Positions 1 to 64,000 of a stretch of 64,000 nt of DNA are shown here, piece by piece. Position 1 is the first letter of the stretch, and the number at the start of each line of letters is the position of its first letter. The notes beneath the pieces are model-generated. The model was not told the origin of the DNA. It did not search any database and saw nothing but the letters and a program-made list of their open reading frames with translations. Source of the DNA: Maridesulfovibrio ferrireducens (GTDB taxonomy: Bacteria > Desulfobacterota > Desulfovibrionia > Desulfovibrionales > Desulfovibrionaceae); contig NZ_JAEINN010000001.1 of assembly GCF_016342405.1 (NCBI RefSeq), positions 310,001 to 374,000 of the forward strand, given 5' to 3'. The position numbers and the translations under genes were made by a program.

Positions 1-119
1 ACCACTTGAGCGGGACTGATCAGTTCGGAAGCAAGCTTCATGCATATGAAATTAGTCCCCCATATTACGCCGAGCAGTACAAATGCTATAATGGGAAGAT
101 GCTTAGAATTGCTTGTCAT
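1..119 (-). CDS. EamA/DMT-family transporter, N-terminal fragment (runs off window)
   Basis: An open frame starts at the ATG complementary to 117-119 and continues off the left edge, giving about 39 codons. The residues include a hydrophobic stretch followed by IWGTNFICMKLASE, which is the typical first transmembrane helix of EamA/RhaT drug-metabolite transporters (W-G-x-N/S-F). An AGGTAG element lies just upstream. Substrate cannot be inferred. It is cut by the window edge, so length and integrity are unknown. Confidence 0.6.
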   Translation of the reverse strand, partial: MTSNSKHLPIIAFVLLGVIWGTNFICMKLASELISPAQV

Positions 120-176
120 TGACTACCTATATTAAAATTATGACTGATGATCATGGTGGGATTTGAAAATAAAAAA

Positions 177-205
177 GGGTTGTAGCTAGCTGCTACAACC
201 CTTAA
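177..205 (-). terminator. Rho-independent terminator after tRNA-Leu
   Basis: A 12-bp perfect stem (AAGGGTTGTAGC with GCTACAACCCTT) has a 5-base loop. In the minus direction it is followed by TTTTTTATTTT. It sits directly downstream of the minus-strand tRNA-Leu. Confidence 0.8.
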
Positions 206-214
206 TTTTTTGAG

Positions 215-301
215 TGGTGCCGAAGAGAAGACTCGAACTTCCACGGAGTAACCCCCACTAGACCCTGAACCTAGCGTGTCTACCAATTCCACCACTTCGG
301 C
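215..301 (-). tRNA. tRNA-Leu(CAG)
   Basis: The minus strand reads a full class II tRNA: a 7-bp acceptor (GCCGAAG/CTTCGGC), a D-arm with GGAATTGGTAGACACG, an anticodon loop TTCAGGG with CAG, a long variable arm, the T-loop TTCGAGT, and an encoded CCA end at 215-217. A second nearly identical copy lies at 9150-9235 and differs mainly in the variable arm. Confidence 0.95.
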
Positions 302-507
302 ACTCAGAAGCACTGTATATATTGATTAAAGATCTCTTTGGCAAGCGTTTTTTAGAGGTAACCCGTTTGAGAGAATAGAAAATATATTGCCCAGTATAAA
401 ACTTGGACAGTATGTGTCATTGTGAACTCAATTAAAATTCTAATTGTTTGTAGCGAATAGTCTTGTTATACCTCTATAAATCAGGAAAATATTCAGGGGG
501 AATATCT

Positions 508-1548
508 ATGATCCCATCTTCACTTATTCCGGCGATAAACACTTTCGCAGTGGCTCCTATCTGGCTGGAAACTCTTTTGGTAACAACTTTTGCGATACAC
601 CTTTTACTCATGAATATTGCACTTGGCGGGACAGTTATTGTTGCTTGCCATAGCGTAGGTGGTGGAAGTAAAATTTCGCGCGATCTTTCCGGTAAACTGC
701 CGACTATCCTTGCTTTAGTAATTAATGCAGGAGTGCCGCCGCTTTTGTTTGTAAAAGCGATTTATGCTCAGTTTAATTACACTTCATCGGTGCTGATGGC
801 GGTATACTGGCTTGCGGCAGTTGTTGCTCTGCTCGTTGGATATTATGGTCTCTATTGGCATTACTACCGCTACGAAAGTATGAAAGACGGCGGGCGCAAG
901 GGTTTAATCTTCATGGTGCTGTGCATACTTTTATATGTAGGGTTCATGCTTTCTAATAATATGACGCTTATGCTCAGACCTGATCACTGGCTAGCGTACT
1001 TTGATAATCCTAACGGGTTGGTGCTCAATCTTAATGATACGGCATTGCTACCGCGGTATCTGCATTTTATGGTTTCCGCGCTGGCTGTCGGCGGTCTGTT
1101 TGTGGCGATTCTGGGTAAGAGGAAATCTGATCAGGATTACATTGCAACTGGTTTTAAATGGTTCGTGTGGGCTACCGTTGTTAATATCGGCGTAGGATTA
1201 TGGTTCCTGATGGTGCTTCCCAGAGAAATTATGCTGATTTTTATGGGAAAGGATATGCTTGCAACTTCGTTGCTCGGAATAGGGCTGGTGGGAACTGTTA
1301 TCTTAATTTATGCCGGAATGAAGCAAAAAGTGGTGCTGACATCTGTTCTTACCGTGATTATGGTCTATGTTATGGTACTTATGAGGCATTTGCTGAGAGA
1401 TGCGTATCTTGCTCCATATTTTAAAGTCGAAGATATTCCGGTCACAGGTCAATACTCTCCTTTATATTTATTTCTTATATCGCTGGTCATTGGTGTAATC
1501 TCGATAATCTACATGCTTAAGCTTATGTGCAAGTCGGGGAGGAGTTAA
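508..1548 (+). CDS. Polytopic membrane subunit of a bd-oxidase-like cytochrome complex
   Basis: About 346 residues with roughly nine hydrophobic helices and no soluble domain. The start is placed at 508 because AGGGGG lies 8 bases upstream; an in-frame start at 463 has no ribosome site. The gene ends 2 bases before the multiheme bd-like protein at 1551, so the two almost certainly form one complex. The N-terminus (PIWLETLLVTTFAIHLLLMN) resembles the first helix of the CydA-like partner and has a histidine that could be a heme ligand. It is probably the second, non-c-heme membrane subunit of a quinol-reacting complex. Exact family is not recognised; electron flow direction is inferred. Confidence 0.65.
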   Translation: MIPSSLIPAINTFAVAPIWLETLLVTTFAIHLLLMNIALGGTVIVACHSVGGGSKISRDLSGKLPTILALVINAGVPPLLFVKAIYAQFNYTSSVLMAVYWLAAVVALLVGYYGLYWHYYRYESMKDGGRKGLIFMVLCILLYVGFMLSNNMTLMLRPDHWLAYFDNPNGLVLNLNDTALLPRYLHFMVSALAVGGLFVAILGKRKSDQDYIATGFKWFVWATVVNIGVGLWFLMVLPREIMLIFMGKDMLATSLLGIGLVGTVILIYAGMKQKVVLTSVLTVIMVYVMVLMRHLLRDAYLAPYFKVEDIPVTGQYSPLYLFLISLVIGVISIIYMLKLMCKSGRS

Positions 1549-1550
1549 TT

Positions 1551-4013
1551 ATGGAATATCCAATTTGGCACCTCACCACTTTCGGCGGCGGCTTCTGGAT
1601 TGCTTTTATCGCAACCATCCATGTTTTTGTGGCTCAGTTTGCTGTAGGCGGAGGTTTGTTTCTGGTTTTAAGTGAGCAGATGGCTTACCGCACCGGCTCG
1701 GATGAACTGCTCGACTATGTAAAAAAACATTCAAAGTTTTTCCTGCTCCTGACCATGGTATTCGGGGGCGTCAGCGGTGTTGCCCTCTGGTTCAGTATGG
1801 CTCTTTTAAGTCCGCAGGGAGCGCTTCTCCTTGTTCGCGAATTTTTATTTGCATGGGCAACGGAGTGGGTTTGGTTTGTGGGCGAAATTGTGGCCCTGCT
1901 GATTTATTTTTATTCATGGGACAAAATGAGCCGCTCTGATCATATAAAGATAGGCTGGTTCTATTTTATTTTTGCGTGGCTTTCACTTTTTACTATCAAC
2001 GGTGTGGTCGGCTTTATGCTCACTCCCGGAGAATGGCTGCAAACCCACGATTTCTGGGATGGAATATTCAACCCTACTTTTTGGCCGCAATTGGCTTTCC
2101 GTTCTTTTCTATCGGTTATGCTGGCTGGACTTTTCGGTTTTGTAACCGCGGCGTGGCTTAAAGATCCGGTCATTCGTTGTAAGATGGTTCGTCTTTGCAG
2201 CATCTGGACTTTGCTCGGGCTTATTCTCTTATTGCCGTGCGGGTATTGGTATATGATGGCTTTGCCACCTGAACAGGCCGAGATGATTTTAAATAAATCT
2301 CATCGAGTTGCATATTTCTTGAAGATGTATCAGGTCACCGCTCCGATTATTCTTGTGGGTGGACTGATCATGGCAATCTGTATGCCTCGCAAAATAAAGT
2401 TCCCGTCAGCTTTGATTTTACTTTTGATCGCACTGGTTTTTTACGGCTCATTTGAATTTATCCGCGAAGCCGGAAGAAAGCCTTATGTGTTGTGGGGAGT
2501 TGTATATTCCAACTCGGTTATGGTTGATAAAGCCGCTGAGATGGAAGGCAAATCCCTCTTGCAGGAAGCTAAATGGGTGCCGGATAATTTAAGAAAAATT
2601 ACTGATGAGAATAAACTTAAGGCCGGAGCATGGCTGTATCAGATGGAATGTGTCTCGTGTCATGCCATTAACGGACCTATGAATGATATTGTGCCTAGAA
2701 CTGTTAAGTACAGCGCTGCCGGACTGGATGCGTTTATTTCAGGAATGGGTAAGCTCAGTAAATATATGTCTCCTTTCTTAGGTGACGAAACCGAGCGAAT
2801 GGCTCTTGCCGAATACATCGATAGCCTCAGTCCGCAGGTTAAAACCGTGCTTGCAGAGGTGAAAGAAACAAAGGTTGAACCTGCTCCGTTCGTAGCGGAT
2901 CAGGAGTATGTTTTAATGGCATGGTCTCTGGAAGGATTGCGTCTGATTGTAGAAAGTGAAGGGCGGGTTTCGGTTTCCGAAAGTGGAAGCAAGGTACGCG
3001 CACAATTGCTTCTGCGTGGCGATCCTCCTGAAGTTGTAACCGATGATGTGAAGATAATCTGTGAGCTTAAAAATGTTCATCAGCCTTATAAAATGAAGGC
3101 TAAAGACGGATTCTTTGAGTCTCCTCCAATAAATGTGCTTCCATATTCGGATGACGGATATCAGCCGTTGCCGCTGGTGGAAGTCAGCGCGGTTGATGAT
3201 GCCGGAGAGATACTTGCAACTACAACGATTGTTCTTCCGGTTTCAACACGGGCTAGTTGCAATAATTGTCATGGCGGAGACTGGGCTGTTAAAGGTCAGG
3301 GGGGGCTTGCCGCGCAAACTGCGGATGATTTCCTGAAAATTCATGACCGTGATAATTATACTGATTTTACCGCTCGAGTTAAGTTGGGCGATACGATTGA
3401 CTGCTTAAGCTGTCACGACGGCGACACTCAGCTTGATTTGTCGACCGCACTGCACGGTTTCCACGCAGTTTACCTTTCCGGTAAAGAGAATGAAGCCTGC
3501 ACCATGTGTCATTCGCAGGAGAGTTTGCGTGGATTGCATCGTACAGTGGGGATGGAATGTGTGAATTGTCATGGCGTGATGGAAAATCATGCTCTGGCAT
3601 TGCTTAAGGCGGAAGAAGATAAACTCGTTGCAAAAGATTTAATTGGTCTGCTGATGCCTGTTGATATGGAGATGGAAGAGATTAATCCGCGCATGCCTTG
3701 GACGCAGGAGCCGGACTGTCTCACCTGTCATGTGGACTTTGCCGGGCCTGACACTGATTCTGCTTTCAACGTCTGGAACGAGGATAAGTCTGAATTGTTC
3801 CGTAATCGCAAGGATGAAATGGACGCGGTTATGTGCGCAGCGTGTCACAATGCACCGCATGCCGTCTTCCCTGCTGTTGATGAACGCGACAATCTGCGCG
3901 CGCTTCAGTATATGGGGGAAGCAAAGCCGATAGGCTCAGGCAGAACCTGCACCGTCTGCCATGAAAATGATATGGACTATGCTGCACATCATCCCGGAAT
4001 GGGGCTTGAATAG
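1551..4013 (+). CDS. CydA-like membrane domain fused to an eight-heme c-type cytochrome
   Basis: 820 residues. Residues 1-340 form about eight or nine helices with cytochrome bd subunit I-like features (FGGGFWIAFIATIHVFVAQF, GEIVALLIYFYSW, LTPGEWLQ). Residues 360-430 form a mono-heme cytochrome c domain with CVSCH near 366. Residues 565-820 hold seven more CXXCH sites near 570, 618, 650, 670, 723, 762 and 800, so there are eight potential hemes c. The start at 1551 follows GGGGAGGAG and lies 2 bases after the upstream stop. It probably exchanges electrons between membrane quinol and periplasmic c-hemes. It is related to the bd-type superfamily branches with c-heme fusions; whether it reduces oxygen is unknown. 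Confidence 0.8.
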   Translation: MEYPIWHLTTFGGGFWIAFIATIHVFVAQFAVGGGLFLVLSEQMAYRTGSDELLDYVKKHSKFFLLLTMVFGGVSGVALWFSMALLSPQGALLLVREFLFAWATEWVWFVGEIVALLIYFYSWDKMSRSDHIKIGWFYFIFAWLSLFTINGVVGFMLTPGEWLQTHDFWDGIFNPTFWPQLAFRSFLSVMLAGLFGFVTAAWLKDPVIRCKMVRLCSIWTLLGLILLLPCGYWYMMALPPEQAEMILNKSHRVAYFLKMYQVTAPIILVGGLIMAICMPRKIKFPSALILLLIALVFYGSFEFIREAGRKPYVLWGVVYSNSVMVDKAAEMEGKSLLQEAKWVPDNLRKITDENKLKAGAWLYQMECVSCHAINGPMNDIVPRTVKYSAAGLDAFISGMGKLSKYMSPFLGDETERMALAEYIDSLSPQVKTVLAEVKETKVEPAPFVADQEYVLMAWSLEGLRLIVESEGRVSVSESGSKVRAQLLLRGDPPEVVTDDVKIICELKNVHQPYKMKAKDGFFESPPINVLPYSDDGYQPLPLVEVSAVDDAGEILATTTIVLPVSTRASCNNCHGGDWAVKGQGGLAAQTADDFLKIHDRDNYTDFTARVKLGDTIDCLSCHDGDTQLDLSTALHGFHAVYLSGKENEACTMCHSQESLRGLHRTVGMECVNCHGVMENHALALLKAEEDKLVAKDLIGLLMPVDMEMEEINPRMPWTQEPDCLTCHVDFAGPDTDSAFNVWNEDKSELFRNRKDEMDAVMCAACHNAPHAVFPAVDERDNLRALQYMGEAKPIGSGRTCTVCHENDMDYAAHHPGMGLE

Positions 4014-4047
4014 CAAAATCATATTCATAATAAATTAGGCAAAAAAA

Positions 4048-4080
4048 AGCCCGTCCAAGTAACCTTGGACGGGCTTTTTT
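4048..4080. terminator. Bidirectional Rho-independent terminator
   Basis: A 12-bp stem (AGCCCGTCCAAG / CTTGGACGGGCT) has a 4-base loop, an A-run on the left and a T-run on the right. It lies between the convergent multiheme cytochrome gene and deaD and can serve both strands. Confidence 0.9.
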
Positions 4081-4097
4081 AAATGTCTGAATATTTA

Positions 4098-5672
4098 CTA
4101 AGCACGTCTCAAAAGAGGCTTGCCGTTGTTTGAAGATTTGTTAACTGAGCTCATTACTCGATCAGAGTCATCACCGGGAACGGAGAAAGTGGACTGCTGA
4201 CCGTTAATCTTAACATGCTGAATGCGGACAGGATTGATTTTGGATCTGAGGCAGATCATATCAACCAGTTTGCGAGGAGTCATGCCGTGGGCGCGACCAA
4301 CACAAGCTGTGAATCTAACTCTACCGCGAGCGCTGCCGCTAGCGCCATTGCGTCCGCCTTCGTCAATTCTGCGGTAAGTTTTTTTGTCCAGAACGTTACC
4401 CTGTGAATGTTTGAGAAGCGCTGCGATTATTTCGACAGCTTCGCTTGATTCGAGCAGTTCACTTGCAAGCGGCAGGTAGGACAAGTGCTTGCCGTTGGTG
4501 ACGATGTCGTGGAGCTCAGCACCCATGTGTGCTTTTTTTGCTTCGATGACCTGGTCAATAGTAGGCAGAGCTTTCTTTTCTATTTTTGCGCCGGTAACTT
4601 TGGAGATATATCTGAGTTTGCCGAATTCATGCGGGTTGATCAAAGTAACAGCGATACCGCTTTTACCTGCACGGCCGGTGCGGCCGATACGATGAACGTA
4701 ACTCTGCGGGTCCTGTGGAAGAGCAAAGTTGACAACATGAGTCAGGTCAGGAACGTCAATGCCTCGTGCTGCAACGTCAGTGGCAACAAGAATTTTACAT
4801 TTACGGTTTCTGAATTTACGGAGAATTTCTTCACGGCGAGACTGTGAAAGGTCACCATGAATTGGTTCAGCTGGATATTTTCTTTCATTGAGAGCAGCAG
4901 CTACGCGGTCAGCGTCTGCACGTGTTCTACAAAAAACCAGTCCGAAAAAGTCGTTCTGGGAATCGATAACACGGCAAAGAGCTTCCAGACGGTCGCGTTC
5001 AGGCATTTCGTGGTAAACCTGTTCGGTGAGAGGAATCTCATTTTTTTCAGGTTTAACAGAAACGACATCATAATCACCCATGAATTTACGGGCAATACGC
5101 ATAACAGCCTGAGGCATGGTTGCGGAGAAAAGCAGTGTGCGGTGTTTGCCACTGGCGTTTTCCATGATTTCGCTTACGTCTTCAAGAAAGCCCATGTTAC
5201 ACATTTCATCTGCTTCATCCAAAACAAAGAAGGAAATGTCTGCAAGTTTTAAAGTTTTTCTTTTGATGTGATCGAGAACACGTCCGGGAGTACCGACAAC
5301 TATGTCAGCGCCGCTCTTGAGAGCTCTAAGCTGAGGAAGCATAGCCTGTCCGCCGTAAACAGTCGCAATGCGAACTCTTCTATTTCCGCGGAATGAGCTG
5401 ATTTCGTCAGCAACCTGCATAGCAAGTTCACGTGTAGGAGTCAGGACGATTGCTTGAACATGTCCAGCGCCTTCACGAACGTTTTCAAGGATAGGCAGAC
5501 CGAATGCAGCGGTTTTACCTGTTCCGGTCTGAGCCTGACCAACGATATCTTTTTCACCGGAAAGGAGCATAGGAATTGTCTGTGCTTGAATAGGAGTTGG
5601 TTCGGTGAAACCTTTTTTTGAAAGTGCGTCGATAATTGCGTCTGAAAGGCCGAGATTTCTAAATTTTTCCAT
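4098..5672 (-). CDS. deaD: DEAD-box ATP-dependent RNA helicase
   Basis: 524 residues. In order: Q-motif (FRNLGLSDAIIDAL...PTPIQ), Walker A AQTGTGKT near residue 46, PTRELA, the DEAD box near 153, SAT, the helicase C domain with RGIDVPDL and HRIGRTGRAG, and a C-terminal DbpA/CsdA-type RNA-binding domain (RFTACVGRAHGMTPRKLVDMI). This architecture is the CsdA/DeaD type, which unwinds structured RNA in ribosome assembly and cold adaptation. Upstream is a long gene-free region containing a structured RNA candidate (5867-6280); the two could be connected if that RNA is on the minus strand. A terminator lies just downstream. Confidence 0.92.
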   Translation of the reverse strand: MEKFRNLGLSDAIIDALSKKGFTEPTPIQAQTIPMLLSGEKDIVGQAQTGTGKTAAFGLPILENVREGAGHVQAIVLTPTRELAMQVADEISSFRGNRRVRIATVYGGQAMLPQLRALKSGADIVVGTPGRVLDHIKRKTLKLADISFFVLDEADEMCNMGFLEDVSEIMENASGKHRTLLFSATMPQAVMRIARKFMGDYDVVSVKPEKNEIPLTEQVYHEMPERDRLEALCRVIDSQNDFFGLVFCRTRADADRVAAALNERKYPAEPIHGDLSQSRREEILRKFRNRKCKILVATDVAARGIDVPDLTHVVNFALPQDPQSYVHRIGRTGRAGKSGIAVTLINPHEFGKLRYISKVTGAKIEKKALPTIDQVIEAKKAHMGAELHDIVTNGKHLSYLPLASELLESSEAVEIIAALLKHSQGNVLDKKTYRRIDEGGRNGASGSARGRVRFTACVGRAHGMTPRKLVDMICLRSKINPVRIQHVKINGQQSTFSVPGDDSDRVMSSVNKSSNNGKPLLRRA

Positions 5673-5866
5673 ATTGTTTATTTTCTTTTATGTATGTTGA
5701 AGTGGTTGATTATATAAGTTGAGTAATGAAAACAGGGCAATAAACATCATAAAGGGGCCATTTAATAAATAGTCCCATGTTTAATTCCCGTTATTCAGCT
5801 AATCCGGATTTTTTATAAACCATCAGTCGGTTATCTAAAACTTTTGCATAAGCAAAAATAATAAAA

Positions 5867-6280
5867 ACACGATCAACTCTTCGTGATCGAAGGTTCCGGG
5901 TCGGCGGAAATTGCGGGGTGCAAACAAAAGAAAAGCCCACCCCAAGAAAATATGGGGAAGTCTTTCTACCGTAATTAATGTCCGGTAATTGAGGGGACCG
6001 TCCGGTTATCGCGATCTACAAACAGCAAGCGGGTAGCAAGCCAGTCAAAGGCAGATCGTACTTATCCTTAGAACAGCCAAGCGGGGTGCTTAGCGTTATG
6101 GTCCCTGTAATTTAAAAGGAGTTCTAAGGTCTATCGTCTATTAGGTAGGACGGAGTACGAAACAGGTACACTGCCCTTGCATGATTCGATTCTGAAAAAC
6201 ACAGAATCAACACAACCGGATTTGGACGGACGATGACCCTTTAAGCATTAAATTAAAAGTGGGTCAAGTTTTTTCTTTTG
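5867..6280 (+). ncRNA. Unassigned structured non-coding RNA candidate, about 400 nt
   Basis: There is no open frame, yet many perfect helices are present: 5869-5874 with 5883-5888 (CGATCA/TGATCG), GGGGTG/CACCCC near 5934-5943, TACCG/CGGTA near 5967-5987, 5998-6007 with 6214-6229 (10 bp around a 6-base bulge), 6011-6017 with 6053-6059, 6066-6074 with 6121-6129 (9 bp), and 6188-6194 with 6202-6208. GGGACC near 5994 can also pair with GGTCCC near 6100 as a pseudoknot. Two helices (6011-6017/6053-6059 and the CGTC/GACG hairpin near 6135) gain G-U pairs only on the plus strand, which also has a terminator at 6233. It does not show the conserved cores of RNase P RNA, tmRNA or SRP RNA that I know. 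Confidence 0.5.
6233..6275 (+). terminator. Terminator-like hairpin at the 3' end of the structured RNA region
   Basis: TGACCC pairs with GGGTCA across an AT-rich loop, followed by AGTTTTTTCTTTT. This supports plus-strand transcription of the region. A different hairpin at 5869-5888 has a T-rich tail on the minus strand, so the opposite orientation is not excluded. Confidence 0.55.
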
Positions 6281-6526
6281 ATAAAAAATTAAAATGAAAT
6301 TCATTTAACTTATGAATTAGCTCTTAATTTTTAAATTTAATCGAACTCGCAAAGAATATCTTCAAATATTTCTCTACCAATATAGTTCCTCTCTGAAGTA
6401 TGTAGAAAAGTATAACCATGAATCATATAAATTAAGTCTTTTATAGTTGAAGCCATTTCTCTTTTTTTCAATCATTGCTAATAAATTGTAATTAGGTATC
6501 GTATTGAAAAAATGGAGGAAATTGCT

Positions 6527-6976
6527 TTGAAAAAAAGACTTGTAAGTTTACTGTGTGCCTTGTTTATTCTATCCATCTGTAGCATTTCTTATGCATCTGA
6601 TGGTCATGAACTCCCTTGGGGAAAAGACTTTTCAACATTCAAGAATTTGACCTTCTCGCACGAAAGCAATGATATTAAATACTATGTAGTGAAAGGCGAA
6701 AAGGTTTGTGAAGTCACTAAGGTTGCTGCTGCTAAGGCTACTTATGCTTTCAAAGGTGGAAAGTTGTATGCCCGAATAGTAAATATCTTTGATTCTTCCG
6801 ATCTTGATAAGCTTTACAAGCATTTTAGTGAGAGTTTCGGCAAATCAAAAGTTTCCATTCAAGATGGCTGGACTGTCAACAAGTGGACTAAAGGTGATGT
6901 TAAAATCAAGCTGAAAGAAGATATTGAAGGAACAGTACATAAGCTCACAATGTATTATATGCCTCTTGCCGACTAA
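6527..6976 (+). CDS. Small secreted protein of unknown function
   Basis: 149 residues. The TTG at 6527 is preferred because GGAGG lies 8 bases upstream; the ATG at 6512 would overlap that site. The N-terminus KKRLVSLLCALFILSICSISYAS is a clear signal peptide with probable cleavage after SYA. The mature part has many Lys and aromatic residues and no domain I recognise. It is monocistronic, followed by a terminator at 7004. Likely periplasmic; function unknown. Confidence 0.75.
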   Translation: MKKRLVSLLCALFILSICSISYASDGHELPWGKDFSTFKNLTFSHESNDIKYYVVKGEKVCEVTKVAAAKATYAFKGGKLYARIVNIFDSSDLDKLYKHFSESFGKSKVSIQDGWTVNKWTKGDVKIKLKEDIEGTVHKLTMYYMPLAD

Positions 6977-7003
6977 TTTACTTTTTTAATAAAAGCACAA
7001 AAA

Positions 7004-7031
7004 AGCCGCAACATCAGTTGCGGCTTTTTTT
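7004..7031 (+). terminator. Rho-independent terminator
   Basis: AGCCGCAAC pairs with GTTGCGGCT over a 4-base loop, followed by seven T. It ends the small secreted protein gene. Confidence 0.9.
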
Positions 7032-7032
7032 A

Positions 7033-7055
7033 TGAAAGATGGTGCCGAAGAGAAG
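7033..7055 (-). repeat. Copy of the tRNA-Leu 3' end (possible att or tRNA relic)
   Basis: 23 bases are identical to 9143-9165, which is the 3' end of the tRNA-Leu at 9150-9235 plus 7 flanking bases. The match includes CCA and the 3' acceptor strand and stops in the T-stem; no other tRNA part is present here. Such short tRNA 3' copies are typical of integration scars, but no integrase lies between the copies. Confidence 0.7.
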
Positions 7056-7066
7056 TGAGCGAGAGC

Positions 7067-7504
7067 CTATGTATGTAGTTCTTCCATTATTGTTTGAACA
7101 GGAAAACGATGATCGTAAGCTAGGTTGAACATATAGCTGTAAATCAAAAAGAAAAGAGCTATACCTGCATCGAAGATCAAAGCCTGCAAGGCTCCCATTT
7201 GGAACCAGTACATAAAAAATGGGACCATAAGACCAATAAGTCCCACTTCAAAGAAAAGAGCATGACAGATACGCATATGGGCAGGACGAGGCATGAGAGG
7301 TTTCTTCATTTTGATTAATATTTTATCGAAGCCTAAATTGTATATATAATTCCAACTCATGGCGATTATGCTTACGATAATAGACATGGCTCCTATTTCA
7401 TGAGGGGGGCGGCCTGTGATAATTGAAGTGCCGGGGATGACAATAATTAGGGCTATTCCTTCAAATAATATGGTGTGGCGGATACGTTCAGAGATAGTTC
7501 GCAT
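7067..7504 (-). CDS. PACE-family multidrug/biocide efflux transporter
   Basis: 145 residues with four transmembrane helices arranged as two bacterial transmembrane pair units: residues 5-65 (RIRHTILFEGIALIIVIPG...MSWNYIYNLGFD) and 75-140 (RICHALFFEVGLIGLMVPF...YSYMFNLAYD). The paired R-x-x-H-x-x-x-F-E and W/Y-N-x-x-Y/F-N-x-x-F/Y-D motifs define the PACE (AceI-like) family, known to export chlorhexidine and polyamine-like amines by proton antiport. It lies in the segment bounded by the two tRNA-Leu 3'-end copies. Confidence 0.9.
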   Translation of the reverse strand: MRTISERIRHTILFEGIALIIVIPGTSIITGRPPHEIGAMSIIVSIIAMSWNYIYNLGFDKILIKMKKPLMPRPAHMRICHALFFEVGLIGLMVPFFMYWFQMGALQALIFDAGIALFFLIYSYMFNLAYDHRFPVQTIMEELHT

Positions 7505-7553
7505 GTTAATTCCTTCTAATGTGTAAAAAATTTAAGCTATGCAGGTAAATTTG

Positions 7554-8270
7554 TTATTGGCTCACGCTTGGAGGCAATAATATATCTAGCAATTCGTGGG
7601 CATACTTCAGGGTTATAATCTTTTGGTCTTGAATATCTTGTTGATTAACCTGTTCCAAAATCCACGTAGTGTGAAATGGAATATGAAAGGCGTGTGATCC
7701 TATGTTTATCACGGGGAGAATGTCGGACTTGATTGAATTTCCGACCATGAGAAACTGATCGTGCGCTATGTCGTGTTTTGTGAGCAGTTTTTCATAAAGA
7801 GTTTCGTTTTTTTCACTCACTATTTCCACGTACTGGAAATAGTTTGATAATCCTGACTGATGGAGTTTGCGTTCTTGTTCAATTAAGTCACCTTTTGTTA
7901 TAAGCATGAGTTTGAAATGGCTGTGTAGTTGCTGCAAGGTGTTCTCTACGCCGTGAAGCAGTTTGACGGGGTGGGTTTGCATTTCTTTGCCCATGTCTAT
8001 GATATTTTTAAGAGTGTCTCCATCGATTTGACCTTGGGAAACTTCTAGGGCCGTTTCCATCATTGAAATAGTAAATCCCTTGATTCCATATCCAAATATT
8101 TGCAAATTGCGGCTTTGAATTTCTTCAAGTTGCTTGCCAACGGCCTCGGGATTCCTGTAGTTTGACAGCATCGCGCACAGCTTGGTTGTTGTCTTGTGGA
8201 AAAAGGGTTCATTTACCCACAGAGTGTCGTCCGCATCGAATGCAATAACATTGATTTTTGGTTTATACAT
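7554..8270 (-). CDS. HAD-superfamily hydrolase
   Basis: 238 residues. Motif I is AFDADDTLW (catalytic Asp pair near residues 11-13), motif II is LITKG near 123, and motif III/IV is VGNSIKSDI near 177. A helical cap lies between motifs I and II. This is the phosphoglycolate phosphatase-like group of HAD phosphatases; the substrate is unknown. It is divergent from the Crp-type regulator at 8350 and shares its intergenic region. Confidence 0.85.
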   Translation of the reverse strand: MYKPKINVIAFDADDTLWVNEPFFHKTTTKLCAMLSNYRNPEAVGKQLEEIQSRNLQIFGYGIKGFTISMMETALEVSQGQIDGDTLKNIIDMGKEMQTHPVKLLHGVENTLQQLHSHFKLMLITKGDLIEQERKLHQSGLSNYFQYVEIVSEKNETLYEKLLTKHDIAHDQFLMVGNSIKSDILPVINIGSHAFHIPFHTTWILEQVNQQDIQDQKIITLKYAHELLDILLPPSVSQ

Positions 8271-8323
8271 TATTTCTCCAGTTGTTTTGGCTGAAGGAAT
8301 ACATAAAAGTATTTTGCGTTAAA

Positions 8324-8337
8324 AGGACATTTGTCCT
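8324..8337. promoter_or_regulatory. Palindrome between divergent HAD and Crp-type genes
   Basis: AGGACA-TT-TGTCCT is a perfect 6+6 palindrome 12 bases before the regulator start. Placement suggests an operator, perhaps for autoregulation; the binding protein is inferred. Confidence 0.45.
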
Positions 8338-8349
8338 GAGGGTGTTCAT

Positions 8350-9018
8350 ATGGAAGCATTGCATAATAAATTAGCTTTGGATTTGCTGGAAGCTTATGAG
8401 GCAAGGTCTCCGTCCTTGGCACACCAAGGCCTTGAGGTTTTCTTGCAGGCAGGAGAAAATGTAATTTTACAAGGTTCTGCGCCGAAAAAAGTTTTTATTG
8501 TATTGGAGGGGACTGTCAAAATTTTTCATAGTACGTTGAAAAGTAACGATTATCTTATTGCCATAGAAGGCCCGGGCGAGATATTGGGAGAGGTCGAGAT
8601 TTTGACAGGAGAATTGTATAGTTGTTCTGTGGAAGCTATTGAAAATGTTCGGATGGCTGCACTTACGAAAGAGGATTATCTGCAGTGGTTGGAAGACGAC
8701 CACGATTTCACTTTGTTGATAAACAAAATAGTTTGTGATCGGCTGCAAAAAATCACTAAACGTGCGGCAATCCATTTATCATATCCTTTGGAGTATTCGG
8801 TGTTGAAGCTCCTAAAATTGTTGTCAAATGATAGCAATTCTAGAGTATTGTTTGTCTCCAAAGGAGAAATCGCTGATTACTTGGGAACAAGCTTCAGAAG
8901 CGTTAGCAGGGTCTTATCCATCCTGTATGAACGGAAAATTCTTAAAAGTGGAAACGGGACAATAGAGATAGTATCAATAGACACATTGAATCTCGTTTTG
9001 TCAGCTTACGAAGAATAA
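8350..9018 (+). CDS. Crp/Fnr-family transcriptional regulator
   Basis: 222 residues. Residues 25-120 form a cyclic-nucleotide-binding-type beta barrel (GENVILQGSAPKKVFIVLEGTVKIF, GPGEILGEVEILTG). Residues 145-215 form a Crp-type winged helix with the recognition segment IADYLGTSFRSVSRVL. No N-terminal cysteine cluster is present, so it is not a canonical Fnr oxygen sensor; the barrel may bind another ligand. It is transcribed divergently from the HAD hydrolase. Confidence 0.88.
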   Translation: MEALHNKLALDLLEAYEARSPSLAHQGLEVFLQAGENVILQGSAPKKVFIVLEGTVKIFHSTLKSNDYLIAIEGPGEILGEVEILTGELYSCSVEAIENVRMAALTKEDYLQWLEDDHDFTLLINKIVCDRLQKITKRAAIHLSYPLEYSVLKLLKLLSNDSNSRVLFVSKGEIADYLGTSFRSVSRVLSILYERKILKSGNGTIEIVSIDTLNLVLSAYEE

Positions 9019-9102
9019 AAGAGCGAAAATAAAGTATTTGCTGTTTGGTCTCTAACTGTTTGTGGCTATCTTGTCGGTTTTATATTGTTTCACGCCGAAA
9101 AG

Positions 9103-9140
9103 AAAAAAGGGTTACAGCTATTAAGCTGTAACCCTTTTTT
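9103..9140 (-). terminator. Bidirectional terminator between Crp-type gene and tRNA-Leu
   Basis: A 13-bp stem AAGGGTTACAGCT / AGCTGTAACCCTT is flanked by A and T runs on both sides. It closely resembles the terminator at 177-205 after the other tRNA-Leu copy. Confidence 0.85.
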
Positions 9141-9149
9141 CTTGAAAGA

Positions 9150-9235
9150 TGGTGCCGAAGAGAAGATTCGAACTTCCACGGAGTAACTCCACTAGACCCT
9201 GAACCTAGCGTGTCTACCAATTCCACCACTTCGGC
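9150..9235 (-). tRNA. tRNA-Leu(CAG), second copy
   Basis: Same architecture as 215-301: GCCGAAG acceptor, anticodon CAG in loop TTCAGGG, T-loop TTCGAAT, encoded CCA at 9150-9152. The variable arm is one base shorter than in the first copy. Confidence 0.95.
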
Positions 9236-9300
9236 ACGACGGTGGATATAGATTGAAGTTACGGTGAATGCAAGTGTTTTTTGCTCGGTGCATATTAATA

Positions 9301-9346
9301 AAAAAGTCCAAGACTACACATTATTATATGGTGTAATCTTGGACTT
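9301..9346 (-). terminator. Terminator of gltA
   Basis: TCTTGGACTT (9337-9346) pairs with AAGTCCAAGA (9304-9313), with further pairing GTGTA/TACAC inside, and a T-run in the minus direction. It lies 11 bases after the gltA stop. Confidence 0.8.
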
Positions 9347-9356
9347 AGTTTTTATC

Positions 9357-10646
9357 TTATTTTCTGAAATCGATAGGGATGTAATTCCTCTGTGTCTGCC
9401 CGGTGTAAATCTGTCTTGGGCGGTTGATCCTTGTGGTTGGATTTTCGAAATCCTCATACCAGTGAGCAATCCAGCCGGGCAGTCTGCCTATGGCGAACAT
9501 TACAGTGAACATTGCAACCGGAATACCCAGTGCCCGCAAAATTATTCCAGAGTAGAAGTCTACATTTGGATACAGTTTGCGTTCGGTGAAGTAATCATCC
9601 GCAATTGCTTTTTCTTCAAGTTCCAGCGCGATATCCAGAAGCTGGTCGTTGAAACCGTTCTGGAGCAGATTGTCCGCAGCTCTTTTAAGGATCCGTGCGC
9701 GGGGGTCAAAGCTCTTGTAAATACGGTGACCGAATCCCATTAGTCGGCATTCTTTCTTTTTTACTTTTTCCAGATATTCATCAATGGTGATGTCACCGTC
9801 TTTGATCTGCTCAAGCATTTCGATAACCGCAGCGTTTGCTCCGCCGTGTAGTTTTCCCCACAAAGCGCAGATTCCGGCTGATACGGATGCAAAAATATTT
9901 GCCTGAGTAGATCCGACCATGCGTACTGTGGAAGTGGAGCAGTTTTGCTCATGGTCGGCATGGAGCATGAACACCAATGAAAGCGCTTTTACTGCTTCAA
10001 TCGGTGGATCATAATGTTTGTTTGGAATGGAAAACATCATGTGCAGAAAGTTATGGCAGTAGCTGAGATCGGGGTTGGGGTACATGAAAGGTCTGCCGAT
10101 GGATTTTCTGTATGAAAATGCGGCAATGGTTCTGACCTTGGATATCATTTTACCCACAGCAAGGAAAAATTCAGACTTATTATGGATGTCGTAAAGGTCT
10201 GTATGATAACTACCCAGCGCATTGATTACTGCGGAAAGAATAGCCATAGGTTGACTCTTGTGTGAAGGGAAGCCGTTGAAATGATGCAGCAGATCTTCGT
10301 GAATCAGTTCTTCGGCGCAAAGCAGCGCTCTGAATCTGGCAAGATCTTCTTTCAGAGGCAGTTCTCCGAAAATCAAAAGCCATGCTGTTTCAATGAAATT
10401 TCCGTGTTCAGCCAGTTCCTCGATGGGATAGCCTCTGTAATGCAGAATGCCGTTTTCGCCATCAACAAATGTGATGTTACTTTTGCAGGAACCGGTATTT
10501 CCGAAACCGGGGTCGAAGGTGATTAATCCGCTTTGTGATCGCAGATTAGAAATGTCCAGACCAACTTCGCCTTCTGATCCTGTGATGATAGGTAATTCAT
10601 ATTCTTTACCTTTGTAATTAAGAGTAGCTTTTTCTTCATTGCTCAT
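9357..10646 (-). CDS. gltA: Citrate synthase (Si-type)
   Basis: 429 residues, the usual length of the hexameric GltA type. Recognisable parts are GILHYRGYPIEELAEHG, the histidine regions FMLHADHEQNCSTST and KLHGGANAAV, LMGFGHRIYKSFDPRA, and the C-terminal active-site segment NVDFYSGI. The start is placed at 10646 (MSNEEK) because CAGGAGA lies upstream; the open frame extends further but without a site. It condenses acetyl-CoA and oxaloacetate, here most likely for glutamate synthesis. Confidence 0.93.
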   Translation of the reverse strand: MSNEEKATLNYKGKEYELPIITGSEGEVGLDISNLRSQSGLITFDPGFGNTGSCKSNITFVDGENGILHYRGYPIEELAEHGNFIETAWLLIFGELPLKEDLARFRALLCAEELIHEDLLHHFNGFPSHKSQPMAILSAVINALGSYHTDLYDIHNKSEFFLAVGKMISKVRTIAAFSYRKSIGRPFMYPNPDLSYCHNFLHMMFSIPNKHYDPPIEAVKALSLVFMLHADHEQNCSTSTVRMVGSTQANIFASVSAGICALWGKLHGGANAAVIEMLEQIKDGDITIDEYLEKVKKKECRLMGFGHRIYKSFDPRARILKRAADNLLQNGFNDQLLDIALELEEKAIADDYFTERKLYPNVDFYSGIILRALGIPVAMFTVMFAIGRLPGWIAHWYEDFENPTTRINRPRQIYTGQTQRNYIPIDFRK

Positions 10647-10989
10647 TGGTGGGGTCTCCTGAAAAGAACTGAATTTTACTTGATGCCGGGGTATTGCGGT
10701 GTCCGGTTTCAGGGGGTTTTGTGAACCTTGAAAAAATCCGGATGGCTGAGCGGGCAATCTTGTTGCTTTGTCACTGGGATCAAGTCAGCTGCGGCTTGAT
10801 TAATGTCACCAGTGTATAAGTTATACGGCTGAAAAAGCGGGGTTGAAGGCTGGTGCTTCCTCCCCTGATGTTCCAAGACCACTACGTAATTTGTCAGAAA
10901 ATGTCCAGTCTTAACAACTCTTGCCTTCTCTTCTGGAAAGAGTGAGCCCGGCTGAATAATTAATATAAATAAGGTTGATTAAACATCAA

Positions 10990-12384
10990 TTATTCGTAAA
11001 TTCGGTACTCGATGCCATGTTTACGAATCCGGTTATGAATGGTTCCACGACTAACTTTCAGGATGCGGGCCGCTTCGCTTTTGTTTCCTGAAGATTTATT
11101 AAGTGCATATATAAGTTGATCTTTTTCGTTTAAATCGCTTGGCAGTGTATCCTCTATGACCATCTGTTGAATTTCAGGGAAGATACAATTTTTTTTTGAA
11201 AATGCACCGATTTGTGGCGGTAGATGTTCGGGCTGCATAGGGCCAGCTTCTTTTACCACTGCGGCATATTCCAATGCACTTTTCAGTTCACGCACATTTC
11301 CGGGCCAGTCGTATTCAACAAGCTTCCGCATTGTTTCCGGCGTGGGGTATTCCGTCTTATCCAGATTCGGATTAATATTAATGAAATGCTCAACCAGCAG
11401 GTGAAGATCTTCTTTCCGATCTCGTAAAGGAGGCAGGTGTACTGGGATTACGTTGATGCGGAAAAAGAAGTCTTCGCGGAATTTTTTATTCAGCACCAGT
11501 TCCTGTAAATTCTGATTGGTTGCGGTTATGAGTCTGGCGTTCATGGAAAGTGACAGGCTGTCGCCCACTCTTTCGAAGGAGCGTGTTTCAAGCACTCGTA
11601 GCAATTTGACCTGAATAGGGAGTGGCACATCTCCTATTTCGTCCAGAAAAATATCCCCGTCTCCTGCTTCTTCAAATCTTCCGGCTCTGTGTCTGTAAGC
11701 TCCGGTGAACGCTCCCTTTACATGTCCGAACAGTTCACTCTCAAGTAATGCGTCGTTAAGAGCCGCACAATTGAGCTGAACAAAAGGTTTATCGCTTCTC
11801 GGGCTGAGTTCATGGATGGCCTGTGCGGCAAGTTCTTTTCCCGTTCCTGATTCTCCGAAAATTATTACAGGAGCATCTGATTGTGCAGCTTTTTTGATGA
11901 GTGCATATACTTTCTGCATGGCCGAGGATTTGCCGACAAAACCGCAAAAGCGTTCATCTTCATGATGCAATTTAAGTGAAAGTTCCTGTATTTTAAGTTC
12001 CTTGCGATCCAATTCAGAAATGTCAGTAAGTGTTTCAACCGCGCCTATAATTTCTCCGTTTTCATTTTCAAGCAGTGAAGCACTTTTAAGAACATGAAGA
12101 TATGAACCGTTCTTGCTGATAAAGTGGCAGTTCTTGCGATTTTCTTTGCGGGTATTGAATAATTTACACCAATGCTGTTTGCCGAGTTTTCTTGAACGTT
12201 CGCAATCATCACAGCCAAGCACTGAACATGGTTTATCGAGTAATTCTTCTCGCTCAAATCCGGTCATTCTTAGCAATGCGTCATTAACCAGCATGATAGT
12301 TCCGTCCGGCCGGATAAGAAAAAGGCCTTCGTTCATAGTGTCAATCACTTTACGAAGGTATAAATTAATTTCCTGATCTTTCAT
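10990..12384 (-). CDS. Sigma54-dependent activator with Cys-rich PAS domain
   Basis: 464 residues. Residues 1-130 are a PAS domain with an unusual set of cysteines (CSVLGCDDCERS, HWCKLF, NCHF). Residues 145-380 are a sigma54 AAA+ domain with Walker A GESGTGKE, the sigma54-contact loop GAFTGA and Walker B DIFLDEIGD. Residues 425-460 are a Fis-type helix-turn-helix (NKSEAARILKVSRGTIHNRI). The cysteines may bind a metal or cluster or sense redox or sulfur compounds; this is inferred. It is divergent from the octaheme cytochrome operon, whose upstream region has a sigma54 promoter match, so it is the likely activator of that operon. Confidence 0.9.
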   Translation of the reverse strand: MKDQEINLYLRKVIDTMNEGLFLIRPDGTIMLVNDALLRMTGFEREELLDKPCSVLGCDDCERSRKLGKQHWCKLFNTRKENRKNCHFISKNGSYLHVLKSASLLENENGEIIGAVETLTDISELDRKELKIQELSLKLHHEDERFCGFVGKSSAMQKVYALIKKAAQSDAPVIIFGESGTGKELAAQAIHELSPRSDKPFVQLNCAALNDALLESELFGHVKGAFTGAYRHRAGRFEEAGDGDIFLDEIGDVPLPIQVKLLRVLETRSFERVGDSLSLSMNARLITATNQNLQELVLNKKFREDFFFRINVIPVHLPPLRDRKEDLHLLVEHFININPNLDKTEYPTPETMRKLVEYDWPGNVRELKSALEYAAVVKEAGPMQPEHLPPQIGAFSKKNCIFPEIQQMVIEDTLPSDLNEKDQLIYALNKSSGNKSEAARILKVSRGTIHNRIRKHGIEYRIYE

Positions 12385-12440
12385 GCTTTTTAGTCTTCCC
12401 GTTTACTTTAATGCCACGATTATGTGTGGCTGTTTTACAC

Positions 12441-12460
12441 GTGTCCAATTGTGTTCAATT
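12441..12460 (+). promoter_or_regulatory. Tandem 10-bp repeat, candidate activator binding site
   Basis: GTGTCCAATT is followed directly by GTGTTCAATT, a repeat with one helical turn spacing about 150 bases before the sigma54 promoter match. A second repeated element (ACATATGT at 12486, GCATATGT at 12498) lies nearby. Both are plausible enhancer sites for the divergent sigma54 activator. Confidence 0.4.
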
Positions 12461-12607
12461 TGTCAGTGTATATGTATATATTTGAACATATGTTTAAGCA
12501 TATGTCTAATTTGATAGTTTCCCTTGTGAAGCCTGTTTTTAAGGGAAAAAGCAAAAGTTGGCCTTTTTACAATGTTTTGTGGTACTTATTTATAAAATAC
12601 ACTTTTC

Positions 12608-12623
12608 GGGCACGAATTCTGCT
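12608..12623 (+). promoter_or_regulatory. Sigma54 (-24/-12) promoter candidate
   Basis: GGGCACGAATTCTGCT matches the TGGCAC-N5-TTGC consensus. The GG at 12609-12610 and GC at 12621-12622 are separated by exactly 10 bases, as required. It lies about 90 bases before the FeS gene at 12713 and next to a sigma54 activator gene. Confidence 0.65.
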
Positions 12624-12712
12624 TTGTTTACATAAAAAACAGGCTGCAAATCCATAAATGTTGGTATTTAAATCTGAATCTTAATCTGAATGTGGAGCTA
12701 GGAAAAATATAT

Positions 12713-13699
12713 ATGACAGTAAAAAACAAAGGCATATCAAGACGCAATTTTTTAAAAGGGCTTGGTGCCGGAAGTGCTGCTATGCTTCTGCCATCAGCTT
12801 TGCCTGCTGTCGCGTCTTCTTCGGAAACAGAAGAAATTGCGACTTTGCTTGATATTTCAAAATGCATCGGTTGTGGTGAATGCGTAAGAGGATGCTCTGA
12901 GGTTAACGAATCTAAATATCCTGAACCGAAAAAGCCTTTCCCGGTAATGTATCCGACATCTCGTGTTGAGGTTGAAGACTGGTCGGATAAACGGGATGTG
13001 GATGATCGGCTGACACCGTATAACTGGCTTTTCATTCAGAGTGCGGAAGTTGAGTACAACGGTACTCTTCATGAAATTAATATTCCGCGCCGTTGTCTGC
13101 ATTGTCAAAATCCACCTTGCGCGAATCTTTGTCCGTGGGGTGCGGCTGCTAAGCAGAAGAACGGCATCACAAGGATTTTTGATAATGTCTGTCTGGGCGG
13201 CGCTAAGTGCCGGACGGTATGTCCTTGGCATATTCCGCAGCGTCAAACCGGAGTTGGACTGTACATGCGATTGCTTCCGAAGTTCGGAGGTAATGGCGTT
13301 ATGTATAAGTGCGATCGTTGTTACAATCGCATTGCTGAAGGTCAGCAACCGGCCTGTATAGAAGTTTGTCCTGAAAATGTTCAGACCATAGGTCCGCGCA
13401 GTGAAATTTTAGCCAAGGCGCATGAACTTGCAGATAAAAACGGCTGGTTCATTTACGGTGAAGAAGAAAACGGCGGAACCAATACAATTTATGTATCCCC
13501 TGTTCCTTTTGATCTTTTGAACCGAGCAATTGATAAGGGGGCTGGAAAGCCCGGTTTGCAGCCGGTCGCCGATTCGATGGCCGATGAGGAAACTCTTGCA
13601 ACTGCGGTTGCTATTGCTCCGTTAGCCGGTATTGCCGCTGGAATTATCAAGGCCGGACATTATCTGTCCTCCTCCGCAAAGGGGAAGAACAATGAGTAA
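12713..13699 (+). CDS. Tat-exported 4Fe-4S ferredoxin-type electron transfer subunit
   Basis: 328 residues; start at 12713 with AGGA upstream. The N-terminus has a twin-arginine signal (SRRNFLKGLGAGSAAMLLP). Cysteine clusters CIGCGECVRGC, CLHCQNPPCANLC, CLGGAKCRTVC and CDRCYNR...CIEVC give about four 4Fe-4S clusters as in DsrO/HmcB/FdnH-like subunits. A hydrophobic C-terminal stretch (residues 285-310) may anchor it to the membrane. It is the first gene of the sigma54-controlled operon and probably passes electrons between the membrane subunits and the octaheme cytochrome. Confidence 0.88.
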   Translation: MTVKNKGISRRNFLKGLGAGSAAMLLPSALPAVASSSETEEIATLLDISKCIGCGECVRGCSEVNESKYPEPKKPFPVMYPTSRVEVEDWSDKRDVDDRLTPYNWLFIQSAEVEYNGTLHEINIPRRCLHCQNPPCANLCPWGAAAKQKNGITRIFDNVCLGGAKCRTVCPWHIPQRQTGVGLYMRLLPKFGGNGVMYKCDRCYNRIAEGQQPACIEVCPENVQTIGPRSEILAKAHELADKNGWFIYGEEENGGTNTIYVSPVPFDLLNRAIDKGAGKPGLQPVADSMADEETLATAVAIAPLAGIAAGIIKAGHYLSSSAKGKNNE

Positions 13700-14159
13700 T
13701 ATCATCTTCGCCCGTTTATTTAAAATAACAGTATTTTTCATAGCTCTTACCGGAGCTGCCCAGATGCCTGTTTTTAAAAGATACTACATCTCGGATATTC
13801 CCGGTCTGGGATGGCTTGCCGATTTTTATCTAACTAATAAAATTCATTACGCACTAGGCGCAGTGTTAATCTTTATGGTCATGTATCTGGCGACTGAGTA
13901 TATTTTGAGCAAAAGGAATACATTGCAGTTATCGCGTTGCGGTGTCGTGCGTGCTTCTCTTTTTGCTGCCGTAATTTTTACGGGTGTTTTCCGTGTAATT
14001 AAGAATCTTCCGTATGTAACGATGGACCCGTTAACGGTTATGATGATTGATTGGACACATTTAAGTTTTGCGATTCTTCTCGGAATTACTGCGTTGACAG
14101 CCCTTATTCGGGGGCGTTCTTCATATTTTGAAGAGGGTAGAGTGGAGAGAAAGTTATGA
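13692..14159 (+). CDS. Four-helix membrane subunit of the octaheme cytochrome complex
   Basis: 155 residues. The start at 13692 overlaps the FeS gene stop by 8 bases and has AAGGGG upstream. Four hydrophobic helices are visible, two of which carry histidines (NKIHYALGAVLIF, IDWTHLSFAILLG), consistent with a b-type heme. It ends before the inserted glycosyltransferase relic; the last 88 bases of its coding region (14052-14139) recur at 15491-15578. Likely a quinone-facing or anchoring subunit; no named family recognised. Confidence 0.75.
   Translation: MSNIIFARLFKITVFFIALTGAAQMPVFKRYYISDIPGLGWLADFYLTNKIHYALGAVLIFMVMYLATEYILSKRNTLQLSRCGVVRASLFAAVIFTGVFRVIKNLPYVTMDPLTVMMIDWTHLSFAILLGITALTALIRGRSSYFEEGRVERKL
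14052..14139 (+). repeat. Direct repeat copy A (inside membrane subunit gene)
   Basis: 88 bases match 15491-15578 with only a few mismatches. The two copies flank a 1.35-kb segment carrying the CgeB-type relic. Weaker similarity extends left in both copies, with a deletion of about 28 bases in copy B. Confidence 0.9.
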
Positions 14160-14256
14160 CTTCAAGACAGGAATCTTTCTTAGTTGTGTGTATGTGGAGG
14201 GTTCAGTGTGTAATCTATGATAGACTTTGCCTGTTTCGCACTATAATTATTTATAG

Positions 14257-15440
14257 ATGATTAAAATTCCATATATAAAAGGGCAGAGCCCTCGGGTGCT
14301 GCTTATCACTCAAGATTATTTCATTGTTCCTGAACTTGCTAGGGGGTTGAGGTCTCTTGGAATTTCCTTTGCTTCAGTAGATTTTCAACAGAGTCCTTCT
14401 TTTCTTAAAGAGCTGTTTGATAAGGTTGCGGTTTTCAAACCTCATTTTATATTATCGGTTAATCATGCCGGACTGGACGGAGAAGGGCAGGTTCTGGAAT
14501 TGTTAAAACGTTGCGGGGTGCCTTTTGCAAGCTGGTTTGTGGATCGGCAGGAAACGTATTTGAAATCATCTGTTGATCCTAATTCTTTACTTGCTGTTTT
14601 TAGTTGGGATCCAGAGGCCATTTCGTTTTTGAGTAAGCGAAATGTCCCTTATGCTCAGTATCTCCCTCTTGGAACTGATACTTCTATTTTTTATCCAGTC
14701 AGGGCAGATCATGATTTCGCGTATCCAGTCTCTTTCGTAGGATCTTCGTGGACATCTAAGATAGTTGATGTGTTGCGTGCCGGAGATTTTCCTGCTGTTT
14801 TGCTACGGAAATATAAAACTTTGGCAGATTGTTGGAGGCAGATTTTTCAATTAGTATAAATGAGCTGCTTGACCATGCAGGGAATGAAGTTTTTGAAACG
14901 TGTAAGAGTTTACCTCCAGACAAGCAGGAGATGTTTTTTCGTCTTATACAACTGCAAGCCACAAGGTTAAGGCGCATCAAGGTTGTGTCGGGGTTACTGG
15001 AGTTTAATCCTGCGATTGTGGGGGATGCTTATTGGGCTAAAGTTTTATCTAAGAAGAGGATGGATTTTACATGGTGGAATCATCTTAAATATGAAGAGGA
15101 ATTACCTGCTTTTTACAGGCAGTCTAAGTTGAACTTTAATACAGTCAGCCTCCAGTCTGCGGCTTCCTTAAATCAACGTATTTTCGATGTGCCTGCTTGC
15201 GGTGCTTTTTTGTTAACCGAATATAACTCTGCACTGGAAAATCTTTTTGAACCAGGTAGAGAGGTTGTGTGCTATAACGATACTGATAGTGTTTCAGAAA
15301 TTGTATCGAAATGGCTTATAGATGAGAAGGGGCGTAAAAAAATAATCTGCGCCGGAATGAAAAGAATTTTCGCCCATCATACTTATCAGCATAGAATTGT
15401 AGAAATTATTTCAAAGATGAACATGTTTTTTTATCAGTAA
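14257..15440 (+). pseudogene. Frameshifted CgeB-like glycosyltransferase
   Basis: Two overlapping frames cover one protein of about 395 residues. The first (14257-14859) has the N-terminal CgeB/DUF3880-like domain (RVLLITQDYF, SWFVDRQETY, YLPLGTDTSIF, SFVGSSW). The second frame (open from 14817, to 15440) has the C-terminal glycosyltransferase domain (KLNFNTVSLQ, RIFDVPACGAFLLTEY). They are offset by one frame between 14817 and 14856. No good ribosome site precedes 14257. It interrupts the cytochrome operon between repeat copies and is probably non-functional, though programmed frameshifting or a sequencing error is possible. Confidence 0.75.
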
Positions 15441-15490
15441 GCATTAATGTTATGACCAGATATTAATTAAATTTTTTTCATACGTAACCA

Positions 15491-15578
15491 TGGACACATT
15501 TAAGTTTTGCGATTCTTCTCGGAATTACTGCGTTGACAGCCTCTATTCGGGGGCGTTCATCATACTTTGAAGATGGTA
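15491..15578 (+). repeat. Direct repeat copy B (remnant of membrane subunit gene end)
   Basis: Near-identical copy of 14052-14139. Here it is not part of an intact gene and sits just before the octaheme cytochrome gene, in the position where the end of the membrane subunit gene would be without the insertion. Confidence 0.9.
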
Positions 15579-15622
15579 AGTTTTTTTAACTTACCGGGGC
15601 TTACAAAAGATGGAGGGTAGTA

Positions 15623-17251
15623 ATGAGATTCATAAGGAGATCAGTCTTCGCACTGGTAGCAGTTGTTTTTTTGTGCGGTCCAGCTTTTGGCGTCGGTGAC
15701 GATGCTCCGGGCATAGAAATGGCTCGTCAGGCGACAAAGGGTAAAGAACTTTGGATTACTGCGGATCATTCCAAGTTTGATGCTCTTAAGCAGCCTTTTA
15801 AAAGCGGTCCTGAAGTTACAAAGGCTTGTCTGACCTGTCATACAGAGGCCGGACATCAGTTTCACAAGACTATTCACTGGACATGGCTCGACCCCAAGGC
15901 CGAAAAGGAAATGGGTATAGGGAAGGGCGGTCTTGTGCTTAACAACTTCTGTATCAGCATTCAGTCCAATGAACCTCGCTGTACTTCCTGTCATGCCGGA
16001 TATGGGTGGAAAAATAAGGATTTTGATTTTAAGTCGGAAGAAAAGATCGACTGTCTAGTTTGTCATGAGCAGACCGGAACTTATAAGAAGTTTCCAGCTG
16101 GAGCGGGTAATCCTGCCCCTGCGCCGGGGATGTTGTTTAAGGGAAACGGTAAATTTTATAAGTCACCCGAATGGAACAAGGTGGCTCAATCTGTCAGTCG
16201 CCCGACCCGTGCAAATTGCGGAACGTGTCATTTCTACGGTGGCGGTGGTGACGGTGTAAAGCATGGTGATCTTGATTCATCCATGCGTATGCCGAGCAAG
16301 AATCTTGATGTTCACATGAGCACTGAGGGGCAGAATTTTGAATGTTCCCGTTGTCATACAACTGTGAAGCATCAGATTGCGGGCCGTATTTATTCAAATC
16401 CGGCGGCTGTAGATCGTAAGTCTCTGCTCGAAGATGACCTTGGTGCAAAGATCATGTGTGAGTCCTGCCATAGCGCAACTCCGCATAAGTCCGAGATTGG
16501 TATGAAGCTTAATGATCATACTGACAAAGTAGCTTGTCAGAGCTGTCATATACCGACTTTTGCACGAGAACTCCCAACCAAAATGTGGTGGGACTGGTCG
16601 CAGGCCGGTAAGATGAAGGACGGCAAGCCTTATGTGGTCAAGGGTGAGTGGGGCAAGCCTACGTATATGAGCAAGAAAGGTGACATGCGCTGGGAAAAGA
16701 ATGTTATTCCTGAATATTACTGGTTTAACGGCACAATAGAATCCATTACCGCCAAGACTATTATTGATCCCGGAGCACCTGTAAAGGTCAGCAGACCTAT
16801 CGGAAGCAGTAAGGATCATAAGTCGCGCATTATGCCTTTCAAAGTGCATCGCGGAAAGACTCCTTACGACGTGGTTAATAAGAATATGGTAATTCCCCAT
16901 TTGTTCGGTAAGGACAAGGCCGCATATTGGAAGGGATATGACTGGACCAAGGCAACCGCTGCCGGAATGGCTTATGCGGGCCTTCCTTTTAGCGGAGATG
17001 TCGGTTTTGTAGATACTGAATATGTTTATCCTATCACTCACATGGTTGCTCCTAAGGACAACGTACTTGCCTGTGAAGCGTGTCACAGTAAGCAAAGTCG
17101 TTTGAGCAGTCTCACTACGTTTTATATGCCGGGACGGGATGCAAGTCGTGTTGTGGATGCGGGCGGCTGGTTCATCGTAATAGCTTCCATTGTGGGAGTT
17201 GTTCTGCATGCACTCGGGCGAATCTTCATAAAGGGACGCAAGGAGGACTAG
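15623..17251 (+). CDS. Octaheme c-type cytochrome, tetrathionate reductase family
   Basis: 542 residues with signal peptide (RRSVFALVAVVFLCGPAFG). Eight CXXCH sites occur: CLTCH, CTSCH, CLVCH, CGTCH, CSRCH, CESCH, CQSCH and CEACH. Order and spacing, including FCISIQSNEPRCTSCHAGYG and CHFYGGGGDGVKHGD, match the octaheme tetrathionate reductase (OTR) family, which in vitro reduces tetrathionate, nitrite and hydroxylamine. A C-terminal helix (WFIVIASIVGVVLHALGRIF) anchors it in the membrane. GGAGGG precedes the start. With the FeS, membrane and cytochrome b genes it forms a respiratory complex; physiological substrate is uncertain. Confidence 0.9.
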   Translation: MRFIRRSVFALVAVVFLCGPAFGVGDDAPGIEMARQATKGKELWITADHSKFDALKQPFKSGPEVTKACLTCHTEAGHQFHKTIHWTWLDPKAEKEMGIGKGGLVLNNFCISIQSNEPRCTSCHAGYGWKNKDFDFKSEEKIDCLVCHEQTGTYKKFPAGAGNPAPAPGMLFKGNGKFYKSPEWNKVAQSVSRPTRANCGTCHFYGGGGDGVKHGDLDSSMRMPSKNLDVHMSTEGQNFECSRCHTTVKHQIAGRIYSNPAAVDRKSLLEDDLGAKIMCESCHSATPHKSEIGMKLNDHTDKVACQSCHIPTFARELPTKMWWDWSQAGKMKDGKPYVVKGEWGKPTYMSKKGDMRWEKNVIPEYYWFNGTIESITAKTIIDPGAPVKVSRPIGSSKDHKSRIMPFKVHRGKTPYDVVNKNMVIPHLFGKDKAAYWKGYDWTKATAAGMAYAGLPFSGDVGFVDTEYVYPITHMVAPKDNVLACEACHSKQSRLSSLTTFYMPGRDASRVVDAGGWFIVIASIVGVVLHALGRIFIKGRKED

Positions 17252-17253
17252 TC

Positions 17254-17910
17254 ATGGCTGCAACACATAATAATATGAAAAAGATATATCTGTATTCACG
17301 GTTTGAGCGTTTCTGGCACTGGACTCAGTCCATACTGATCATCATGCTTATGATCACAGGGATGGAAGTTCACGGAGTTTTTAAGCTCTTCGGTTTCGAA
17401 AGAGCGGTAGATCTGCATAATACCTTGGGATTAAGCTGGCTGGTACTATTTGTGTTTATCGTTTTCTGGCTGCTCACAACTGGTGAATGGAAGCAGTATA
17501 TTCCTACTTCCAAGAAGCTGTTTGCGGTGGCAAGATATTACGCAGTAGGTATCTTCAAAGGTGAAGAACATCCTGTTCACAAGAGCGCTGGTGCTAAGCA
17601 CAATCCATTGCAGAGGCTTGTCTATCTAGGCCTGTCCGCGATTCTTCTTCCTTTGCAGATGGTAACAGGGTTGTTGTACTGGACCTATAACGACTGGGCT
17701 GCTTACGGGCTTAATTTTGTAAGCCTGGAAACTATTGCGAATGTGCATATGGGATGCGCCTACGCATTGCTGGCTTTCCTGATTGTGCATATTTATATGA
17801 CCACAACAGGGCATTCTCTAACTGCTCATATCGGTGCAATGTTCAGCGGCTGGGAAGAAGTGTCGGAAGATTACAAGGTCGAAGACTGGGAAGTTCATGA
17901 AAAGAGTTAG
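17254..17910 (+). CDS. Cytochrome b (b561 / Ni-hydrogenase cytochrome b-like)
   Basis: 218 residues, four to five helices. Histidines sit where the diheme cytochrome b family has its ligands: RFWHWTQSILIIMLMITGMEVH (helix 1), DLHNTLGLSWL, and ANVHMGCAYALLAFLIVHIYMTTTGH near the C-terminus. AAGGAGG overlaps the end of the octaheme gene and the start follows its stop by 2 bases. It probably links the quinone pool to the octaheme cytochrome. Confidence 0.9.
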   Translation: MAATHNNMKKIYLYSRFERFWHWTQSILIIMLMITGMEVHGVFKLFGFERAVDLHNTLGLSWLVLFVFIVFWLLTTGEWKQYIPTSKKLFAVARYYAVGIFKGEEHPVHKSAGAKHNPLQRLVYLGLSAILLPLQMVTGLLYWTYNDWAAYGLNFVSLETIANVHMGCAYALLAFLIVHIYMTTTGHSLTAHIGAMFSGWEEVSEDYKVEDWEVHEKS

Positions 17911-17932
17911 AACTATTTAGTTTATGGAAAAC

Positions 17933-17975
17933 AAAAGTCCCGCTGAGTTTTAATTCAGCGGGACTTTTGTTTTTG
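17933..17975 (+). terminator. Rho-independent terminator of the octaheme cytochrome operon
   Basis: AAAAGTCCCGCTGA pairs with TCAGCGGGACTTTT over an 8-base loop, followed by T-rich sequence. It can also serve the convergent gene at 17991. Confidence 0.9.
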
Positions 17976-17990
17976 TCTTTCAGGCAAATC

Positions 17991-18476
17991 CTACAAGTTC
18001 AACTTGCTTTTCAATATGCAGAAAAAATTCAGACCTTCGTCATTTTTCATCCATTCCACTTTGCCAATTTTTATTGGTAGATGTTCCATAAAAAACGGGA
18101 TCATGGTTGCATTCATTAATTTTTCAAGATTGGCCGGCATCTTGTCAAAGTAGAAGTTGAATTCATGCATCGCGAAGTTTTCATTTTCTTCAAACTCGGC
18201 AGAATTGCGTAAAGCAGTAAGTAGTCCTTTTTTCATAATCGGGTTGAATTTAAGGTGTGACAAACGGTCATGAATATCGCTGTCAGTCTGTAAATTGTCG
18301 GAATCGAATATGAAGGTCAGGACAAGGTTTTCCCCGTTGTCTTCTTTGAACTTGCCGATGTTCAGCAACCCTTCTCTTACGGCACTGCCTTTGCTGAATC
18401 TGTATCTGAACGGAGCAAAGCCGATGACGTTTTCACGGCACTTCTGCTTTATAAGATGTTCTTTGTCTCTGTTCAT
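17991..18476 (-). CDS. Hypothetical cytoplasmic protein
   Basis: 161 residues, charged, without signal peptide or membrane helix. Alternating hydrophobic pattern (NLVLTFIFDSD, FNFYFDKMPANLEKL) suggests an alpha/beta fold. I recognise no family. It lies between the octaheme operon terminator and the moeA fusion gene, 21 bases upstream of which it ends. Confidence 0.6.
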   Translation of the reverse strand: MNRDKEHLIKQKCRENVIGFAPFRYRFSKGSAVREGLLNIGKFKEDNGENLVLTFIFDSDNLQTDSDIHDRLSHLKFNPIMKKGLLTALRNSAEFEENENFAMHEFNFYFDKMPANLEKLMNATMIPFFMEHLPIKIGKVEWMKNDEGLNFFCILKSKLNL

Positions 18477-18497
18477 AAATCCCCTTCGCTTGATTCT

Positions 18498-20429
18498 CTA
18501 GCCGAGGCCCATACCCGGTTTCATTATTTCCCCTGTCAGTGGAGTTTCATAGCCGCCGAGTTCGCTCACAGCTTTTTTAATTTTATCTGACTTAAGAAGG
18601 TTGATCAGTGATATGATTCTTCTATCCTGAATATATTTGTCAGGTATTACGAGGTCATATCTTTCATGAGCCAGAGGGACAAAGCCCAGATCAAGAGCTT
18701 TGGCAGCAGCGTATATTCCAAGTCCGCAATCGGCGGAACCTGTCAGCACGTTGGCCGCAACGGCCATATGGGTGTATTCCTCTCTATCATATCCCTTGAC
18801 TAATGTCGGTAAAATATCGGCCTTATCAAGGTGGTAATCAAACAGGATTCTTGTTCCTGCTCCTCTTTGTCTGTTGATGAAGCTCACTTTACCATCTCGT
18901 AGACTTTCAATTCCTATGATATTCAGAGGATTTCCTTTGGGAACAATAAATCCTTGATGACGGATAGCCAGATTGATGACGGTTACATCTACACCCGGCA
19001 GGTATTTTGTAAGGAACGGAAAATTGAAATCACCGCTTTCAGGATCGAAAAGATGCACTCCGGCGAACAGAGCTACATCTGTTTTGAGAGCCGCCAGTCC
19101 GCCCATTGACCCCGCATGAGTAGATACCAGTCGTATGGGAGTGTCGCCGCCCATGAGGATGTCACCCAGCAGGTCAAGAGTATTGTCGTGGCTTCCGACG
19201 TGCATGAGGATTGTTTCTAAGGTTTGCTTGCCTGAGAATAGTTCAACTTCAACGGATTCATTGAGTTCAATACCTTCACTTTCTGCCGGAACACGGGTGA
19301 ATCCTTGCGCTTTGGTAAGGGTGGTTATCATTCCTGCTCCGCGAGCAAGGGGAACTCCTGCATAACCTTCGCCGACTTTTCCAACCGCAAGTCTGACAAT
19401 TTCTTCCATACCCGGTTTGGAGGGGGTACGTCTGGCAAGCCTGACTTGAACTTTTTCTCTTTCCGGTGTCGGTTTGCCTGAAAGCCATGAAATTATAGGA
19501 GTCAGAACATCTTCAAAACAAACAACTGCGCTTACAGGATATCCGGGAGCGCCGACTAGCAGTTTGTTATTGGCAGTTCCGAGCACTGTCGGTTTGCCCG
19601 GCATTACTGCGATACCGTGAACGAGCAGGGTGCCGAGTTGAGCGATAGTTTTGCTGGTAAAATCTTTGCTTCCGGCTGAAGACCCTGCACCTATCACTAC
19701 AATGTGAGAATTTTGCAGAGCAGTTTCAACGGCTTTAGCCAGCAGATCTTCACGGTCACGAACTGGTGATGTGGCCTTAAATTCTACGTCCAACCCCAGA
19801 GCCAGAGAACGGAAGACCTGTGAGTTTGATTCAATAACTTCACCCGGTTCCGGTGTAGGGCGGTCTGCGAAGGGAAGAATTTCATCCCCTGTGGGAATAA
19901 AGGTCATGCGTATTTTTTCATGGACTTTTATCTCGTAGATTCCGGCGGAAAGCAGCGCTCCGAGATCAAATGCGGAAATAGAATGATTGCGGGGCAGAAG
20001 CATTTCGGTTGCGACAATATCTTCACCGATTCTCCGCACATGCTGCCATGGAAATGCCGGAGCCTCTATGCTGACAGAATCACCGTTGTCGACGATATTT
20101 TCTATCATTATAACTGCATCCATGCCTTCTGGAAGGGCATTACCCGTGTTGACCGGGATACATGTATTGTTTTTGATCAGATCAAGAGGTTGTCCTTCTC
20201 GTGCAGAAAAAGTTGTGTCACTTTTTACAGCGTACCCGTCCATAGCGGCGGAGTGATATGTGGGGGAAGAACAACGGGCATGTACTGCCTCGGAGGTAAC
20301 TCTGTTCAACGCTTCGTGAACAGGAACACTTTCCGGTTTAACGAGAGTTTCGCGGTCAAGTGCAGCAATGGCGGTAGCTACAGCTTCATGAACAGGAATT
20401 GTTTTTAAATATATATTGCGTTTAGACAT
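18498..20429 (-). CDS. MoeA-type molybdopterin molybdotransferase fused to a periplasmic-binding-like domain
   Basis: 643 residues. Residues 1-405 are a MoeA domain (SPTYHSAAMDGYAV, TGNALPEGMDAVIMIE, GAGSSAGSKDFT, VMPGKPTVLG, GAPGYPVSAVVCFED). Residues 410-640 are a substrate-binding-like domain (LVSTHAGSMGGLAALKTDVALFAGVHLFDP, INRQRGAGTRILFDY, GSADCGLGIYAAAKAL) as in MoeA/LysR-substrate fusion proteins of anaerobes. It is the last gene of argB-mobB-moeA-moeA. It probably inserts molybdate or tungstate into molybdopterin, with the second domain sensing a ligand; metal preference is unknown. Confidence 0.88.
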   Translation of the reverse strand: MSKRNIYLKTIPVHEAVATAIAALDRETLVKPESVPVHEALNRVTSEAVHARCSSPTYHSAAMDGYAVKSDTTFSAREGQPLDLIKNNTCIPVNTGNALPEGMDAVIMIENIVDNGDSVSIEAPAFPWQHVRRIGEDIVATEMLLPRNHSISAFDLGALLSAGIYEIKVHEKIRMTFIPTGDEILPFADRPTPEPGEVIESNSQVFRSLALGLDVEFKATSPVRDREDLLAKAVETALQNSHIVVIGAGSSAGSKDFTSKTIAQLGTLLVHGIAVMPGKPTVLGTANNKLLVGAPGYPVSAVVCFEDVLTPIISWLSGKPTPEREKVQVRLARRTPSKPGMEEIVRLAVGKVGEGYAGVPLARGAGMITTLTKAQGFTRVPAESEGIELNESVEVELFSGKQTLETILMHVGSHDNTLDLLGDILMGGDTPIRLVSTHAGSMGGLAALKTDVALFAGVHLFDPESGDFNFPFLTKYLPGVDVTVINLAIRHQGFIVPKGNPLNIIGIESLRDGKVSFINRQRGAGTRILFDYHLDKADILPTLVKGYDREEYTHMAVAANVLTGSADCGLGIYAAAKALDLGFVPLAHERYDLVIPDKYIQDRRIISLINLLKSDKIKKAVSELGGYETPLTGEIMKPGMGLG

Positions 20430-20454
20430 AATGAGTCTCCGTAAGTGAAGTATA

Positions 20455-21696
20455 CTAAATCAACCAGACCTGAATCTGATTTCCGGCATATAAGCCTTCC
20501 GTATCAGCAGGAATGATCATAAGCCCGTCAGCCTTAATCAGAGTTTTAAGAAGTCCTGATTTACCATAAACAGGATGGGCAATAGGAAGCTTCCCTTCTC
20601 TGTGTTCCAAGCTGACTCTGACATAATCCTCACGCCCTTGTTTGGAGGGGGTGTTGCGGCCGAGTTCTGCCAAACGAATGGGGCGGTCAAGACATGCAAA
20701 CGCGTCTTTTTGTCCCATAATATGCCTGATAAACGGCATTACTATTGAAAGCATAACGACCTGAACGGACGTTACCTGACCCGGCAGGCCAAGTACAGGT
20801 TTGGAACCTACTTTGCCTAAAATTGTGGGCTTGCCGGGGCTGATTGCGACTCCGTGGGCGAGTATTTTTGACTCCGGCATGGATTCGATGGCTCGAACCG
20901 TCAAGTCGCGCATTCCGACCGAGCTTCCGCCTGAGAGGAGAACTATGTCGTTTTCAGCAATAGCCTTCGCAAGGGTGGCTTCGAGTTTTTCAATTTCATC
21001 GCGAACTATACCGTAATTTACGGGAATCCCTCCGGCCTTGGATACGAGGCAGCGCAGAGTGTGTGAGTTTACGTCTCGAATAGACCCGGCACGGGACGGT
21101 GATTCGATTGCAACAAGCTCATCTCCGGTGGAGATTATGCCGATGCTCGGTTTTTTGTGGACTGAAACAGTGCCGATACCAAGGGCTGCCAGTAAGCCTA
21201 CATCCTGAAAACGGACGGTATGTCCGGATTCATATATGTTTTCGCCTTTGGCTGTATCTTCACCCTTAAGCATGATGTTTTCGCCGGGAGCAGATGATTT
21301 GCGGATTTCAATGGTTCCGGACCCCAGTTCGTGGGTATGTTCAACCATTACTACAGCATCAGCACCGTCCGGCAATGTGCCACCGGTCGGAATGGCTGCG
21401 CATTCGCCGGGTTTTAGTGTGAAATTCGGGGCTTCATCAACTCGTAATTCAGCGCAGCATTCGAGGTATGCAGGGTTTCCTTCTGTTGCTCCGAAAGCGT
21501 TGCGGGCATTTATAGCATAACCGTCCATGCAGGAGCGGTTTGCGGGTGGAAGGTCTTCAGGCGAAAGAATATTCTCGCCAAGTACAAGGCCGTATGCGTC
21601 AGCGATGGAACTTTTTTCAATGCCGGTAGGAGCAAAAGAAAGGAGCAGAGATTCAAATTCTTCTCGGCTTATGATGTTGAAAAAATCATGATGCAT
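20455..21696 (-). CDS. moeA: Molybdopterin molybdotransferase MoeA
   Basis: 413 residues, usual MoeA length. Typical motifs are PPANRSCMDGYAINA, IPTGGTLPDGADAVVMVEHT, STGDELV, LSGGSSVGMRDLT, ISPGKPTILG and LPGQVTSV. It catalyses molybdate insertion into adenylated molybdopterin. A second MoeA copy with a fused binding domain follows 25 bases downstream; two MoeA proteins are common where both molybdenum and tungsten cofactors are made. Confidence 0.92.
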   Translation of the reverse strand: MHHDFFNIISREEFESLLLSFAPTGIEKSSIADAYGLVLGENILSPEDLPPANRSCMDGYAINARNAFGATEGNPAYLECCAELRVDEAPNFTLKPGECAAIPTGGTLPDGADAVVMVEHTHELGSGTIEIRKSSAPGENIMLKGEDTAKGENIYESGHTVRFQDVGLLAALGIGTVSVHKKPSIGIISTGDELVAIESPSRAGSIRDVNSHTLRCLVSKAGGIPVNYGIVRDEIEKLEATLAKAIAENDIVLLSGGSSVGMRDLTVRAIESMPESKILAHGVAISPGKPTILGKVGSKPVLGLPGQVTSVQVVMLSIVMPFIRHIMGQKDAFACLDRPIRLAELGRNTPSKQGREDYVRVSLEHREGKLPIAHPVYGKSGLLKTLIKADGLMIIPADTEGLYAGNQIQVWLI

Positions 21697-21704
21697 TTAT
21701 TTAG

Positions 21705-22412
21705 CTACCGGTTTTTAATAGTTATTTTGAGGTCTCCGGGAACATATCCTTTTAACTGGGATAACATTCCTGAAATTCCGGCTGAAAGCATGTCGGCAAC
21801 AAAGGGATTAAGAGCCAGAGGCATATCGTTGCAGGTAACATCCATTTTGCCGAATGTAGATTTGCAACCATTAAGTGTTGCTTTTCCTGCATTAATATCT
21901 GCGGCAAAATCTCTGCAGAATTCTCTTCCGCATGCTCCGCAATTAAGTCCGGGTAACAAAAATCCTTTTTCCATAACAAGCGTAGCCAGCCGTTCAATTT
22001 CTTCTGAGCTTGGAGGATTATCATTAGTGCAAGCCGGAATCTGGGCGATCGCAAGTTCGGGAAAAAAATCTTTGTCGTCATCGTCTTCGCGGACAGTGAT
22101 AATGCGAGGCATCCAGCCGATTTTATTCCCGCCTTCCATAACGATAACATCCGCATCAAGCAGAGGGATAAGATCTTGAAGAGGCTTCTCCTTACTCCAT
22201 GAGACAAAAGATTGTGAAGGAGAATAAGCCGCCACAGAAGTAGCTATCTGCTTGTACTGTTGTGTGTCGGTTCCTTCTTCTTCGTCAAAGCCGTGATGAG
22301 AATGTTTAATCACTCCGACTTTTAACCCTTTATCAGTAAAATATTGAACAAGAGCCAGTCCAAGAGTCGTCTTTCCGCTTTTCTTTTTTCCTACTATTGC
22401 AACAGCTTTCAT
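21705..22412 (-). CDS. mobB: MobB with an added C-terminal cysteine domain
   Basis: 235 residues. Residues 1-155 are the MobB P-loop GTPase (VGKKKSGKTTLGLALVQYF, GVIKHSHHGF, VIVMEGGNKIGWMP). Residues 165-235 add a domain with LNCGACGREFCRDF and a later Cys (NGCKSTF), resembling small FeS-binding modules with C-x2-C-x4-C spacing. MobB assists guanine dinucleotide attachment to molybdenum cofactor; the extra domain could sense redox state or couple delivery to FeS enzymes (inferred). Confidence 0.88.
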   Translation of the reverse strand: MKAVAIVGKKKSGKTTLGLALVQYFTDKGLKVGVIKHSHHGFDEEEGTDTQQYKQIATSVAAYSPSQSFVSWSKEKPLQDLIPLLDADVIVMEGGNKIGWMPRIITVREDDDDKDFFPELAIAQIPACTNDNPPSSEEIERLATLVMEKGFLLPGLNCGACGREFCRDFAADINAGKATLNGCKSTFGKMDVTCNDMPLALNPFVADMLSAGISGMLSQLKGYVPGDLKITIKNR

Positions 22413-22430
22413 ATTAATCTCCAGATTATA

Positions 22431-23309
22431 TTAACCAACTATTTCAGTGCCGATACCTGTCTTGGTGAAAAGCTCAAGCAGGACACAATTTTCAACCCTT
22501 CCATCAATTATGTGAGCCTTTTCGACTCCGCCATGAACTGCTTCAATACAGCAGGTAAGCTTAGGAATCATACCGCCCGTGGCAACACCGGAAGAGATGG
22601 ATTCCGCAGCTTGCCGGCAGGTCATTGATGAAATGAGTTTTTTATCTCTATCCAGCAATCCTGTGACATCTGTGAGCAGGTGGAGCCTTTTGGCATTCAT
22701 AGCCTTCGCAACGGCTCCGGCAACAGAATCAGCATTGATATTGTAGGTGGACCCTTTGTCATCAACTCCGACAGGTGCAATGACGGGGATGAATCCGTCT
22801 CTCTGTAATGAATTGATCAGGGTTGTATTAACTTCAGTCACTTCGCCTACTTTTCCTAGATCAATGATTTCAGGAGCTTTAGCTTCTGATTCAATAACCA
22901 TTTCTTTTTTTTCGGCTTTAATGAGCATCCCGTCTTTTCCTGAAAGTCCGACAGCTTTTCCGCCGTTAAGGTTGATCAGGTTGACAATCTGTTTGTTCAC
23001 TTTTCCGACGAGGACCATTTCCACAACATCCATAGTTGCTTCATCGGTTACGCGGTATCCGCTTTTGAAATGACTGTCGATGTTCAGTGCGCTTAACATC
23101 TTCTGAATTTGCGGCCCGCCTCCGTGTACAACAACAGGATTTACACCGATATATTTCAGCAAAATTATATTAAGAGCAAAGGCTCGTTTAAGGTTTTCGT
23201 CTATCATGGCATTTCCGCCATATTTGATAACAACGGTTTCCCCGAAAAACTCTTTAATGTATGGTAGTGATTCAATTAGAAGTTTTGCTCTCATTATATC
23301 TCTTTCCAT
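22431..23309 (-). CDS. argB: N-acetylglutamate kinase
   Basis: 292 residues. Motifs: VIKYGGNAM near 28, [33 protein letters not shown], and the C-terminal GGMIPKL. It phosphorylates N-acetylglutamate in arginine synthesis. It is followed 18 bases later by mobB, so arginine and molybdenum cofactor genes appear co-transcribed, which is probably positional rather than functional. Confidence 0.93.
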
Positions 23310-23586
23310 GATCTTAACTCTCCTTAATATCTAACTTAGAACCTGTAATTTATATGTGAATACTTCTTTAAGTTGTGCAGTAAAATTAAATAACTGAATC
23401 TACAAAACTTGTATAATTTAAAAAAGTGCCGAGGGAAACCCTGTCTTTCTTGAGTTAGAAATTGAACAAGTGAATTTTTGATTGATTTACTTTTTAAATA
23501 TTAACTTTTGATTTAATATAGTAAGCCCGGTGGCTCTCAAAGTACAAGAGTTATAATTTGTAGTGACTTGTTTATAAAGGTAAAAA

Positions 23587-24762
23587 ATGACATCTTCAGC
23601 ACTTACATTAATAACGCTGGGTCTTTTGTTTTTACTAGGTCTTGTTGCCGAGTTTATCGGCCGGACTACACTTGTCCCCAGAGTTTCAATTCTTATTATT
23701 TTTGGATTTTGTATCGGCCCGTCCGGGTTTAATGTGCTTCCCGAGGAAGCAAGCCAATGGCTGCCTATTGTTTCGGATATGGCACTTGTTCTTATCGGGG
23801 TTGTTTTGGGAAGTTCCTTAAAATGGTCTGCCCTTAAAAATTCTGGACGGTTGGTTCTGGGCATTGTTTTTTTCGTTGTGATAATTACACTTTTAATTAT
23901 GAGTGTCGGTATTTGGGTAGCAGGATTTTCAATACAGCTAGCTATTATTTATGCCGGGATTGCTCTTGCAACCGCTCCTGCTACGACTCTCGATGTTATT
24001 CATGAATCCAAGGCTCATGGTTCTTTTACGGATAATCTTCTTAAAATTGTAGCGACATCTGATGCTGTAGGTTTGATAGTTTTCAGCATAATGGTCGCGA
24101 TAGCACAAATGATGATAAATAGTGGCGGCGGTTTAGACATTATTTTTGTTGGTGGACGCGACATTTTTCTTGCTGTGCTTGTGGGAATTTTACTTGGACT
24201 TCCTATGAGCTACCTCGCAGGGCGGGTTAAATCCGGGGAACCGACACTTCTTGAGGTTCTGGGATTGGTTTTTATTTGCGGAGGATTTTCTTTGTGGCTC
24301 GATGTTTCGTTTCTTTTAGCGGCAATGACCATGGGGGTTGTCGTCGCAAACATGGCTAGACATCATAACTGCCCTCTCTGCGCTATCGAAACAATAAAAA
24401 CTATTAAGTGGCCGATTCTTGCATTGTTTTTTATTTTTGCAGGAGTCAGCATTGAACTTGAAGATGTTTCAAAGAATGCTCTGCTTATAATTTTATACAT
24501 CGTTTTCAGGATTGCCGGGCGTCTTATCGGTTCTATGGCGGGCGCGAAGGTGGTGGGTATTGATAAATCTTACGGTCAGTGGATGGGAATGGCTTTGATG
24601 CCGCAAGCCGGGATAGCACTGGGAATGGCTTTAACCGCTGCTCATCGATTTCCAGAATTGGGATCAATTGTAACTGTGATCGCTACGGCCACCGTTTTCT
24701 TTGAAATTGTAGGCCCTGTATTTACTCGTATAGCTTTGCACAGGATGGGAGATGCTTCGTGA
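23587..24762 (+). CDS. CPA-type cation/H+ antiporter paralog lacking the first acidic motif
   Basis: 391 residues, about 11-12 helices. It is a tandem paralog of the gene at 24837 and shares the starts TSSALTLITLGLLFLLGLVAEFIG and the motif FFIFAGVSIELED. Where the paralog has GLAPATDPAST and ITAIDDAWGL, this copy has GIALATAPATT and VATSDAVGL. So the unwound-helix Asp and the first Asp of the DD ion-binding pair are replaced (A and S). This is expected to change or abolish cation coupling. It may be electroneutral, have another substrate, or be a regulatory partner. Confidence 0.85.
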   Translation: MTSSALTLITLGLLFLLGLVAEFIGRTTLVPRVSILIIFGFCIGPSGFNVLPEEASQWLPIVSDMALVLIGVVLGSSLKWSALKNSGRLVLGIVFFVVIITLLIMSVGIWVAGFSIQLAIIYAGIALATAPATTLDVIHESKAHGSFTDNLLKIVATSDAVGLIVFSIMVAIAQMMINSGGGLDIIFVGGRDIFLAVLVGILLGLPMSYLAGRVKSGEPTLLEVLGLVFICGGFSLWLDVSFLLAAMTMGVVVANMARHHNCPLCAIETIKTIKWPILALFFIFAGVSIELEDVSKNALLIILYIVFRIAGRLIGSMAGAKVVGIDKSYGQWMGMALMPQAGIALGMALTAAHRFPELGSIVTVIATATVFFEIVGPVFTRIALHRMGDAS

Positions 24763-24836
24763 AATTAAAAAATGTTATAATTCTTTAAAATCGTGTACTT
24801 TATTACTGTGTTTTCAAATTAAGAATAAGGTAAAAA

Positions 24837-26024
24837 ATGGATTCTCCAGCTCTTTCATTAATCACGTTGGGCCTTTTGTTTCTTGTGGGTCTTGTTGCTG
24901 ATTTTATCGGGCAGAGAACTCCCTTGCCCCGTGTGTCAGCTCTTTTGGTTTTCGGGTTTTGCATAGGGCCTTCCGGGTTTGACGTGTTACCGGTAACAAC
25001 GAATCACTGGATGCCCCTTGTGTCTGATATGGCGCTGGCAATGATCGGATTTCTATTGGGCAATTCTTTAAAGTTTTCAGAAATAAAAGAATCAGGCCGA
25101 GCTGTTGTCTCTATTTCAATTGCCGTTGTGGTGATAACCGCTGTGATGGTGAGCTTCGGTCTATGGATGGTAGGCATCCCTTTGCAGCTTGCACTTCTTT
25201 ATGGAGGACTCGCCCCCGCAACAGATCCTGCTTCCACGGCGGATGTTATAAATGAATCAAAGGCAAAAGGTCGTTTTACAAAGACTCTTTTAGGAATAAC
25301 TGCAATAGATGATGCATGGGGGTTGATTCTGTTCAGCTTTATGCTTGCCGCAGCACAGATGATAATGCTTGGCGGTGGAAGTATGAATATTCTTATGACA
25401 GGCGGTCGGGATCTCTTCCTTGCGATACTTGTGGGAGTTGCTCTGGGAGTGCCTATGAGTTTTCTTACCGGGCGTATCCAGCGGGGAGAGCCCACTCTAG
25501 TTGAAGCTCTCGGGATGGTTTTTATATGCAGTGGTGTTGCATTATGGCTTGATGTGTCGTTTCTGCTTTCTTCCATGACAATGGGAGCTGTTGTTGCAAA
25601 TCTTGCCAAACATCATACCCGTCCATTTTCAGCCATCGAAGGGGTGGAATGGCCCGTTATAGTTTTGTTTTTTATTTTTGCAGGAGTCAGTATTGAGCTT
25701 AAGGATATTTCGGTTAACGCATTAGTGATCGTAGCTTATATCTTTTTGCGCATAGTAAGTCGTATAATAGGGGTGATACTTGGAGCAGGGGTCGCGGGGG
25801 AAGGAAAAACTTTCGGCAAGTGGATGGGATTGGCGCTTATGCCACAGGCCGGAGTGGCTCTGGGTATGGCTCTTGCCGCAGCTCACAGGTTCTCGCAGTT
25901 TGAATCAATTGTCACAGTTGTAGCTACGGCAACAGTCTTTTTTGAGATTGCCGGTCCTATCTGTACTCGTATTGCTCTTAATAAAGTAGGCGATATCCCG
26001 GAGAGCGGGCATAGGCATATTTAG
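24837..26024 (+). CDS. CPA-type Na+/H+ antiporter
   Basis: 395 residues, about 12 helices. Contains the unwound helix motif ATDPAST near 126 and AIDDAWGL near 157 with the adjacent Asp pair typical of electrogenic Na+/H+ antiporters. Starts with the same AAGGTAAAAA leader as its upstream paralog 75 bases before, indicating gene duplication. It exports Na+ in exchange for protons, consistent with a saline habitat. Confidence 0.88.
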   Translation: MDSPALSLITLGLLFLVGLVADFIGQRTPLPRVSALLVFGFCIGPSGFDVLPVTTNHWMPLVSDMALAMIGFLLGNSLKFSEIKESGRAVVSISIAVVVITAVMVSFGLWMVGIPLQLALLYGGLAPATDPASTADVINESKAKGRFTKTLLGITAIDDAWGLILFSFMLAAAQMIMLGGGSMNILMTGGRDLFLAILVGVALGVPMSFLTGRIQRGEPTLVEALGMVFICSGVALWLDVSFLLSSMTMGAVVANLAKHHTRPFSAIEGVEWPVIVLFFIFAGVSIELKDISVNALVIVAYIFLRIVSRIIGVILGAGVAGEGKTFGKWMGLALMPQAGVALGMALAAAHRFSQFESIVTVVATATVFFEIAGPICTRIALNKVGDIPESGHRHI

Positions 26025-26151
26025 ACTTCTAATTACATAATTTTTAACATATATTAAATTGTCTATTTTACAGATAGCGGGTATTTATTCTTTTAAATAA
26101 ATTAATCAATAAGCCGTTTTTTAAAATTAATAAGCTCGGATGGAGTCGGTG

Positions 26152-26508
26152 ATGGAACAGAATAAAAGGCGCAGAACTCGTATTGATGTAGAATTTACCG
26201 TTCAGTTAAATAAGAATGGCTTCAGTGCGATTGCTGAAACTCAGAATTTAAGTTTGAAAGGTATTCTTTGCACTGGAGTGGAAGGGTTCGCTGTCGGGGA
26301 GAAATGTGAAGTTTTAATTACTCTTTCAGAAGAGATAGTTATTCGCATTGAGGGGAAGGTTGTAAGGTCTGATGATTCCGGTCTGGCTGTAGATTTTATC
26401 TTGCTGGATGAGGAAAGTTTTACACACTTGCACAGAGTGATTCAGTATAATTCAACAGATGCGGACGTTATTGATGGCGAGCTTACTTTGCCTGCTTTTG
26501 ATGCTTGA
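26152..26508 (+). CDS. PilZ-domain protein
   Basis: 118 residues. The c-di-GMP-binding signature is present: RRRTRIDVEF at the N-terminus (RxxxR) and NLSLKGIL (D/N-x-S-x-x-G). A beta-barrel pattern follows. Start chosen at 26152 since GGAG lies 6 bases upstream; an ATG at 26140 has no ribosome site. Probable c-di-GMP effector; target unknown. Confidence 0.85.
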   Translation: MEQNKRRRTRIDVEFTVQLNKNGFSAIAETQNLSLKGILCTGVEGFAVGEKCEVLITLSEEIVIRIEGKVVRSDDSGLAVDFILLDEESFTHLHRVIQYNSTDADVIDGELTLPAFDA

Positions 26509-26668
26509 TAGTAGGAATGCAAAAAGCAGTGGGCTTAAATATAAACAGTTCATAAATTCGGGCTACTTTTTTTGCTGTACGGGATGAAAGGCCACAGTCA
26601 ATGAGTCTGCAATAAATGTGGAGCGGATTAAATATATGCTCCATAAATTCTTTAATTCCGATTTTCAT
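26483..26668 (-). CDS. Small conserved-looking basic protein
   Basis: 61 residues, convergent with and overlapping the PilZ gene end by 26 bases. The core FMEHIFNPLHIYCRLIDCGLSS...RIYELFIF is amphipathic and resembles small orphan proteins I associate with Desulfovibrionales genomes (from memory, unverified). No strong ribosome site. Function unknown; could be spurious. Confidence 0.45.
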   Translation of the reverse strand: MKIGIKEFMEHIFNPLHIYCRLIDCGLSSRTAKKVARIYELFIFKPTAFCIPTIKHQKQAK

Positions 26669-26781
26669 GTTAGTTTCTAGCTGGTTAATTGTTTATTATG
26701 AAAGCGGTTATTTATTGTCATTCATTGATATAAGAAAGTGGCTCTAAATTGAATTTTAGTCAATTATTGATGTTTCCATAT

Positions 26782-27963
26782 CTAGTCATGCAACTCTTCA
26801 GCTTTAAATCCTTTTAAAGTCGTGATTGCAATAACAAAGACTATTGCTGATATTACTACTCCTGCATAAAAAATAGATTCCAGTCCAAATCCTGAATAAA
26901 TCAGTCCCATAAGTATCGGGGCGATGGTTTGTCCTACTCTGAGCAGCATTCCGTTCATGGACATGAAAATAGCCCGTTGTTCCATGGGAGCAATTGTGGT
27001 CAGCATGGACATTGAATTCGGAAGATTCAGTCCTTGTCCTAGGCCGAAAAAGCAGACGGGGATTATACACCAAAGCGCAGAGCCTGATTCCGGAATTAAG
27101 ACCATTGCAGTAGCATATGCGAAGGCTGAGAGTGCAATCATTCTTGGTTGCGACATTATTTTTGCCAGTCTTCCCAACTGCGAAGCTGCTAATGCTGTAA
27201 CAAATGAGGCACTTGAAATAACAAATCCTATCATCAGCGGAGAAGCTTCAAAACGTGAGTTTAGAAGTATGGGCAGATAGGTCACGATGGGGCCGTATAA
27301 AATAATAAAGGTCAGCATGGAAATTGCGAAAAGTCCCAGTACCTGCTTATTTTTCATGCCGCTTACTGCCGCGCTCAGGTATTTCATGAATGCGCCGTTT
27401 GATGAAGGCTCGGGGTTCTCAAGTTTGAAGGCGACGACCCATGCAAGTGGTAGAGCCACAACTGCTAGCAGGAATGGTGTTTGCCAGCTTATTTGAGCCA
27501 GTATTCCTCCCACTGCCGGAAAAATTGCGGTGCCGATGCTAAGGACGCTTGCATTCAGCCCCATGGCCTTGATTCGGTCCTGACCTGTGAAAAGGTCCCC
27601 TATTATGGTAAGGTTTATCACTCCGATAGCTGCGGCTCCAATTCCTTGAAAAAGCCGTAAAGCAAGCAGCCATTTGTAGTCGGGGGCAAAATAGCAGGCT
27701 ATTCCGGCTATTCCGAAAAGAATCAGCGAGGGAACAAGAATCTTTTTTCTGCCGATTCTGTCGGCAAAAATTCCTGCAAGAGGAGCAAAAATGATTCCCG
27801 GCAGAGTGAAAACGGTAAAGACTAAACCTATTGATGAAGGAGAAATATTGAGTTCCCTGATCATTAGCGGTAAAGACGGGATAATACTTGAGACTCCCAT
27901 GATGGCCATGAGGGTAACCGCGAATAAAATGCGGAGATTTTTATTTTTACAGAGATCTTTCAT
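26782..27963 (-). CDS. MFS transporter (drug efflux type)
   Basis: 393 residues, 12 helices. Has the MFS motif A GIFADRIGRKKIL after helix 2 and LFQGIGAAAIGV in helix 4, with motif C-like GPAVGGIL-type sequence (FPAVGGILAQ) in helix 5, which indicates a proton-driven exporter of the DHA1 group. Start placed at 27963 (MKDLCKNKN) since an AAAGGA element precedes it; a longer frame lacks such a site. Substrate unknown. Confidence 0.88.
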   Translation of the reverse strand: MKDLCKNKNLRILFAVTLMAIMGVSSIIPSLPLMIRELNISPSSIGLVFTVFTLPGIIFAPLAGIFADRIGRKKILVPSLILFGIAGIACYFAPDYKWLLALRLFQGIGAAAIGVINLTIIGDLFTGQDRIKAMGLNASVLSIGTAIFPAVGGILAQISWQTPFLLAVVALPLAWVVAFKLENPEPSSNGAFMKYLSAAVSGMKNKQVLGLFAISMLTFIILYGPIVTYLPILLNSRFEASPLMIGFVISSASFVTALAASQLGRLAKIMSQPRMIALSAFAYATAMVLIPESGSALWCIIPVCFFGLGQGLNLPNSMSMLTTIAPMEQRAIFMSMNGMLLRVGQTIAPILMGLIYSGFGLESIFYAGVVISAIVFVIAITTLKGFKAEELHD

Positions 27964-28118
27964 CAGATAGCAATCCTTTCCGAAGATGTAGATGAAGTGG
28001 CAAGCTACTCGCAAATTGTGGACACCGCAACATGAACGCCGCTCACTTTTATAATAAGTAATCTGTATACGAAAAATTAATAGAGTTTATTATTCTTATC
28101 AGTTAATTAAGAGCAACT

Positions 28119-28835
28119 ATGTTTAGATTACACAAAATATTCAGGTACAGCCCTTCCAAATTTACAGTGCTTCTGGGGTTTATGATTTCGCAGATTTTTT
28201 TAACCCCGATTGCCGGAAAATCAATTTATCTTCAGCAGATTTTATATTTTTACACATACTTAGTTCTTCTTTCAGCGGTTACAGCTATAATTGAAAGTCG
28301 AGCAAAACTTGTTGTTTTTATATCGCTATATGTAACGTCTTTTGTAAGTTCCGTTTTATTTTTTAAATTGCATTCCATCTACTGGCTTGGCGTAAGTGAA
28401 GCCTCTGATATGATGATGCTCGGGATCGCTATCTGGGGAATTCTGATCTTTATGCGCAAGCAGAAAAAAGTTACCCGCGACTTAGTATCGGGGGCAATTT
28501 GCGTGTATATGCTTTGCGCGTTGCTTTGGGCCAACGGGTATAGTTTGTGCGTACTTTATGATCGCAGCGCAGTTTCCGGTATTGATCTTGGTGAATCTGT
28601 TTTCGCTGTACGTAATATTCTTGTGTATTTCAGCTATATAACAATGATGACAGTTGGTTATGGAGAAATGCTTCCCGTTACCAATATGGCTAGGTCTTTA
28701 GTTATGTTGCAGGGTCTTTTCGGACAAATGTATCTGGCGGTTTTTGTCGCCGGAACTATAGGAATGTTTTTGGCACAGCGGGATAGGGGAAGTGTTGATG
28801 AAGAAGTTGAGTCTGAGAGCAGGAAGTTGGAATAG
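28119..28835 (+). CDS. Two-pore-helix type ion channel protein
   Basis: 238 residues. About four N-terminal helices (residues 15-140) are followed by a pore module: outer helix, selectivity filter MMTVGYGEMLP near 184-194, and inner helix LQGLFGQMYLAVFVAGTIGMFLAQ. TVGYG is the K+ channel signature. No C-terminal RCK domain. Predicted potassium channel of the Ion_trans_2 type. Confidence 0.85.
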   Translation: MFRLHKIFRYSPSKFTVLLGFMISQIFLTPIAGKSIYLQQILYFYTYLVLLSAVTAIIESRAKLVVFISLYVTSFVSSVLFFKLHSIYWLGVSEASDMMMLGIAIWGILIFMRKQKKVTRDLVSGAICVYMLCALLWANGYSLCVLYDRSAVSGIDLGESVFAVRNILVYFSYITMMTVGYGEMLPVTNMARSLVMLQGLFGQMYLAVFVAGTIGMFLAQRDRGSVDEEVESESRKLE

Positions 28836-28886
28836 ATCTTTAGCGTGGCGACAGAAAATAAATTCTGCCGCCGTACTAAATAAAAA

Positions 28887-30029
28887 TTAAAGAGCTGCGT
28901 CTAATAGCAGATTATCTCTGTGAATTGCTTCGGGGAAAGGGCATTTGCCCAGAATGGATTCTATTTGATCTGATTTATGACCGAGAATCTTGTTCATGTC
29001 TTCGGAACCGTAACAGGCTAGTCCTACAGCAACAGGTATACCGGATTTGCTGACAACTCGTACAAGTTCGCCCGCTTTAAAATCACCTTCAACCGCAGTT
29101 ATACCAGCGGGAAGTAGACTTTTACCTCCGGCCATCAGTGCCTTTTTTGCGCCTTCGTCGATGATCAGGTCACCGGCCGGGTCACAGTTGTATGCAAGCC
29201 AGAATTTACGGCCTGATACGCACTTTTCATCAGGAACAATCCATGTACCGCATTCTTCACCGTTAAATACCCGCTCAATTACCATGCGGTCTTTACCGGA
29301 TAATATCAGTGTCGGAACGCCGAGCTGGGCCGCTCTGTGAGCTGCTCTCATTTTAGAGAACATGCCGCCTGAGCCTACTGCTGTTTTTCCGTCGCACATG
29401 GCGTCGAGGTCCAGCGACCCTATATTCTCAACATGGGAAAGTTTTTTTGCGTCGGGATTTTTGTCGGGATTTTTATCAAAGACCCCGTCAGCGGAAGTGA
29501 GGTTAATGAAAAGATCAGCTTCCACAACATTCAGAATTAAACTTGCCAGAGTGTCATTGTCTCCGAACTCGAGTTCCTGAACTGCAACAGTATCATTTTC
29601 ATTAATGATAGGAATTACCCTCCATTCAAGAAGTCTTGAGAGGGTATTGCGGACATTGAGAAAGCGGTCACGGTGTTTTAAATCATCGCGAGTGAGCAAA
29701 ATCTGTGAGGAAACCAGTCCGAATCTGCGGAAGGTTTCATCATATTCGTGCATAAGCCTGCTTTGTCCGATGGATGAAGCAGCCTGTCTGGCCGGAAGAT
29801 CTCTCAGCTTCTGCCCTGAAGGAATAGATTTACGTCCGGCAGCAACAGCGCCGGAAGAAACCAGAACAATATCAACACCCCGTTCATGCAGAGTTGCCAG
29901 CTGATCTGCCAGTCTGCATATAAGGCCGAGGTTGATGCCTTCTGACGTGGTCAGAACGGCACTGCCGATTTTTACAACAATTCTTTTAGCTTCGCGAAGA
30001 GTCTCAAGCCTGTTGCTCATCTTGCTCAT
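28887..30029 (-). CDS. proB: Glutamate 5-kinase
   Basis: 380 residues. Amino-acid kinase domain (VVKIGSAVLT, LVSSGAVAAGR, NENDTVAVQELEFGDNDTLAS, GTGGM-like SGGMFSKM) followed by a C-terminal PUA domain (GKSLLPAGITAVEGDF). First step of proline synthesis. The start at 30029 overlaps the obgE stop by 26 bases with AGAGGAAAAAG upstream, so translation is coupled. Confidence 0.93.
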   Translation of the reverse strand: MSKMSNRLETLREAKRIVVKIGSAVLTTSEGINLGLICRLADQLATLHERGVDIVLVSSGAVAAGRKSIPSGQKLRDLPARQAASSIGQSRLMHEYDETFRRFGLVSSQILLTRDDLKHRDRFLNVRNTLSRLLEWRVIPIINENDTVAVQELEFGDNDTLASLILNVVEADLFINLTSADGVFDKNPDKNPDAKKLSHVENIGSLDLDAMCDGKTAVGSGGMFSKMRAAHRAAQLGVPTLILSGKDRMVIERVFNGEECGTWIVPDEKCVSGRKFWLAYNCDPAGDLIIDEGAKKALMAGGKSLLPAGITAVEGDFKAGELVRVVSKSGIPVAVGLACYGSEDMNKILGHKSDQIESILGKCPFPEAIHRDNLLLDAAL

Positions 30030-31050
30030 CTTTTTCCTCTTGATTCATGGTGTTGAATCTGTCCCACATATCTTTTAAAAGCAGGTCAACTCCGTCTTTG
30101 TGCAGAGCGGATATAAAGTAGATGTTGTCGTTTGCTTCCTTAGCTTTTTCTTTCAAAGTCGCAAGGTCTTCTTCGGAAAGCAAATCGATTTTGTTGATTA
30201 CACGGAGCTGAGTTTTTTCTGCAAGTTCTTTATCATATATGCGGAGTTCTTCGTCCAGCATATTGAATCCTTCAAAAGGATCGTCAAGGCTGAGGTCGGC
30301 TGCGCTCAAAATATGAACAAGAAATCTGGTGCGTTCAACATGTTTCAGGAATCTATGTCCCAGTCCCAGCCCTGTGCTGGCTCCTTCAATCAGTCCGGGA
30401 ATGTCGGCTATAATGAGCTTGTTGCCCATGTAGTCCTCAATAACTCCAAGATTAGGAACGAGGGTGGTAAACGGGTATGCTGCGATTTTAGGTTTCGCAG
30501 CAGAAATTTTAGAAATAAAGGTCGATTTTCCAGCGTTAGGAAGTCCAAGTAAACCAATATCTGCAATAATTTTAAGTTGCAGACGAAGTCTTTTTTCTTC
30601 ACCGGGGAAGCCGTCTTCCGATTGTCTGGGAGTCTGGTTTACGGAGGACTTGAAGTGAATATTACCACGTCCGCCATCGCCTCCCTTACATATAACAACC
30701 TGCTTGCCTTCTTTTGTCAGGTCAGCAAGCAGTTTCTCGGAACCGTCTTCGTATACTTCATATACGAGAGTTCCGATAGGCAGGTCGAGAATTGTGTCGT
30801 CGGCAGCTTTACCGTACTTATCACTGCCCTGTCCCTGCATTCCATTTCTAGCGTCATAAACTCTTTTCAGTCTGAAGTCGTAAAGAGATAACAGGTCAGA
30901 GCTTCCGCGAAGGATTAAATCTCCGCCTTTACCGCCGTCTCCGCCGCAAGGGCCACCTTTTGGGATGTACCTTTCACGTCTAAAGGCTACGCATCCGTTG
31001 CCGCCTTTTCCTGATCGCACTGTGATTGTTGCTTCATCAAAAAATTTCAT
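30004..31050 (-). CDS. obgE: Ribosome-associated GTPase Obg
   Basis: 348 residues. N-terminal glycine-rich Obg fold (GKGGNGCVAFRRERYIPKGGP), then GTPase domain with G1 GLPNAGKST, G3 DIPGLIEGA, G4 NKID. It acts in large ribosomal subunit assembly. The order rplU-rpmA-obgE-proB is conserved in many bacteria. Confidence 0.95.
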   Translation of the reverse strand: MKFFDEATITVRSGKGGNGCVAFRRERYIPKGGPCGGDGGKGGDLILRGSSDLLSLYDFRLKRVYDARNGMQGQGSDKYGKAADDTILDLPIGTLVYEVYEDGSEKLLADLTKEGKQVVICKGGDGGRGNIHFKSSVNQTPRQSEDGFPGEEKRLRLQLKIIADIGLLGLPNAGKSTFISKISAAKPKIAAYPFTTLVPNLGVIEDYMGNKLIIADIPGLIEGASTGLGLGHRFLKHVERTRFLVHILSAADLSLDDPFEGFNMLDEELRIYDKELAEKTQLRVINKIDLLSEEDLATLKEKAKEANDNIYFISALHKDGVDLLLKDMWDRFNTMNQEEKDEQDEQQA

Positions 31051-31070
31051 TGAATTCCTTCCTTGAATGA

Positions 31071-31098
31071 CCTGAGAAGGGCCTAGCCTTTTCTCAGG
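31071..31098 (-). other. Hairpin between rpmA and obgE
   Basis: CCTGAGAAGG can pair with CCTTTTCTCAGG with a small bulge. No long T-run follows, so it may be an attenuator, processing site or weak terminator that lowers obgE relative to ribosomal protein genes. Confidence 0.4.
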
Positions 31099-31230
31099 CA
31101 GGAATATTCTCGGATAAAATATAGATAAAGCTGTGAGTATACCTTTCGAGTGCCTTTTGAATAATCAGGCATGCACTCTAGGGGGCTGTCACAGCGGGAT
31201 AAGGGAGATCCATGTATGTATTCCAGACAA

Positions 31231-31269
31231 GAAAAGGCAGAGGACGCATTTATCAATGCGACCTCTGCC
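31231..31269 (-). terminator. Strong hairpin after rpmA
   Basis: GGCAGAGG-ACGCAT pairs with ATGCG-ACCTCTGCC over a short loop, ending in TTTTC on the minus strand, 25 bases after the rpmA stop. Likely full or partial terminator of the ribosomal protein operon. Confidence 0.7.
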
Positions 31270-31293
31270 CGAAAAACTTTCGGCCTGAAATAA

Positions 31294-31563
31294 TTAGGCT
31301 TCGGCAGGAACGATGAGAACTCTGGTTTTGCTACGGTTGTTGCGGATATACTTTTCGTATTTCACAACGCCGTCAACCAGTGCAAACAAAGTCCAGTCTC
31401 TACCAGTACCTACATTTTTGCCGGGGTGAATTTTAGTTCCAACCTGACGAACTAGGATACTTCCAGCCAGAACTTCCTGACCAGCATAACGCTTAACACC
31501 GCGGCGTTTCGCATTACTATCGCGACCGTTTTTCGAGCTACCGCCCGCTTTCTTATGTGCCAT
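31294..31563 (-). CDS. rpmA: 50S ribosomal protein L27
   Basis: 89 residues. Begins [15 protein letters not shown] and contains [21 protein letters not shown] and [17 protein letters not shown], the canonical L27 sequence. No extra N-terminal cleavage peptide of the Firmicutes type is present. Confidence 0.97.
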
Positions 31564-31596
31564 TTTAAATCTCCTTAGTTAGGACTTGTCGTCAAG

Positions 31597-31908
31597 TTAA
31601 GCTTGTATAGCTTCAACTTTGATTCTTGTATAATCCTGACGATGACCCTGTTTGGTCTGAGAGTCTTTCCTGCGTCTTTTCTTGAAAACGATGATTTTTT
31701 TATCACGGCCGTGTTCAAGGATTGTGCAGGCAACTTTCGCGCCTTCAACGTAAGGAGCTCCGATTTTAATATCTTCGCCCTGACCGATGAGAAGAATTTT
31801 ATCAAGATCGACCTTGGTGCCTGCTTCAACGTCCATTTTCTGGATATTGAGTTCCAAGCCTTCTTCAACGCGGAACTGCTTGCCGCCAGTCTCTATTATT
31901 GCGTACAT
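31597..31908 (-). CDS. rplU: 50S ribosomal protein L21
   Basis: 103 residues. MYAIIETGGKQFRVEEG at the N-terminus and KKRRRKDSQTKQGHRQDYTRIKVEAI at the C-terminus are L21 signatures. First gene of the rplU-rpmA pair, 33 bases before rpmA. Confidence 0.97.
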   Translation of the reverse strand: MYAIIETGGKQFRVEEGLELNIQKMDVEAGTKVDLDKILLIGQGEDIKIGAPYVEGAKVACTILEHGRDKKIIVFKKRRRKDSQTKQGHRQDYTRIKVEAIQA

Positions 31909-31980
31909 TTGTAACTAACCTCCATCATGTATAAGAGAGGGGAAAGTATCCGTAACTCGATGCAAAAGTCAAGCGCGTAA

Positions 31981-34900
31981 TTAACTTTTTTTAGCATAAT
32001 TAACGCTTAAGTCCAACATCGGAGAAATAAAGATATTCTTCCCTTTATTGTTGCGGATTACAGGGCAGTTTCGGCCCATGCACTCCAGATTGGTATCCAT
32101 TTGGTTGCACACCATATGCTTGTCTGCAGTAATACGCAAGCCCATAATTTCTTCTGATATTTTTGCGAAGGCTTTAAGGGCAAGCCACGAGTCTCTCTGA
32201 CAGCATCTTGCAGCTTCAATGTCAGCAATTAATTGAAGCGCAGCAAGAGTTCCCTTCTGAGCGGTAGATCTTAGGTCGGGTGTCAACGGAGTGGCTTCAA
32301 GAATAGCACTTATTGCTACTCCTACACCTATTGCTGCGCCGCAGACTCCCATAAATCCGCAGAATCCACCGGCAATTTTAGCTCCGCGTGAAATTGCGGT
32401 TTCAATTACTTTGTTGTCTATTTTCCCGCCGCTGTTGCGGTAGGCGGCAACTATAATTCCCGGAACCAGGGCGTGATGCTCAGGGCCGTGCATGGGGATT
32501 GCCGGATGATTTCTTATTTTCATAAGAAGGTCAATCATATCTGTTTCAGTGCTGCTTGTAAGCAGATGCGGCAAAACTTCAATTCCGTCTTCTCTGTGGC
32601 AATTATCACAGACAAAGTGTTTGTTTACGCAGTAAGCATTGGCCTCATGTTCTTCTCCGCAGTATGCGCAGATTCTTTTTTCATATCTGGTCAGATAGTT
32701 CAGTTCAGCACCGCAGACCATGCAGCCACTCTTATTTTTCATGCTGACAGTGTGGCCAGATAAGAGGGGAGCTGTAGGCCCGTCAAAAGAATCAGGAGTC
32801 GGACAGCAGCAGGACTCGCCTACCATCATATTAGATATGACACCTTCATCATTAAGAATGAAGATTTGCTCTCCCATTTGTTCGGCTTCTTTTTCGGAAA
32901 TTTCAGTGATGCTTCCCGGGACAAGCAATTCTCCCTGTGCGGTCTGTCCTGTTGAAAACGGACCTCTGAACATGATTTTTGTCATTTTCTCAGTAGACGG
33001 TTTCAGTGCTGAAAATGTCAGAGAATAAAAATTGTGCCCGCCGACAACTCTGTATGGGAAACGCTTGATCATACAAATTGATTTGAATCCAGCTTCTTCG
33101 AGTAGCCCGACAAGGTTTTTCAGAGTTTGCGCTCCGGCGATACATTCTCCGTGCAGCTTGTCATCATTACGGATTTCAGGGCCGGGTTCAGTTTCGCAGA
33201 CAACATCCGAAATTGTCAGCCTGCCGCCTGGTGCTAGAATCCTTAACATTTCAGAAAATGTTTTGCGCTTATCGGTGGATAAATTCAGAACACAGTTGGA
33301 AAGCAACAGGTTTGCGCAATTATCTTCAAGAGGGATAGATTCAAGATATCCTTTGCGGAAATCCATATTGTCATAGCCCAGATTGGCGGCAACAGCTTGT
33401 TGCCCTTTGCGCGAATGGGCGAGCATGGGATCAAGCATATCTATTCCGGTGACTTTGCCCGAAGAACCCACCATTTTAGATGCAATAAAACATTCTATCC
33501 CGCGTCCGCTGCCGAGATCTACAACGTGTTCTCCAGACAGAATTTGTGCGTCCATAACCGGAGAACCGCATCCGTATCCTCTGAATTTGAATTCCTCTGG
33601 AATGTGGACCATAAGCTCAGAATCATAGCATGCAGGGTTTAAAATATCTTCTTTGGCTGTGTCGGCAGCATCTGTGTAAAAGTCTTTTACAACTGTAAGG
33701 CTGTCCTTACCTGCGACAGCTAAGAGGCAGTTGGTGTGAGTCAGCGCCACTTTGCCGTGTTCTGAACATTTGTCGAGCTTGTCACCCATTTTAAGGAGCA
33801 GTTTCGGAGAATCGTGGCCCGGACTTTGCGCGGCTTTGTCTGTGATCAGTTTTAGAGCAGTTTTTTCATATAGCCCGGTGTAAGGATCGTTACCGGTAAA
33901 ATCTCCGCTGTGCATCCAGCTGTGATCAGTGTCACCGCCGCCAAGAATAAGCTTGAAGGGGGTAGACAGATTTTTGCCGGTGGTTTCACGTATATCCGTC
34001 AGAATACGACTTTCTTTCCAGCCCTTTTCAAGGTTTTTATCAAGAGGGGTGGCAAGCTTTTCAATGCCGACAGTTGCTGGAGAAGGGTACAGCTTATTGT
34101 CCGGTCCAATTGCCAGAGATTCCCATCCGGCAGTCGACCCATCGTGAATAGTTCCGCAAGGAGCAAAAATCATGCTTTTTATTGCTTCGATATTGTCGAT
34201 TGTTACCCCGGTGCGTTCTCCTGTCTCTATTGCTTCAAGCAAATGAGTGTAAATAATGTCCGGATCAACAAAACGCTGCGCTTGTCCTCTTCCTCGCACG
34301 AAATACCACATGAAATGAACGTTTGAAGCTCCGGTCTCAGCCGCTAATTCAACTACATCCTTCATCTGAGTTACATTTGATTTTGTAACACACATGGAGA
34401 TTGTAAAGGGAATGGTTTCGGATGAAAGCCATTTCAGAGAATTTTCAAGGGCAGCAAACATGCCCGGTCCTCTGATTTCGTCATGTGTATCTTTTATGCC
34501 GTCAACACTGATTTGCAGGTGGCAGCGTTCAAAGTCATAGCGGTGTTTTGAAAAGAAATTTTTAGCATTAAGGCCGTTGGAAAGAATTGCAACGTGGCTT
34601 GATTCAATTTCAAGCATTCTGTTGATGATTTTGTCCGCACCCGGGTGAATTAATGGTTCTCCGCCAGTCAGGGCAAAAAGTTTACAGCCCAGCTTTTCAG
34701 CCTGATCGGTCAAATCGAGAACTCTTTCGATTGCTAGCTCCGGCTGTGCTTCGGAGGAAAGTGATGAGGCTGCGGAAGGTGATGAAGCGAATAGACAGTG
34801 ATTGCAGCTCATGTTGCAATTGTTGGTCAGGTGAAACCAAAGTTCGCGGAGAGTGTCTAGTTTAAGGAGTTCTTTCCTGCCCGGGTAAATACTAGTTGCT

Positions 34901-35088
34901 TCATCCGGTAAGCGCATAAGAAATTTTTCATCGGCAATGGATAAACAACTGTTTTCATCTTCGGATAATCTTTGGAGCAGGGCATCGCCTGCCGGAGTGG
35001 GGACAAACCAGTCTGGAGATTTCGGTCTGATATAAACAGGGGTATTGTCGTGTGAGATTCTAGTCCACTCGCTGAGTTTAAAAGGCAA
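31981..35088 (-). CDS. Three-domain radical SAM / methyltransferase / DUF5714-like fusion
   Basis: 1035 residues. Residues 85-340 are a radical SAM domain with CNMSCNHC (C91, C95, C98) and TGGEP near 140, then a linker. Residues 480-690 are an ArsM/UbiE-like methyltransferase (RGYGCGSPV, VVDLGSGRGIECFIA, LSNCVLNLSTDKRK, APGGRLTISDVV). Residues 770-1035 are a Cys-rich part with zinc-ribbon pairs (CMVCG, CAYCG, CDNCH) and a domain I assign to the DUF5714 type (GPEHHALVP, GGFCGFMGVCGAAIG, AARCCQRDSWLALKAF). ESCCCPT lies between. Resemblance to arsenic methyltransferases is in the middle domain only. It may methylate or modify a metalloid or thiol compound; function unknown. Confidence 0.75.
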   Translation of the reverse strand: MPFKLSEWTRISHDNTPVYIRPKSPDWFVPTPAGDALLQRLSEDENSCLSIADEKFLMRLPDEATSIYPGRKELLKLDTLRELWFHLTNNCNMSCNHCLFASSPSAASSLSSEAQPELAIERVLDLTDQAEKLGCKLFALTGGEPLIHPGADKIINRMLEIESSHVAILSNGLNAKNFFSKHRYDFERCHLQISVDGIKDTHDEIRGPGMFAALENSLKWLSSETIPFTISMCVTKSNVTQMKDVVELAAETGASNVHFMWYFVRGRGQAQRFVDPDIIYTHLLEAIETGERTGVTIDNIEAIKSMIFAPCGTIHDGSTAGWESLAIGPDNKLYPSPATVGIEKLATPLDKNLEKGWKESRILTDIRETTGKNLSTPFKLILGGGDTDHSWMHSGDFTGNDPYTGLYEKTALKLITDKAAQSPGHDSPKLLLKMGDKLDKCSEHGKVALTHTNCLLAVAGKDSLTVVKDFYTDAADTAKEDILNPACYDSELMVHIPEEFKFRGYGCGSPVMDAQILSGEHVVDLGSGRGIECFIASKMVGSSGKVTGIDMLDPMLAHSRKGQQAVAANLGYDNMDFRKGYLESIPLEDNCANLLLSNCVLNLSTDKRKTFSEMLRILAPGGRLTISDVVCETEPGPEIRNDDKLHGECIAGAQTLKNLVGLLEEAGFKSICMIKRFPYRVVGGHNFYSLTFSALKPSTEKMTKIMFRGPFSTGQTAQGELLVPGSITEISEKEAEQMGEQIFILNDEGVISNMMVGESCCCPTPDSFDGPTAPLLSGHTVSMKNKSGCMVCGAELNYLTRYEKRICAYCGEEHEANAYCVNKHFVCDNCHREDGIEVLPHLLTSSTETDMIDLLMKIRNHPAIPMHGPEHHALVPGIIVAAYRNSGGKIDNKVIETAISRGAKIAGGFCGFMGVCGAAIGVGVAISAILEATPLTPDLRSTAQKGTLAALQLIADIEAARCCQRDSWLALKAFAKISEEIMGLRITADKHMVCNQMDTNLECMGRNCPVIRNNKGKNIFISPMLDLSVNYAKKS

Positions 35089-35166
35089 AGGGATTTCTCC
35101 GTTTGAAAGATTGTTTTTTAATTTTAAATGAAAGGCAGGAGGACGATCTTAGTCTATTTATGACCG

Positions 35167-35847
35167 TTAAATCAAGGTCTTTGCCAGAACCAGAACTTCC
35201 ACTCTTTCGGCTCCAGCATCATATAATGTACTGGCGCATTCCTGAACAGTCGATCCGGTTGTATAGACGTCATCGATCAGCAGAATCTTTTTTCCGGCGA
35301 CGGTTGCCGGATTCGCAGTAAAAGCGTTCTTGATATTTTCGGTACGCATCTCTTTAGAAAGCGTGCTTTGCGGAGTAGTTTTACGATTTCTTACAAGAGC
35401 GCGGTCAGAAATTTTAGCGCCTAATACCGAGGCCGCACTGCGTCCTATTATCCGGCTTTGATTAAATCCTCTTTTGCGTAGCCGCGAAGGGTGAAGAGGA
35501 ACAGGAATAATAATGTCAGGGCGGGAGGACTCGGGAATTGATTCGGCAACACCGGTTGCGAACTGCGAAAGGAGTGCGCTGTAACCGAAGTTGTTATTGA
35601 ATTTCCAATCTAATATTAAATCGCGAAGCAGGCCGCGGTATGGTCCGTAAAAGTAAATTCCTTTATGAGGGGCCTCTTCTTCGTCATGAACAGAACCTTC
35701 GATAAGTTCAGAATAGCAATCAGGGCAGAGAAGTTTTTTATTCGAATGCGGTGTACGACAGATCGGGCATCTTTTTTCAGTAAAGATTGATCTTAATCTG
35801 TCGAATGCGGCAATCGGTGAAAAGTATGAAATAAAGCCGGAGATCAT
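35167..35847 (-). CDS. ComF-family phosphoribosyltransferase-like protein
   Basis: 226 residues. An N-terminal zinc-finger (CPICRTPHSNKKLLCPDC) precedes a PRTase domain with IIPVPLHPSRLRKRGFNQS and the PRPP loop ILLIDDVYTTGSTVQEC. ComF proteins act in DNA uptake and recombination-linked processes. It follows the receiver gene by 10 bases in the minus-strand operon that begins with the predicted selenoprotein. Confidence 0.9.
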   Translation of the reverse strand: MISGFISYFSPIAAFDRLRSIFTEKRCPICRTPHSNKKLLCPDCYSELIEGSVHDEEEAPHKGIYFYGPYRGLLRDLILDWKFNNNFGYSALLSQFATGVAESIPESSRPDIIIPVPLHPSRLRKRGFNQSRIIGRSAASVLGAKISDRALVRNRKTTPQSTLSKEMRTENIKNAFTANPATVAGKKILLIDDVYTTGSTVQECASTLYDAGAERVEVLVLAKTLI

Positions 35848-35857
35848 AAAATAAGCT

Positions 35858-36235
35858 TTAATCAGTGAATCTGGAAATTATTTTAGCCAGTTCAGTTTTA
35901 ACAATCGGTTTAAGCAGAAAACTGTTATATCCACAGTCCAGACATTCTGTGAGCAGGTCTGCATTGTCCCCTGTAGTCATGGCAAAAACAGGTGTAGTTA
36001 TTCCTTCGTTTCGTATTCTTGATACGACTTCTGTCCCGTTCATTTCGGGCATATGAACGTCCATCAGGGCCATGTCGAATTCTTCATTATTGAGCTGTTC
36101 GAGAGCTTCACTGCCGTTTACTGCAAAAACAGGCTTAATTCCGAGCTGGGCCAGATAAGTTTTGAGCACAAGGCGGACCGGACGGGAATCCTCCGCAACT
36201 AGAATTTTGAATTTTGATAGATCTTTACAGCTCAT
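35858..36235 (-). CDS. Single-domain response regulator (receiver)
   Basis: 125 residues. CheY-like receiver: acidic pair ED near residue 16 (LVAEDSRP), phosphoacceptor Asp in MALMDVHMPEMNG, Thr in FAMTTGD, Lys in LLKPI. No output domain. Start at 36235 is chosen because GGAG precedes it and its ATG overlaps the upstream stop (ATGA). Partner kinase is not in the window. Confidence 0.88.
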   Translation of the reverse strand: MSCKDLSKFKILVAEDSRPVRLVLKTYLAQLGIKPVFAVNGSEALEQLNNEEFDMALMDVHMPEMNGTEVVSRIRNEGITTPVFAMTTGDNADLLTECLDCGYNSFLLKPIVKTELAKIISRFTD

Positions 36236-36834
36236 GCCTGAAGGCTCCTTTCCCATGCGTTTATTCCAGCCTGAATTAACAGCTCACATTTATCCGGCTG
36301 ACTTTTAAGGTCCTGCGGAGAATCGATTCCCTTGAAAGTAATAGGGGGCTCAAGGGATGCTTTAAAAAATTTCAAACAAAATTTTAACGAAAGTTCCGCG
36401 CCTTCAAACAGTTTTTCACCTTTGGGTCTGCCGGCAATAAAACATGCGTAAGAAGGTCTCGCGGGTAAAGTGCAAAGTTGCGGTGCCGACTGATTCATAG
36501 CCTCAAAAGCCCATTGGGACCGGTCTATAAAAGTTTTCAGACGGGAAGGGAGATGATAAAAATATATAGGGGAGGCAAAGAATGTGAACGGCGCATGGAT
36601 AATTTTCAAATAAAGTTCCTGCGCTTCGTCTTTAGCGGCAAAGATACAGAGATTGTTCTCTGATGTCCGGCATTTCAGACAGCCGATGCAGTGATGAAAA
36701 TCTAAATTGCCGAGAGTAACTATTTCTGCGTTTCCTCCGGCTCTTTGAATTCCTTCAAGAAAAAGATCAGCAGCGAGATCGCTGTTGCCTTTTCTATGAT
36801 GGCTGCAAGCAAAAAGGACCGGAGGTTGTTTCAT
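36232..36834 (-). CDS. NADPH-dependent FMN reductase-like flavoprotein with Cys cluster
   Basis: 200 residues. Flavodoxin-like fold (LFACSHHRKGNSDLAADLFLEG, APFTFFASPIYFYHLPSRLKTFIDRS) with a cysteine stretch CIGCLKC...CIF typical of iron-sulfur flavoproteins. Binds FMN and possibly a 4Fe-4S cluster. The gene starts 16 bases after the end of the predicted Cys-Sec protein gene and very likely shares its transcript, so the two may form a redox pair. Confidence 0.85.
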   Translation of the reverse strand: MKQPPVLFACSHHRKGNSDLAADLFLEGIQRAGGNAEIVTLGNLDFHHCIGCLKCRTSENNLCIFAAKDEAQELYLKIIHAPFTFFASPIYFYHLPSRLKTFIDRSQWAFEAMNQSAPQLCTLPARPSYACFIAGRPKGEKLFEGAELSLKFCLKFFKASLEPPITFKGIDSPQDLKSQPDKCELLIQAGINAWERSLQA

Positions 36835-36850
36835 ATATTCAAGTCTGCTT

Positions 36851-37096
36851 TTAAGATTTTTTTTTATCCCTTGGATGACTGCATGTAAAAATCGCTTTTA
36901 CATGGTCGTCTTCATCTTGAATTTCAAGTGACCATTCGGGTAAAATTTCCAGTTGATGATGCAACTGGGGTTCCGTGCCCTTATCTGTAAGAGCTATTAC
37001 TTCCTGAGTTCTGGCAAAACGGAGATACCAACCTACCTCCAGTCCTACTCCTCAACATTTGTTACGGATATCTACTGTCCGTGAGTTGTTATCCAT
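36851..37096 (-). CDS. Predicted small selenoprotein with Cys-Sec motif (in-frame UGA)
   Basis: The ATG at 37096 has GGAAGGA 6 bases upstream. The frame runs 81 codons to a TAA at 36851-36853, interrupted only by UGA at codon 15 (37052-37054). Read as Sec, this gives RNKC-U-GVGLEVGWYLRFART, a vicinal Cys-Sec pair. The 67 codons after UGA stay open. Exactly 18 bases after the UGA a 7-bp stem (GGAGGTA/TATCTCC) carries a GGTTGG loop, matching the distance and GGU loop of the E. coli fdhF SECIS. It is followed by a Cys-rich flavoprotein gene 16 bases on. A Cys/Sec dithiol-like role is inferred; protein family unknown to me. A nonsense-mutated gene is the alternative. Confidence 0.75.
37021..37040 (-). 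promoter_or_regulatory. SECIS-like hairpin downstream of the in-frame UGA
   Basis: On the minus strand GGAGGTA-GGTTGG-TATCTCC forms a 7-bp stem with one G-U pair and a 6-base loop starting GGU. The loop begins 18 bases after the UGA codon, within the range used by bacterial SelB. Confidence 0.7.
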
Positions 37097-37201
37097 CTGT
37101 ATTCCTTCCGAAATTAATCCTAGGAGATATGCAACTTTTTTTAAAAGTGAAGCAAAAGAGATTAGTTATTCTTAGTATATTTTCAACTAAAGGGGAAGAG
37201 T

Positions 37202-37825
37202 CTAAAACTGCATGCTGCTAAAAAAAGGATTATGGTTGATTTCATCTCCGACAGACGTGGCAGGGCCGTGTCCTGATAAGAGAGTTGTATTTTCGGGTAA
37301 AGTGAAAATGTTTTCCTGTACGGACTTTTTCAACAGTTCAAGATCACCGCCGGGGAAATCAGTTCTGCCGATGGAGCGCTGGAAAATGAGATCTCCCACA
37401 AAAGCCGTTTCAAGAGCTGGAAAATAAAAAGTCAGACTGCCCGGAGCATGGCCCGGAGTAGACAGGACATTACATTCAAGACCTATTATTTCAGTTTTGC
37501 CGATTTTGATGTGTTCTGACTCGAAGGGGGCAACCTTTACACCGATCATGCTGCCGTCGCCTAATCCTGTCTCCATAAGAGAAAGTCCGGACTCGTCTGC
37601 ATATATAGTCTTGCCAGTTGCTTCAACCAATGCTGCATTTCCAATTATGTGATCGAAGTGAAGATGTGTATTTAGAATACAGTCTAGCTCGACTCCTGTT
37701 TTTTTGAAAAAATTAAGCAGGGAAGTAGGATCGCCGCCCGGATCAATTACAACAGCTTTATTGTCATTAGTGATCACGTAGCAATTAGTTTCAAGCGGTC
37801 CGAGAGGAAAAAGTTTAATATCCAT
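37202..37825 (-). CDS. Metallo-beta-lactamase-fold hydrolase (glyoxalase II-like)
   Basis: 207 residues. Metal-binding motif THLHFDHIIG near 55, further ligands in STPGHAPGS, GDLIF and LLSGHGP at the C-terminus. YcbL/GloB-like thioester hydrolases have this pattern. Overlaps by one base with the nitroreductase gene upstream, so they are co-transcribed. Substrate uncertain. Confidence 0.9.
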   Translation of the reverse strand: MDIKLFPLGPLETNCYVITNDNKAVVIDPGGDPTSLLNFFKKTGVELDCILNTHLHFDHIIGNAALVEATGKTIYADESGLSLMETGLGDGSMIGVKVAPFESEHIKIGKTEIIGLECNVLSTPGHAPGSLTFYFPALETAFVGDLIFQRSIGRTDFPGGDLELLKKSVQENIFTLPENTTLLSGHGPATSVGDEINHNPFFSSMQF

Positions 37826-38343
37826 TAATAGGTCTCCAACATTATTTTAGAAAGATCTTTGCGACTGGATCCGCCCTTCTGGGCTGGGTGTCCTGCGGCT
37901 ACAACAGCCTGTAGTTCATATTTTTCGAGCGGAAGGTTCAGTATTTCAAGCACCTGAGCTTCCTGATTGAGAATTTCTCCGAGCCAGACTGTTCCGATAT
38001 TTAAAGAATGGGCGGCGAGCATCATGTTTTGCAGACATGCACCGACAGCCTGATGGTCTTTCATCTCATTATAGATACATTCGCGTTCAAGGAATACACA
38101 GATAAGAACTTTTGCCGCTTGCGCAATTTTAGAATATTTTGTGCACTGTGCAACTTTTGCGGCACGCGGGTCGTCTTTGTGTATCACCAGAAAGCGCCAT
38201 GGCTGGTTATTTAAACCGCTGGGCGCCCACCTGCCGGCTTCAAGTATTGCAGTCAGGTCTTCACGGGAAATGGGACTGTCTGTGTATTTTCGTATGGAGC
38301 GTCTATCCGCCAGAGCTTCAAGAACGGGATTGTTATCAATCAT
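37825..38343 (-). CDS. Nitroreductase-family FMN protein
   Basis: 172 residues. RRSIRKYTDSPISRE at the N-terminus, GRWAPSGLNNQPWRFLVI, GACLQNMMLAAHSLNIGTVWLGEI and the C-terminal GHPAQK are nitroreductase signatures. Binds FMN and uses NAD(P)H; physiological substrate unknown. Confidence 0.9.
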   Translation of the reverse strand: MIDNNPVLEALADRRSIRKYTDSPISREDLTAILEAGRWAPSGLNNQPWRFLVIHKDDPRAAKVAQCTKYSKIAQAAKVLICVFLERECIYNEMKDHQAVGACLQNMMLAAHSLNIGTVWLGEILNQEAQVLEILNLPLEKYELQAVVAAGHPAQKGGSSRKDLSKIMLETY

Positions 38344-38361
38344 TGTGTCGTATTCTCCTTT

Positions 38362-38952
38362 TTAGAAGGGCACGCCTCTGAAAATATTGAATTTGTTGAC
38401 CGCGTTGTCAAACTCACTTGGATTAAGCTCATTGTTAAGGTCAGAGTCAAAATCTTTAAAGTTAGCTTTCAGCTGAATTGCTTCTGCTTCTTCTTCATCT
38501 ATTTTACCATCTTTGTTGAGGTCGGCTTCTTCAAAGGTGGGAAGAGGTTTTTTGATTTCATAATCCTTAACAATTTCACACTTAATATGGCGCCCGTCAG
38601 CAGCAAGCGTTACATCAATATTTGTTCCGGGGGCGATGTAAAGTTTAACGCATGTATCGCCGGACCAGAAGTCTACGCCGTTCTTGTCTTCACGGGCCAG
38701 CTTTATTTTGGCCTTGCCGCCTTTTTTGTCAAAGCAGTCTTTATTGTAAAGAGCATTGCAGGAACAGTCTGTAATTGTACTTGCTTTTACTCTTCCGAAT
38801 TCAAAATCATTACTTTTACCCCATATTCGGACAACGCTGCCTGTATGGTTAATAATAGTGAAAGTTTTTTTCTGCGCCATGGCAGAAGGTGCAGCGCAAA
38901 GAATAAGTCCTGCGAAAAACATGAAAAATATAGAAAGTCTGCGTAGCGTCAT
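38362..38952 (-). CDS. Secreted EF-hand protein
   Basis: 196 residues. Signal peptide (LSIFFMFFAGLILCAAPSAMAQ). Mature part has four cysteines (CSCNALYNKDC, DTCVKL, IKCEIV) and two EF-hand loops near the C-terminus: DLNKDGKIDEEE and a second DFDSDLNNELNPSEF. Probably a periplasmic calcium-binding protein; role unknown. Confidence 0.82.
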   Translation of the reverse strand: MTLRRLSIFFMFFAGLILCAAPSAMAQKKTFTIINHTGSVVRIWGKSNDFEFGRVKASTITDCSCNALYNKDCFDKKGGKAKIKLAREDKNGVDFWSGDTCVKLYIAPGTNIDVTLAADGRHIKCEIVKDYEIKKPLPTFEEADLNKDGKIDEEEAEAIQLKANFKDFDSDLNNELNPSEFDNAVNKFNIFRGVPF

Positions 38953-39046
38953 AAGATTTCCCCTCTTAATATGAACGTAGTGTACGTTGTACAGGTCTTA
39001 ACCATACATGCGATCAAAAGCAACGTAGGAATATTTAAACATAAGA

Positions 39047-39087
39047 AAGCCCTTCCTGCTCCATTCTATGTAGAGCAGGAAGGGCTT
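39047..39087. terminator. Bidirectional terminator
   Basis: AAGCCCTTCCTGCT pairs perfectly with AGCAGGAAGGGCTT over a 13-base loop. It lies downstream of the small gene at 39119 on the minus strand. Confidence 0.85.
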
Positions 39088-39118
39088 AATATAAAATGTT
39101 TTCTGTATTTGTTCCGGT

Positions 39119-39391
39119 TTAGACAACTTTACCAAAGGACAGGATTAAGTTTTTACGGAATGTACGGTTATCCCAGACATCTTTGGCTCCGTTTGTGGTT
39201 ACTTCTTTATTAAGAATTTCCCGGAGTTCTTTTTTCTGAGTGGTATCGAGGTTCAAAATTTTAATATCACCAAGAAGAGCCAGAGGATCACTGTAATCTT
39301 GAGGCAGTGGTTCACAGGCGTTGTCTTTGCATAAAAACTGAATAACTCCGGCGGACCGGTTGCATGATGCTTTTTTGACGATGTTTGTCAT
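39119..39391 (-). CDS. Small protein of unknown function downstream of a SAM-I riboswitch
   Basis: 90 residues. Start at 39391 (MTNIVKKAS) is preferred: GGAGA lies 9 bases upstream, while longer in-frame starts overlap the riboswitch terminator. Contains three cysteines (KKASCNRS, LCKDNACEPLP) and a charged C-terminal half. No family recognised. It is the first gene after the SAM-I element at 39663-39757, so it is likely expressed when S-adenosylmethionine is low. Confidence 0.65.
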   Translation of the reverse strand: MTNIVKKASCNRSAGVIQFLCKDNACEPLPQDYSDPLALLGDIKILNLDTTQKKELREILNKEVTTNGAKDVWDNRTFRKNLILSFGKVV

Positions 39392-39602
39392 GTTAAAAAT
39401 CTCCGTGTTTGCGGTTTGCTTCCTTGAATGCCCTGAAGCAGTTCGCATAATAAAATCCTGTAGGCCCTCTTTAAAGGGTAACGGGATTTTTTCCGTTAGC
39501 ATGGGCATTTTAGCGGCATCTGTTTTTAAGGTGGGCGCGCAAGTATCATAAATCTTCCCACCTGTGGGCGGCCTGACAACTAAGTTGCTCAGACACTTAA
39601 AA

Positions 39603-39640
39603 CAAAAAAAAGGCACTTCCTTCTGGAAATGCCTTTTTTG
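39603..39640 (-). terminator. Terminator of the SAM-I riboswitch
   Basis: AGGCATTTCC pairs with GGAAGTGCCT (one mismatch) over a 4-base loop and is followed by eight T on the minus strand, directly after the SAM-I aptamer. Confidence 0.85.
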
Positions 39641-39662
39641 AAAATTCTATTGTAGATCTTCG

Positions 39663-39757
39663 CTCATGGTCCCGAATGGGAGGCATTGGCACCTTGCTGT
39701 ATAACAGCAGGTTGCCGGGTGGTCGACAGGCCAGATCCCTCGCACCCTCTTCATGAG
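39663..39757 (-). promoter_or_regulatory. SAM-I (S-box) riboswitch aptamer
   Basis: Minus strand shows the S-box core: P1 CTCATG/CATGAG closing 39757 to 39663, then GAAGAGGGTGCGAGGGA, CTGGCC, CCCGGCAACC, a P3 hairpin around CTGCTGTTATACAGCA, and GGTGCCAATGCC. The conserved order and a downstream terminator make this a transcription-attenuating S-adenosylmethionine riboswitch. Confidence 0.93.
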
Positions 39758-39920
39758 TAATATTGTACAAAATTTCATCGATCACTTTGTTAAGTTCTCG
39801 CTGTTTTTGAACAATCTTTTTTTTATTTGTAAATCAAAGAACGTGGATACAAATTATTCTTGCTTCGGAGCTGCGTCAACAAGTTTTTACGGAAATTCTA
39901 AAATAATTGGATTTGTCCTT

Positions 39921-41480
39921 TTATTCCTGACCCTTCATACGTGAAAGTTCAGCGGCAACTTCCGCTTCATTAAGCTGTCGGCACGTTGTGAATGTTTCCT
40001 TGTTCACTACGCCTTTATGAATCAGGAAATGCCTGTCCGCGAGAGTTGCGAGCTGAGGCCAATGTGTGATTAATATCATTTGCTGGCGCTTAGCAAGCTC
40101 CTGCATTTTTTCACCGACTCTGTTCAACGTGGTCCCGCCTATCCCTGAATCAATTTCATCAAAGATGAGCGTCGGTTTATCTGTCTCACCCTGCAATCCT
40201 GTAATGGCGAGCAGGAAGCGTGAAAGCTCACCACCGGATGCAATCTTTTCAAGAGGTTGCGGAGCTTGTCCGGGGTTAGGAACCCACATAAGCCGCCCCC
40301 GCATTTCATATAAATCCGGATAAAGTTCGTGAGGTTCAAATTCGAATTCCACGTGGACATGATCGGAAAACCCCAGCCCTTTCAGTTCCGCTTCAATGCG
40401 GGTAGTGAGCTTTTTCGAAGCAATTTTTCGGGCTGCGAAAAGGTTTTCCAAGGCCGCTCTAAGTTTGTCGACAAGTTCTTTTTCTTTTCGTTCAAGCTGG
40501 GTAAGTTCAATGGCGCAGGAGTCAAGGAAGTTGAGATTGTCCTCAATTTCTTTTTGCATACCAACAATTTGATCCAGTGTGCGGCCCAGTTTGCGCTTAA
40601 GTTTTGAAAGATCATAAAGACGGCTTTCGATATCATCGATAGACTCTTCCATTTCAAAGTCCAGCGGCTGTGAACGGAGACGTGTTCCAAGTTCATCAAG
40701 AAAATGTTTAAATTCAACTACTGTTTCCTGATCTTTTTCGTAGTCGGGGAAGAGGTCACAGACTCGTTCCATTTCAGCTGAAAGGGCGGAGAGTCCTCCT
40801 GAAAGGTCATGTTCACCGCGTATAATATCCATAGTATTCTGGATACATTTTCCGGCATCTTCATGTTGACGAAGCAGGTTCTTTTTACTGAGCAGTTCCT
40901 CTTCTTCACCGAGGTAAGGATCAACTTTTTCAATCTCAGTGCGTTGAAATTCGAGAAAATCTTTCTTTTCAAGCAAATTTGCTGAACGGTTTTTCAGAGC
41001 TTCTTTTTTCGCAAGAAGTTCTCGTAATGAATTTAAAATATTATCTTTTATTTGGGGCAGAGATTTGTCTTTCAGAAAAGTATCAAGAATCACACATTGA
41101 TATGATGGTTGTAAGAGCCTTTGCTGAGCATGCTGACTGGTGTGCAGAATCATTGTCGCGCCCATGTCACGGATGATTCCCTGTGAACTGAGCTTGTCAT
41201 TGACGTAAACTTTACTGCGTCCAGTTTCAGCGGAAAGAACTCTGCGGATGATTGATTCCTGTCCGTCAGGGTGTACAAACATAGCTTCAACTAAAGCCTG
41301 TTTTTTACCGGGGCGAACCATATCGGGAGCCATGCGCTGCCCTGTTAAAAAATCAATGGCGCGTAAAATGAAAGATTTACCTGCCCCTGTTTCGCCTGTC
41401 AGGGCATTCATGCCGGGGGCGAATTCGATTTCAGCATCTTCAATCAGGGCAAGGTCACGTATTCTAAGCAGTTCCAGCAT
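39921..41480 (-). CDS. recN: DNA repair protein RecN
   Basis: 519 residues. SMC-like ATPase: MLELLRIRDLALIEDAEIEFAPGMNALTGETGAGKS has Walker A near 33; long coiled-coil in the middle (150-340); signature SGGELSRFLLAI and Walker B PTLIFDEIDSGIGG near the C-terminus. Acts in double-strand break repair. Slightly shorter than E. coli RecN (553). Confidence 0.95.
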   Translation of the reverse strand: MLELLRIRDLALIEDAEIEFAPGMNALTGETGAGKSFILRAIDFLTGQRMAPDMVRPGKKQALVEAMFVHPDGQESIIRRVLSAETGRSKVYVNDKLSSQGIIRDMGATMILHTSQHAQQRLLQPSYQCVILDTFLKDKSLPQIKDNILNSLRELLAKKEALKNRSANLLEKKDFLEFQRTEIEKVDPYLGEEEELLSKKNLLRQHEDAGKCIQNTMDIIRGEHDLSGGLSALSAEMERVCDLFPDYEKDQETVVEFKHFLDELGTRLRSQPLDFEMEESIDDIESRLYDLSKLKRKLGRTLDQIVGMQKEIEDNLNFLDSCAIELTQLERKEKELVDKLRAALENLFAARKIASKKLTTRIEAELKGLGFSDHVHVEFEFEPHELYPDLYEMRGRLMWVPNPGQAPQPLEKIASGGELSRFLLAITGLQGETDKPTLIFDEIDSGIGGTTLNRVGEKMQELAKRQQMILITHWPQLATLADRHFLIHKGVVNKETFTTCRQLNEAEVAAELSRMKGQE

Positions 41481-41492
41481 TTATTATCCCGT

Positions 41493-42338
41493 TTACTGTT
41501 TCAGTCTGGGGTCAAGAATATCACGCAATGCTTCACCAAGTAGATTATAGCCCAGAACGGTTAGAAGTATCGCCATTCCGGGGAAAATAGAGAGCCACGG
41601 AGCAATTTCGAGCACCTCTTTTCCATCCATGAGCAGGTTGCCCCAAGATGGATCAGGCGGCTGAACTCCGAGACCTAGAAAGCTGAGAGATGATTCCACA
41701 AGTATTGCACCCGCCACACCGAGAGTCGCTGAGACAAGTACAGGTGTTATGGCATTCGGCAGAATATGAGTTGCCATGATGCGTATCGGGCCTGCGCCTG
41801 CCAGCTTTGATGCTTGCACAAAATCACGCTTTCGAAGCGATAAAGTTTCCGCCCGCACCAGTCTAGCCACGCCCATCCATGAGGTGAATCCTATCACTAT
41901 CATAATGTTCATAAGGCCTGGCTCAAGAAAGGCAATAACCGCCAGAATGAGGAAAAATGACGGAAAGCAGAGCATTACGTCAACGCCGCGCATGATTATT
42001 TCATCAACCAGACCTCCGAAATACCCTGCTGTCAGCCCGAGCACAAGTCCTATAGCAGTCGAAATTCCAACTGCGACAAATCCGACCCAAAGTGAGACGC
42101 GTCCGCCGTATAGAATACGGGAGAAAACGTCGCGCCCAAGCGCGTCTGTTCCGAACAGGTGTGTTAAGTTCGGAGCTTGCAGAAGATTATCCACATTAAG
42201 TGCAAAGGGGTCATAGGACGTAAGCAGAGGCGCACAAATTGCCGCAATTGAAATGGTTCCCACGAGTGTAAGCCCTAAAATAAGCAAACCGTATCGCTGA
42301 AAGCGGGTGGGGGGAGTAAGTGGTTTTTTGTTCAGCAT
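41493..42338 (-). CDS. Peptide/nickel-type ABC permease (DppC/OppC)
   Basis: 281 residues, six helices. LFGTDALGRDVFSRILYGGRVSL at the N-terminus and the EAA loop region RAETLSLRKRDFVQASKLAGAGPIRIMATHILPN identify DppC/OppC permeases. Starts at the base where the DppB gene ends. No binding protein or ATPase gene is in the window; they may lie elsewhere. Confidence 0.92.
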   Translation of the reverse strand: MLNKKPLTPPTRFQRYGLLILGLTLVGTISIAAICAPLLTSYDPFALNVDNLLQAPNLTHLFGTDALGRDVFSRILYGGRVSLWVGFVAVGISTAIGLVLGLTAGYFGGLVDEIIMRGVDVMLCFPSFFLILAVIAFLEPGLMNIMIVIGFTSWMGVARLVRAETLSLRKRDFVQASKLAGAGPIRIMATHILPNAITPVLVSATLGVAGAILVESSLSFLGLGVQPPDPSWGNLLMDGKEVLEIAPWLSIFPGMAILLTVLGYNLLGEALRDILDPRLKQ

Positions 42339-43330
42339 CAGTCCTTACCTCCGGCCCGAATACGGGGGTCGGCAAAACCGTAAGCCACATCTGCCAGCAA
42401 GTTTCCGGCAAGGGTGAGCAGTGCCCCGAGTACAAGGCTGCCCATAATTAATGAGTAGTCACGCGACATAACCGCATTATAAAAAAGCTGTCCCAGTCCG
42501 GGCAAAGCGAAAATTGATTCAATGATAACACTGCCGCCGATAAGCCCGGGAATGGAAAGGCCCAGCAGAGTAATAACAGGAAGCAGTCCGTTGCGAAGGG
42601 CATGCTTGAACAGCACCGTCCGCATGGGAAGCCCTTTAGCTTTGGCGGTGGTGATGTAATCCTGCCGGAGAACTTCCAGCATTGATGAACGCATGAAACG
42701 GGACATTCCCGCCAGACTGCCGAATGTATATATAAAAATGGGAAGGGCCAGATGGCGCGAAATATCGATAAATTTACCCATCGGTGAAAGCATTGCATAA
42801 TCCAGTGAGGTCAGGCCGGATATGGGCAGAATCGGGTAATAGATGCCCAGCCAGAGCATGAGCAGAAGTGCCAGCCAGAAGCCCGGCACAGCAAAACCTA
42901 TGAAAACAAAGACCGTCATTCCCCGGTCGAACCAGCCTCCTTGTTTCCACGCGGAGTACACACCTATAGGTACGGCTATCAAAAGCGTCAGCAACAGCGA
43001 AGCTACATTCATGCCGAAGGTGAGAGGCAGTCTTTCTTTTATGCGTTCCCACACAGGGCGGTTGTCGCCGGACATTGAGCGTCCGAAATCGAAACGGACC
43101 ATACGTGAAATCCATCTGCCGTATTGAACGTGCAGAGGTTTATCCAGCCCGTAAAGTTTTTCAAGTTTTTGGCGGGTTTCGATTGTAGCGGTCGGGTTCA
43201 TGGTGGTCTGCATATCTGTGGGCGAGCCGGGGGCAAGGTGAATTACCCAGAAGCTGATAACAGTGATGCCTATGAAGACAACACCGACCCAAGCTATTTT
43301 TGAAGCAATTTTAAAGGCAATATCCAGCAT
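42338..43330 (-). CDS. Peptide/nickel-type ABC permease (DppB/OppB)
   Basis: 330 residues. N-terminal helix followed by VIHLAPGSPTDM, and EAA-loop RSSMLEVLRQDYITTAKAKGLPMRTVLFKHALRN typical for DppB/OppB. Forms a heterodimeric channel with the downstream DppC-type permease. Substrate not determinable. Confidence 0.92.
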   Translation of the reverse strand: MLDIAFKIASKIAWVGVVFIGITVISFWVIHLAPGSPTDMQTTMNPTATIETRQKLEKLYGLDKPLHVQYGRWISRMVRFDFGRSMSGDNRPVWERIKERLPLTFGMNVASLLLTLLIAVPIGVYSAWKQGGWFDRGMTVFVFIGFAVPGFWLALLLMLWLGIYYPILPISGLTSLDYAMLSPMGKFIDISRHLALPIFIYTFGSLAGMSRFMRSSMLEVLRQDYITTAKAKGLPMRTVLFKHALRNGLLPVITLLGLSIPGLIGGSVIIESIFALPGLGQLFYNAVMSRDYSLIMGSLVLGALLTLAGNLLADVAYGFADPRIRAGGKD

Positions 43331-43542
43331 GATACCTCGTGAAAAAGTAGAGAGTTAGGCTTTTATCAAAACTTTACTAAGATAGTCTAAGTCTTCTGGC
43401 TAATCAACAGCTGAATCGATGAGTAATTAAGTATAGTAAGTTAAAAAAAACAATAGAAGAGGGAAAGCTAAGGTTGATCAGCAAAAAAGTGATGTTTTAG
43501 CAGTAAGTTTAGAATAAAATTGAAATAAAACAGTCGAGAGTA

Positions 43543-43571
43543 TTGACAGGTTGCATAGTAGTCTGTAGATA
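43543..43571 (+). promoter_or_regulatory. Sigma70 promoter of tRNA-Ala
   Basis: TTGACA (43543-43548) and TAGATA (43566-43571) are 17 bases apart, 16 bases before the tRNA. Confidence 0.75.
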
Positions 43572-43587
43572 CTTTTCCACAACGAGT

Positions 43588-43663
<76 letters not shown>

Positions 43664-43722
43664 GACATTTCAAGGGTTTACGAGTAATTTCGTAAACCCT
43701 TTTTTTGTGCGTTGTCATCAGA

Positions 43723-43765
43723 GGTACCAGTTTGGTACCAGTTTTTATGCTTTCACTTGGTACCA
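43723..43765. promoter_or_regulatory. Left-end GGTACCA repeats, candidate integrase arm sites
   Basis: GGTACCA occurs at 43723, 43734 and 43759. The first two are 11 bases apart (GGTACCAGTTT unit), the same spacing as the pair at the right end (54782 and 54793). Placement just inside both ends suits arm-type integrase binding sites. Confidence 0.5.
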
Positions 43766-43807
43766 CTTCAAAATGCCTTCATATTATGTCATTCTCTGTG
43801 AAAAAAA

Positions 43808-45139
43808 ATGAAAAGGTGGCGTATGTTTTCAATTTTATTCAATAAGGACAAGGATAGCTCTATCTTAAAAGGGGTTCCCCGTAAGGATAAGAGCCTTTAT
43901 TCAAAGGCAGTTTCGTTTTGTAAAAATGTTTTTTGCAAAAACGAATATGAGAAAAGGGCTGAAAAAGATGTTTTTCTCGAACAATACGCTTTTCGTAGTG
44001 TCAGTTCTTTTATTTGTGAAAGAATAGAGGGTGCTAGTAAAAAAAATACACAAGGTCTTTCTGAATGTTTTTGCAGCTTTGTTGAATCTATTAACGTAAA
44101 TGCGCTAAATGGCTTAATGATCAATAAAGCGTGTTTTCGATCATTAGCAGAGATGAATTCTATATTTTGTTTAAGTGGCATCAATCAAAAATATTATCAT
44201 CCAATCTTTGATGTCTATGAAGCCCATCCCTCTAGTGCTCATGTATTCACCCCTTTCACTTCACTTCCTGAATATGTTTTTTCTGGAGATTATTTAAGGG
44301 GTTTTTTAGGAAATCCTGCTTTAGCCCATTACCCCAAGATAATTATTTTTCAGAGAGTTTTTTTAGAAATTTTCATGGCATCATCCATTCTTGTGCAAGA
44401 ATATAGAGAAGCTGGGACTATTAATAATCCCTTATTTGAAAGACTTGTAGAGAATGGAAAAGAATTAAAATTCCTGTTGAATAGAACTCATTCTGACCGG
44501 GATTTTGTGAATTTTGAAATGGAACGGGAAAAGTCGTTAAGAGAAATTCCATATGAGGATGTAGCAAGATTAATGATTCCTTATAAATCATTATCTGAAG
44601 CTATATTGGAGTCTGAGGTTGCATCAGAATCTCCGCAACAAAACAATTATTCTCTTAGTGCAAAAAGGAGTACTGAATCAACTGAAAAGCATTTGGAAGT
44701 TGAAGTTGTTGAGTTGCCACCGGCTGATTTATTAGGCGAAAGTGAAGATTTGATTGAAAATGTCAATGCTGATGTAATTCAGTTTCTTTCAAAACTTGAA
44801 GAAGATCACCACCGTAGAGATATTTATTTTGCCATTATTGCTTATGAGTTTGTACGAGTAGGGAATAATCTGACTTTCAAGTCCTTTTGGAAATGGCTTG
44901 AAAAATATTTGGCAGATAATCCTTTGCAAACTCGCAATATTGATGGCCATGAAGTTAAGATCTTTTTGAGTGGAGGTATCATCAGGCATTTAGGTCTGTT
45001 GAATAATTCAACAAAAGATAGTCAGGTTCAAAAAAGTACATTTAAAACCATGTATTTCAAAGAAATAAAGCCTATCATCCCGAAAATAAAAGAGTTTTGT
45101 ATGAAAAGGAATATTGAGAATATTCCTATTATTCCCTAG
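43808..45139 (+). CDS. Island protein of unknown function
   Basis: 443 residues, no signal peptide or clear membrane helix. N-terminal half is rich in aromatic and charged residues; a polar linker lies at 260-310; C-terminal 120 residues (FLSKLEEDHHRRDIYFAIIAYEFVRVGNNLTFKSFWKW) look like a compact helical domain. No family recognised. First gene inside the left end, AT-rich compared with the core genome, as usual for acquired DNA. Possibly a TraI-C-like or accessory plasmid protein, but this is only a guess. Confidence 0.6.
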   Translation: MKRWRMFSILFNKDKDSSILKGVPRKDKSLYSKAVSFCKNVFCKNEYEKRAEKDVFLEQYAFRSVSSFICERIEGASKKNTQGLSECFCSFVESINVNALNGLMINKACFRSLAEMNSIFCLSGINQKYYHPIFDVYEAHPSSAHVFTPFTSLPEYVFSGDYLRGFLGNPALAHYPKIIIFQRVFLEIFMASSILVQEYREAGTINNPLFERLVENGKELKFLLNRTHSDRDFVNFEMEREKSLREIPYEDVARLMIPYKSLSEAILESEVASESPQQNNYSLSAKRSTESTEKHLEVEVVELPPADLLGESEDLIENVNADVIQFLSKLEEDHHRRDIYFAIIAYEFVRVGNNLTFKSFWKWLEKYLADNPLQTRNIDGHEVKIFLSGGIIRHLGLLNNSTKDSQVQKSTFKTMYFKEIKPIIPKIKEFCMKRNIENIPIIP

Positions 45140-45185
45140 TTTTGCCGTTATCTTTGGAGGAAATCATAACTCTGGAGATGACATC

Positions 45186-45446
45186 ATGTCTTTTAAGAAA
45201 TTAAAAACAACGACTAAGGAATCAAAACGTCAAGATACGTTTTTTAAAAATCTTTTAGCTGAACTTCCCCCCATCATTCCTCGTAAGGAGCTGCCTAAGT
45301 ACCTTGGTAACTTGATAAGTGTAGGCTATATGGCAAATCTTGATTCTGCCGGGCAAGGACCAGAATCACGCAGAATCGGCGGTCACGTTGTTTATGAACG
45401 TGATAGTTTTGTACAGTGGCTTGAATCCCGCACAGGGAATGATTAA
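45186..45446 (+). CDS. Small DNA-binding (AlpA/excisionase-like) protein
   Basis: 86 residues starting at 45186 with GGAG upstream. The pattern IPRKELPKYLGNLISVGYMANLDSAGQGP...RIGGHVVYERDSFVQWLESR is the winged-helix layout of AlpA/excisionase family regulators (R-x-x-L, then G-x-x-x-x-Y-x-x-x-x-F/L-x-x-W). It lies 3 bases before the prim-pol gene and may regulate it. Confidence 0.7.
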   Translation: MSFKKLKTTTKESKRQDTFFKNLLAELPPIIPRKELPKYLGNLISVGYMANLDSAGQGPESRRIGGHVVYERDSFVQWLESRTGND

Positions 45447-45449
45447 GCC

Positions 45450-47501
45450 ATGCTGGATTATCTTCATATAAATAAATCTAGTATAAGCCGTGCCGCTTTG
45501 CTGTACGCTCGCTCTGGAATTTCCGTCTTTCCATGCATTGATAAACGCCCCTGTGTTTCTGGCGGATTTAATGCTGCGAGCACAGATTTAGATCAAATCA
45601 ATGCTTGGTGGCAGAGATTTCCTGATGCAAATATTGGAAGTCCTACTGGCGCAAATAGTTTTGTCTTAGATATTGATCCTCCGCATGGAGAGGAATCTCT
45701 AGCCTTCCTTGAAAGCAATAATTCTCGGTTACCTGAAACTTTGACCCAGCGAACCGGAAGTGGTGGAAGACATCTTTTCTTTTCCAAGCCGGTCGGAATG
45801 GATATTCGCAACTCTGCCGGTAAAATTGGATTGGGTCTCGATATTCGAGGTTCTGGCGGTTATGTCATTCTGCCACCTTCCATTCATAAATCAGGAAATA
45901 GCTATCAATGGATAACCGAAGTTTTACCCGTTGATGCTCCGGCTTGGCTGATCGAGTTGATTGTTCAAAATTCCAAGTCTGGATCATCCGTTCCAAATTC
46001 ACTAGGTAAGAATATTCCTTATGCTCAGTCTTTATTGAATGCCAAAGAAGGCTCTCGGAACGATTCTCTTAACAAGGCAGCCTTTCAAGTTGGGAAAGAC
46101 ATAGCTTCGGGAAAGACCGGAGCAGAAAGCGTCAATGCTATTGCAGAGGCTGCTTTGAAAACAGGACTTGGTTCACAGGAAGTTCAGAGTACGATTCAAA
46201 GCGGTGTGCAGGCCGGGAAAAAAGTAGTTGAGGAAAGTAATCCATACTCAAGCCTTGAAACCGCTCCGTGGCCCATTCCTGCTAAGAATGTCTTTTATGG
46301 CTTGGCGGGGGAATTTGCACAATTTGCAGTCGAGCAATCTGAAGCCGATCCTATTGCTGTCCTAGCTACTTTCTTATGCCGCTTTGGCGTTGAGATCGGT
46401 CACTCTCCGCATATGTTTGCTGGGGAAAAGCAGTATGGCAGAATTAATGTTGTGCTGGTCGGCCAAAGTTCAAAGGCTCGAAAAGGCACATCCGCTTTGC
46501 CCATTCGTGAACTTTTCAGTTTCAATGAAAAGCAATGGATTCCCGCACACACTTCTCAAGGGCCGCTTTCCAGTGGGGAGGGTCTAATTCATGCCATTCG
46601 TGACCCAGAACATAAGTTTCAGGTGGATAAGAGTACTGGTGTTTGTGAATCCATTACGACAGATCCCGGTGTTGACGACAAACGGCTGTTTATTCTGGAT
46701 CAGGAATTTGCTGGAGCTCTTGCCTGTACTAAAAGGGAAGGGAATACCCTTTCAACTATAATCCGTACATTGTTTGACGGTGGCACTATCGAGCCGCTGA
46801 CCAAAACCAGCAGGCTGGTGGCCACAAATCCCCATGTAGCTATCACAACACATATCACGTTGCAGGAGCTGCACGCTCGTCTTGACCGAGTCGAGATATT
46901 TAACGGCTTTGCTAACCGATTTTTATGGCTCTGTGTTCGCAGAACAAAACTCATTCCATTCCCCGAGCCGCTCAACGTTTCGATGGTGAAACAATTTCAA
47001 GATAAGCTGATCTCCCTTCTAAAATTATCAAAGTCACGATCTCAGATGGATTTTAGTCCTGAAGCAAAAAAGGAGTGGGGAGACAACTATCCATTTCTTG
47101 CAAAAGAACGAGCTGATCTACTCGGCTCAGTGCTGAATCGGTCTGAAGCGTATGTCAGGCGCATAGCGTTAATTTATGCCCTGCTTGATGGATGTGAGAG
47201 TGTTGAACTTTCTCATCTAAGGGCTGCGCTTTCGCTTTGGGATTTTTGCGAACAGTCAGCGCAGTTCATTTTTGCGGGCATGGAAACAGATTCGACATGT
47301 CAGAAAATATTAGAAGCTTTGGAGGAGTCTGGCGGAAGATTGGACACTTCTGGGTTGTATAAGTTTTTTGGAAATCACATCTCGAAAAAGAAAATGACCG
47401 TTGCCCTGAATAACCTCCTTGCCAGCAAAAATATACGGCTTGATGAGATGAAGCCTGAAGGTGGCGGAAGACCTCGAAAATTATTTTATTTGTGCGAATA
47501 A
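45450..47501 (+). CDS. Prim-pol / DUF3987 replication protein
   Basis: 683 residues. Residues 10-170 are a bifunctional primase-polymerase domain (YARSGISVFPC, WWQRFPDANIGSPTG, FVLDIDPPHGEESL, RTGSGGRHLFF), with the DxD of DIDPP as catalytic acids. Residues 260-600 are a DUF3987-type ATPase-like domain (Walker-like VGQSSKARKGTS, LFILDQEFAGALA). A short winged helix-like C-terminus ends in GRPRKLFYLCE. Such proteins start replication of plasmids and integrated elements. Iteron-like repeats follow directly. Confidence 0.85.
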   Translation: MLDYLHINKSSISRAALLYARSGISVFPCIDKRPCVSGGFNAASTDLDQINAWWQRFPDANIGSPTGANSFVLDIDPPHGEESLAFLESNNSRLPETLTQRTGSGGRHLFFSKPVGMDIRNSAGKIGLGLDIRGSGGYVILPPSIHKSGNSYQWITEVLPVDAPAWLIELIVQNSKSGSSVPNSLGKNIPYAQSLLNAKEGSRNDSLNKAAFQVGKDIASGKTGAESVNAIAEAALKTGLGSQEVQSTIQSGVQAGKKVVEESNPYSSLETAPWPIPAKNVFYGLAGEFAQFAVEQSEADPIAVLATFLCRFGVEIGHSPHMFAGEKQYGRINVVLVGQSSKARKGTSALPIRELFSFNEKQWIPAHTSQGPLSSGEGLIHAIRDPEHKFQVDKSTGVCESITTDPGVDDKRLFILDQEFAGALACTKREGNTLSTIIRTLFDGGTIEPLTKTSRLVATNPHVAITTHITLQELHARLDRVEIFNGFANRFLWLCVRRTKLIPFPEPLNVSMVKQFQDKLISLLKLSKSRSQMDFSPEAKKEWGDNYPFLAKERADLLGSVLNRSEAYVRRIALIYALLDGCESVELSHLRAALSLWDFCEQSAQFIFAGMETDSTCQKILEALEESGGRLDTSGLYKFFGNHISKKKMTVALNNLLASKNIRLDEMKPEGGGRPRKLFYLCE

Positions 47502-47502
47502 A

Positions 47503-47602
47503 GCGAATTTTGCGAATTTACTAAAAGTGCCATGAGAGTAAGTTCGCAAAATTCGCATGCTTTAGATCGAGATAGTAAATTCGCAAAGTTCGCAAAAATC
47601 GC
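47503..47602. repeat. Iteron-like TTCGCAAAA repeats
   Basis: GCGAATTT occurs at 47503 and 47512 (9-base period). The inverted form AAATTCGC occurs at 47549 and 47577, with variants AAGTTCGC (47586) and AAAATCGC (47595) again at 9-base period. Location directly after a replication gene suits an origin or an operator set. Confidence 0.55.
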
Positions 47603-47672
47603 AATAAAAATAAAAAAAGCAGGGATAGCGGTTGTTGGTTCAGGTGCTCTTATTGGAGTTTGCGTATCCTGC

Positions 47673-47680
47673 TAAGCCAG
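47673..47680 (-). other. Possible ColE1-type oriT nic site
   Basis: The minus strand reads CTGGCTTA, identical to the nic octamer I recall for ColE1 (CTGG/CTTA). It lies 93 bases before mobC. Small hairpins occur just to the right (TTTGCTCCGCAAA near 47699 and GAGGGAG...CTCCCT near 47729). Confidence 0.5.
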
Positions 47681-47772
47681 CCTACCCAATGTCACACTTT
47701 TGCTCCGCAAAAACATTGGGGCTGGTGAGGGAGTTGCTCCGCCTCCCTTCAAACCCTCTGGACGAAATACAT

Positions 47773-48072
47773 ATGAATAATGCCAAAAAAACAAAACATC
47801 TCTCACTGCGAGTGAGTCCACAAGACAAGGAATGCATTCTTGCCCTAGCCGATGAATGCGGCATGAGTCTCGCTGATTTTGTGCGAGTTCGCCTCGGGCA
47901 AACCAGAGTGCGTCGCACTAAAATAGAAAGAGAAAAGCTGCTTCATATTGCCTGTATTGGTAACAATCTGAATCAGCTCGCCCGCTGGGCAAATACATAT
48001 AAGAGCAGTGCCGATTCGCTTTTAATTATTTCCGAGCTGACTGAAATTGAGCGGGAGGTGAAATGTATATGA
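47773..48072 (+). CDS. mobC: Mobilisation accessory protein MobC-like
   Basis: 99 residues from the ATG at 47773. LSLRVSPQDKECILALADECGMSLADFVRVRLG is a ribbon-helix-helix DNA-binding segment, followed by the MobC motif ACIGNNLNQLARWAN. MobC-type proteins bind oriT and help the relaxase. It overlaps the relaxase gene start. Confidence 0.85.
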   Translation: MNNAKKTKHLSLRVSPQDKECILALADECGMSLADFVRVRLGQTRVRRTKIEREKLLHIACIGNNLNQLARWANTYKSSADSLLIISELTEIEREVKCI

Positions 48073-49502
48073 AGGTTTTCGCTCATGGTCAGGGAGATGG
48101 AGCCAAGGCCGTTAATTACGTGATTGATCCGAAAAGGAAGGGGCGGGAGGAATCGCCGCCTGAAGTTTTGCGCGGAGATCCGGAGATAGTCCGAAAGGTG
48201 ATCGGATCAACGGGTCGTAAGTGGAAGTATACTTCAGGCGTTCTTTCATGGGCTCCAGAAGATCAGGTTTCGCCAGAAACTGAAAAGAAGATCATGGAAG
48301 ATTTTGAGAAAACAGCTTTCGCAGGCATGGAACCTGATCAATATTCGGTCTTGTGGGTTCGGCATAGCCACGCAGGGCATCATGAAATGCATTTCATAAT
48401 CCCACGTACGGAATTGACTCAGGATAAGGCTATGAATGCATGTCCACCGGGTTGGCAGAAGCAATATGATGTCTGGCGGGATTTATGGAACGAGCGAATG
48501 GAGTGGGCAAGGCCGGATGATCCGAAGCGGGCGCGAGTTGCTCAGCCGGGTAAGGAAATTCAGTTTGACAGCAAAAACAAACGGGCAGAGCTGAAGCAAC
48601 AAATTACGGATTATCTGGCTCAGGGCATTTCTAAGGGCGTTTATCAAAACAGGGATGATTTAATTGAAGGGATGGAAAAAGCAGGTTTTTCCATCCCACG
48701 TAAGGGCAAAAAGTATATCACATTGGAGTCGTCTCAGGACGGTCAACGAATAAGGATGAAAGGAGGAATCTATGCAGCATCTTGGAGAGCTGACAAGCAA
48801 ATTGAAAGAGCAGGTGAACTCACAGTCGCAGGAAATGGAGCAAGCCGTACAGGACGTATTTCACGACTTGAGCGAGAGCTTGAGGAAGTACGCCGCAGCC
48901 GAGCTGAATACAATCAAAAACGATATGGACGAACAGCTGCAAAAGTTGAGAAAGAGGCAGTCCGCAATTTCGGCTTATCATTGGAAGCAAAATTTACTGG
49001 CAAATTTCCTATCCGCTTTGCTGCTAGTCATAGTGTCGGTCTCCATAACAGGATTCTACGGTTGGAGAATCAACGAGAATCACGAGGAATTAGCGAGAAT
49101 CAACACACAAATAGCAAGCCAGAAGAAGAATATAAGCAAATTTACAGCATGGAAGATCAACGCATATCAGACCGAGAGTCAAAAATATCTGGTCTTTCCC
49201 AAGGGAATGAAGCTGGAAATAACACGCACAGAGAGCGGAAGTCCTGCGCTTTTACTAAAGAGGTAGATCATGAACGAGTTAAGTCAGAACTTATCGGAGG
49301 CATTGGGAAGAATAGAGAAGGAACAAAGTCGCAGGTTAAGCGACCAGGACGAGAAAATTGCCGAGCTGACAAGGGAGGTTCAAGGTTGTCGGGACTTGCA
49401 GAAAGACTTGGAAAGAGTCTTGAGCGAGTTGGAGCTGTTGTCGGGGCGTTTGGACGGGTAGTGGTGAGAAAACGGGTGAAAAATAAGGTGATGGGGCGTT
49501 AA
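48063..49502 (+). CDS. mobA: MobA-type relaxase
   Basis: 479 residues. N-terminal relaxase domain: MKVFAHGQGDGAKAVNYVID and the metal motif LWVRHSHAGHHEMHFIIPR. In this motif the order His, Glu (+7), His (+9) resembles the HEN variant of ColE1 MbeA with His in place of Asn. The C-terminal half (from about residue 235) is polar, low in complexity and overprinted by two other genes. Start may be 48063 or 48069; GGGAGG at 48053 fits the latter better. It nicks oriT to start transfer with help from a conjugative element. Confidence 0.88.
   Translation: MYMKVFAHGQGDGAKAVNYVIDPKRKGREESPPEVLRGDPEIVRKVIGSTGRKWKYTSGVLSWAPEDQVSPETEKKIMEDFEKTAFAGMEPDQYSVLWVRHSHAGHHEMHFIIPRTELTQDKAMNACPPGWQKQYDVWRDLWNERMEWARPDDPKRARVAQPGKEIQFDSKNKRAELKQQITDYLAQGISKGVYQNRDDLIEGMEKAGFSIPRKGKKYITLESSQDGQRIRMKGGIYAASWRADKQIERAGELTVAGNGASRTGRISRLERELEEVRRSRAEYNQKRYGRTAAKVEKEAVRNFGLSLEAKFTGKFPIRFAASHSVGLHNRILRLENQRESRGISENQHTNSKPEEEYKQIYSMEDQRISDRESKISGLSQGNEAGNNTHRERKSCAFTKEVDHERVKSELIGGIGKNREGTKSQVKRPGRENCRADKGGSRLSGLAERLGKSLERVGAVVGAFGRVVVRKRVKNKVMGR
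48772..49266 (+). CDS. MbeB-like protein nested in mobA
   Basis: 164 residues read in another frame inside mobA, preceded by AAAGGAGGAATCT, a very strong ribosome site. It has an N-terminal coiled-coil (residues 1-65), one transmembrane helix (LLANFLSALLLVIVSVSITGF) and a second helical part. ColE1-family plasmids carry mbeB in the same nested position. Probable mobilisation accessory membrane protein. Confidence 0.78.
   Translation: MQHLGELTSKLKEQVNSQSQEMEQAVQDVFHDLSESLRKYAAAELNTIKNDMDEQLQKLRKRQSAISAYHWKQNLLANFLSALLLVIVSVSITGFYGWRINENHEELARINTQIASQKKNISKFTAWKINAYQTESQKYLVFPKGMKLEITRTESGSPALLLKR
49270..49461 (+). CDS. MbeD-like coiled-coil protein nested in mobA
   Basis: 63 residues starting 4 bases after the MbeB-like stop, with AAGAGGTAG upstream, also nested in mobA. 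The whole sequence is an amphipathic helix with heptads (LSEALGRIEKEQSRRL, IAELTREVQ, LERVLSELELLSG). In ColE1, mbeD has this size and place and is linked to entry exclusion. Confidence 0.7.
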   Translation: MNELSQNLSEALGRIEKEQSRRLSDQDEKIAELTREVQGCRDLQKDLERVLSELELLSGRLDG

Positions 49503-49534
49503 TGTGTGATGATACAGGATTTATTCACAATTTA

Positions 49535-49584
49535 CAGGATTCCTAATCCTGGTGCCGCAGGTTCGATTCCTGCCGGGGTCACCA
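49535..49584 (+). pseudogene. 3' half of a tRNA-Arg(CCU), likely foreign att remnant
   Basis: Contains a full anticodon arm CAGGA-TTCCTAA-TCCTG (anticodon CCU), variable loop, T-arm GCAGG-TTCGATT-CCTGC, 3' acceptor strand and CCA. The 5' half is absent: upstream bases do not form a D-arm or matching acceptor. Followed by a terminator-like GTTAACTC/GAGTTAGC hairpin. Confidence 0.8.
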
Positions 49585-49851
49585 TTTAGTACAAAAGTAG
49601 TACAATATTAAAGGGTTAACTCTTTTTTTTGAGTTAGCACTTTTTTGCGTTTATTTGCGGTATTTTTGGTGTGCTGCCAACCTTTGGTGCCAACCGGGGT
49701 GGGTGTATTCGTAAATTTGTATAATTAATTCTTGTTTTTAGTATGTTGAAACTATATATTATGACTGTCTAAACTAAAAGATTGAAGAGTAAATAGTTTG
49801 TCTTCATGCACAGTATGGTTTTCGCAACAATTTCATTAAAAGGTAAAATCC

Positions 49852-50688
49852 ATGTCTAGAACAGCTGACAGCAAACATATTGCGGTCATCATTCGAGTCT
49901 ACTCACGGGTGGACGATGCTAAAGCTCTTGTACAAATCATACAGCAATATTGGAAAAAAAATAAATATACCCTTTTTATAGCGCACAATGGCGCGAATGA
50001 TGGTTATATCCTTGATGAAGAAATCAGACAACAGGCAGAGGTTATTGATGTTACAGAAAATTCAGGGCATCTATCTGGAGCTACCGATCTTGTAAAAAAA
50101 AGCTATGCGCATATTCAATGCCGTCAGGACATTGATTATGTGCTCTTTATAGAGTCTGATTTTTGGATTTTTGATGATGCATTGATTAATGAAGGTATTT
50201 TGTCTGGTGCTGATATTGCCACAACGATCTGGATCGAAAAAAGAAAATCACTTGGCGTTGACTTCTTTTTGATAAAAAAATCCTATATTGCCGCCCACCC
50301 GGAAATACTCAAGTGGGAGGCGTCACCAGAAACCGATATGCGGAACTTTGCCCATGAGAGCAAGGCAAAAATATATATTTTTAATGGGTTGCGTCCTGTA
50401 CATGTTCCAGCACTTATGCGCAATCTTTTTGAGCATATGTTTAGCCCCATCTATTACGCAGGTGGGCGCTTTAGACTTTTTTCAAAGCACAAAGCTCTTT
50501 CGCATCATATCGAAGATTTACCAAAAGGTATGCATACTAAAAAAGCCATTGCTAATGCCCTTGTGCAAGAAATATTTTTTGCAGATATTCCGCTTTACCC
50601 ATTGTCCTTTATAGACCTCTTTGTGCAGAGGATTGCTCGTTATGTGCCTCAGTCTTCTTGGTATAGGCGTTTTTTTATAAAATATTAG
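49852..50688 (+). CDS. Glycosyltransferase-like cargo protein
   Basis: 278 residues. GT-A-like features: VIIRVYSRVDDAKALVQII at the N-terminus, NSGHLSGATDLV, and an acidic motif VLFIESDFWIFDD. No membrane helix. Looks like a short family 2-like glycosyltransferase acting on surface sugars. It lies alone after the tRNA-Arg remnant and is more AT-rich than core genes, consistent with cargo. Confidence 0.7.
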   Translation: MSRTADSKHIAVIIRVYSRVDDAKALVQIIQQYWKKNKYTLFIAHNGANDGYILDEEIRQQAEVIDVTENSGHLSGATDLVKKSYAHIQCRQDIDYVLFIESDFWIFDDALINEGILSGADIATTIWIEKRKSLGVDFFLIKKSYIAAHPEILKWEASPETDMRNFAHESKAKIYIFNGLRPVHVPALMRNLFEHMFSPIYYAGGRFRLFSKHKALSHHIEDLPKGMHTKKAIANALVQEIFFADIPLYPLSFIDLFVQRIARYVPQSSWYRRFFIKY

Positions 50689-50786
50689 TAGGCTAATCAA
50701 GAGGCAGAGACTAACTTCTATAATAACCAAAAAAATCGAAAGATAATCAAATCCCCCCAGTGACCAAATCAAACCAATCAGGATGA

Positions 50787-50827
50787 CCTTCAATTTTCAT
50801 GATTATTTAACAATATGAAATTGAAGG
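50787..50827. other. Inverted repeat before the DUF6573-like relic
   Basis: CCTTCAATTTTCAT pairs with ATGAAATTGAAGG over an AT-rich spacer of about 14 bases. It overlaps the probable leader of the gene at 50838; operator or hairpin cannot be separated. Confidence 0.4.
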
Positions 50828-50837
50828 AGATTTACTT

Positions 50838-51235
50838 ATGCACGGGCTTGATGATTCACTGTTCAACGTAATCTTTTCATATACCAGAAAGCAGGCAATC
50901 GAAGACGGAAATTTAATCGTGTGACCGGGCAGGCGAAGCAGACCGGATTCAAGGTTCCAGTAGCGGTGTCTCTGAATCTGTATGCGAAGCACATCACTCC
51001 ACCGAAAGGACTTGAAGGCGAAGGGCAGAGCGTTACTGGTCGACTCCATGACTTGTTCACCATGTGCTTGTTAGCTATGCAGGATAAGCTGGACCAGAGC
51101 AGGATAAGCTTTCAGGTCTTGTTTTTAACCAAGTCACAGCCTAGGACCCTTGAAGACGTAGAGGTTATCAGTCCGTGCGGGCCAGACGATGATATGAAGC
51201 CCTGCATTACTCTGATGCTGCCTGATGATGATTAA
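50838..51235 (+). pseudogene. Frameshifted DUF6573-type plasmid gene
   Basis: An ATG at 50838 with GAAGGAGA upstream starts HGLDDSLFNVIFSYTRKQAIEDGNLIV and stops. One base missing near 50920 would join it to TGQAKQTGFKVPVAVSLNLYA...RLHDLFTMCLLAM in another frame. Together they match the DUF6573 pattern (S-Y-T-R-x-Q-A-I-x-D-G, G-F-K-x-P-V-A-V-x) found on many plasmids. About 132 codons in total. Single frameshift, so decay is recent or a sequencing error. Confidence 0.7.
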
Positions 51236-51788
51236 AACTGAATAGCTTGCTGGTTAACTGGACTGGAGTTGATCTATTTGGATTCTGTGGTATTTTGGGG
51301 ATTCAAAACCATACAGGCTGAGAATAGAAGCAGGGGCAGTATGGTATTTACTGGATAGCAGGCGGATGCAGACAACAGCGATCCTGTGAATATGGGGATG
51401 GGGTGTGCCTCTGTAATCCTTCAGGGGCATCACCTGAAACTGAAAGGTTGGTCTACCAATTTTCTAAATTTCGCTTCTGTGGCGGTGTTCTGCGGTATAG
51501 AAAAGCACCATTTGGGTAGCGCCTTTTTAGCATAAATAGTGATTAATTAATGCCTGATAGTAGGCTGAATTCGAGATAATATATAGTATTTCAAAACTAG
51601 ATTCACAATATATAGCATGGCTCAAAGATATCAAAGGACGGGGTGCCCGAGCGCAGCTCCGTTCGGTGTTAGCTGCAAATCGAGAGCTAATCTTTTTCTA
51701 TTAGGGTAATTGTGCCCCGGATGGAGGCTCAATTCATTGATTGCTAATATCGGGAGCCGATTGAGATGGAGTTGATCGCGGGAAAGAA
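51236..51788. other. 553-bp gene-free stretch
   Basis: No frame with a ribosome site on either strand, and no tRNA or clear terminator found. Local short palindromes occur (for example near 51590-51620, TATATAGT / ATATATAG) but nothing that I can assign. Confidence 0.5.
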
Positions 51789-52754
51789 TCAATTTGACCT
51801 ACAGATAGCCCCAATCTTCATAAGCGATTCCAACACATCCCTTTCCGCAGGCAACTCCCCATAAACAATAGCCCCAAGCCCATCCCGATACGCGGAACTT
51901 AACGATCCCCACACTTTTTCTGTGTCAGCAAAAATAGGACATCCTGCAATATTCATGTCTATCCACTTGGCATCTCCAACCGGGGCTTCCTGATCATATT
52001 TACGCACCACTTCCAGTAGCTCATGAAAGGCAGAAGAGCCGACGAAGGTTTGAATTTCTTTCCTCTGCATAAGCTGGTGGATGTCGTAGATATGTCTGAT
52101 TTTCTGGCGCAGAGATTCGATCGGAGTCTCACTGCATGATGCTTTGACTATTGCCATGACTTTTTCTGTGAAGGTCCGCTCAAGGCATAGAACCTGAAAC
52201 GAGAAAGGCTGAAGGTCAAATTGCTTGATAATTTCATCTTGCCCACGGCTTTTCAGAAAGTCGTGAATATAAGTAGAAATCGGCATGGGCTGAGCTGGTG
52301 ACGGATGGGCGAAGGCGTTAACTTCCAACAAAATTTTATTTGAAACAGGCCCAAATGTTCCATCGAATGACTTTGGGTACGAATAGTAGATCTTACGTAT
52401 CATGGAGCCTTTGCTGCTGCCTTTCAGTTCTTCTTTTAAATCCACACTCGCTACTGTGGTGATTCTTTTGAGTAGCTTTTTTGTCTGGTTAGCTGGCTGG
52501 TCCTTGTCTGTAATGACGGCAAGGTCAACATCTTCTGAAAAGCGTTCGATACATCCGTATGCTTTGGAAAGTGAAGTCCCGCCTTTGAATACCGTCACAT
52601 CTGCAAGGTCTGTCTGGGCAATGCGATAGATGGCCAATGTCAGCCAGTAATCTTTTTCAATGAAGATGTTTTGCAGGCGGAGGTGTTCTGCGGTGGCCTG
52701 AATTGCGTCTTTAAAAAGCTCTTCGGATTCATGAAGTTTCACACTATACCCCAT
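51789..52754 (-). CDS. abiEii: AbiEii/AbiGii-type nucleotidyltransferase toxin
   Basis: 321 residues. The nucleotidyltransferase signature FKGGTSLSKAYGCIERFSEDVDLAVI (G-G-T-S then D-x-D) is the AbiEii type. It transfers nucleotides to a target RNA and arrests growth when not balanced by AbiEi. Overlaps the antitoxin gene end by 16 bases. Confidence 0.88.
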   Translation of the reverse strand: MGYSVKLHESEELFKDAIQATAEHLRLQNIFIEKDYWLTLAIYRIAQTDLADVTVFKGGTSLSKAYGCIERFSEDVDLAVITDKDQPANQTKKLLKRITTVASVDLKEELKGSSKGSMIRKIYYSYPKSFDGTFGPVSNKILLEVNAFAHPSPAQPMPISTYIHDFLKSRGQDEIIKQFDLQPFSFQVLCLERTFTEKVMAIVKASCSETPIESLRQKIRHIYDIHQLMQRKEIQTFVGSSAFHELLEVVRKYDQEAPVGDAKWIDMNIAGCPIFADTEKVWGSLSSAYRDGLGAIVYGELPAERDVLESLMKIGAICRSN

Positions 52755-53482
52755 GCCTTTTTGTTTCTCAGAATCGTTTCAGATATTGGCAATTTGTATT
52801 TCGTATATGGATTCAAAGTCGCACGCAATGACTCGATCAGAAAGGGTTTAGCTAACCCTTCAGGAATGGTTTCGCAAAGGTTTCCACAAAGGGCTCGAAC
52901 CATGGGAGGGTATGCTTTCGCAAACTGAACAAATCTTTTCAATTCCCTTTCTGTAAGGTCTTTCATACTTTTCCCAACAGCAGCAACAATTTCGTCCGGT
53001 GTGCAATCCTGAGCTTTCTTGATGAATCTCAGAGCCTCAAGCAGTTCTAGCAGGGGAATGTCGTTTTCATCGATCGATGAAACATAACTGCGCACGAACT
53101 GGACTTGCAGTTTACCCACCGTTTGTTTTTTTCTGGGAGTGATAGTCGCAATGGTTAGAGTACTCGGAACCTGCGTGGCTATCTGGAGTTTGAGATATAC
53201 TGACTGTCCGGTGAGGAGTCCGGTTATTTTGTCGCCTTTGCGTGTCAGAAAAGAAATAAGTTCCTCATCAGAAGGGCTAACTTGCCCAAAAATAGTTTCC
53301 TTGGGGCGGTAGAAAGCCCCTTTAGCTTGTCGGATTAAAAACTGCTTTTTCACCAGACGTTCCAACGCTTTTGCCAGAGCTTGCGGCTTGCTTTTCTGCA
53401 AGTCTCTAAAGTCCTGATAAGTGATGATCTTCCCCGGCGGGATCGATTCTATATAATTATTTATCTGCGCTGAAACCTGCAT
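52739..53482 (-). CDS. abiEi: AbiEi-type antitoxin (DUF6088-like)
   Basis: 247 residues. N-terminal winged helix (IPPGKIITYQDFRDL...ALAKALERLVKKQFLIRQAKGAFYRPK) followed by an antitoxin domain (GLLTGQSVYLKLQIATQVPSTLTIAT). In AbiE systems this protein represses its operon and neutralises AbiEii. First gene of the pair; together they can stabilise the island and give abortive infection phage defence. Confidence 0.85.
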   Translation of the reverse strand: MQVSAQINNYIESIPPGKIITYQDFRDLQKSKPQALAKALERLVKKQFLIRQAKGAFYRPKETIFGQVSPSDEELISFLTRKGDKITGLLTGQSVYLKLQIATQVPSTLTIATITPRKKQTVGKLQVQFVRSYVSSIDENDIPLLELLEALRFIKKAQDCTPDEIVAAVGKSMKDLTERELKRFVQFAKAYPPMVRALCGNLCETIPEGLAKPFLIESLRATLNPYTKYKLPISETILRNKKAWGIV

Positions 53483-53575
53483 GATTTAATTCTCTCCTGA
53501 AATAAAGTTATTCTCCTTTTGTTATTTGTCAAGTTTTTAGTGGTTAAAACGTGACAAAAAGATTACATAAACCTG

Positions 53576-54763
53576 CTAATCCTCCAAAACCTTAACAGCC
53601 TTCCTGAGTCCATCAGGGGCAAGGTGTGCATAGCGTTGAGTCATTTTGAAGTTACTATGGCCCATAAGCTCTTTTACAGTGTACAAGTCTGTTCCAAGCT
53701 GGACATGCCATGATGCGAATGTGTGACGGAGATTATGAAAGCACATTTTTTGTCTTGAGTCGTCTACGCCTTGGTTGAACATCTCCGCAACGATTCTGCC
53801 ATATGTTTTAGAAACTCGTGCAAGTTTGTCTCCATTAACTGTGTTGAACAGGCGGTCTGAATTTGAATGAGGCTCTATAGCTCTTCGTTCTAGCATTTCG
53901 CGTACGGGCTTAATGAAAAAAGCCTTTCGGTTTACTGGGGTCTTTGGATCTCTGATATAAATATCTTCATTTTCGAAATCGATGTCCTGCCATGTAAGGG
54001 ATGCTATTTCTCCGAATCGTAATCCGCAGTATAAGGCTAGAATAGCCATGTCGTGGGTTTCGGGGGATCTTGTTTTTAGCTCTTTGAAAAGTCTGGTTGC
54101 TTCATCTTTCGTCAAAAAGCGGGTGCGCCGATTGTCTTTTTTTGGGAGTTTCACTTTTTTAGTGGGGGAGTCTTCTGCAACAAGTCCATCGCGTTTTGCA
54201 AGATTCCATACTTGTGAGATCACGGCTAAAGCATAGTTGACAGATGCTACACTTCTACCCTTTGCAAACATAGCGGATGAAACTTTTTCAATATCTTTAG
54301 CTTTGAGACTTACAAGCTGAACCTTGCCTATCTTCAGGCATATCCAATTTCTGTAGAGTGCCGATTCAGCTCCGAGAGACCCGACAGACTTATAGTTTTG
54401 CGTTGGCCAGTAGCTTTGTTTCCAGAAATCAGAGAAGGTGATAGATTCTTTTTCTTTTGTTTTTATCTCTTCTTGTTCTTGCAGATATTTCTTCTGGTTC
54501 TTTTTCCGTTTTTCTGAAAGTGAGAAGTCGCCTTTGCCTGTTTTATAAGCTTCCTTGAGCTTTGAAAGTTCTATCGCTGCTTTTTGCTCAGTCCAACCTT
54601 CGCTAGCCCAACCTAGAGTCGGTTGAAATCTTTTTCCAGCTGCCGCATAGCGTAAGCCATAGCACTTATCAAATTTGACCCCATGCTTTCGAGTTTCATG
54701 CTGGTACCAGCGAACACCTGAAAACTTTGTAGAAGTAATCCACTTTCTTTTTTCCTTCGCCAT
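53576..54763 (-). CDS. int: Tyrosine recombinase (integrase) of the first island
   Basis: 395 residues from the ATG at 54763, chosen because GGAGG lies 5 bases upstream. N-terminal DNA-binding part (KRKWITSTKFSGVRWYQHETRK), SAM-like core-binding domain, then the catalytic domain with Arg in LYCGLRFGEIASL, HNLRHTFASW (H-x-x-R), GHSNFKMTQRYAHL (His and Tyr). Located 155 bases from the right att copy, so it is the element's own integrase. Confidence 0.92.
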   Translation of the reverse strand: MAKEKRKWITSTKFSGVRWYQHETRKHGVKFDKCYGLRYAAAGKRFQPTLGWASEGWTEQKAAIELSKLKEAYKTGKGDFSLSEKRKKNQKKYLQEQEEIKTKEKESITFSDFWKQSYWPTQNYKSVGSLGAESALYRNWICLKIGKVQLVSLKAKDIEKVSSAMFAKGRSVASVNYALAVISQVWNLAKRDGLVAEDSPTKKVKLPKKDNRRTRFLTKDEATRLFKELKTRSPETHDMAILALYCGLRFGEIASLTWQDIDFENEDIYIRDPKTPVNRKAFFIKPVREMLERRAIEPHSNSDRLFNTVNGDKLARVSKTYGRIVAEMFNQGVDDSRQKMCFHNLRHTFASWHVQLGTDLYTVKELMGHSNFKMTQRYAHLAPDGLRKAVKVLED

Positions 54764-54781
54764 ACGTGCCTCCAAAAGTGC

Positions 54782-54799
54782 GGTACCACTTAGGTACCA
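54782..54799. promoter_or_regulatory. Right-end GGTACCA repeats, candidate integrase arm sites
   Basis: GGTACCA at 54782 and 54793, 11 bases apart, in the unit GGTACCACTTA. Same spacing as at the left end. They also overlap the integrase promoter region and might autoregulate it. Confidence 0.5.
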
Positions 54800-54917
54800 C
54801 TTTTTGTAAAAAACAACCTGAAATATGGTGATATGAAAATAAGTGTAAAGTCGTCAAGTTTCTTTTAAACAAAGGGATAATGTGACGTTTTGTGAGGTGA
54901 AATGAAGGGTGAAATAA

Positions 54918-54966
54918 TTGAATGGCATTCAAGAGGCCAAGAGTTCAATTCTCTTCAGCTCCACCA
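54918..54966 (+). repeat. attR of first island / attL of second element
   Basis: Identical to the last 49 bases of tRNA-Ala at 43615-43663. A second integrase starts only 150 bases to the right, so this copy is probably the shared junction of two tandem elements. Confidence 0.88.
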
Positions 54967-55043
54967 TATATTTCAAGGGTTTACGAGTAATGTCGTAAAC
55001 CCTTTTTTTGTTTTACGTACAGCCTTTACGTACAAAGCCTCTA

Positions 55044-55088
55044 AAAACGCAGAAAACCCGCCTCAATTGAAGCGGGTTTTCTGCGTTT
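55044..55088 (-). terminator. Terminator of second integrase
   Basis: A 17-bp stem (AAACGCAGAAAACCCGC with its complement) over an 11-base loop, flanked by T-rich bases. Lies 30 bases after the integrase stop. Confidence 0.85.
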
Positions 55089-55118
55089 GCATGACTTGCA
55101 CAATTTGGCGATGAAAAT

Positions 55119-56144
55119 TTAAAGTTGTGGCAAAACCTCAGAAGCCCGCGCCCGATCCGCTGAATGTGGTTCGTAGTAATTTTTCATGATCATCCGGACG
55201 CTGGTTCCGGCCAAATAGGCTATGGTTGACATCTCTATACCCTGGTTAAGCATCGTTGTGATCCAAAGGTGACGAATATCGTAAAGGCAAACGGGGTACG
55301 GTAGATCTGCACCTTTCGGGCCTGTTGCTCTGGTCAGTGAGCGGCGAACATGCGTAACAGGTTTGCCTTTGTATTCTATGATGAATCCGCTTTTGTGCTG
55401 CAGCTCCGAGAGGTAAACTTTTTTTATAAATTCGTCTGAACATTGAATCGTAGCCCATTTATTTACTTTCGTATGAAATACTTTAATTTCGCCGGTTGTG
55501 TAATTCACATTGCTATCGTAGCGCAGGGAAAAGAAATCTAGCTTTCCCGCTCTTACCGGGATATTCCAGGCAACATCAAGAACCCATGCTAAATGGTCCG
55601 GTGAATGATCCTGAATGGATCTAAGATCCTTAACTGTAAGCATTGAATGACGGCTGGATTCTTTTCCTTTTTTCCATAGCCCTAATGGATTTTTTTGAAT
55701 CAATCCGTGATCCTGTCCGAACTGAAAAATAGATCTTAAGTATCCAATATAGCGGTTTCTTGTTGATTGGGAAGAATCTGAATAATGCGTGCTGATGATT
55801 TTCATAACATCGGCTTGAGTTATTAATCGGCAAGGTCTGCTACTAAGTTCTTCAGCAAAATAATTATTGAAAACGTTTGCCCAGTCTTTGAGCCATTTTT
55901 CCCGCCTGCCTTGCGCTTTTTTTTCGTCAATCCACATTTGGCATAGCTCGTCAATATAGATCCCTTCAGATCTATGAAGCGGCAAGGCTTCACCCTTTGC
56001 TTTCTTAAGCTTAATTTCAAGATCAAACTGAGTAGCTTTTTTTTGTCCGGCCTGAGTTTTGCCGAATGAACGGGATCTTAGTTTTCCGAATTCGTCACGG
56101 AAATCAACAATCCAGTATCCATCTTTTCGCTTTCTAACACTCAC
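55119..56144 (-). CDS. int: Tyrosine recombinase (integrase) of the second element
   Basis: 341 residues. Short Arm-binding N-terminus (VRKRKDGYWIVDFRDEFGK), core-binding domain (TRNRYIGYLRSIFQFGQDHGLI), catalytic part with Arg in IPVRAGKLDFF, YDIRHLWITT (the usual first His is Tyr here, Arg kept), and a C-terminal Tyr in NYYEPHS. Phage-type integrase. It is distinct from the island integrase (different length and sequence). Confidence 0.9.
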   Translation of the reverse strand: MSVRKRKDGYWIVDFRDEFGKLRSRSFGKTQAGQKKATQFDLEIKLKKAKGEALPLHRSEGIYIDELCQMWIDEKKAQGRREKWLKDWANVFNNYFAEELSSRPCRLITQADVMKIISTHYSDSSQSTRNRYIGYLRSIFQFGQDHGLIQKNPLGLWKKGKESSRHSMLTVKDLRSIQDHSPDHLAWVLDVAWNIPVRAGKLDFFSLRYDSNVNYTTGEIKVFHTKVNKWATIQCSDEFIKKVYLSELQHKSGFIIEYKGKPVTHVRRSLTRATGPKGADLPYPVCLYDIRHLWITTMLNQGIEMSTIAYLAGTSVRMIMKNYYEPHSADRARASEVLPQL

Positions 56145-56145
56145 T

Positions 56146-56379
56146 TTAAACCTTTACCCTGTTGAATTTTCTTCTGCGCAGATTTGGTTGCTTGCTAAAT
56201 GTTTCGGGACTCACCATCCAAAGATCAAGCATGGATTCCGGAAATCTATTCCGCTCCGGACCAGCTAAAGGAATCTCATAACCTTTTAATTTTTCATCGA
56301 ATGTCGAAACTGCATATCCACAATATTCAGCCGCTTTTTTCTTGTTGTAAAACGGCCCCTTGATGCTAGTTATATCCAT
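56146..56379 (-). CDS. Excisionase-like small DNA-binding protein
   Basis: 77 residues from the ATG at 56379 (GGGAGG 7 bases upstream). FYNKKKAAEYCGYAVSTFDEKLKGYEIPLAGPERNRFPESMLDLWM follows the MerR-like excisionase/AlpA layout (K-A-A-x-Y-x-G, then R-F-x-x-x-x-L-x-x-W). Ends one base before the integrase start; typical xis-int arrangement. Confidence 0.75.
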   Translation of the reverse strand: MDITSIKGPFYNKKKAAEYCGYAVSTFDEKLKGYEIPLAGPERNRFPESMLDLWMVSPETFSKQPNLRRRKFNRVKV

Positions 56380-56484
56380 AATTGCCTCCCTCAAATCCCT
56401 TTAATAATGTGACTAATCTTTATAAAAAGCGTTGTTGATCGCCTAATTTAATAGGCTTTTATGTCCTCAACGTGAGGCACAAGC

Positions 56485-56501
56485 TAGGCTATTATATCCT
56501 A
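56485..56501. promoter_or_regulatory. Operator-like palindrome 1 (TAGGCT-N5-ATCCTA)
   Basis: 17 bases with the same half-sites and 5-base spacer as those at 57053, 57101 and 63259 (one mismatch in the left half). Lies between the divergent excisionase-like gene and the small gene at 56567. Confidence 0.6.
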
Positions 56502-56566
56502 ATTATCAAGATAGTTATATTTAAAATCTTACAAATGTACATTTGCAGGAAAATGAAGGGGTGGAA

Positions 56567-56725
56567 GTGGAAGATCCTATTGATGAACTTTTTCAGTTAG
56601 TTGAAGCAATTGATTTATGTAGTAAAACAGCGCCTTCAGGGTTGTCTTATATGTTGAAAATATTGAAGAACAGATTGTATCAAGTTGTTCTAAAGCTTGA
56701 AGAGGAAGAAGTGGTGAAGGAGTAA
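56567..56725 (+). CDS. Small acidic protein
   Basis: 52 residues from GTG 56567, preceded by GAAGGGG at 5 bases; an in-frame TTG at 56543 lacks such a site. Highly acidic ends flank a helical core (DELFQLVEAIDLCSK...LSYMLKILKNRLYQVVLKLEEEE). Unknown early-region protein. Convergent with the repressor gene. Confidence 0.5.
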   Translation: MEDPIDELFQLVEAIDLCSKTAPSGLSYMLKILKNRLYQVVLKLEEEEVVKE

Positions 56726-56740
56726 TATAATGAGGCCCGA

Positions 56741-57022
56741 TTATTTCGGGTCTTTTAGGTTTTTGTTGTACTGGTCGACCTGCCAGATCAGACTTGGGAA
56801 TTCTATATTTAATATGCTGCTGATTCTTTCTGATTCTGAAAGTGTTAATTTTCTTGGTTTTCCTCCTCCTCTTGGGTCTCTGATTCTGCGCCATTGTCTA
56901 ACTGCAATTTCTTCTGACAAGTCAGGGAAGAGTTGCCGCGCAAAATCTGAATGTGAGATTCTTTTTTCAGTAAGATAATTAACTATAAATCTCACAAAAA
57001 CCCTTTCAAATTCTATTTTCAT
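56741..57022 (-). CDS. Probable element repressor (helix-turn-helix)
   Basis: 93 residues. ISHSDFARQLFPDLSEEIAVRQWRRIRDP is a helix-turn-helix segment of the Cro/CI type. Placed between the integrase side and the early genes and divergent from 57129, with two palindromic operators (57053 and 57101) in the shared promoter region. This position is that of a lysogeny-type repressor; it lacks a visible self-cleavage domain. Confidence 0.65.
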   Translation of the reverse strand: MKIEFERVFVRFIVNYLTEKRISHSDFARQLFPDLSEEIAVRQWRRIRDPRGGGKPRKLTLSESERISSILNIEFPSLIWQVDQYNKNLKDPK

Positions 57023-57052
57023 TGAGTTCTCCAGATTGCTTTTTGTACTGTA

Positions 57053-57069
57053 TAGGATTCATTATCCTA
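57053..57069. promoter_or_regulatory. Operator-like palindrome 2 (TAGGAT-N5-ATCCTA)
   Basis: Perfect 6+6 palindrome with 5-base spacer, 31 bases before the repressor start. Probably autoregulatory. Confidence 0.7.
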
Positions 57070-57100
57070 GCAGTAAAGGTCTATTTTATCCTTGACTAGA

Positions 57101-57117
57101 TAGGATTATTAATCCTA
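57101..57117. promoter_or_regulatory. Operator-like palindrome 3 (TAGGAT-N5-ATCCTA)
   Basis: Perfect palindrome of the same type, 11 bases before the gene at 57129 and just after a TTGACT that could be a -35 box. Would block the early promoter. Confidence 0.7.
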
Positions 57118-57128
57118 AGTCTACATAC

Positions 57129-57392
57129 ATGAGAAACAGAATAATAAAACACATTAGATATATCGAAGAGAAGACGGGATCTTATTCTAGCTCTGCAAGG
57201 CTTTTGGGTATTGATCCACGCACTTACCGCAATCAGCGTAAAGATTTGAAGATGACTCGAAGCGCACGCAGGGCAATTATTTTAGCTGCCAAATATTTAC
57301 GATTGAAAATAACGCTTAGAATTCTGAGAGAGGATTATGGCGTTCCAATTGAAGATATCCGCGCCGCATGTAAGCAAGCAAGAACTATATAA
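57129..57392 (+). CDS. Small helix-turn-helix regulator (Cro-like position)
   Basis: 87 residues. SYSSSARLLGIDPRTYRNQRKDLKMTRSARRAIILAAKYL looks like a helix-turn-helix. First gene of the rightward early operon, divergent from the repressor gene. Probable Cro-like switch protein; homology is not certain. Confidence 0.6.
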   Translation: MRNRIIKHIRYIEEKTGSYSSSARLLGIDPRTYRNQRKDLKMTRSARRAIILAAKYLRLKITLRILREDYGVPIEDIRAACKQARTI

Positions 57393-57410
57393 AATAAACA
57401 GGTAAAACCA

Positions 57411-57899
57411 ATGGATAACAAAGAAAGCTTACTTCCTCTTGATGCTCTGGATGCCTTCAAACTTGCGCTTGAACTCAGCGATAAATCAAAACAGGAGATC
57501 TCGCATGAAATGGGCTGGCAGGACTACCATACCAACCGGATTTTTTCCCCTGAGCATTACTATTGTTCTTATGAAGATCTTCCAAAGTTTTGTGCTGTTG
57601 TTGGCAATAATATCGTTATTGAGTGGCTGGCTGTTAAGGCTGAAAATTACGAACAGCCGTTGTCAGTAGAAGAGATTGATTGCACGGCTTTACTGTTTCG
57701 CGTTGGTCAGATCTTCGGAGAAACCAGTGATGTGGGAACTGAGGTTCAGGCCGCTATAAAAGATGGCAAGCTGGAACCGTCCGAACTGCGCAGGATCATC
57801 AAAGAATTAACTCAGCTGACAGATAAAGCTATGAAAACGATCGGAGAGATCCGGAAGGCAGAAAGAGATCTTACAAAGATGATTAAGGAATCTGCCTAA
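57411..57899 (+). CDS. Phage CII-like regulatory protein
   Basis: 162 residues. ALDAFKLALELSDKSKQEISHEMGWQDYHTNRIFSPEHYYCSYEDLPKFCAVVGNNIVIEWLA matches the phage regulatory CII family layout of P2/Mu-like early regions. C-terminal half is a coiled-coil (ELRRIIKELTQLTDKAMKTIGEIRK). 18 bases after the preceding gene. Confidence 0.65.
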   Translation: MDNKESLLPLDALDAFKLALELSDKSKQEISHEMGWQDYHTNRIFSPEHYYCSYEDLPKFCAVVGNNIVIEWLAVKAENYEQPLSVEEIDCTALLFRVGQIFGETSDVGTEVQAAIKDGKLEPSELRRIIKELTQLTDKAMKTIGEIRKAERDLTKMIKESA

Positions 57900-57955
57900 T
57901 AAATTTTGCATGTCGACCTCCTTTGCTGAAGCCTGCCGAAGTCGGGATAATCGGC

Positions 57956-58023
57956 ATTATCTGCGGTCCTTCCCTCCCTCAAATATAATAAATTAAATTG
58001 CATAGGGAAGGGCTGCAGATAAT
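57956..58023. repeat. 20-bp inverted repeat with AT-rich centre
   Basis: Arms 57956-57975 and 58004-58023 match at 18 of 20 positions around a 28-base AT-rich loop. No T-run follows. Possible binding site, replication element or hairpin. Confidence 0.6.
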
Positions 58024-58061
58024 TAAATGAAGAGTGATAACAATTCAATATTTCAAATAGA

Positions 58062-58094
58062 AAACGCCCTAACCAAATACTGGCAAGGGCGTTT
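58062..58094. terminator. Bidirectional terminator
   Basis: AAACGCCCT pairs with AGGGCGTTT over a 15-base loop between the convergent CII-like gene and antitoxin gene. Confidence 0.75.
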
Positions 58095-58115
58095 CTTGTG
58101 AAGGGTAAAAATGAA

Positions 58116-58490
58116 CTACAAAAAAGACTTGTATGAAATGTTCAGAGCTTCACCCAGCTTCTTGGCCATTTCCAAGGTGATAGGCCGAACACCTCTTTCC
58201 ATTTCAGAAATGTTGTTCTTGTGTATCCCTGTTGCGGCAGCCAGTTCAATCTGTGTCATGTCTTCACGGAATCTTGCTCCGCGCAGAAGATCGCCGGGGG
58301 TAACATCTGGAAAAGCTTCATCTACGGTGATGATTTCTTCTCCTTCACTGTTTTTTTCCATGACTTCAAGACCTGCCAGCAACCAGAAAGACTTTGTGCT
58401 TTCAATGATTTTAGCGGCCTCTTTTGCAGGAATACGGACGCAGAAATCAACCGAATCTTTTGTAATTGACCTTCTCGTGAGTTCCAACAT
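58116..58490 (-). CDS. HigA-type antitoxin (XRE helix-turn-helix)
   Basis: 124 residues. C-terminal XRE domain: LRGARFREDMTQIELAAATGIHKNNISEMERGVRPITLEMAKKLGEAL. N-terminal part likely binds toxin. Overlaps the toxin gene by 44 bases, in the toxin-first order of higBA modules. Confidence 0.88.
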   Translation of the reverse strand: MLELTRRSITKDSVDFCVRIPAKEAAKIIESTKSFWLLAGLEVMEKNSEGEEIITVDEAFPDVTPGDLLRGARFREDMTQIELAAATGIHKNNISEMERGVRPITLEMAKKLGEALNISYKSFL

Positions 58491-58743
58491 ATTTGACCTC
58501 CATTACTTGAATACTGTTCTTTTCCACCTTCCAGACAGCCACATAGCGGGGTTTACCTTTGTTCAGGTGGCAGTGGTAAACGCTTTCCATTCCTTTCAAC
58601 TGTCCATAGTTGGCCCAGCCGAATTGTTCTGGACCATCCTCTTTGAGTCTGTTGTTCAAAAGGAAGAAAGCCTGCTGCACTTGTTTTGGCAGTTTCTTGA
58701 TTTGCTTCTGCAATTTTGTGGAAATGTTTACTGTCCAGTTCAT
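58447..58743 (-). CDS. RelE/HigB-type toxin
   Basis: 98 residues. NISTKLQKQIKKLPKQVQQAFFLL...GWANYGQLKG...YHCHLNKGKPRYVAVWKVEKNSIQVMEVKYVGTHE follows the RelE/ParE fold with a C-terminal beta sheet and the late KYVGTHEKVNY motif. Presumed ribosome-dependent mRNA interferase stabilising the element. Confidence 0.85.
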   Translation of the reverse strand: MNWTVNISTKLQKQIKKLPKQVQQAFFLLNNRLKEDGPEQFGWANYGQLKGMESVYHCHLNKGKPRYVAVWKVEKNSIQVMEVKYVGTHEKVNYKRFG

Positions 58744-58799
58744 GAATACAAAGTAAGCCCTGACAGGTTACTTGTCAACTATGATAGTTTATTTTTGTT

Positions 58800-58816
58800 T
58801 AGGATAGATCACCCTA
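58800..58816. promoter_or_regulatory. Operator-like palindrome 4 (TAGGAT-N5-ACCCTA)
   Basis: One mismatch from the TAGGAT-N5-ATCCTA palindrome. Located upstream of the toxin-antitoxin genes and of the replication operon, so it may control either. Confidence 0.5.
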
Positions 58817-58933
58817 GCTACTTGACAAAATTAAAAGATAAAGGGCATTCTGAAGTCCTCAAATCTAGAACGGTGTTCTCCAGCCTAACTGGGGACTTTT
58901 TATTGCGCATTAGCGCACCCTATGAATCTGACG

Positions 58934-59043
58934 GGATTAGTCCATTCTTTTTAGAAGGTACTAATCCTGATAGACAGGGCAACCAGAATCTCCATGTTGT
59001 GAAGCATGGGGGCGTCGTTCTAGGCGTTGAGAATTCTGGTTGC
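58934..59043 (+). other. Two consecutive hairpins before the replication operon
   Basis: GGATTAG (58934) pairs with CTAATCC (58961). Then GCAACCAGAATCTC (58979-58992) pairs with GAGAATTCTGGTTGC (59029-59043) with one bulge, followed by TCTTTTGTTTTT. The second looks like a terminator, so this may be an attenuated leader. Confidence 0.5.
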
Positions 59044-59099
59044 TCTTTTGTTTTTGGGAGACTGAGCAGCCGACACTCAAAACTAGAACGGAGGCTATC

Positions 59100-59303
59100 A
59101 TGGCCAGACAAGACCTGTCCCCTAATCAGGCAATTTTCTTCCTCTTTGACGCATGCACTGCGCTCGAAACTCTTAAGACTTTACCAGACGAACAAATCTC
59201 CGCCGGAGCCAAGATTCTTATTGATCTTGTGGCTCATGGCGTGTGTTCGTGCGCGGTGGTTTTGGACGATGCAATTGATGTTGAAGCAGAAGGGGGAAAT
59301 TAA
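59100..59303 (+). CDS. Small phage-type protein
   Basis: 67 residues, ATG at 59100 with CGGAGG 6 bases upstream. Acidic, with three cysteines in VCSCAVV and CTALE. Unknown. Followed by another small gene after one base, in an operon leading to the primase-helicase. Confidence 0.65.
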   Translation: MARQDLSPNQAIFFLFDACTALETLKTLPDEQISAGAKILIDLVAHGVCSCAVVLDDAIDVEAEGGN

Positions 59304-59304
59304 G

Positions 59305-59556
59305 ATGGAAAGATTCACAGTTAAATTTTTGAATGATGATGCAGAGGATGCTACCTATCAATGTCCGTGTATGGCCATAGCCGCCAGCCTGTTTGCTGAA
59401 GAAGAAGCAGAAGTGGGAATGATCGAAACACAGGATGAATTTGACGATATGCCGCCCATTGAAGTTACGGATTCCGAAGGTAATAAAAAACTGTTCCGTA
59501 TCAAAATCCGAAAAGAGATTTCATATATTCCTAGTGAGGTGGCTAATGACCAATAA
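59305..59556 (+). CDS. Small acidic protein before primase
   Basis: 83 residues, GGGGG upstream. YQCPCMAIAASLFAEEEAE and a very acidic middle, basic C-terminal part. Its end overlaps the start of the primase gene by 11 bases, so translation is coupled. Function unknown; could be a cofactor of the replication protein. Confidence 0.65.
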   Translation: MERFTVKFLNDDAEDATYQCPCMAIAASLFAEEEAEVGMIETQDEFDDMPPIEVTDSEGNKKLFRIKIRKEISYIPSEVANDQ

Positions 59557-62176
59557 CCCCCCTCCCAAATTCACAGTAAACATTGACGAAGTAGTGCAAG
59601 CCCTGCGCACTTCTCAGTTTAATTTTACTGAAACAGGAACGGCATTCATTAAAGGTGAATGCCCGTCCTGTGGTAAAAATGAATTATATATATCCAAAGA
59701 AAAGCCGTGGCAGATGAAATGCAACCGGCTAAACAAATGCGGTTATGAAGAAGCAACCAGGAACGTTTTTCCGGAAGTGTTTGCGGACTTCTCCAGAAAG
59801 TATCCGGCAACGGAAGAAGAACCAAACAGAACAGCGGATGCTTTTTTAGGAATAGACAGAGCCTTTGACCTTTCGCGGATTCGTGGCTGGTATGAACAGC
59901 AAGCTTATCAGATTCCTAGAACTAATCAGCATTGCAATACGGTACGTTTCTATTTTGATAAAGAGCGCACACGGTACTGGGAACGGCTGATAGATAAAAC
60001 TAAGAAGGATGGCCAGAAAGCAAACTTTGGCGGCCAGAAAAAGCAAGACGGAACTTTATACAAAGGTGATGCATGGACACCGCCAGAACAAGAGCTGAAG
60101 GAAGGGGATAAATGCTTTCTCGTGGAAGGTGTTTTCCACTCCATAGCCTTGCATCATCACGACAAGAAATCAGCGGCTTGTTTCAGTTGTAATAATTTCC
60201 CGAAGAACTTTATTGAGCAGCACAAAGGAAAGGGTATCATCTGGATCCTTGCGCTGGATGGTGACAAGGCCGGAATGGATTACAGCCGGAAACACGCAAG
60301 AAAGCTCCGTGTGATGGGCGAAAAGTACGAAGTTTACCAGCTGCCGGAAAAACAGGATTGGGATGATCTGCACAGAGCTGGAAAGATCAATTCAACCTTC
60401 CTGAAGGGCTGCGAATATCGCGGTAAGCTGATGATGGCCGAGACTGTAGAAGAATGCGCCTACATCAAATATTGCAAGTTCACTTCCAGGAAGTTTGTAA
60501 TTAACTTCCGGAACCGTCTTTTCAGTGTGAAAATTGATATTGGACAAATAGTTGAAGATCTTGAAGGCGATCCCATCGAAACGGATGATGGTTTTAAAAT
60601 ATTCCTGTCTAATTGTGACGTGATAGAAATCTGCAACCGTGATCCTCAGTGCCTTTACCGTGAAGTTGATGAAATTCTAGGCGAACAGTTTTATGTGTTC
60701 AAGATCCATTCCCCGAAAGGTGAGCCGGAAGTGGTTAGCTTTGAAGGAACCAATATTGCTTCAGCTGATGCCTTTCATAAAGCCTTACTGAATAAAACAG
60801 GCGGGGGAATCTTCAATGGTTCCCCTGCTGATATGCGAGTGCTAACAGGGCGCTGGCTCCGTGACGCGCTGCCCATTGTCCGCTCAATCCCCTACATTGG
60901 TTACGACAAAGAATCAGAGACATATGTTTTCCCTTCAGCCGCCTATCATAACGGCCGTGAAATACTTCTGAATGAAAATAAGTTTTTCGACTTCGGAAAG
61001 ACTTTCATTAGACCGGGGCTTAAATCCGTTTCTATTTGTTCGGATGGTAAATTTGATCCACGCTGGTTGCCGGATTTTATGAAGGCATTTCACTGGCAAG
61101 GCGTTGCCTTACTTGCGTTCTGGCTTGGCTCGTTGTTTGTTCAGCAGATCCGGCAAGACCATAAAAGTTTTCCATTCTTTGAATTCACTGGTGATCCCGG
61201 TGCAGGTAAATCAACCCTGCTTGAATTCCTTTGGAAACTGGTTGGCCGTGAAGGTTACGAAGGGTTTGATGTTATGAAGGCCACCGTTGCAGGACGACGC
61301 AGAGCATTCAATCAGGTTTCTAATCTTCCGGTTGTAATTATAGAATCAGACAGAGACAGCGGCGTTTCAGACGGCAAACAACGGCAGTTTAACTTTGATG
61401 AATGTAAACCATTCTATAACGGCCGTGGAACCGGAACACTCGGTGTGGCCAGACGAAATAACGATGTTGATGAATCATTGTTTCAGGCTTCGCTTATTAT
61501 CTCCCAGAACGCAGAGGTTGACGGATCGGAAGCACTCCTTCAGCGCGTGGTTCATTGCCATGCGGATAAATCGCACCACGGAGCTGGCACAAGAGACATT
61601 GCAAGATTCTTTGAACGATTAAGCAGTGAAGACGTTTCCGGCTTTCTTAAAGAAGCACTCAAAAATGAAAAGAAGATTCTGGCCACTTTCTTTGAAGCCT
61701 TTGACCGCATCGAGCAGGACTTTTCTTCAAAGCTTAAAAATGAACGAATAGCTAAGAATCACGCACAGGTTGCCGCCTGTGGCCATGCCCTTAAGGTTTT
61801 ATTCCCGAACATTGAGGATCGGAGTACGCAAAGGCTGCAGGACTACCTATTAAGTAGAGCCTTGCTACGTGAAGAACGTCTTGCGGCAGATCATCCGCTG
61901 GTTGAACAGTTCTGGGAAACTTTCAGGTATTTAAATTCGGAAACTAAAGCTTCAATTGATTACACGCTGAACCATAGTGCTGAACCAGATCAGTACGCTA
62001 TAAACCTGAATCATTTTAAACAACGTTGTCGCGAAAACGGTCAAGAAGTTCCAGACATGAAGGAGCTGAAGAAGCTGCTTATTCATTCCAAAAAGCATGA
62101 ACTGATTGAAAAGAACAGGTCTGTGCGCAGTAAGTTGTTTGATAAAGTTGTTAAGTGCTGGGTTTTTAAAAAATAA
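59546..62176 (+). CDS. Phage/satellite primase-helicase
   Basis: 876 residues from ATG 59546 (GAGGTG upstream). Residues 35-75 are a zinc ribbon (CPSCGKNEL...CNRLNKCG). Residues 190-290 are a TOPRIM domain (FLVEGVFHSIALH, WILALDGDKAGMDY). Residues 540-720 are a P-loop ATPase (FEFTGDPGAGKSTLLEFLW, VVIIESDRD). The C-terminal 90 residues form a winged-helix-like domain that recurs in the next gene. Architecture resembles P4 alpha-like or gp4-like primase-helicases that bind an origin and unwind it. Origin-like repeats follow about 570 bases downstream. Confidence 0.85.
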   Translation: MTNNPPPKFTVNIDEVVQALRTSQFNFTETGTAFIKGECPSCGKNELYISKEKPWQMKCNRLNKCGYEEATRNVFPEVFADFSRKYPATEEEPNRTADAFLGIDRAFDLSRIRGWYEQQAYQIPRTNQHCNTVRFYFDKERTRYWERLIDKTKKDGQKANFGGQKKQDGTLYKGDAWTPPEQELKEGDKCFLVEGVFHSIALHHHDKKSAACFSCNNFPKNFIEQHKGKGIIWILALDGDKAGMDYSRKHARKLRVMGEKYEVYQLPEKQDWDDLHRAGKINSTFLKGCEYRGKLMMAETVEECAYIKYCKFTSRKFVINFRNRLFSVKIDIGQIVEDLEGDPIETDDGFKIFLSNCDVIEICNRDPQCLYREVDEILGEQFYVFKIHSPKGEPEVVSFEGTNIASADAFHKALLNKTGGGIFNGSPADMRVLTGRWLRDALPIVRSIPYIGYDKESETYVFPSAAYHNGREILLNENKFFDFGKTFIRPGLKSVSICSDGKFDPRWLPDFMKAFHWQGVALLAFWLGSLFVQQIRQDHKSFPFFEFTGDPGAGKSTLLEFLWKLVGREGYEGFDVMKATVAGRRRAFNQVSNLPVVIIESDRDSGVSDGKQRQFNFDECKPFYNGRGTGTLGVARRNNDVDESLFQASLIISQNAEVDGSEALLQRVVHCHADKSHHGAGTRDIARFFERLSSEDVSGFLKEALKNEKKILATFFEAFDRIEQDFSSKLKNERIAKNHAQVAACGHALKVLFPNIEDRSTQRLQDYLLSRALLREERLAADHPLVEQFWETFRYLNSETKASIDYTLNHSAEPDQYAINLNHFKQRCRENGQEVPDMKELKKLLIHSKKHELIEKNRSVRSKLFDKVVKCWVFKK

Positions 62177-62194
62177 CATTTAGGAGGAAGAGCC

Positions 62195-62668
62195 GTGTCA
62201 GATCTGAGAAAACAAATTCCAAATGTATTAGATATAAGTCCGGAGAATCTTAAATGGTTGACTGAAGTCTGGTCTGCTTACACTAGGGTCAACATGTCTA
62301 AAAAAAATGTTCTAGACATGTTGAAGATGGCTGAAATGCTTTGTGGCGCAAAACAAGTGAACGTATCAGAACAGCTTCATTTTCTGCATGATCTTCCTGA
62401 AGAACCTATTCTACAGCAGTTTTGGAATATAGTAGAAAAACACTGGGTAGATTTGAATCACAAAAAAAATGATTATGAGCTGGCAATAAACCTGAATCAG
62501 TTTATGAACTTTTGTGAAAAAAACGGATACACAGGGTTTGATCGTATGACTTTGATAAAGTGGTTGCCGTACTCGCAGCAGTATCAATTCATGGAAAGGA
62601 ATAAGGCCGTACGCAGTTGTCATGATAGTAGAGCCGTAAAGTGTTATATATTTAAAAAATTACAGTAG
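62195..62668 (+). CDS. Stand-alone copy of the primase C-terminal domain
   Basis: 157 residues. Residues 68-157 (EPILQQFWNIVE...YELAINLNQFMNFCEKNGY...ERNKAVRSCHDSRAVKCYIFKK) align with the last 90 residues of the preceding primase (HPLVEQFWETF...YAINLNHFKQRCRENG...EKNRSVRSKLFDKVVKCWVFKK). GGAGG precedes the start. Probably arose by partial duplication; may bind the same DNA or partner and tune replication. Confidence 0.8.
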   Translation: MSDLRKQIPNVLDISPENLKWLTEVWSAYTRVNMSKKNVLDMLKMAEMLCGAKQVNVSEQLHFLHDLPEEPILQQFWNIVEKHWVDLNHKKNDYELAINLNQFMNFCEKNGYTGFDRMTLIKWLPYSQQYQFMERNKAVRSCHDSRAVKCYIFKKLQ

Positions 62669-62670
62669 GT

Positions 62671-62710
62671 TATGTGTATATACGCGCGCACATGCGCACA
62701 CGCGTGTGTG
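62671..62710. other. 40-bp alternating purine-pyrimidine tract (Z-DNA prone)
   Basis: Every position from 62671 to 62710 alternates pyrimidine and purine, mostly as CG, CA/TG and TA steps, with no break. Such a tract can adopt left-handed DNA under negative supercoiling. It lies between the primase operon and the repeat cluster. Confidence 0.9.
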
Positions 62711-62746
62711 AGTTTGAATTAAGTCGCTATAGGGGGCTACGGAAAG

Positions 62747-63020
62747 AGGTGACAGTGGTTACAAAAAATAAATATATATATAACATATTCAAATATATTA
62801 ATAATTGGTTAAAGTCTTATAGTTACAAGTAAGGCACAACTGGTGACAATGTAACCTATTTTTGAAACCAAATTGCAAAAAGTTAACATACTGAAATAAT
62901 TGAATGTCACCTTTTTAGTAACCTCAATGTCACCTGTTTTAGGACTTTCAGGTTACAATAATAAATCAAAGATATTGAGTGTTTAGGTAGTATGGAAGGT
63001 TTTACGCATCAATGTAACCT
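62747..63020. repeat. Iteron-like TGTMACCT cluster, candidate replication origin
   Basis: Copies of AGGTKACA / TGTMACCT and close variants occur at 62747, 62841 (GGTGACA), 62850, 62905, 62917 (AGTAACCT), 62928, 62950 and 63013, with a GGTTAC at 62757. They surround AT-rich DNA (62765-62810). An outer inverted repeat has CGGAAAGAGGT at 62740 and its complement ACCTCTTTCCG near 63017. Position after a primase-helicase fits an origin. Confidence 0.65.
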
Positions 63021-63061
63021 CTTTCCGATGCCCCTACCCCCTTAAGTTTTAGGAGAGCATC

Positions 63062-63244
63062 ATGGAAGTAAACGGATATCTTAAAGTAGATGGCAAGGCG
63101 CGTAAGGTTTTACACGTAGGATCTGAATCAGTAAGGCTGGAAGGTGGTAAGGAAATACCCATGAATTTGATTGGGCTGTATCCCTATTCTGGATCGGAGC
63201 CAGAGCCGCGGCAATGTAAACAACGACAACTTAGCTTGATATGA
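63062..63244 (+). CDS. Small phage-type protein
   Basis: 60 residues, AGGAG upstream of 63062. Beta-rich N-terminal half (NGYLKVDGKARKVLHVGSESVRLEGG), Gln/Arg-rich end. Unknown function; sits right after the origin-like repeats. Confidence 0.6.
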   Translation: MEVNGYLKVDGKARKVLHVGSESVRLEGGKEIPMNLIGLYPYSGSEPEPRQCKQRQLSLI

Positions 63245-63258
63245 TAAGGAAAATGAGC

Positions 63259-63275
63259 TAGGATCTCATATCCTA
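63259..63275. promoter_or_regulatory. Operator-like palindrome 5 (TAGGAT-N5-ATCCTA)
   Basis: Perfect copy of the repressor-region palindrome, about 60 bases before the dCTP deaminase-like gene, 6 kb away from the repressor. Suggests control of this gene by the element repressor. Confidence 0.7.
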
Positions 63276-63336
63276 CTTTTTTTGGTATGTTTTTATAGGT
63301 TGTATTTGTTTGTATGTAATAATAAAGGGGCTGAGT

Positions 63337-63945
63337 ATGTGTGTGCTGGCAGACAAAGATCTAGAAAAACTTATTTCAAGCGGTGAAGTAAAAATTGAAC
63401 CAAAGGGTGAGTATTCTATTTCTCCTGCTTCTATTGATTTGAGGCTAGGATGCTGTGCCTATAGATACACTAAAGATAGATATACGCTGGGAGAAGAATT
63501 TCCTTCGGACTTGTTGGATGAGTTTGAATTTATAGAGCATGAAATAGGGCCAAATGATTCGGCTCATATTGCATTAGCACAGAGTATAACTATTCCTGAA
63601 AGTCATTGTGGAATTTTAAAGCCTCGCTCTAGTATTACAAGACTTGGGTTGTCTATTAGCGAAATATTTATTCAGCCTGGGTATAGTGGTGTTCTCCCTG
63701 TTCACATTACTAATAATTCGTCTATGACCATTACAATTGTTCCAGGGGTACGAGCTGTTCAGCTTGTTCTTTTTAGTCTTTCTTGTTCTCCTAGGAATAA
63801 ATATGAAGAGGGCAGCGATGCAAAGTATTTTAAGGAGCAGGCTTCACATTCTTTGATTCATACAGATCAAGAGTTAAGTGCTATGGCTCAATCTCTTAGA
63901 GACGGATCAGGTGTTTCTCTCTATCGTAAAATGATGGGTAAATAG
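63337..63945 (+). CDS. dCTP deaminase/dUTPase-fold protein with altered active site
   Basis: 202 residues from ATG 63337 (AAAGGGG upstream). Family motifs: SPASIDLRLG, ILKPRSSITRLGLSISE (Ser and Arg kept), IQPGYSGVLPVHITNNS, VPGVRAVQLVLF. In E. coli Dcd the third motif reads DPGWSGCIVLEF with the general-base Glu; here the aligned residue is His, and the preceding Asp is Gln. So neither the deaminase Glu nor the dUTPase-type Asp is present. It may bind nucleotides without catalysis or act as a regulator. Expression is probably repressor-controlled. Confidence 0.8.
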   Translation: MCVLADKDLEKLISSGEVKIEPKGEYSISPASIDLRLGCCAYRYTKDRYTLGEEFPSDLLDEFEFIEHEIGPNDSAHIALAQSITIPESHCGILKPRSSITRLGLSISEIFIQPGYSGVLPVHITNNSSMTITIVPGVRAVQLVLFSLSCSPRNKYEEGSDAKYFKEQASHSLIHTDQELSAMAQSLRDGSGVSLYRKMMGK

Positions 63946-63946
63946 T

Positions 63947-64000
63947 ATGAGTTCTTGCTCTTCTGAGGAAAAGATAAAAGAAAAAATATTAGACGGTCTT
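63947..64000 (+). CDS. Start of a gene cut by the window end
   Basis: ATG at 63947, one base after the dCTP deaminase-like stop, open to the edge (18 codons, SSCSSEEKIKEKILDGL). Probably co-transcribed. Nothing more can be said. Confidence 0.4.
   Translation, partial: MSSCSSEEKIKEKILDGL

Follow-up and report, generated by a model that had tools for sequence, protein, structure and literature searches.

Gene and features at the locus

The window, by which is meant the whole 64,000 nt stretch of DNA analysed, has an 81-codon open reading frame on the minus strand (positions 37096 to 36851). It starts with ATG, ends with TAA and has a single internal stop, a UGA at codon 15. This UGA (minus strand, 37054–37052) is directly 3' of a TGT Cys codon (37055–37057) and is followed by 66 sense codons. 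An earlier note on this DNA, made from the sequence alone, had described a frame broken only by a UGA at codon 15 after Cys and then open for 66 sense codons, and translation confirms it; the coordinates and counts given there are right, but the minus strand was left unstated. The good ribosome site that the note had claimed is present as a Shine-Dalgarno-like GGAAGGA ahead of the ATG. With U for selenocysteine (Sec), the product is MDNNSRTVDIRNKCUGVGLEVGWYLRFARTQEVIALTDKGTEPQLHHQLEILPEWSLEIQDEDDHVKAIFTCSHPRDKKKS. The features are as follows.

36851–37096, minus strand: putative selenoprotein gene; based on translation with TGA as U, on matches that span the UGA (88 of 148 genomes) and on UGA in 87 of 90 copies
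37052–37054, minus strand: putative Sec codon UGA; from the sequence and from the alignment of 90 copies, 87 with UGA and three with Cys at this codon
37021–37040, minus strand: SECIS-like stem-loop with a 7-bp stem (GGAGGTA/TATCTCC) and the loop GGTTGG; based on retained pairing, stability, covariation and the offset of GGU
37103–37109, minus strand: Shine-Dalgarno-like GGAAGGA, 6 nt 5' of the ATG; from the sequence
37825–38343, minus strand: nitroreductase-family protein, upstream operon member (PF00881, 1.5e-31)
37202–37825, minus strand: MBL-fold (glyoxalase II-like) hydrolase, upstream operon member (PF00753, 1.9e-28)
36232–36834, minus strand: iron-sulfur-flavoprotein-like protein (FMN_red, CX2CX2CX7C), 16 bases downstream of the selenoprotein stop (PF03358, 2.2e-12)
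35858–36256, minus strand: stand-alone receiver domain, downstream (PF00072, 1.7e-25)
35167–35847, minus strand: ComF-family phosphoribosyltransferase, downstream (TIGR00201, 5.6e-34, below cut-off)

The downstream order of FMN protein, receiver domain and ComF is as the note had given it. A gene on the plus strand over 36851–37096 was considered and rejected; frame 1 of that strand holds a stop other than UGA.

Two further minus-strand genes flank these features. The gene after ComF (31981–35088) encodes a 1035-residue protein made up of a radical SAM domain, an ArsM-like methyltransferase and DUF5714. Parts of it resemble the selenoproteins ArsM_DUF2284_UU and MbdU below the NCBIfam cut-offs, and there is no internal stop in its frame. 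Upstream of the operon, the product of 38362–38952 has a signal-like N-terminus and an EF-hand-like DLNKDGKIDEEE stretch, both identified by eye. Matches to this protein are found only in the 17 loci of the source genus, many other loci having short flanks.

Conservation through the UGA codon

A search with the single protein over the source genome and its relatives gave matches in 88 of 148 genomes, source genome included. This is a lower bound, since two of 20 extra genomes fetched hold a Cys-UGA copy found by HMM. The 90 rows listed in the search, extracted as loci L009–L098, comprise 87 with exactly one internal stop, which is TGA, and three with none. The aligned codon is TGA in the 87 and Cys in the other three; neither TAA nor TAG is found at the Sec codon in the 87 copies. 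The earlier note had taken homologues with Cys or UGA at position 15 as support for the gene, and had held that it would be refuted by a lack of conservation beyond codon 15, by unrelated sense residues at the UGA position or by absence of Sec machinery. Homology continues past the UGA, and Cys is the only sense residue seen there.

Residues on both sides of the UGA are conserved. Asp at −6 and Leu at +10 relative to Sec are invariant in the 87 UGA copies, Arg at +11 is present in 84 and Cys at −1 in 86, the one exception (L076) having Gly. Pairwise comparison of codons +13 to +54 in the 17 loci of the source genus, where pairs are not independent, gives 3204 differences at the third position compared with 1445 and 1097 at the others. 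When only the part after Sec was used as the query, Cys-TGA was found to precede the matched stretch in 24 of 24 named loci. These are titled Solidesulfovibrio, Pseudodesulfovibrio, Nitratidesulfovibrio, Desulfovibrio or Desulfovibrionaceae, with one metagenome-assembled genome titled Proteobacteria, and some are contigs also present in the 148-genome set. A profile scan of 395 genomes of the phylum gave six that match at E <= 1e-5, all from the family of the source organism. Within the genomes scanned, the selenoprotein family appears restricted to the order of the source organism; the profile itself was made from members of that order and the initial pass was loose.

The reading of UGA as Trp was rejected. 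Of the 87 UGA copies, 58 terminate with TGA. UGA thus keeps its meaning as a stop within the same gene and is used both ways.

Stem-loop downstream of the UGA

The earlier note had placed the 7-bp stem 18 bases after the UGA. The stem starts 11 nt after it, and it is the GGU loop that starts at 18. GGU occupies positions +19 to +21 after the UGA, an offset identical to that in E. coli fdhF (K-12 record), and the likeness to fdhF that had been proposed is upheld.

Pairing is well kept in most of the 87 UGA copies, with seven pairs in 52, six in 16, five in 1 and four in 4, and poorly kept in the rest, with three pairs in 5, two in 8 and one in 1. All 14 copies with three pairs or fewer carry AGTT at +19 to +22, and RNAfold puts this AGTT in the loop of another hairpin. 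It seems that 14 of the 87 copies use another stem. These are L059, L060, L062, L064, L068, L073, L075, L077, L078, L080, L081, L083, L094 and L096; their alternative hairpin is shorter, has the AGTT loop and pairs bases of the next Trp codon.

Shuffle and covariation tests were done on 41 of the 87 UGA copies, picked greedily below 66% identity. For each, 500 synonymous variants were made with the codon usage of the neighbouring genes, pooled where there were too few codons. All 41 representatives are more stable than the mean of their variants, with a mean z of −2.2, and 27 of them lie at or below the 5% level. Four control offsets within these genes give mean z values of −0.30, −0.29, −0.19 and −0.04.

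Pairing is kept in 89.5% of cells of the 41-row alignment, and both sides are changed in 21, values of which neither is reached in any of 500 shuffles. If the partner is displaced by one, two or three columns, 38.0 to 72.1% of cells pair and 0 to 17 are double-changed. The two-column slide still produces 17 double-changed cells with 72.1% paired versus 89.5% unshifted, and the double-change count alone is therefore not decisive. The clearest covariation is at pair 16:27. Where the Val/Ile codon starts with A, the opposite third base is T in 19 of 19 copies; where it starts with G, the opposite base is T in 32, C in 29 and an unpaired G in 7. The loop-adjacent pair 18:25 is unformed in 34 of the 87 copies. 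Because related sequences are not independent, all p values for the stem-loop serve as guides only.

Sec machinery and its co-distribution with the UGA copies

The Sec machinery that the earlier note wanted checked is complete in the source genome, with tRNA-Sec (80.1 bits), SelB (374), SelA (608) and SelD (331) all over cut-off, and the absence that would have refuted the gene did not occur. The SelD gene of this genome itself holds one in-frame TGA. Among relatives, a UGA copy is present in 85 of 133 genomes with tRNA-Sec versus 2 of 15 without (Fisher p 2e-4). The two without are assemblies 82% (G138) and 77% (G146) complete; G146 has a full SelA match and G138 a 28-position fragment below cut-off.

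Cys-bearing relatives

Homologues with Cys at the Sec position number five, of which three (L039, L040 and L041) are among the 90 loci and two (L131 and L132) were added by a profile search of the 395 genomes of the phylum. They are few, and are either distant or from a genome without detected SelA. The latter is L040, from genome G141. Neither tRNA-Sec nor SelA was detected in G141, an assembly 85% complete, so absence is not proof. This copy has Cys-Pro-Cys where G143 and G095, of the same genus and both with SelA, have Cys-Sec, and the alignment puts its second Cys on the Sec column. From the sequences, L040 is likely a Sec-to-Cys conversion that followed loss of the Sec trait.

L039 and L041 are second, Cys-bearing copies in two genomes that also have a UGA copy. 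L132, a distant paralogue, is located in the source genome (contig C13, 6204–6413), where it adjoins a TIGR04282 glycosyltransferase gene and an MnmE gene. Comparison of a four-member Cys profile (L039, L041, L131 and L132) with a Sec-only profile by hhalign gives a probability of 97.9% and places Cys on the Sec column. This distant Cys family, with a CGLVPAI-type motif, has Cys at the Sec position and, in a model of lower confidence (pLDDT 76.9), the same order of strands and helices as the selenoprotein. It differs in having no UGA, an added GFGSGGDW-type segment and another gene context where this was examined. There was no match of weight to it in Pfam or NCBIfam.

Operon and neighbouring genes

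The pairing with a flavoprotein put forward in the earlier note is usual but not obligatory. An FMN_red-type protein is immediately downstream in 80 of 90 loci (five of the hits overlap the end of the selenoprotein gene) and is not found in the other 10. Upstream, 77 of 90 loci have an MBL-fold hydrolase gene of the same orientation, about 1.1 kb away in seven cases, and 47 have a nitroreductase. ComF is downstream in 77, and the receiver domain in 17, which are the 17 loci of the source genus. These counts refer to flanks of 1.5 to 3 kb, and some contigs end early. The compact motif CX2CX2CX4-9C, a four-Cys arrangement that marks iron-sulfur flavoproteins with a 4Fe-4S cluster, occurs in 77 of the 80 flavoprotein partners, the other three having a longer last gap. 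No NCBIfam model matched the flavoprotein neighbour over cut-off.

Eight UGA loci (L037, L043, L048, L049, L053, L086, L088 and L089) and the Cys copies L039 and L041 have none of these neighbours. L048 is beside MoeA with a PBP domain and a histidine kinase, L053 beside a universal stress protein, and L086 beside a DsbA-like protein and leucyl/phenylalanyl-tRNA transferase. Selected neighbours of L048, L053, L086, L088, L041 and L132 analysed by Pfam show no common theme.

The operon also occurs without the selenoprotein gene. The single-protein search left 47 genomes that have the flavoprotein and no selenoprotein match, of which 20 were fetched (L163–L182). The MBL and flavoprotein hits are <=99 nt apart in 16 of these, which leaves no room for the selenoprotein gene, and in all 16 the MBL-flavoprotein-ComF order persists. 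Of the remaining four, L177 and L178 carry a Cys-UGA copy that the first search had not picked up, and L180 and L182 are ambiguous. The selenoprotein thus belongs to a wider operon as an optional component. By inference it is a helper to the flavoprotein or the hydrolase and not an essential subunit; gain versus loss of the gene is undecided.

Predicted structure and relation to TusA

Modelling of the selenoprotein with AlphaFold2 used a 43-row alignment (43 of 44 representatives, L074 being left out). The model has a pLDDT of 90.6 and a strand-helix-strand-helix-strand-strand order, with Sec15 just ahead of helix 1 (residues 17–27). A Foldseek comparison to the PDB gave no match at E <= 0.001, and searching the PDB by sequence yielded no useful hit. 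In the Foldseek order below that level of significance SpoVS is first, IF3-C and Alba are in the top eight, and TsuB and 3hz7 are at ranks 13 to 20. Alignment of the Foldseek candidates by VIA-align places TsuB/YeeD at the top (Z 10.4), followed by the SirA-like protein 3hz7 (10.1), a second TsuB entry (9.9) and two IscS-TusA entries (8.9 and 8.5). Smr, Alba and IF3-C, at 8.3 and below, have the general arrangement in common with the model.

The 3hz7 chain has Asp at residue 5 and Cys at residue 11, and this Asp-x5-Cys spacing equals the Asp-x5-Sec of the selenoprotein. The aligned ranges, 5–74 of the selenoprotein to 1–74 of 3hz7, put Asp9 and Sec15 on Asp5 and Cys11. This equivalence is read from the aligned ranges and not from residue-level output, and presumes no gap and agreeing numbering. 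TusA/SirA-like proteins (PF01206; TsuB/YeeD and DSY4693, the 3hz7 protein) and the selenoprotein are alike in being small and one-domain, in predicted fold, and in carrying their reactive residue where helix 1 begins, with Asp six residues before it. They differ in that the selenoprotein has Sec for Cys, a Cys preceding it, no CPxP motif and no significant HMM or profile similarity.

None of the 43 members matches PF01206, and profile comparison with TusA by hhalign gives a non-significant 9%. The CPxP motif, invariant in the TusA set used (11 of the 16 TusA segments identified), is missing and a CUGVG-type motif is present instead. Placement in the TusA family PF01206 was therefore rejected on the missing CPxP and the lack of profile similarity, despite the TusA-like predicted fold. 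As profile match and CPxP are both absent, the link to TusA rests on predicted fold and residue spacing. A one-domain protein of TusA/IF3-C-like fold, with Sec at the position of the TusA reactive Cys, is well supported by this prediction.

The source genome also encodes YedF (TIGR03527, 212 bits, over cut-off), a selenium-linked protein with a TusA domain and similar to the selenoprotein in this respect. Unlike the selenoprotein, YedF is a Cys protein of about 208 residues with the usual CPxP, and its gene is elsewhere in the genome (contig C7). SirA-like proteins have been linked to SelD through comparative genomics, according to the part of that report that was available (PMC2432076).

Interpretation and alternative explanations

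Comparison of the homologous sequences shows that the UGA at codon 15 is under selection as a Sec codon, with a conserved stem-loop just downstream; no Sec was measured. On this sequence evidence the gene very probably encodes a Sec-containing protein, for which neither selenium nor protein has been measured. The favored reading, with a probability of about 0.6, is that of a genuine selenoprotein of an uncatalogued family and TusA/IF3-C-like fold, in which Cys14 and Sec15 form the active pair of a small redox or chalcogen carrier. The vicinal pair would cycle between the selenol/thiol and selenenylsulfide forms. The iron-sulfur-flavoprotein-like neighbor would most likely be the electron partner or reductant, and in a sulfate reducer the substrates would most likely be oxidised sulfur compounds (persulfides, polysulfides); both are guesses from gene order and fold. 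In mammalian thioredoxin reductase the Gly-Cys-Sec-Gly tail forms a selenenylsulfide, and by this analogy such a bond between Cys14 and Sec15 is plausible. The redox chemistry suggested for the pair in the earlier note is plausible and untested. The metalloid chemistry suggested with it has no direct support beyond the ArsM-like neighbor in the source genome, and is left open.

A different function would be that of a true chalcogen carrier, in which Sec holds a terminal S or Se atom (Se-S or Se-Se) and hands it on without electron transfer. TusA and TsuB hand on sulfane sulfur, and the Cys of TusA forms a persulfide. Sec is at the place of this catalytic Cys in the model, the best aligned folds are TsuB/YeeD, the SirA-like protein and TusA, and the selenium-linked TusA-domain protein YedF is encoded in the same genome. 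The missing CPxP motif and TusA profile similarity weaken this comparison, however, and the Cys next to Sec, present in 86 of 87 copies, is no less in keeping with a redox pair; transfer without redox chemistry is possible but rather unlikely.

The other two alternatives concern the UGA itself. If it and the stem-loop were mainly a selenium-dependent switch, ribosomes would stop at codon 15 in the absence of selenium and coupled translation of the flavoprotein would drop. The position of the flavoprotein gene, 16 bases on in the window and the downstream neighbor in 80 of 90 loci, would suit such a device. The conservation of the protein after the UGA, with changes mostly at third positions, and its high-confidence fold are not what a switch would call for; moreover, the flavoprotein is missing beside the gene in 10 of 90 loci, and a Cys form is retained in one genome in which SelA was not detected. 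This explanation is improbable. The UGA may instead be an ordinary stop that ends a 14-codon leader, with a separate short gene starting within the frame. Standard gene callers would take this reading, and no Pfam or NCBIfam model covers the gene. It is contradicted by homology in one frame through the UGA in 87 copies, never with TAA or TAG, by the replacement of UGA by Cys elsewhere, by the location, ahead of the UGA, of both the invariant Asp and the first modelled strand, and by the presence of the stem-loop and Sec machinery, and can hardly be maintained.

Relation to known selenoproteins and significance

The earlier note did not recognize the protein family, and the database comparisons agree, as no Pfam or NCBIfam model covers the selenoprotein. 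The 43 members gave no match of weight in Pfam (five single-member hits, best E 0.019) and none below E 0.07 in NCBIfam. Table 1 of a 2026 catalogue of 119 selenoprotein families, which gives names, motifs and model ids only, has no TusA or SirA family, and neither "TusA" nor "SirA" occurs in its main text, supplements being outside this scope (PMC13188914). The CU-motif selenoproteins of this catalogue (SaoC, SaoL, HgcA, KCU-star and MbdU) have a vicinal Cys-Sec motif as in the present protein, but are listed under other domain or family models. A 2006 list for Desulfovibrio vulgaris has eight selenoprotein genes and none like this in the part available; presence of the gene in that organism is not established (PMC1794560). 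The family is absent from the selenoprotein catalogues checked, as far as their accessible parts go and including older lists (PMC1914089, PMC1794560), and prior mention is not excluded.

The available part of the deep-Sep report states that the method may miss selenoproteins without Cys homologues, that all known ones seem to have them, and that 6 known and 0 new selenoprotein genes were reported in the test genome of Desulfomicrobium orale (PMC12013277). The family described here falls in this stated blind spot of current selenoprotein finders.

A broader proposal, which is tentative and goes further than the data now carry, is that this is the first TusA-fold selenoprotein family. Sec would replace the sulfur-carrying Cys, and the protein would be used across the Desulfovibrionales as a high-rate carrier of S, Se or electrons between the iron-sulfur flavoprotein and the MBL-fold hydrolase; it would have escaped notice since almost every member has Sec and there are scarcely any close Cys homologues. 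The finding would add a widespread selenoprotein family to the Desulfovibrionales, on a fold without a listed selenoprotein in the 2026 catalogue. Why a TusA-like carrier should need selenium is a question that may be tested directly on the 81-residue protein.
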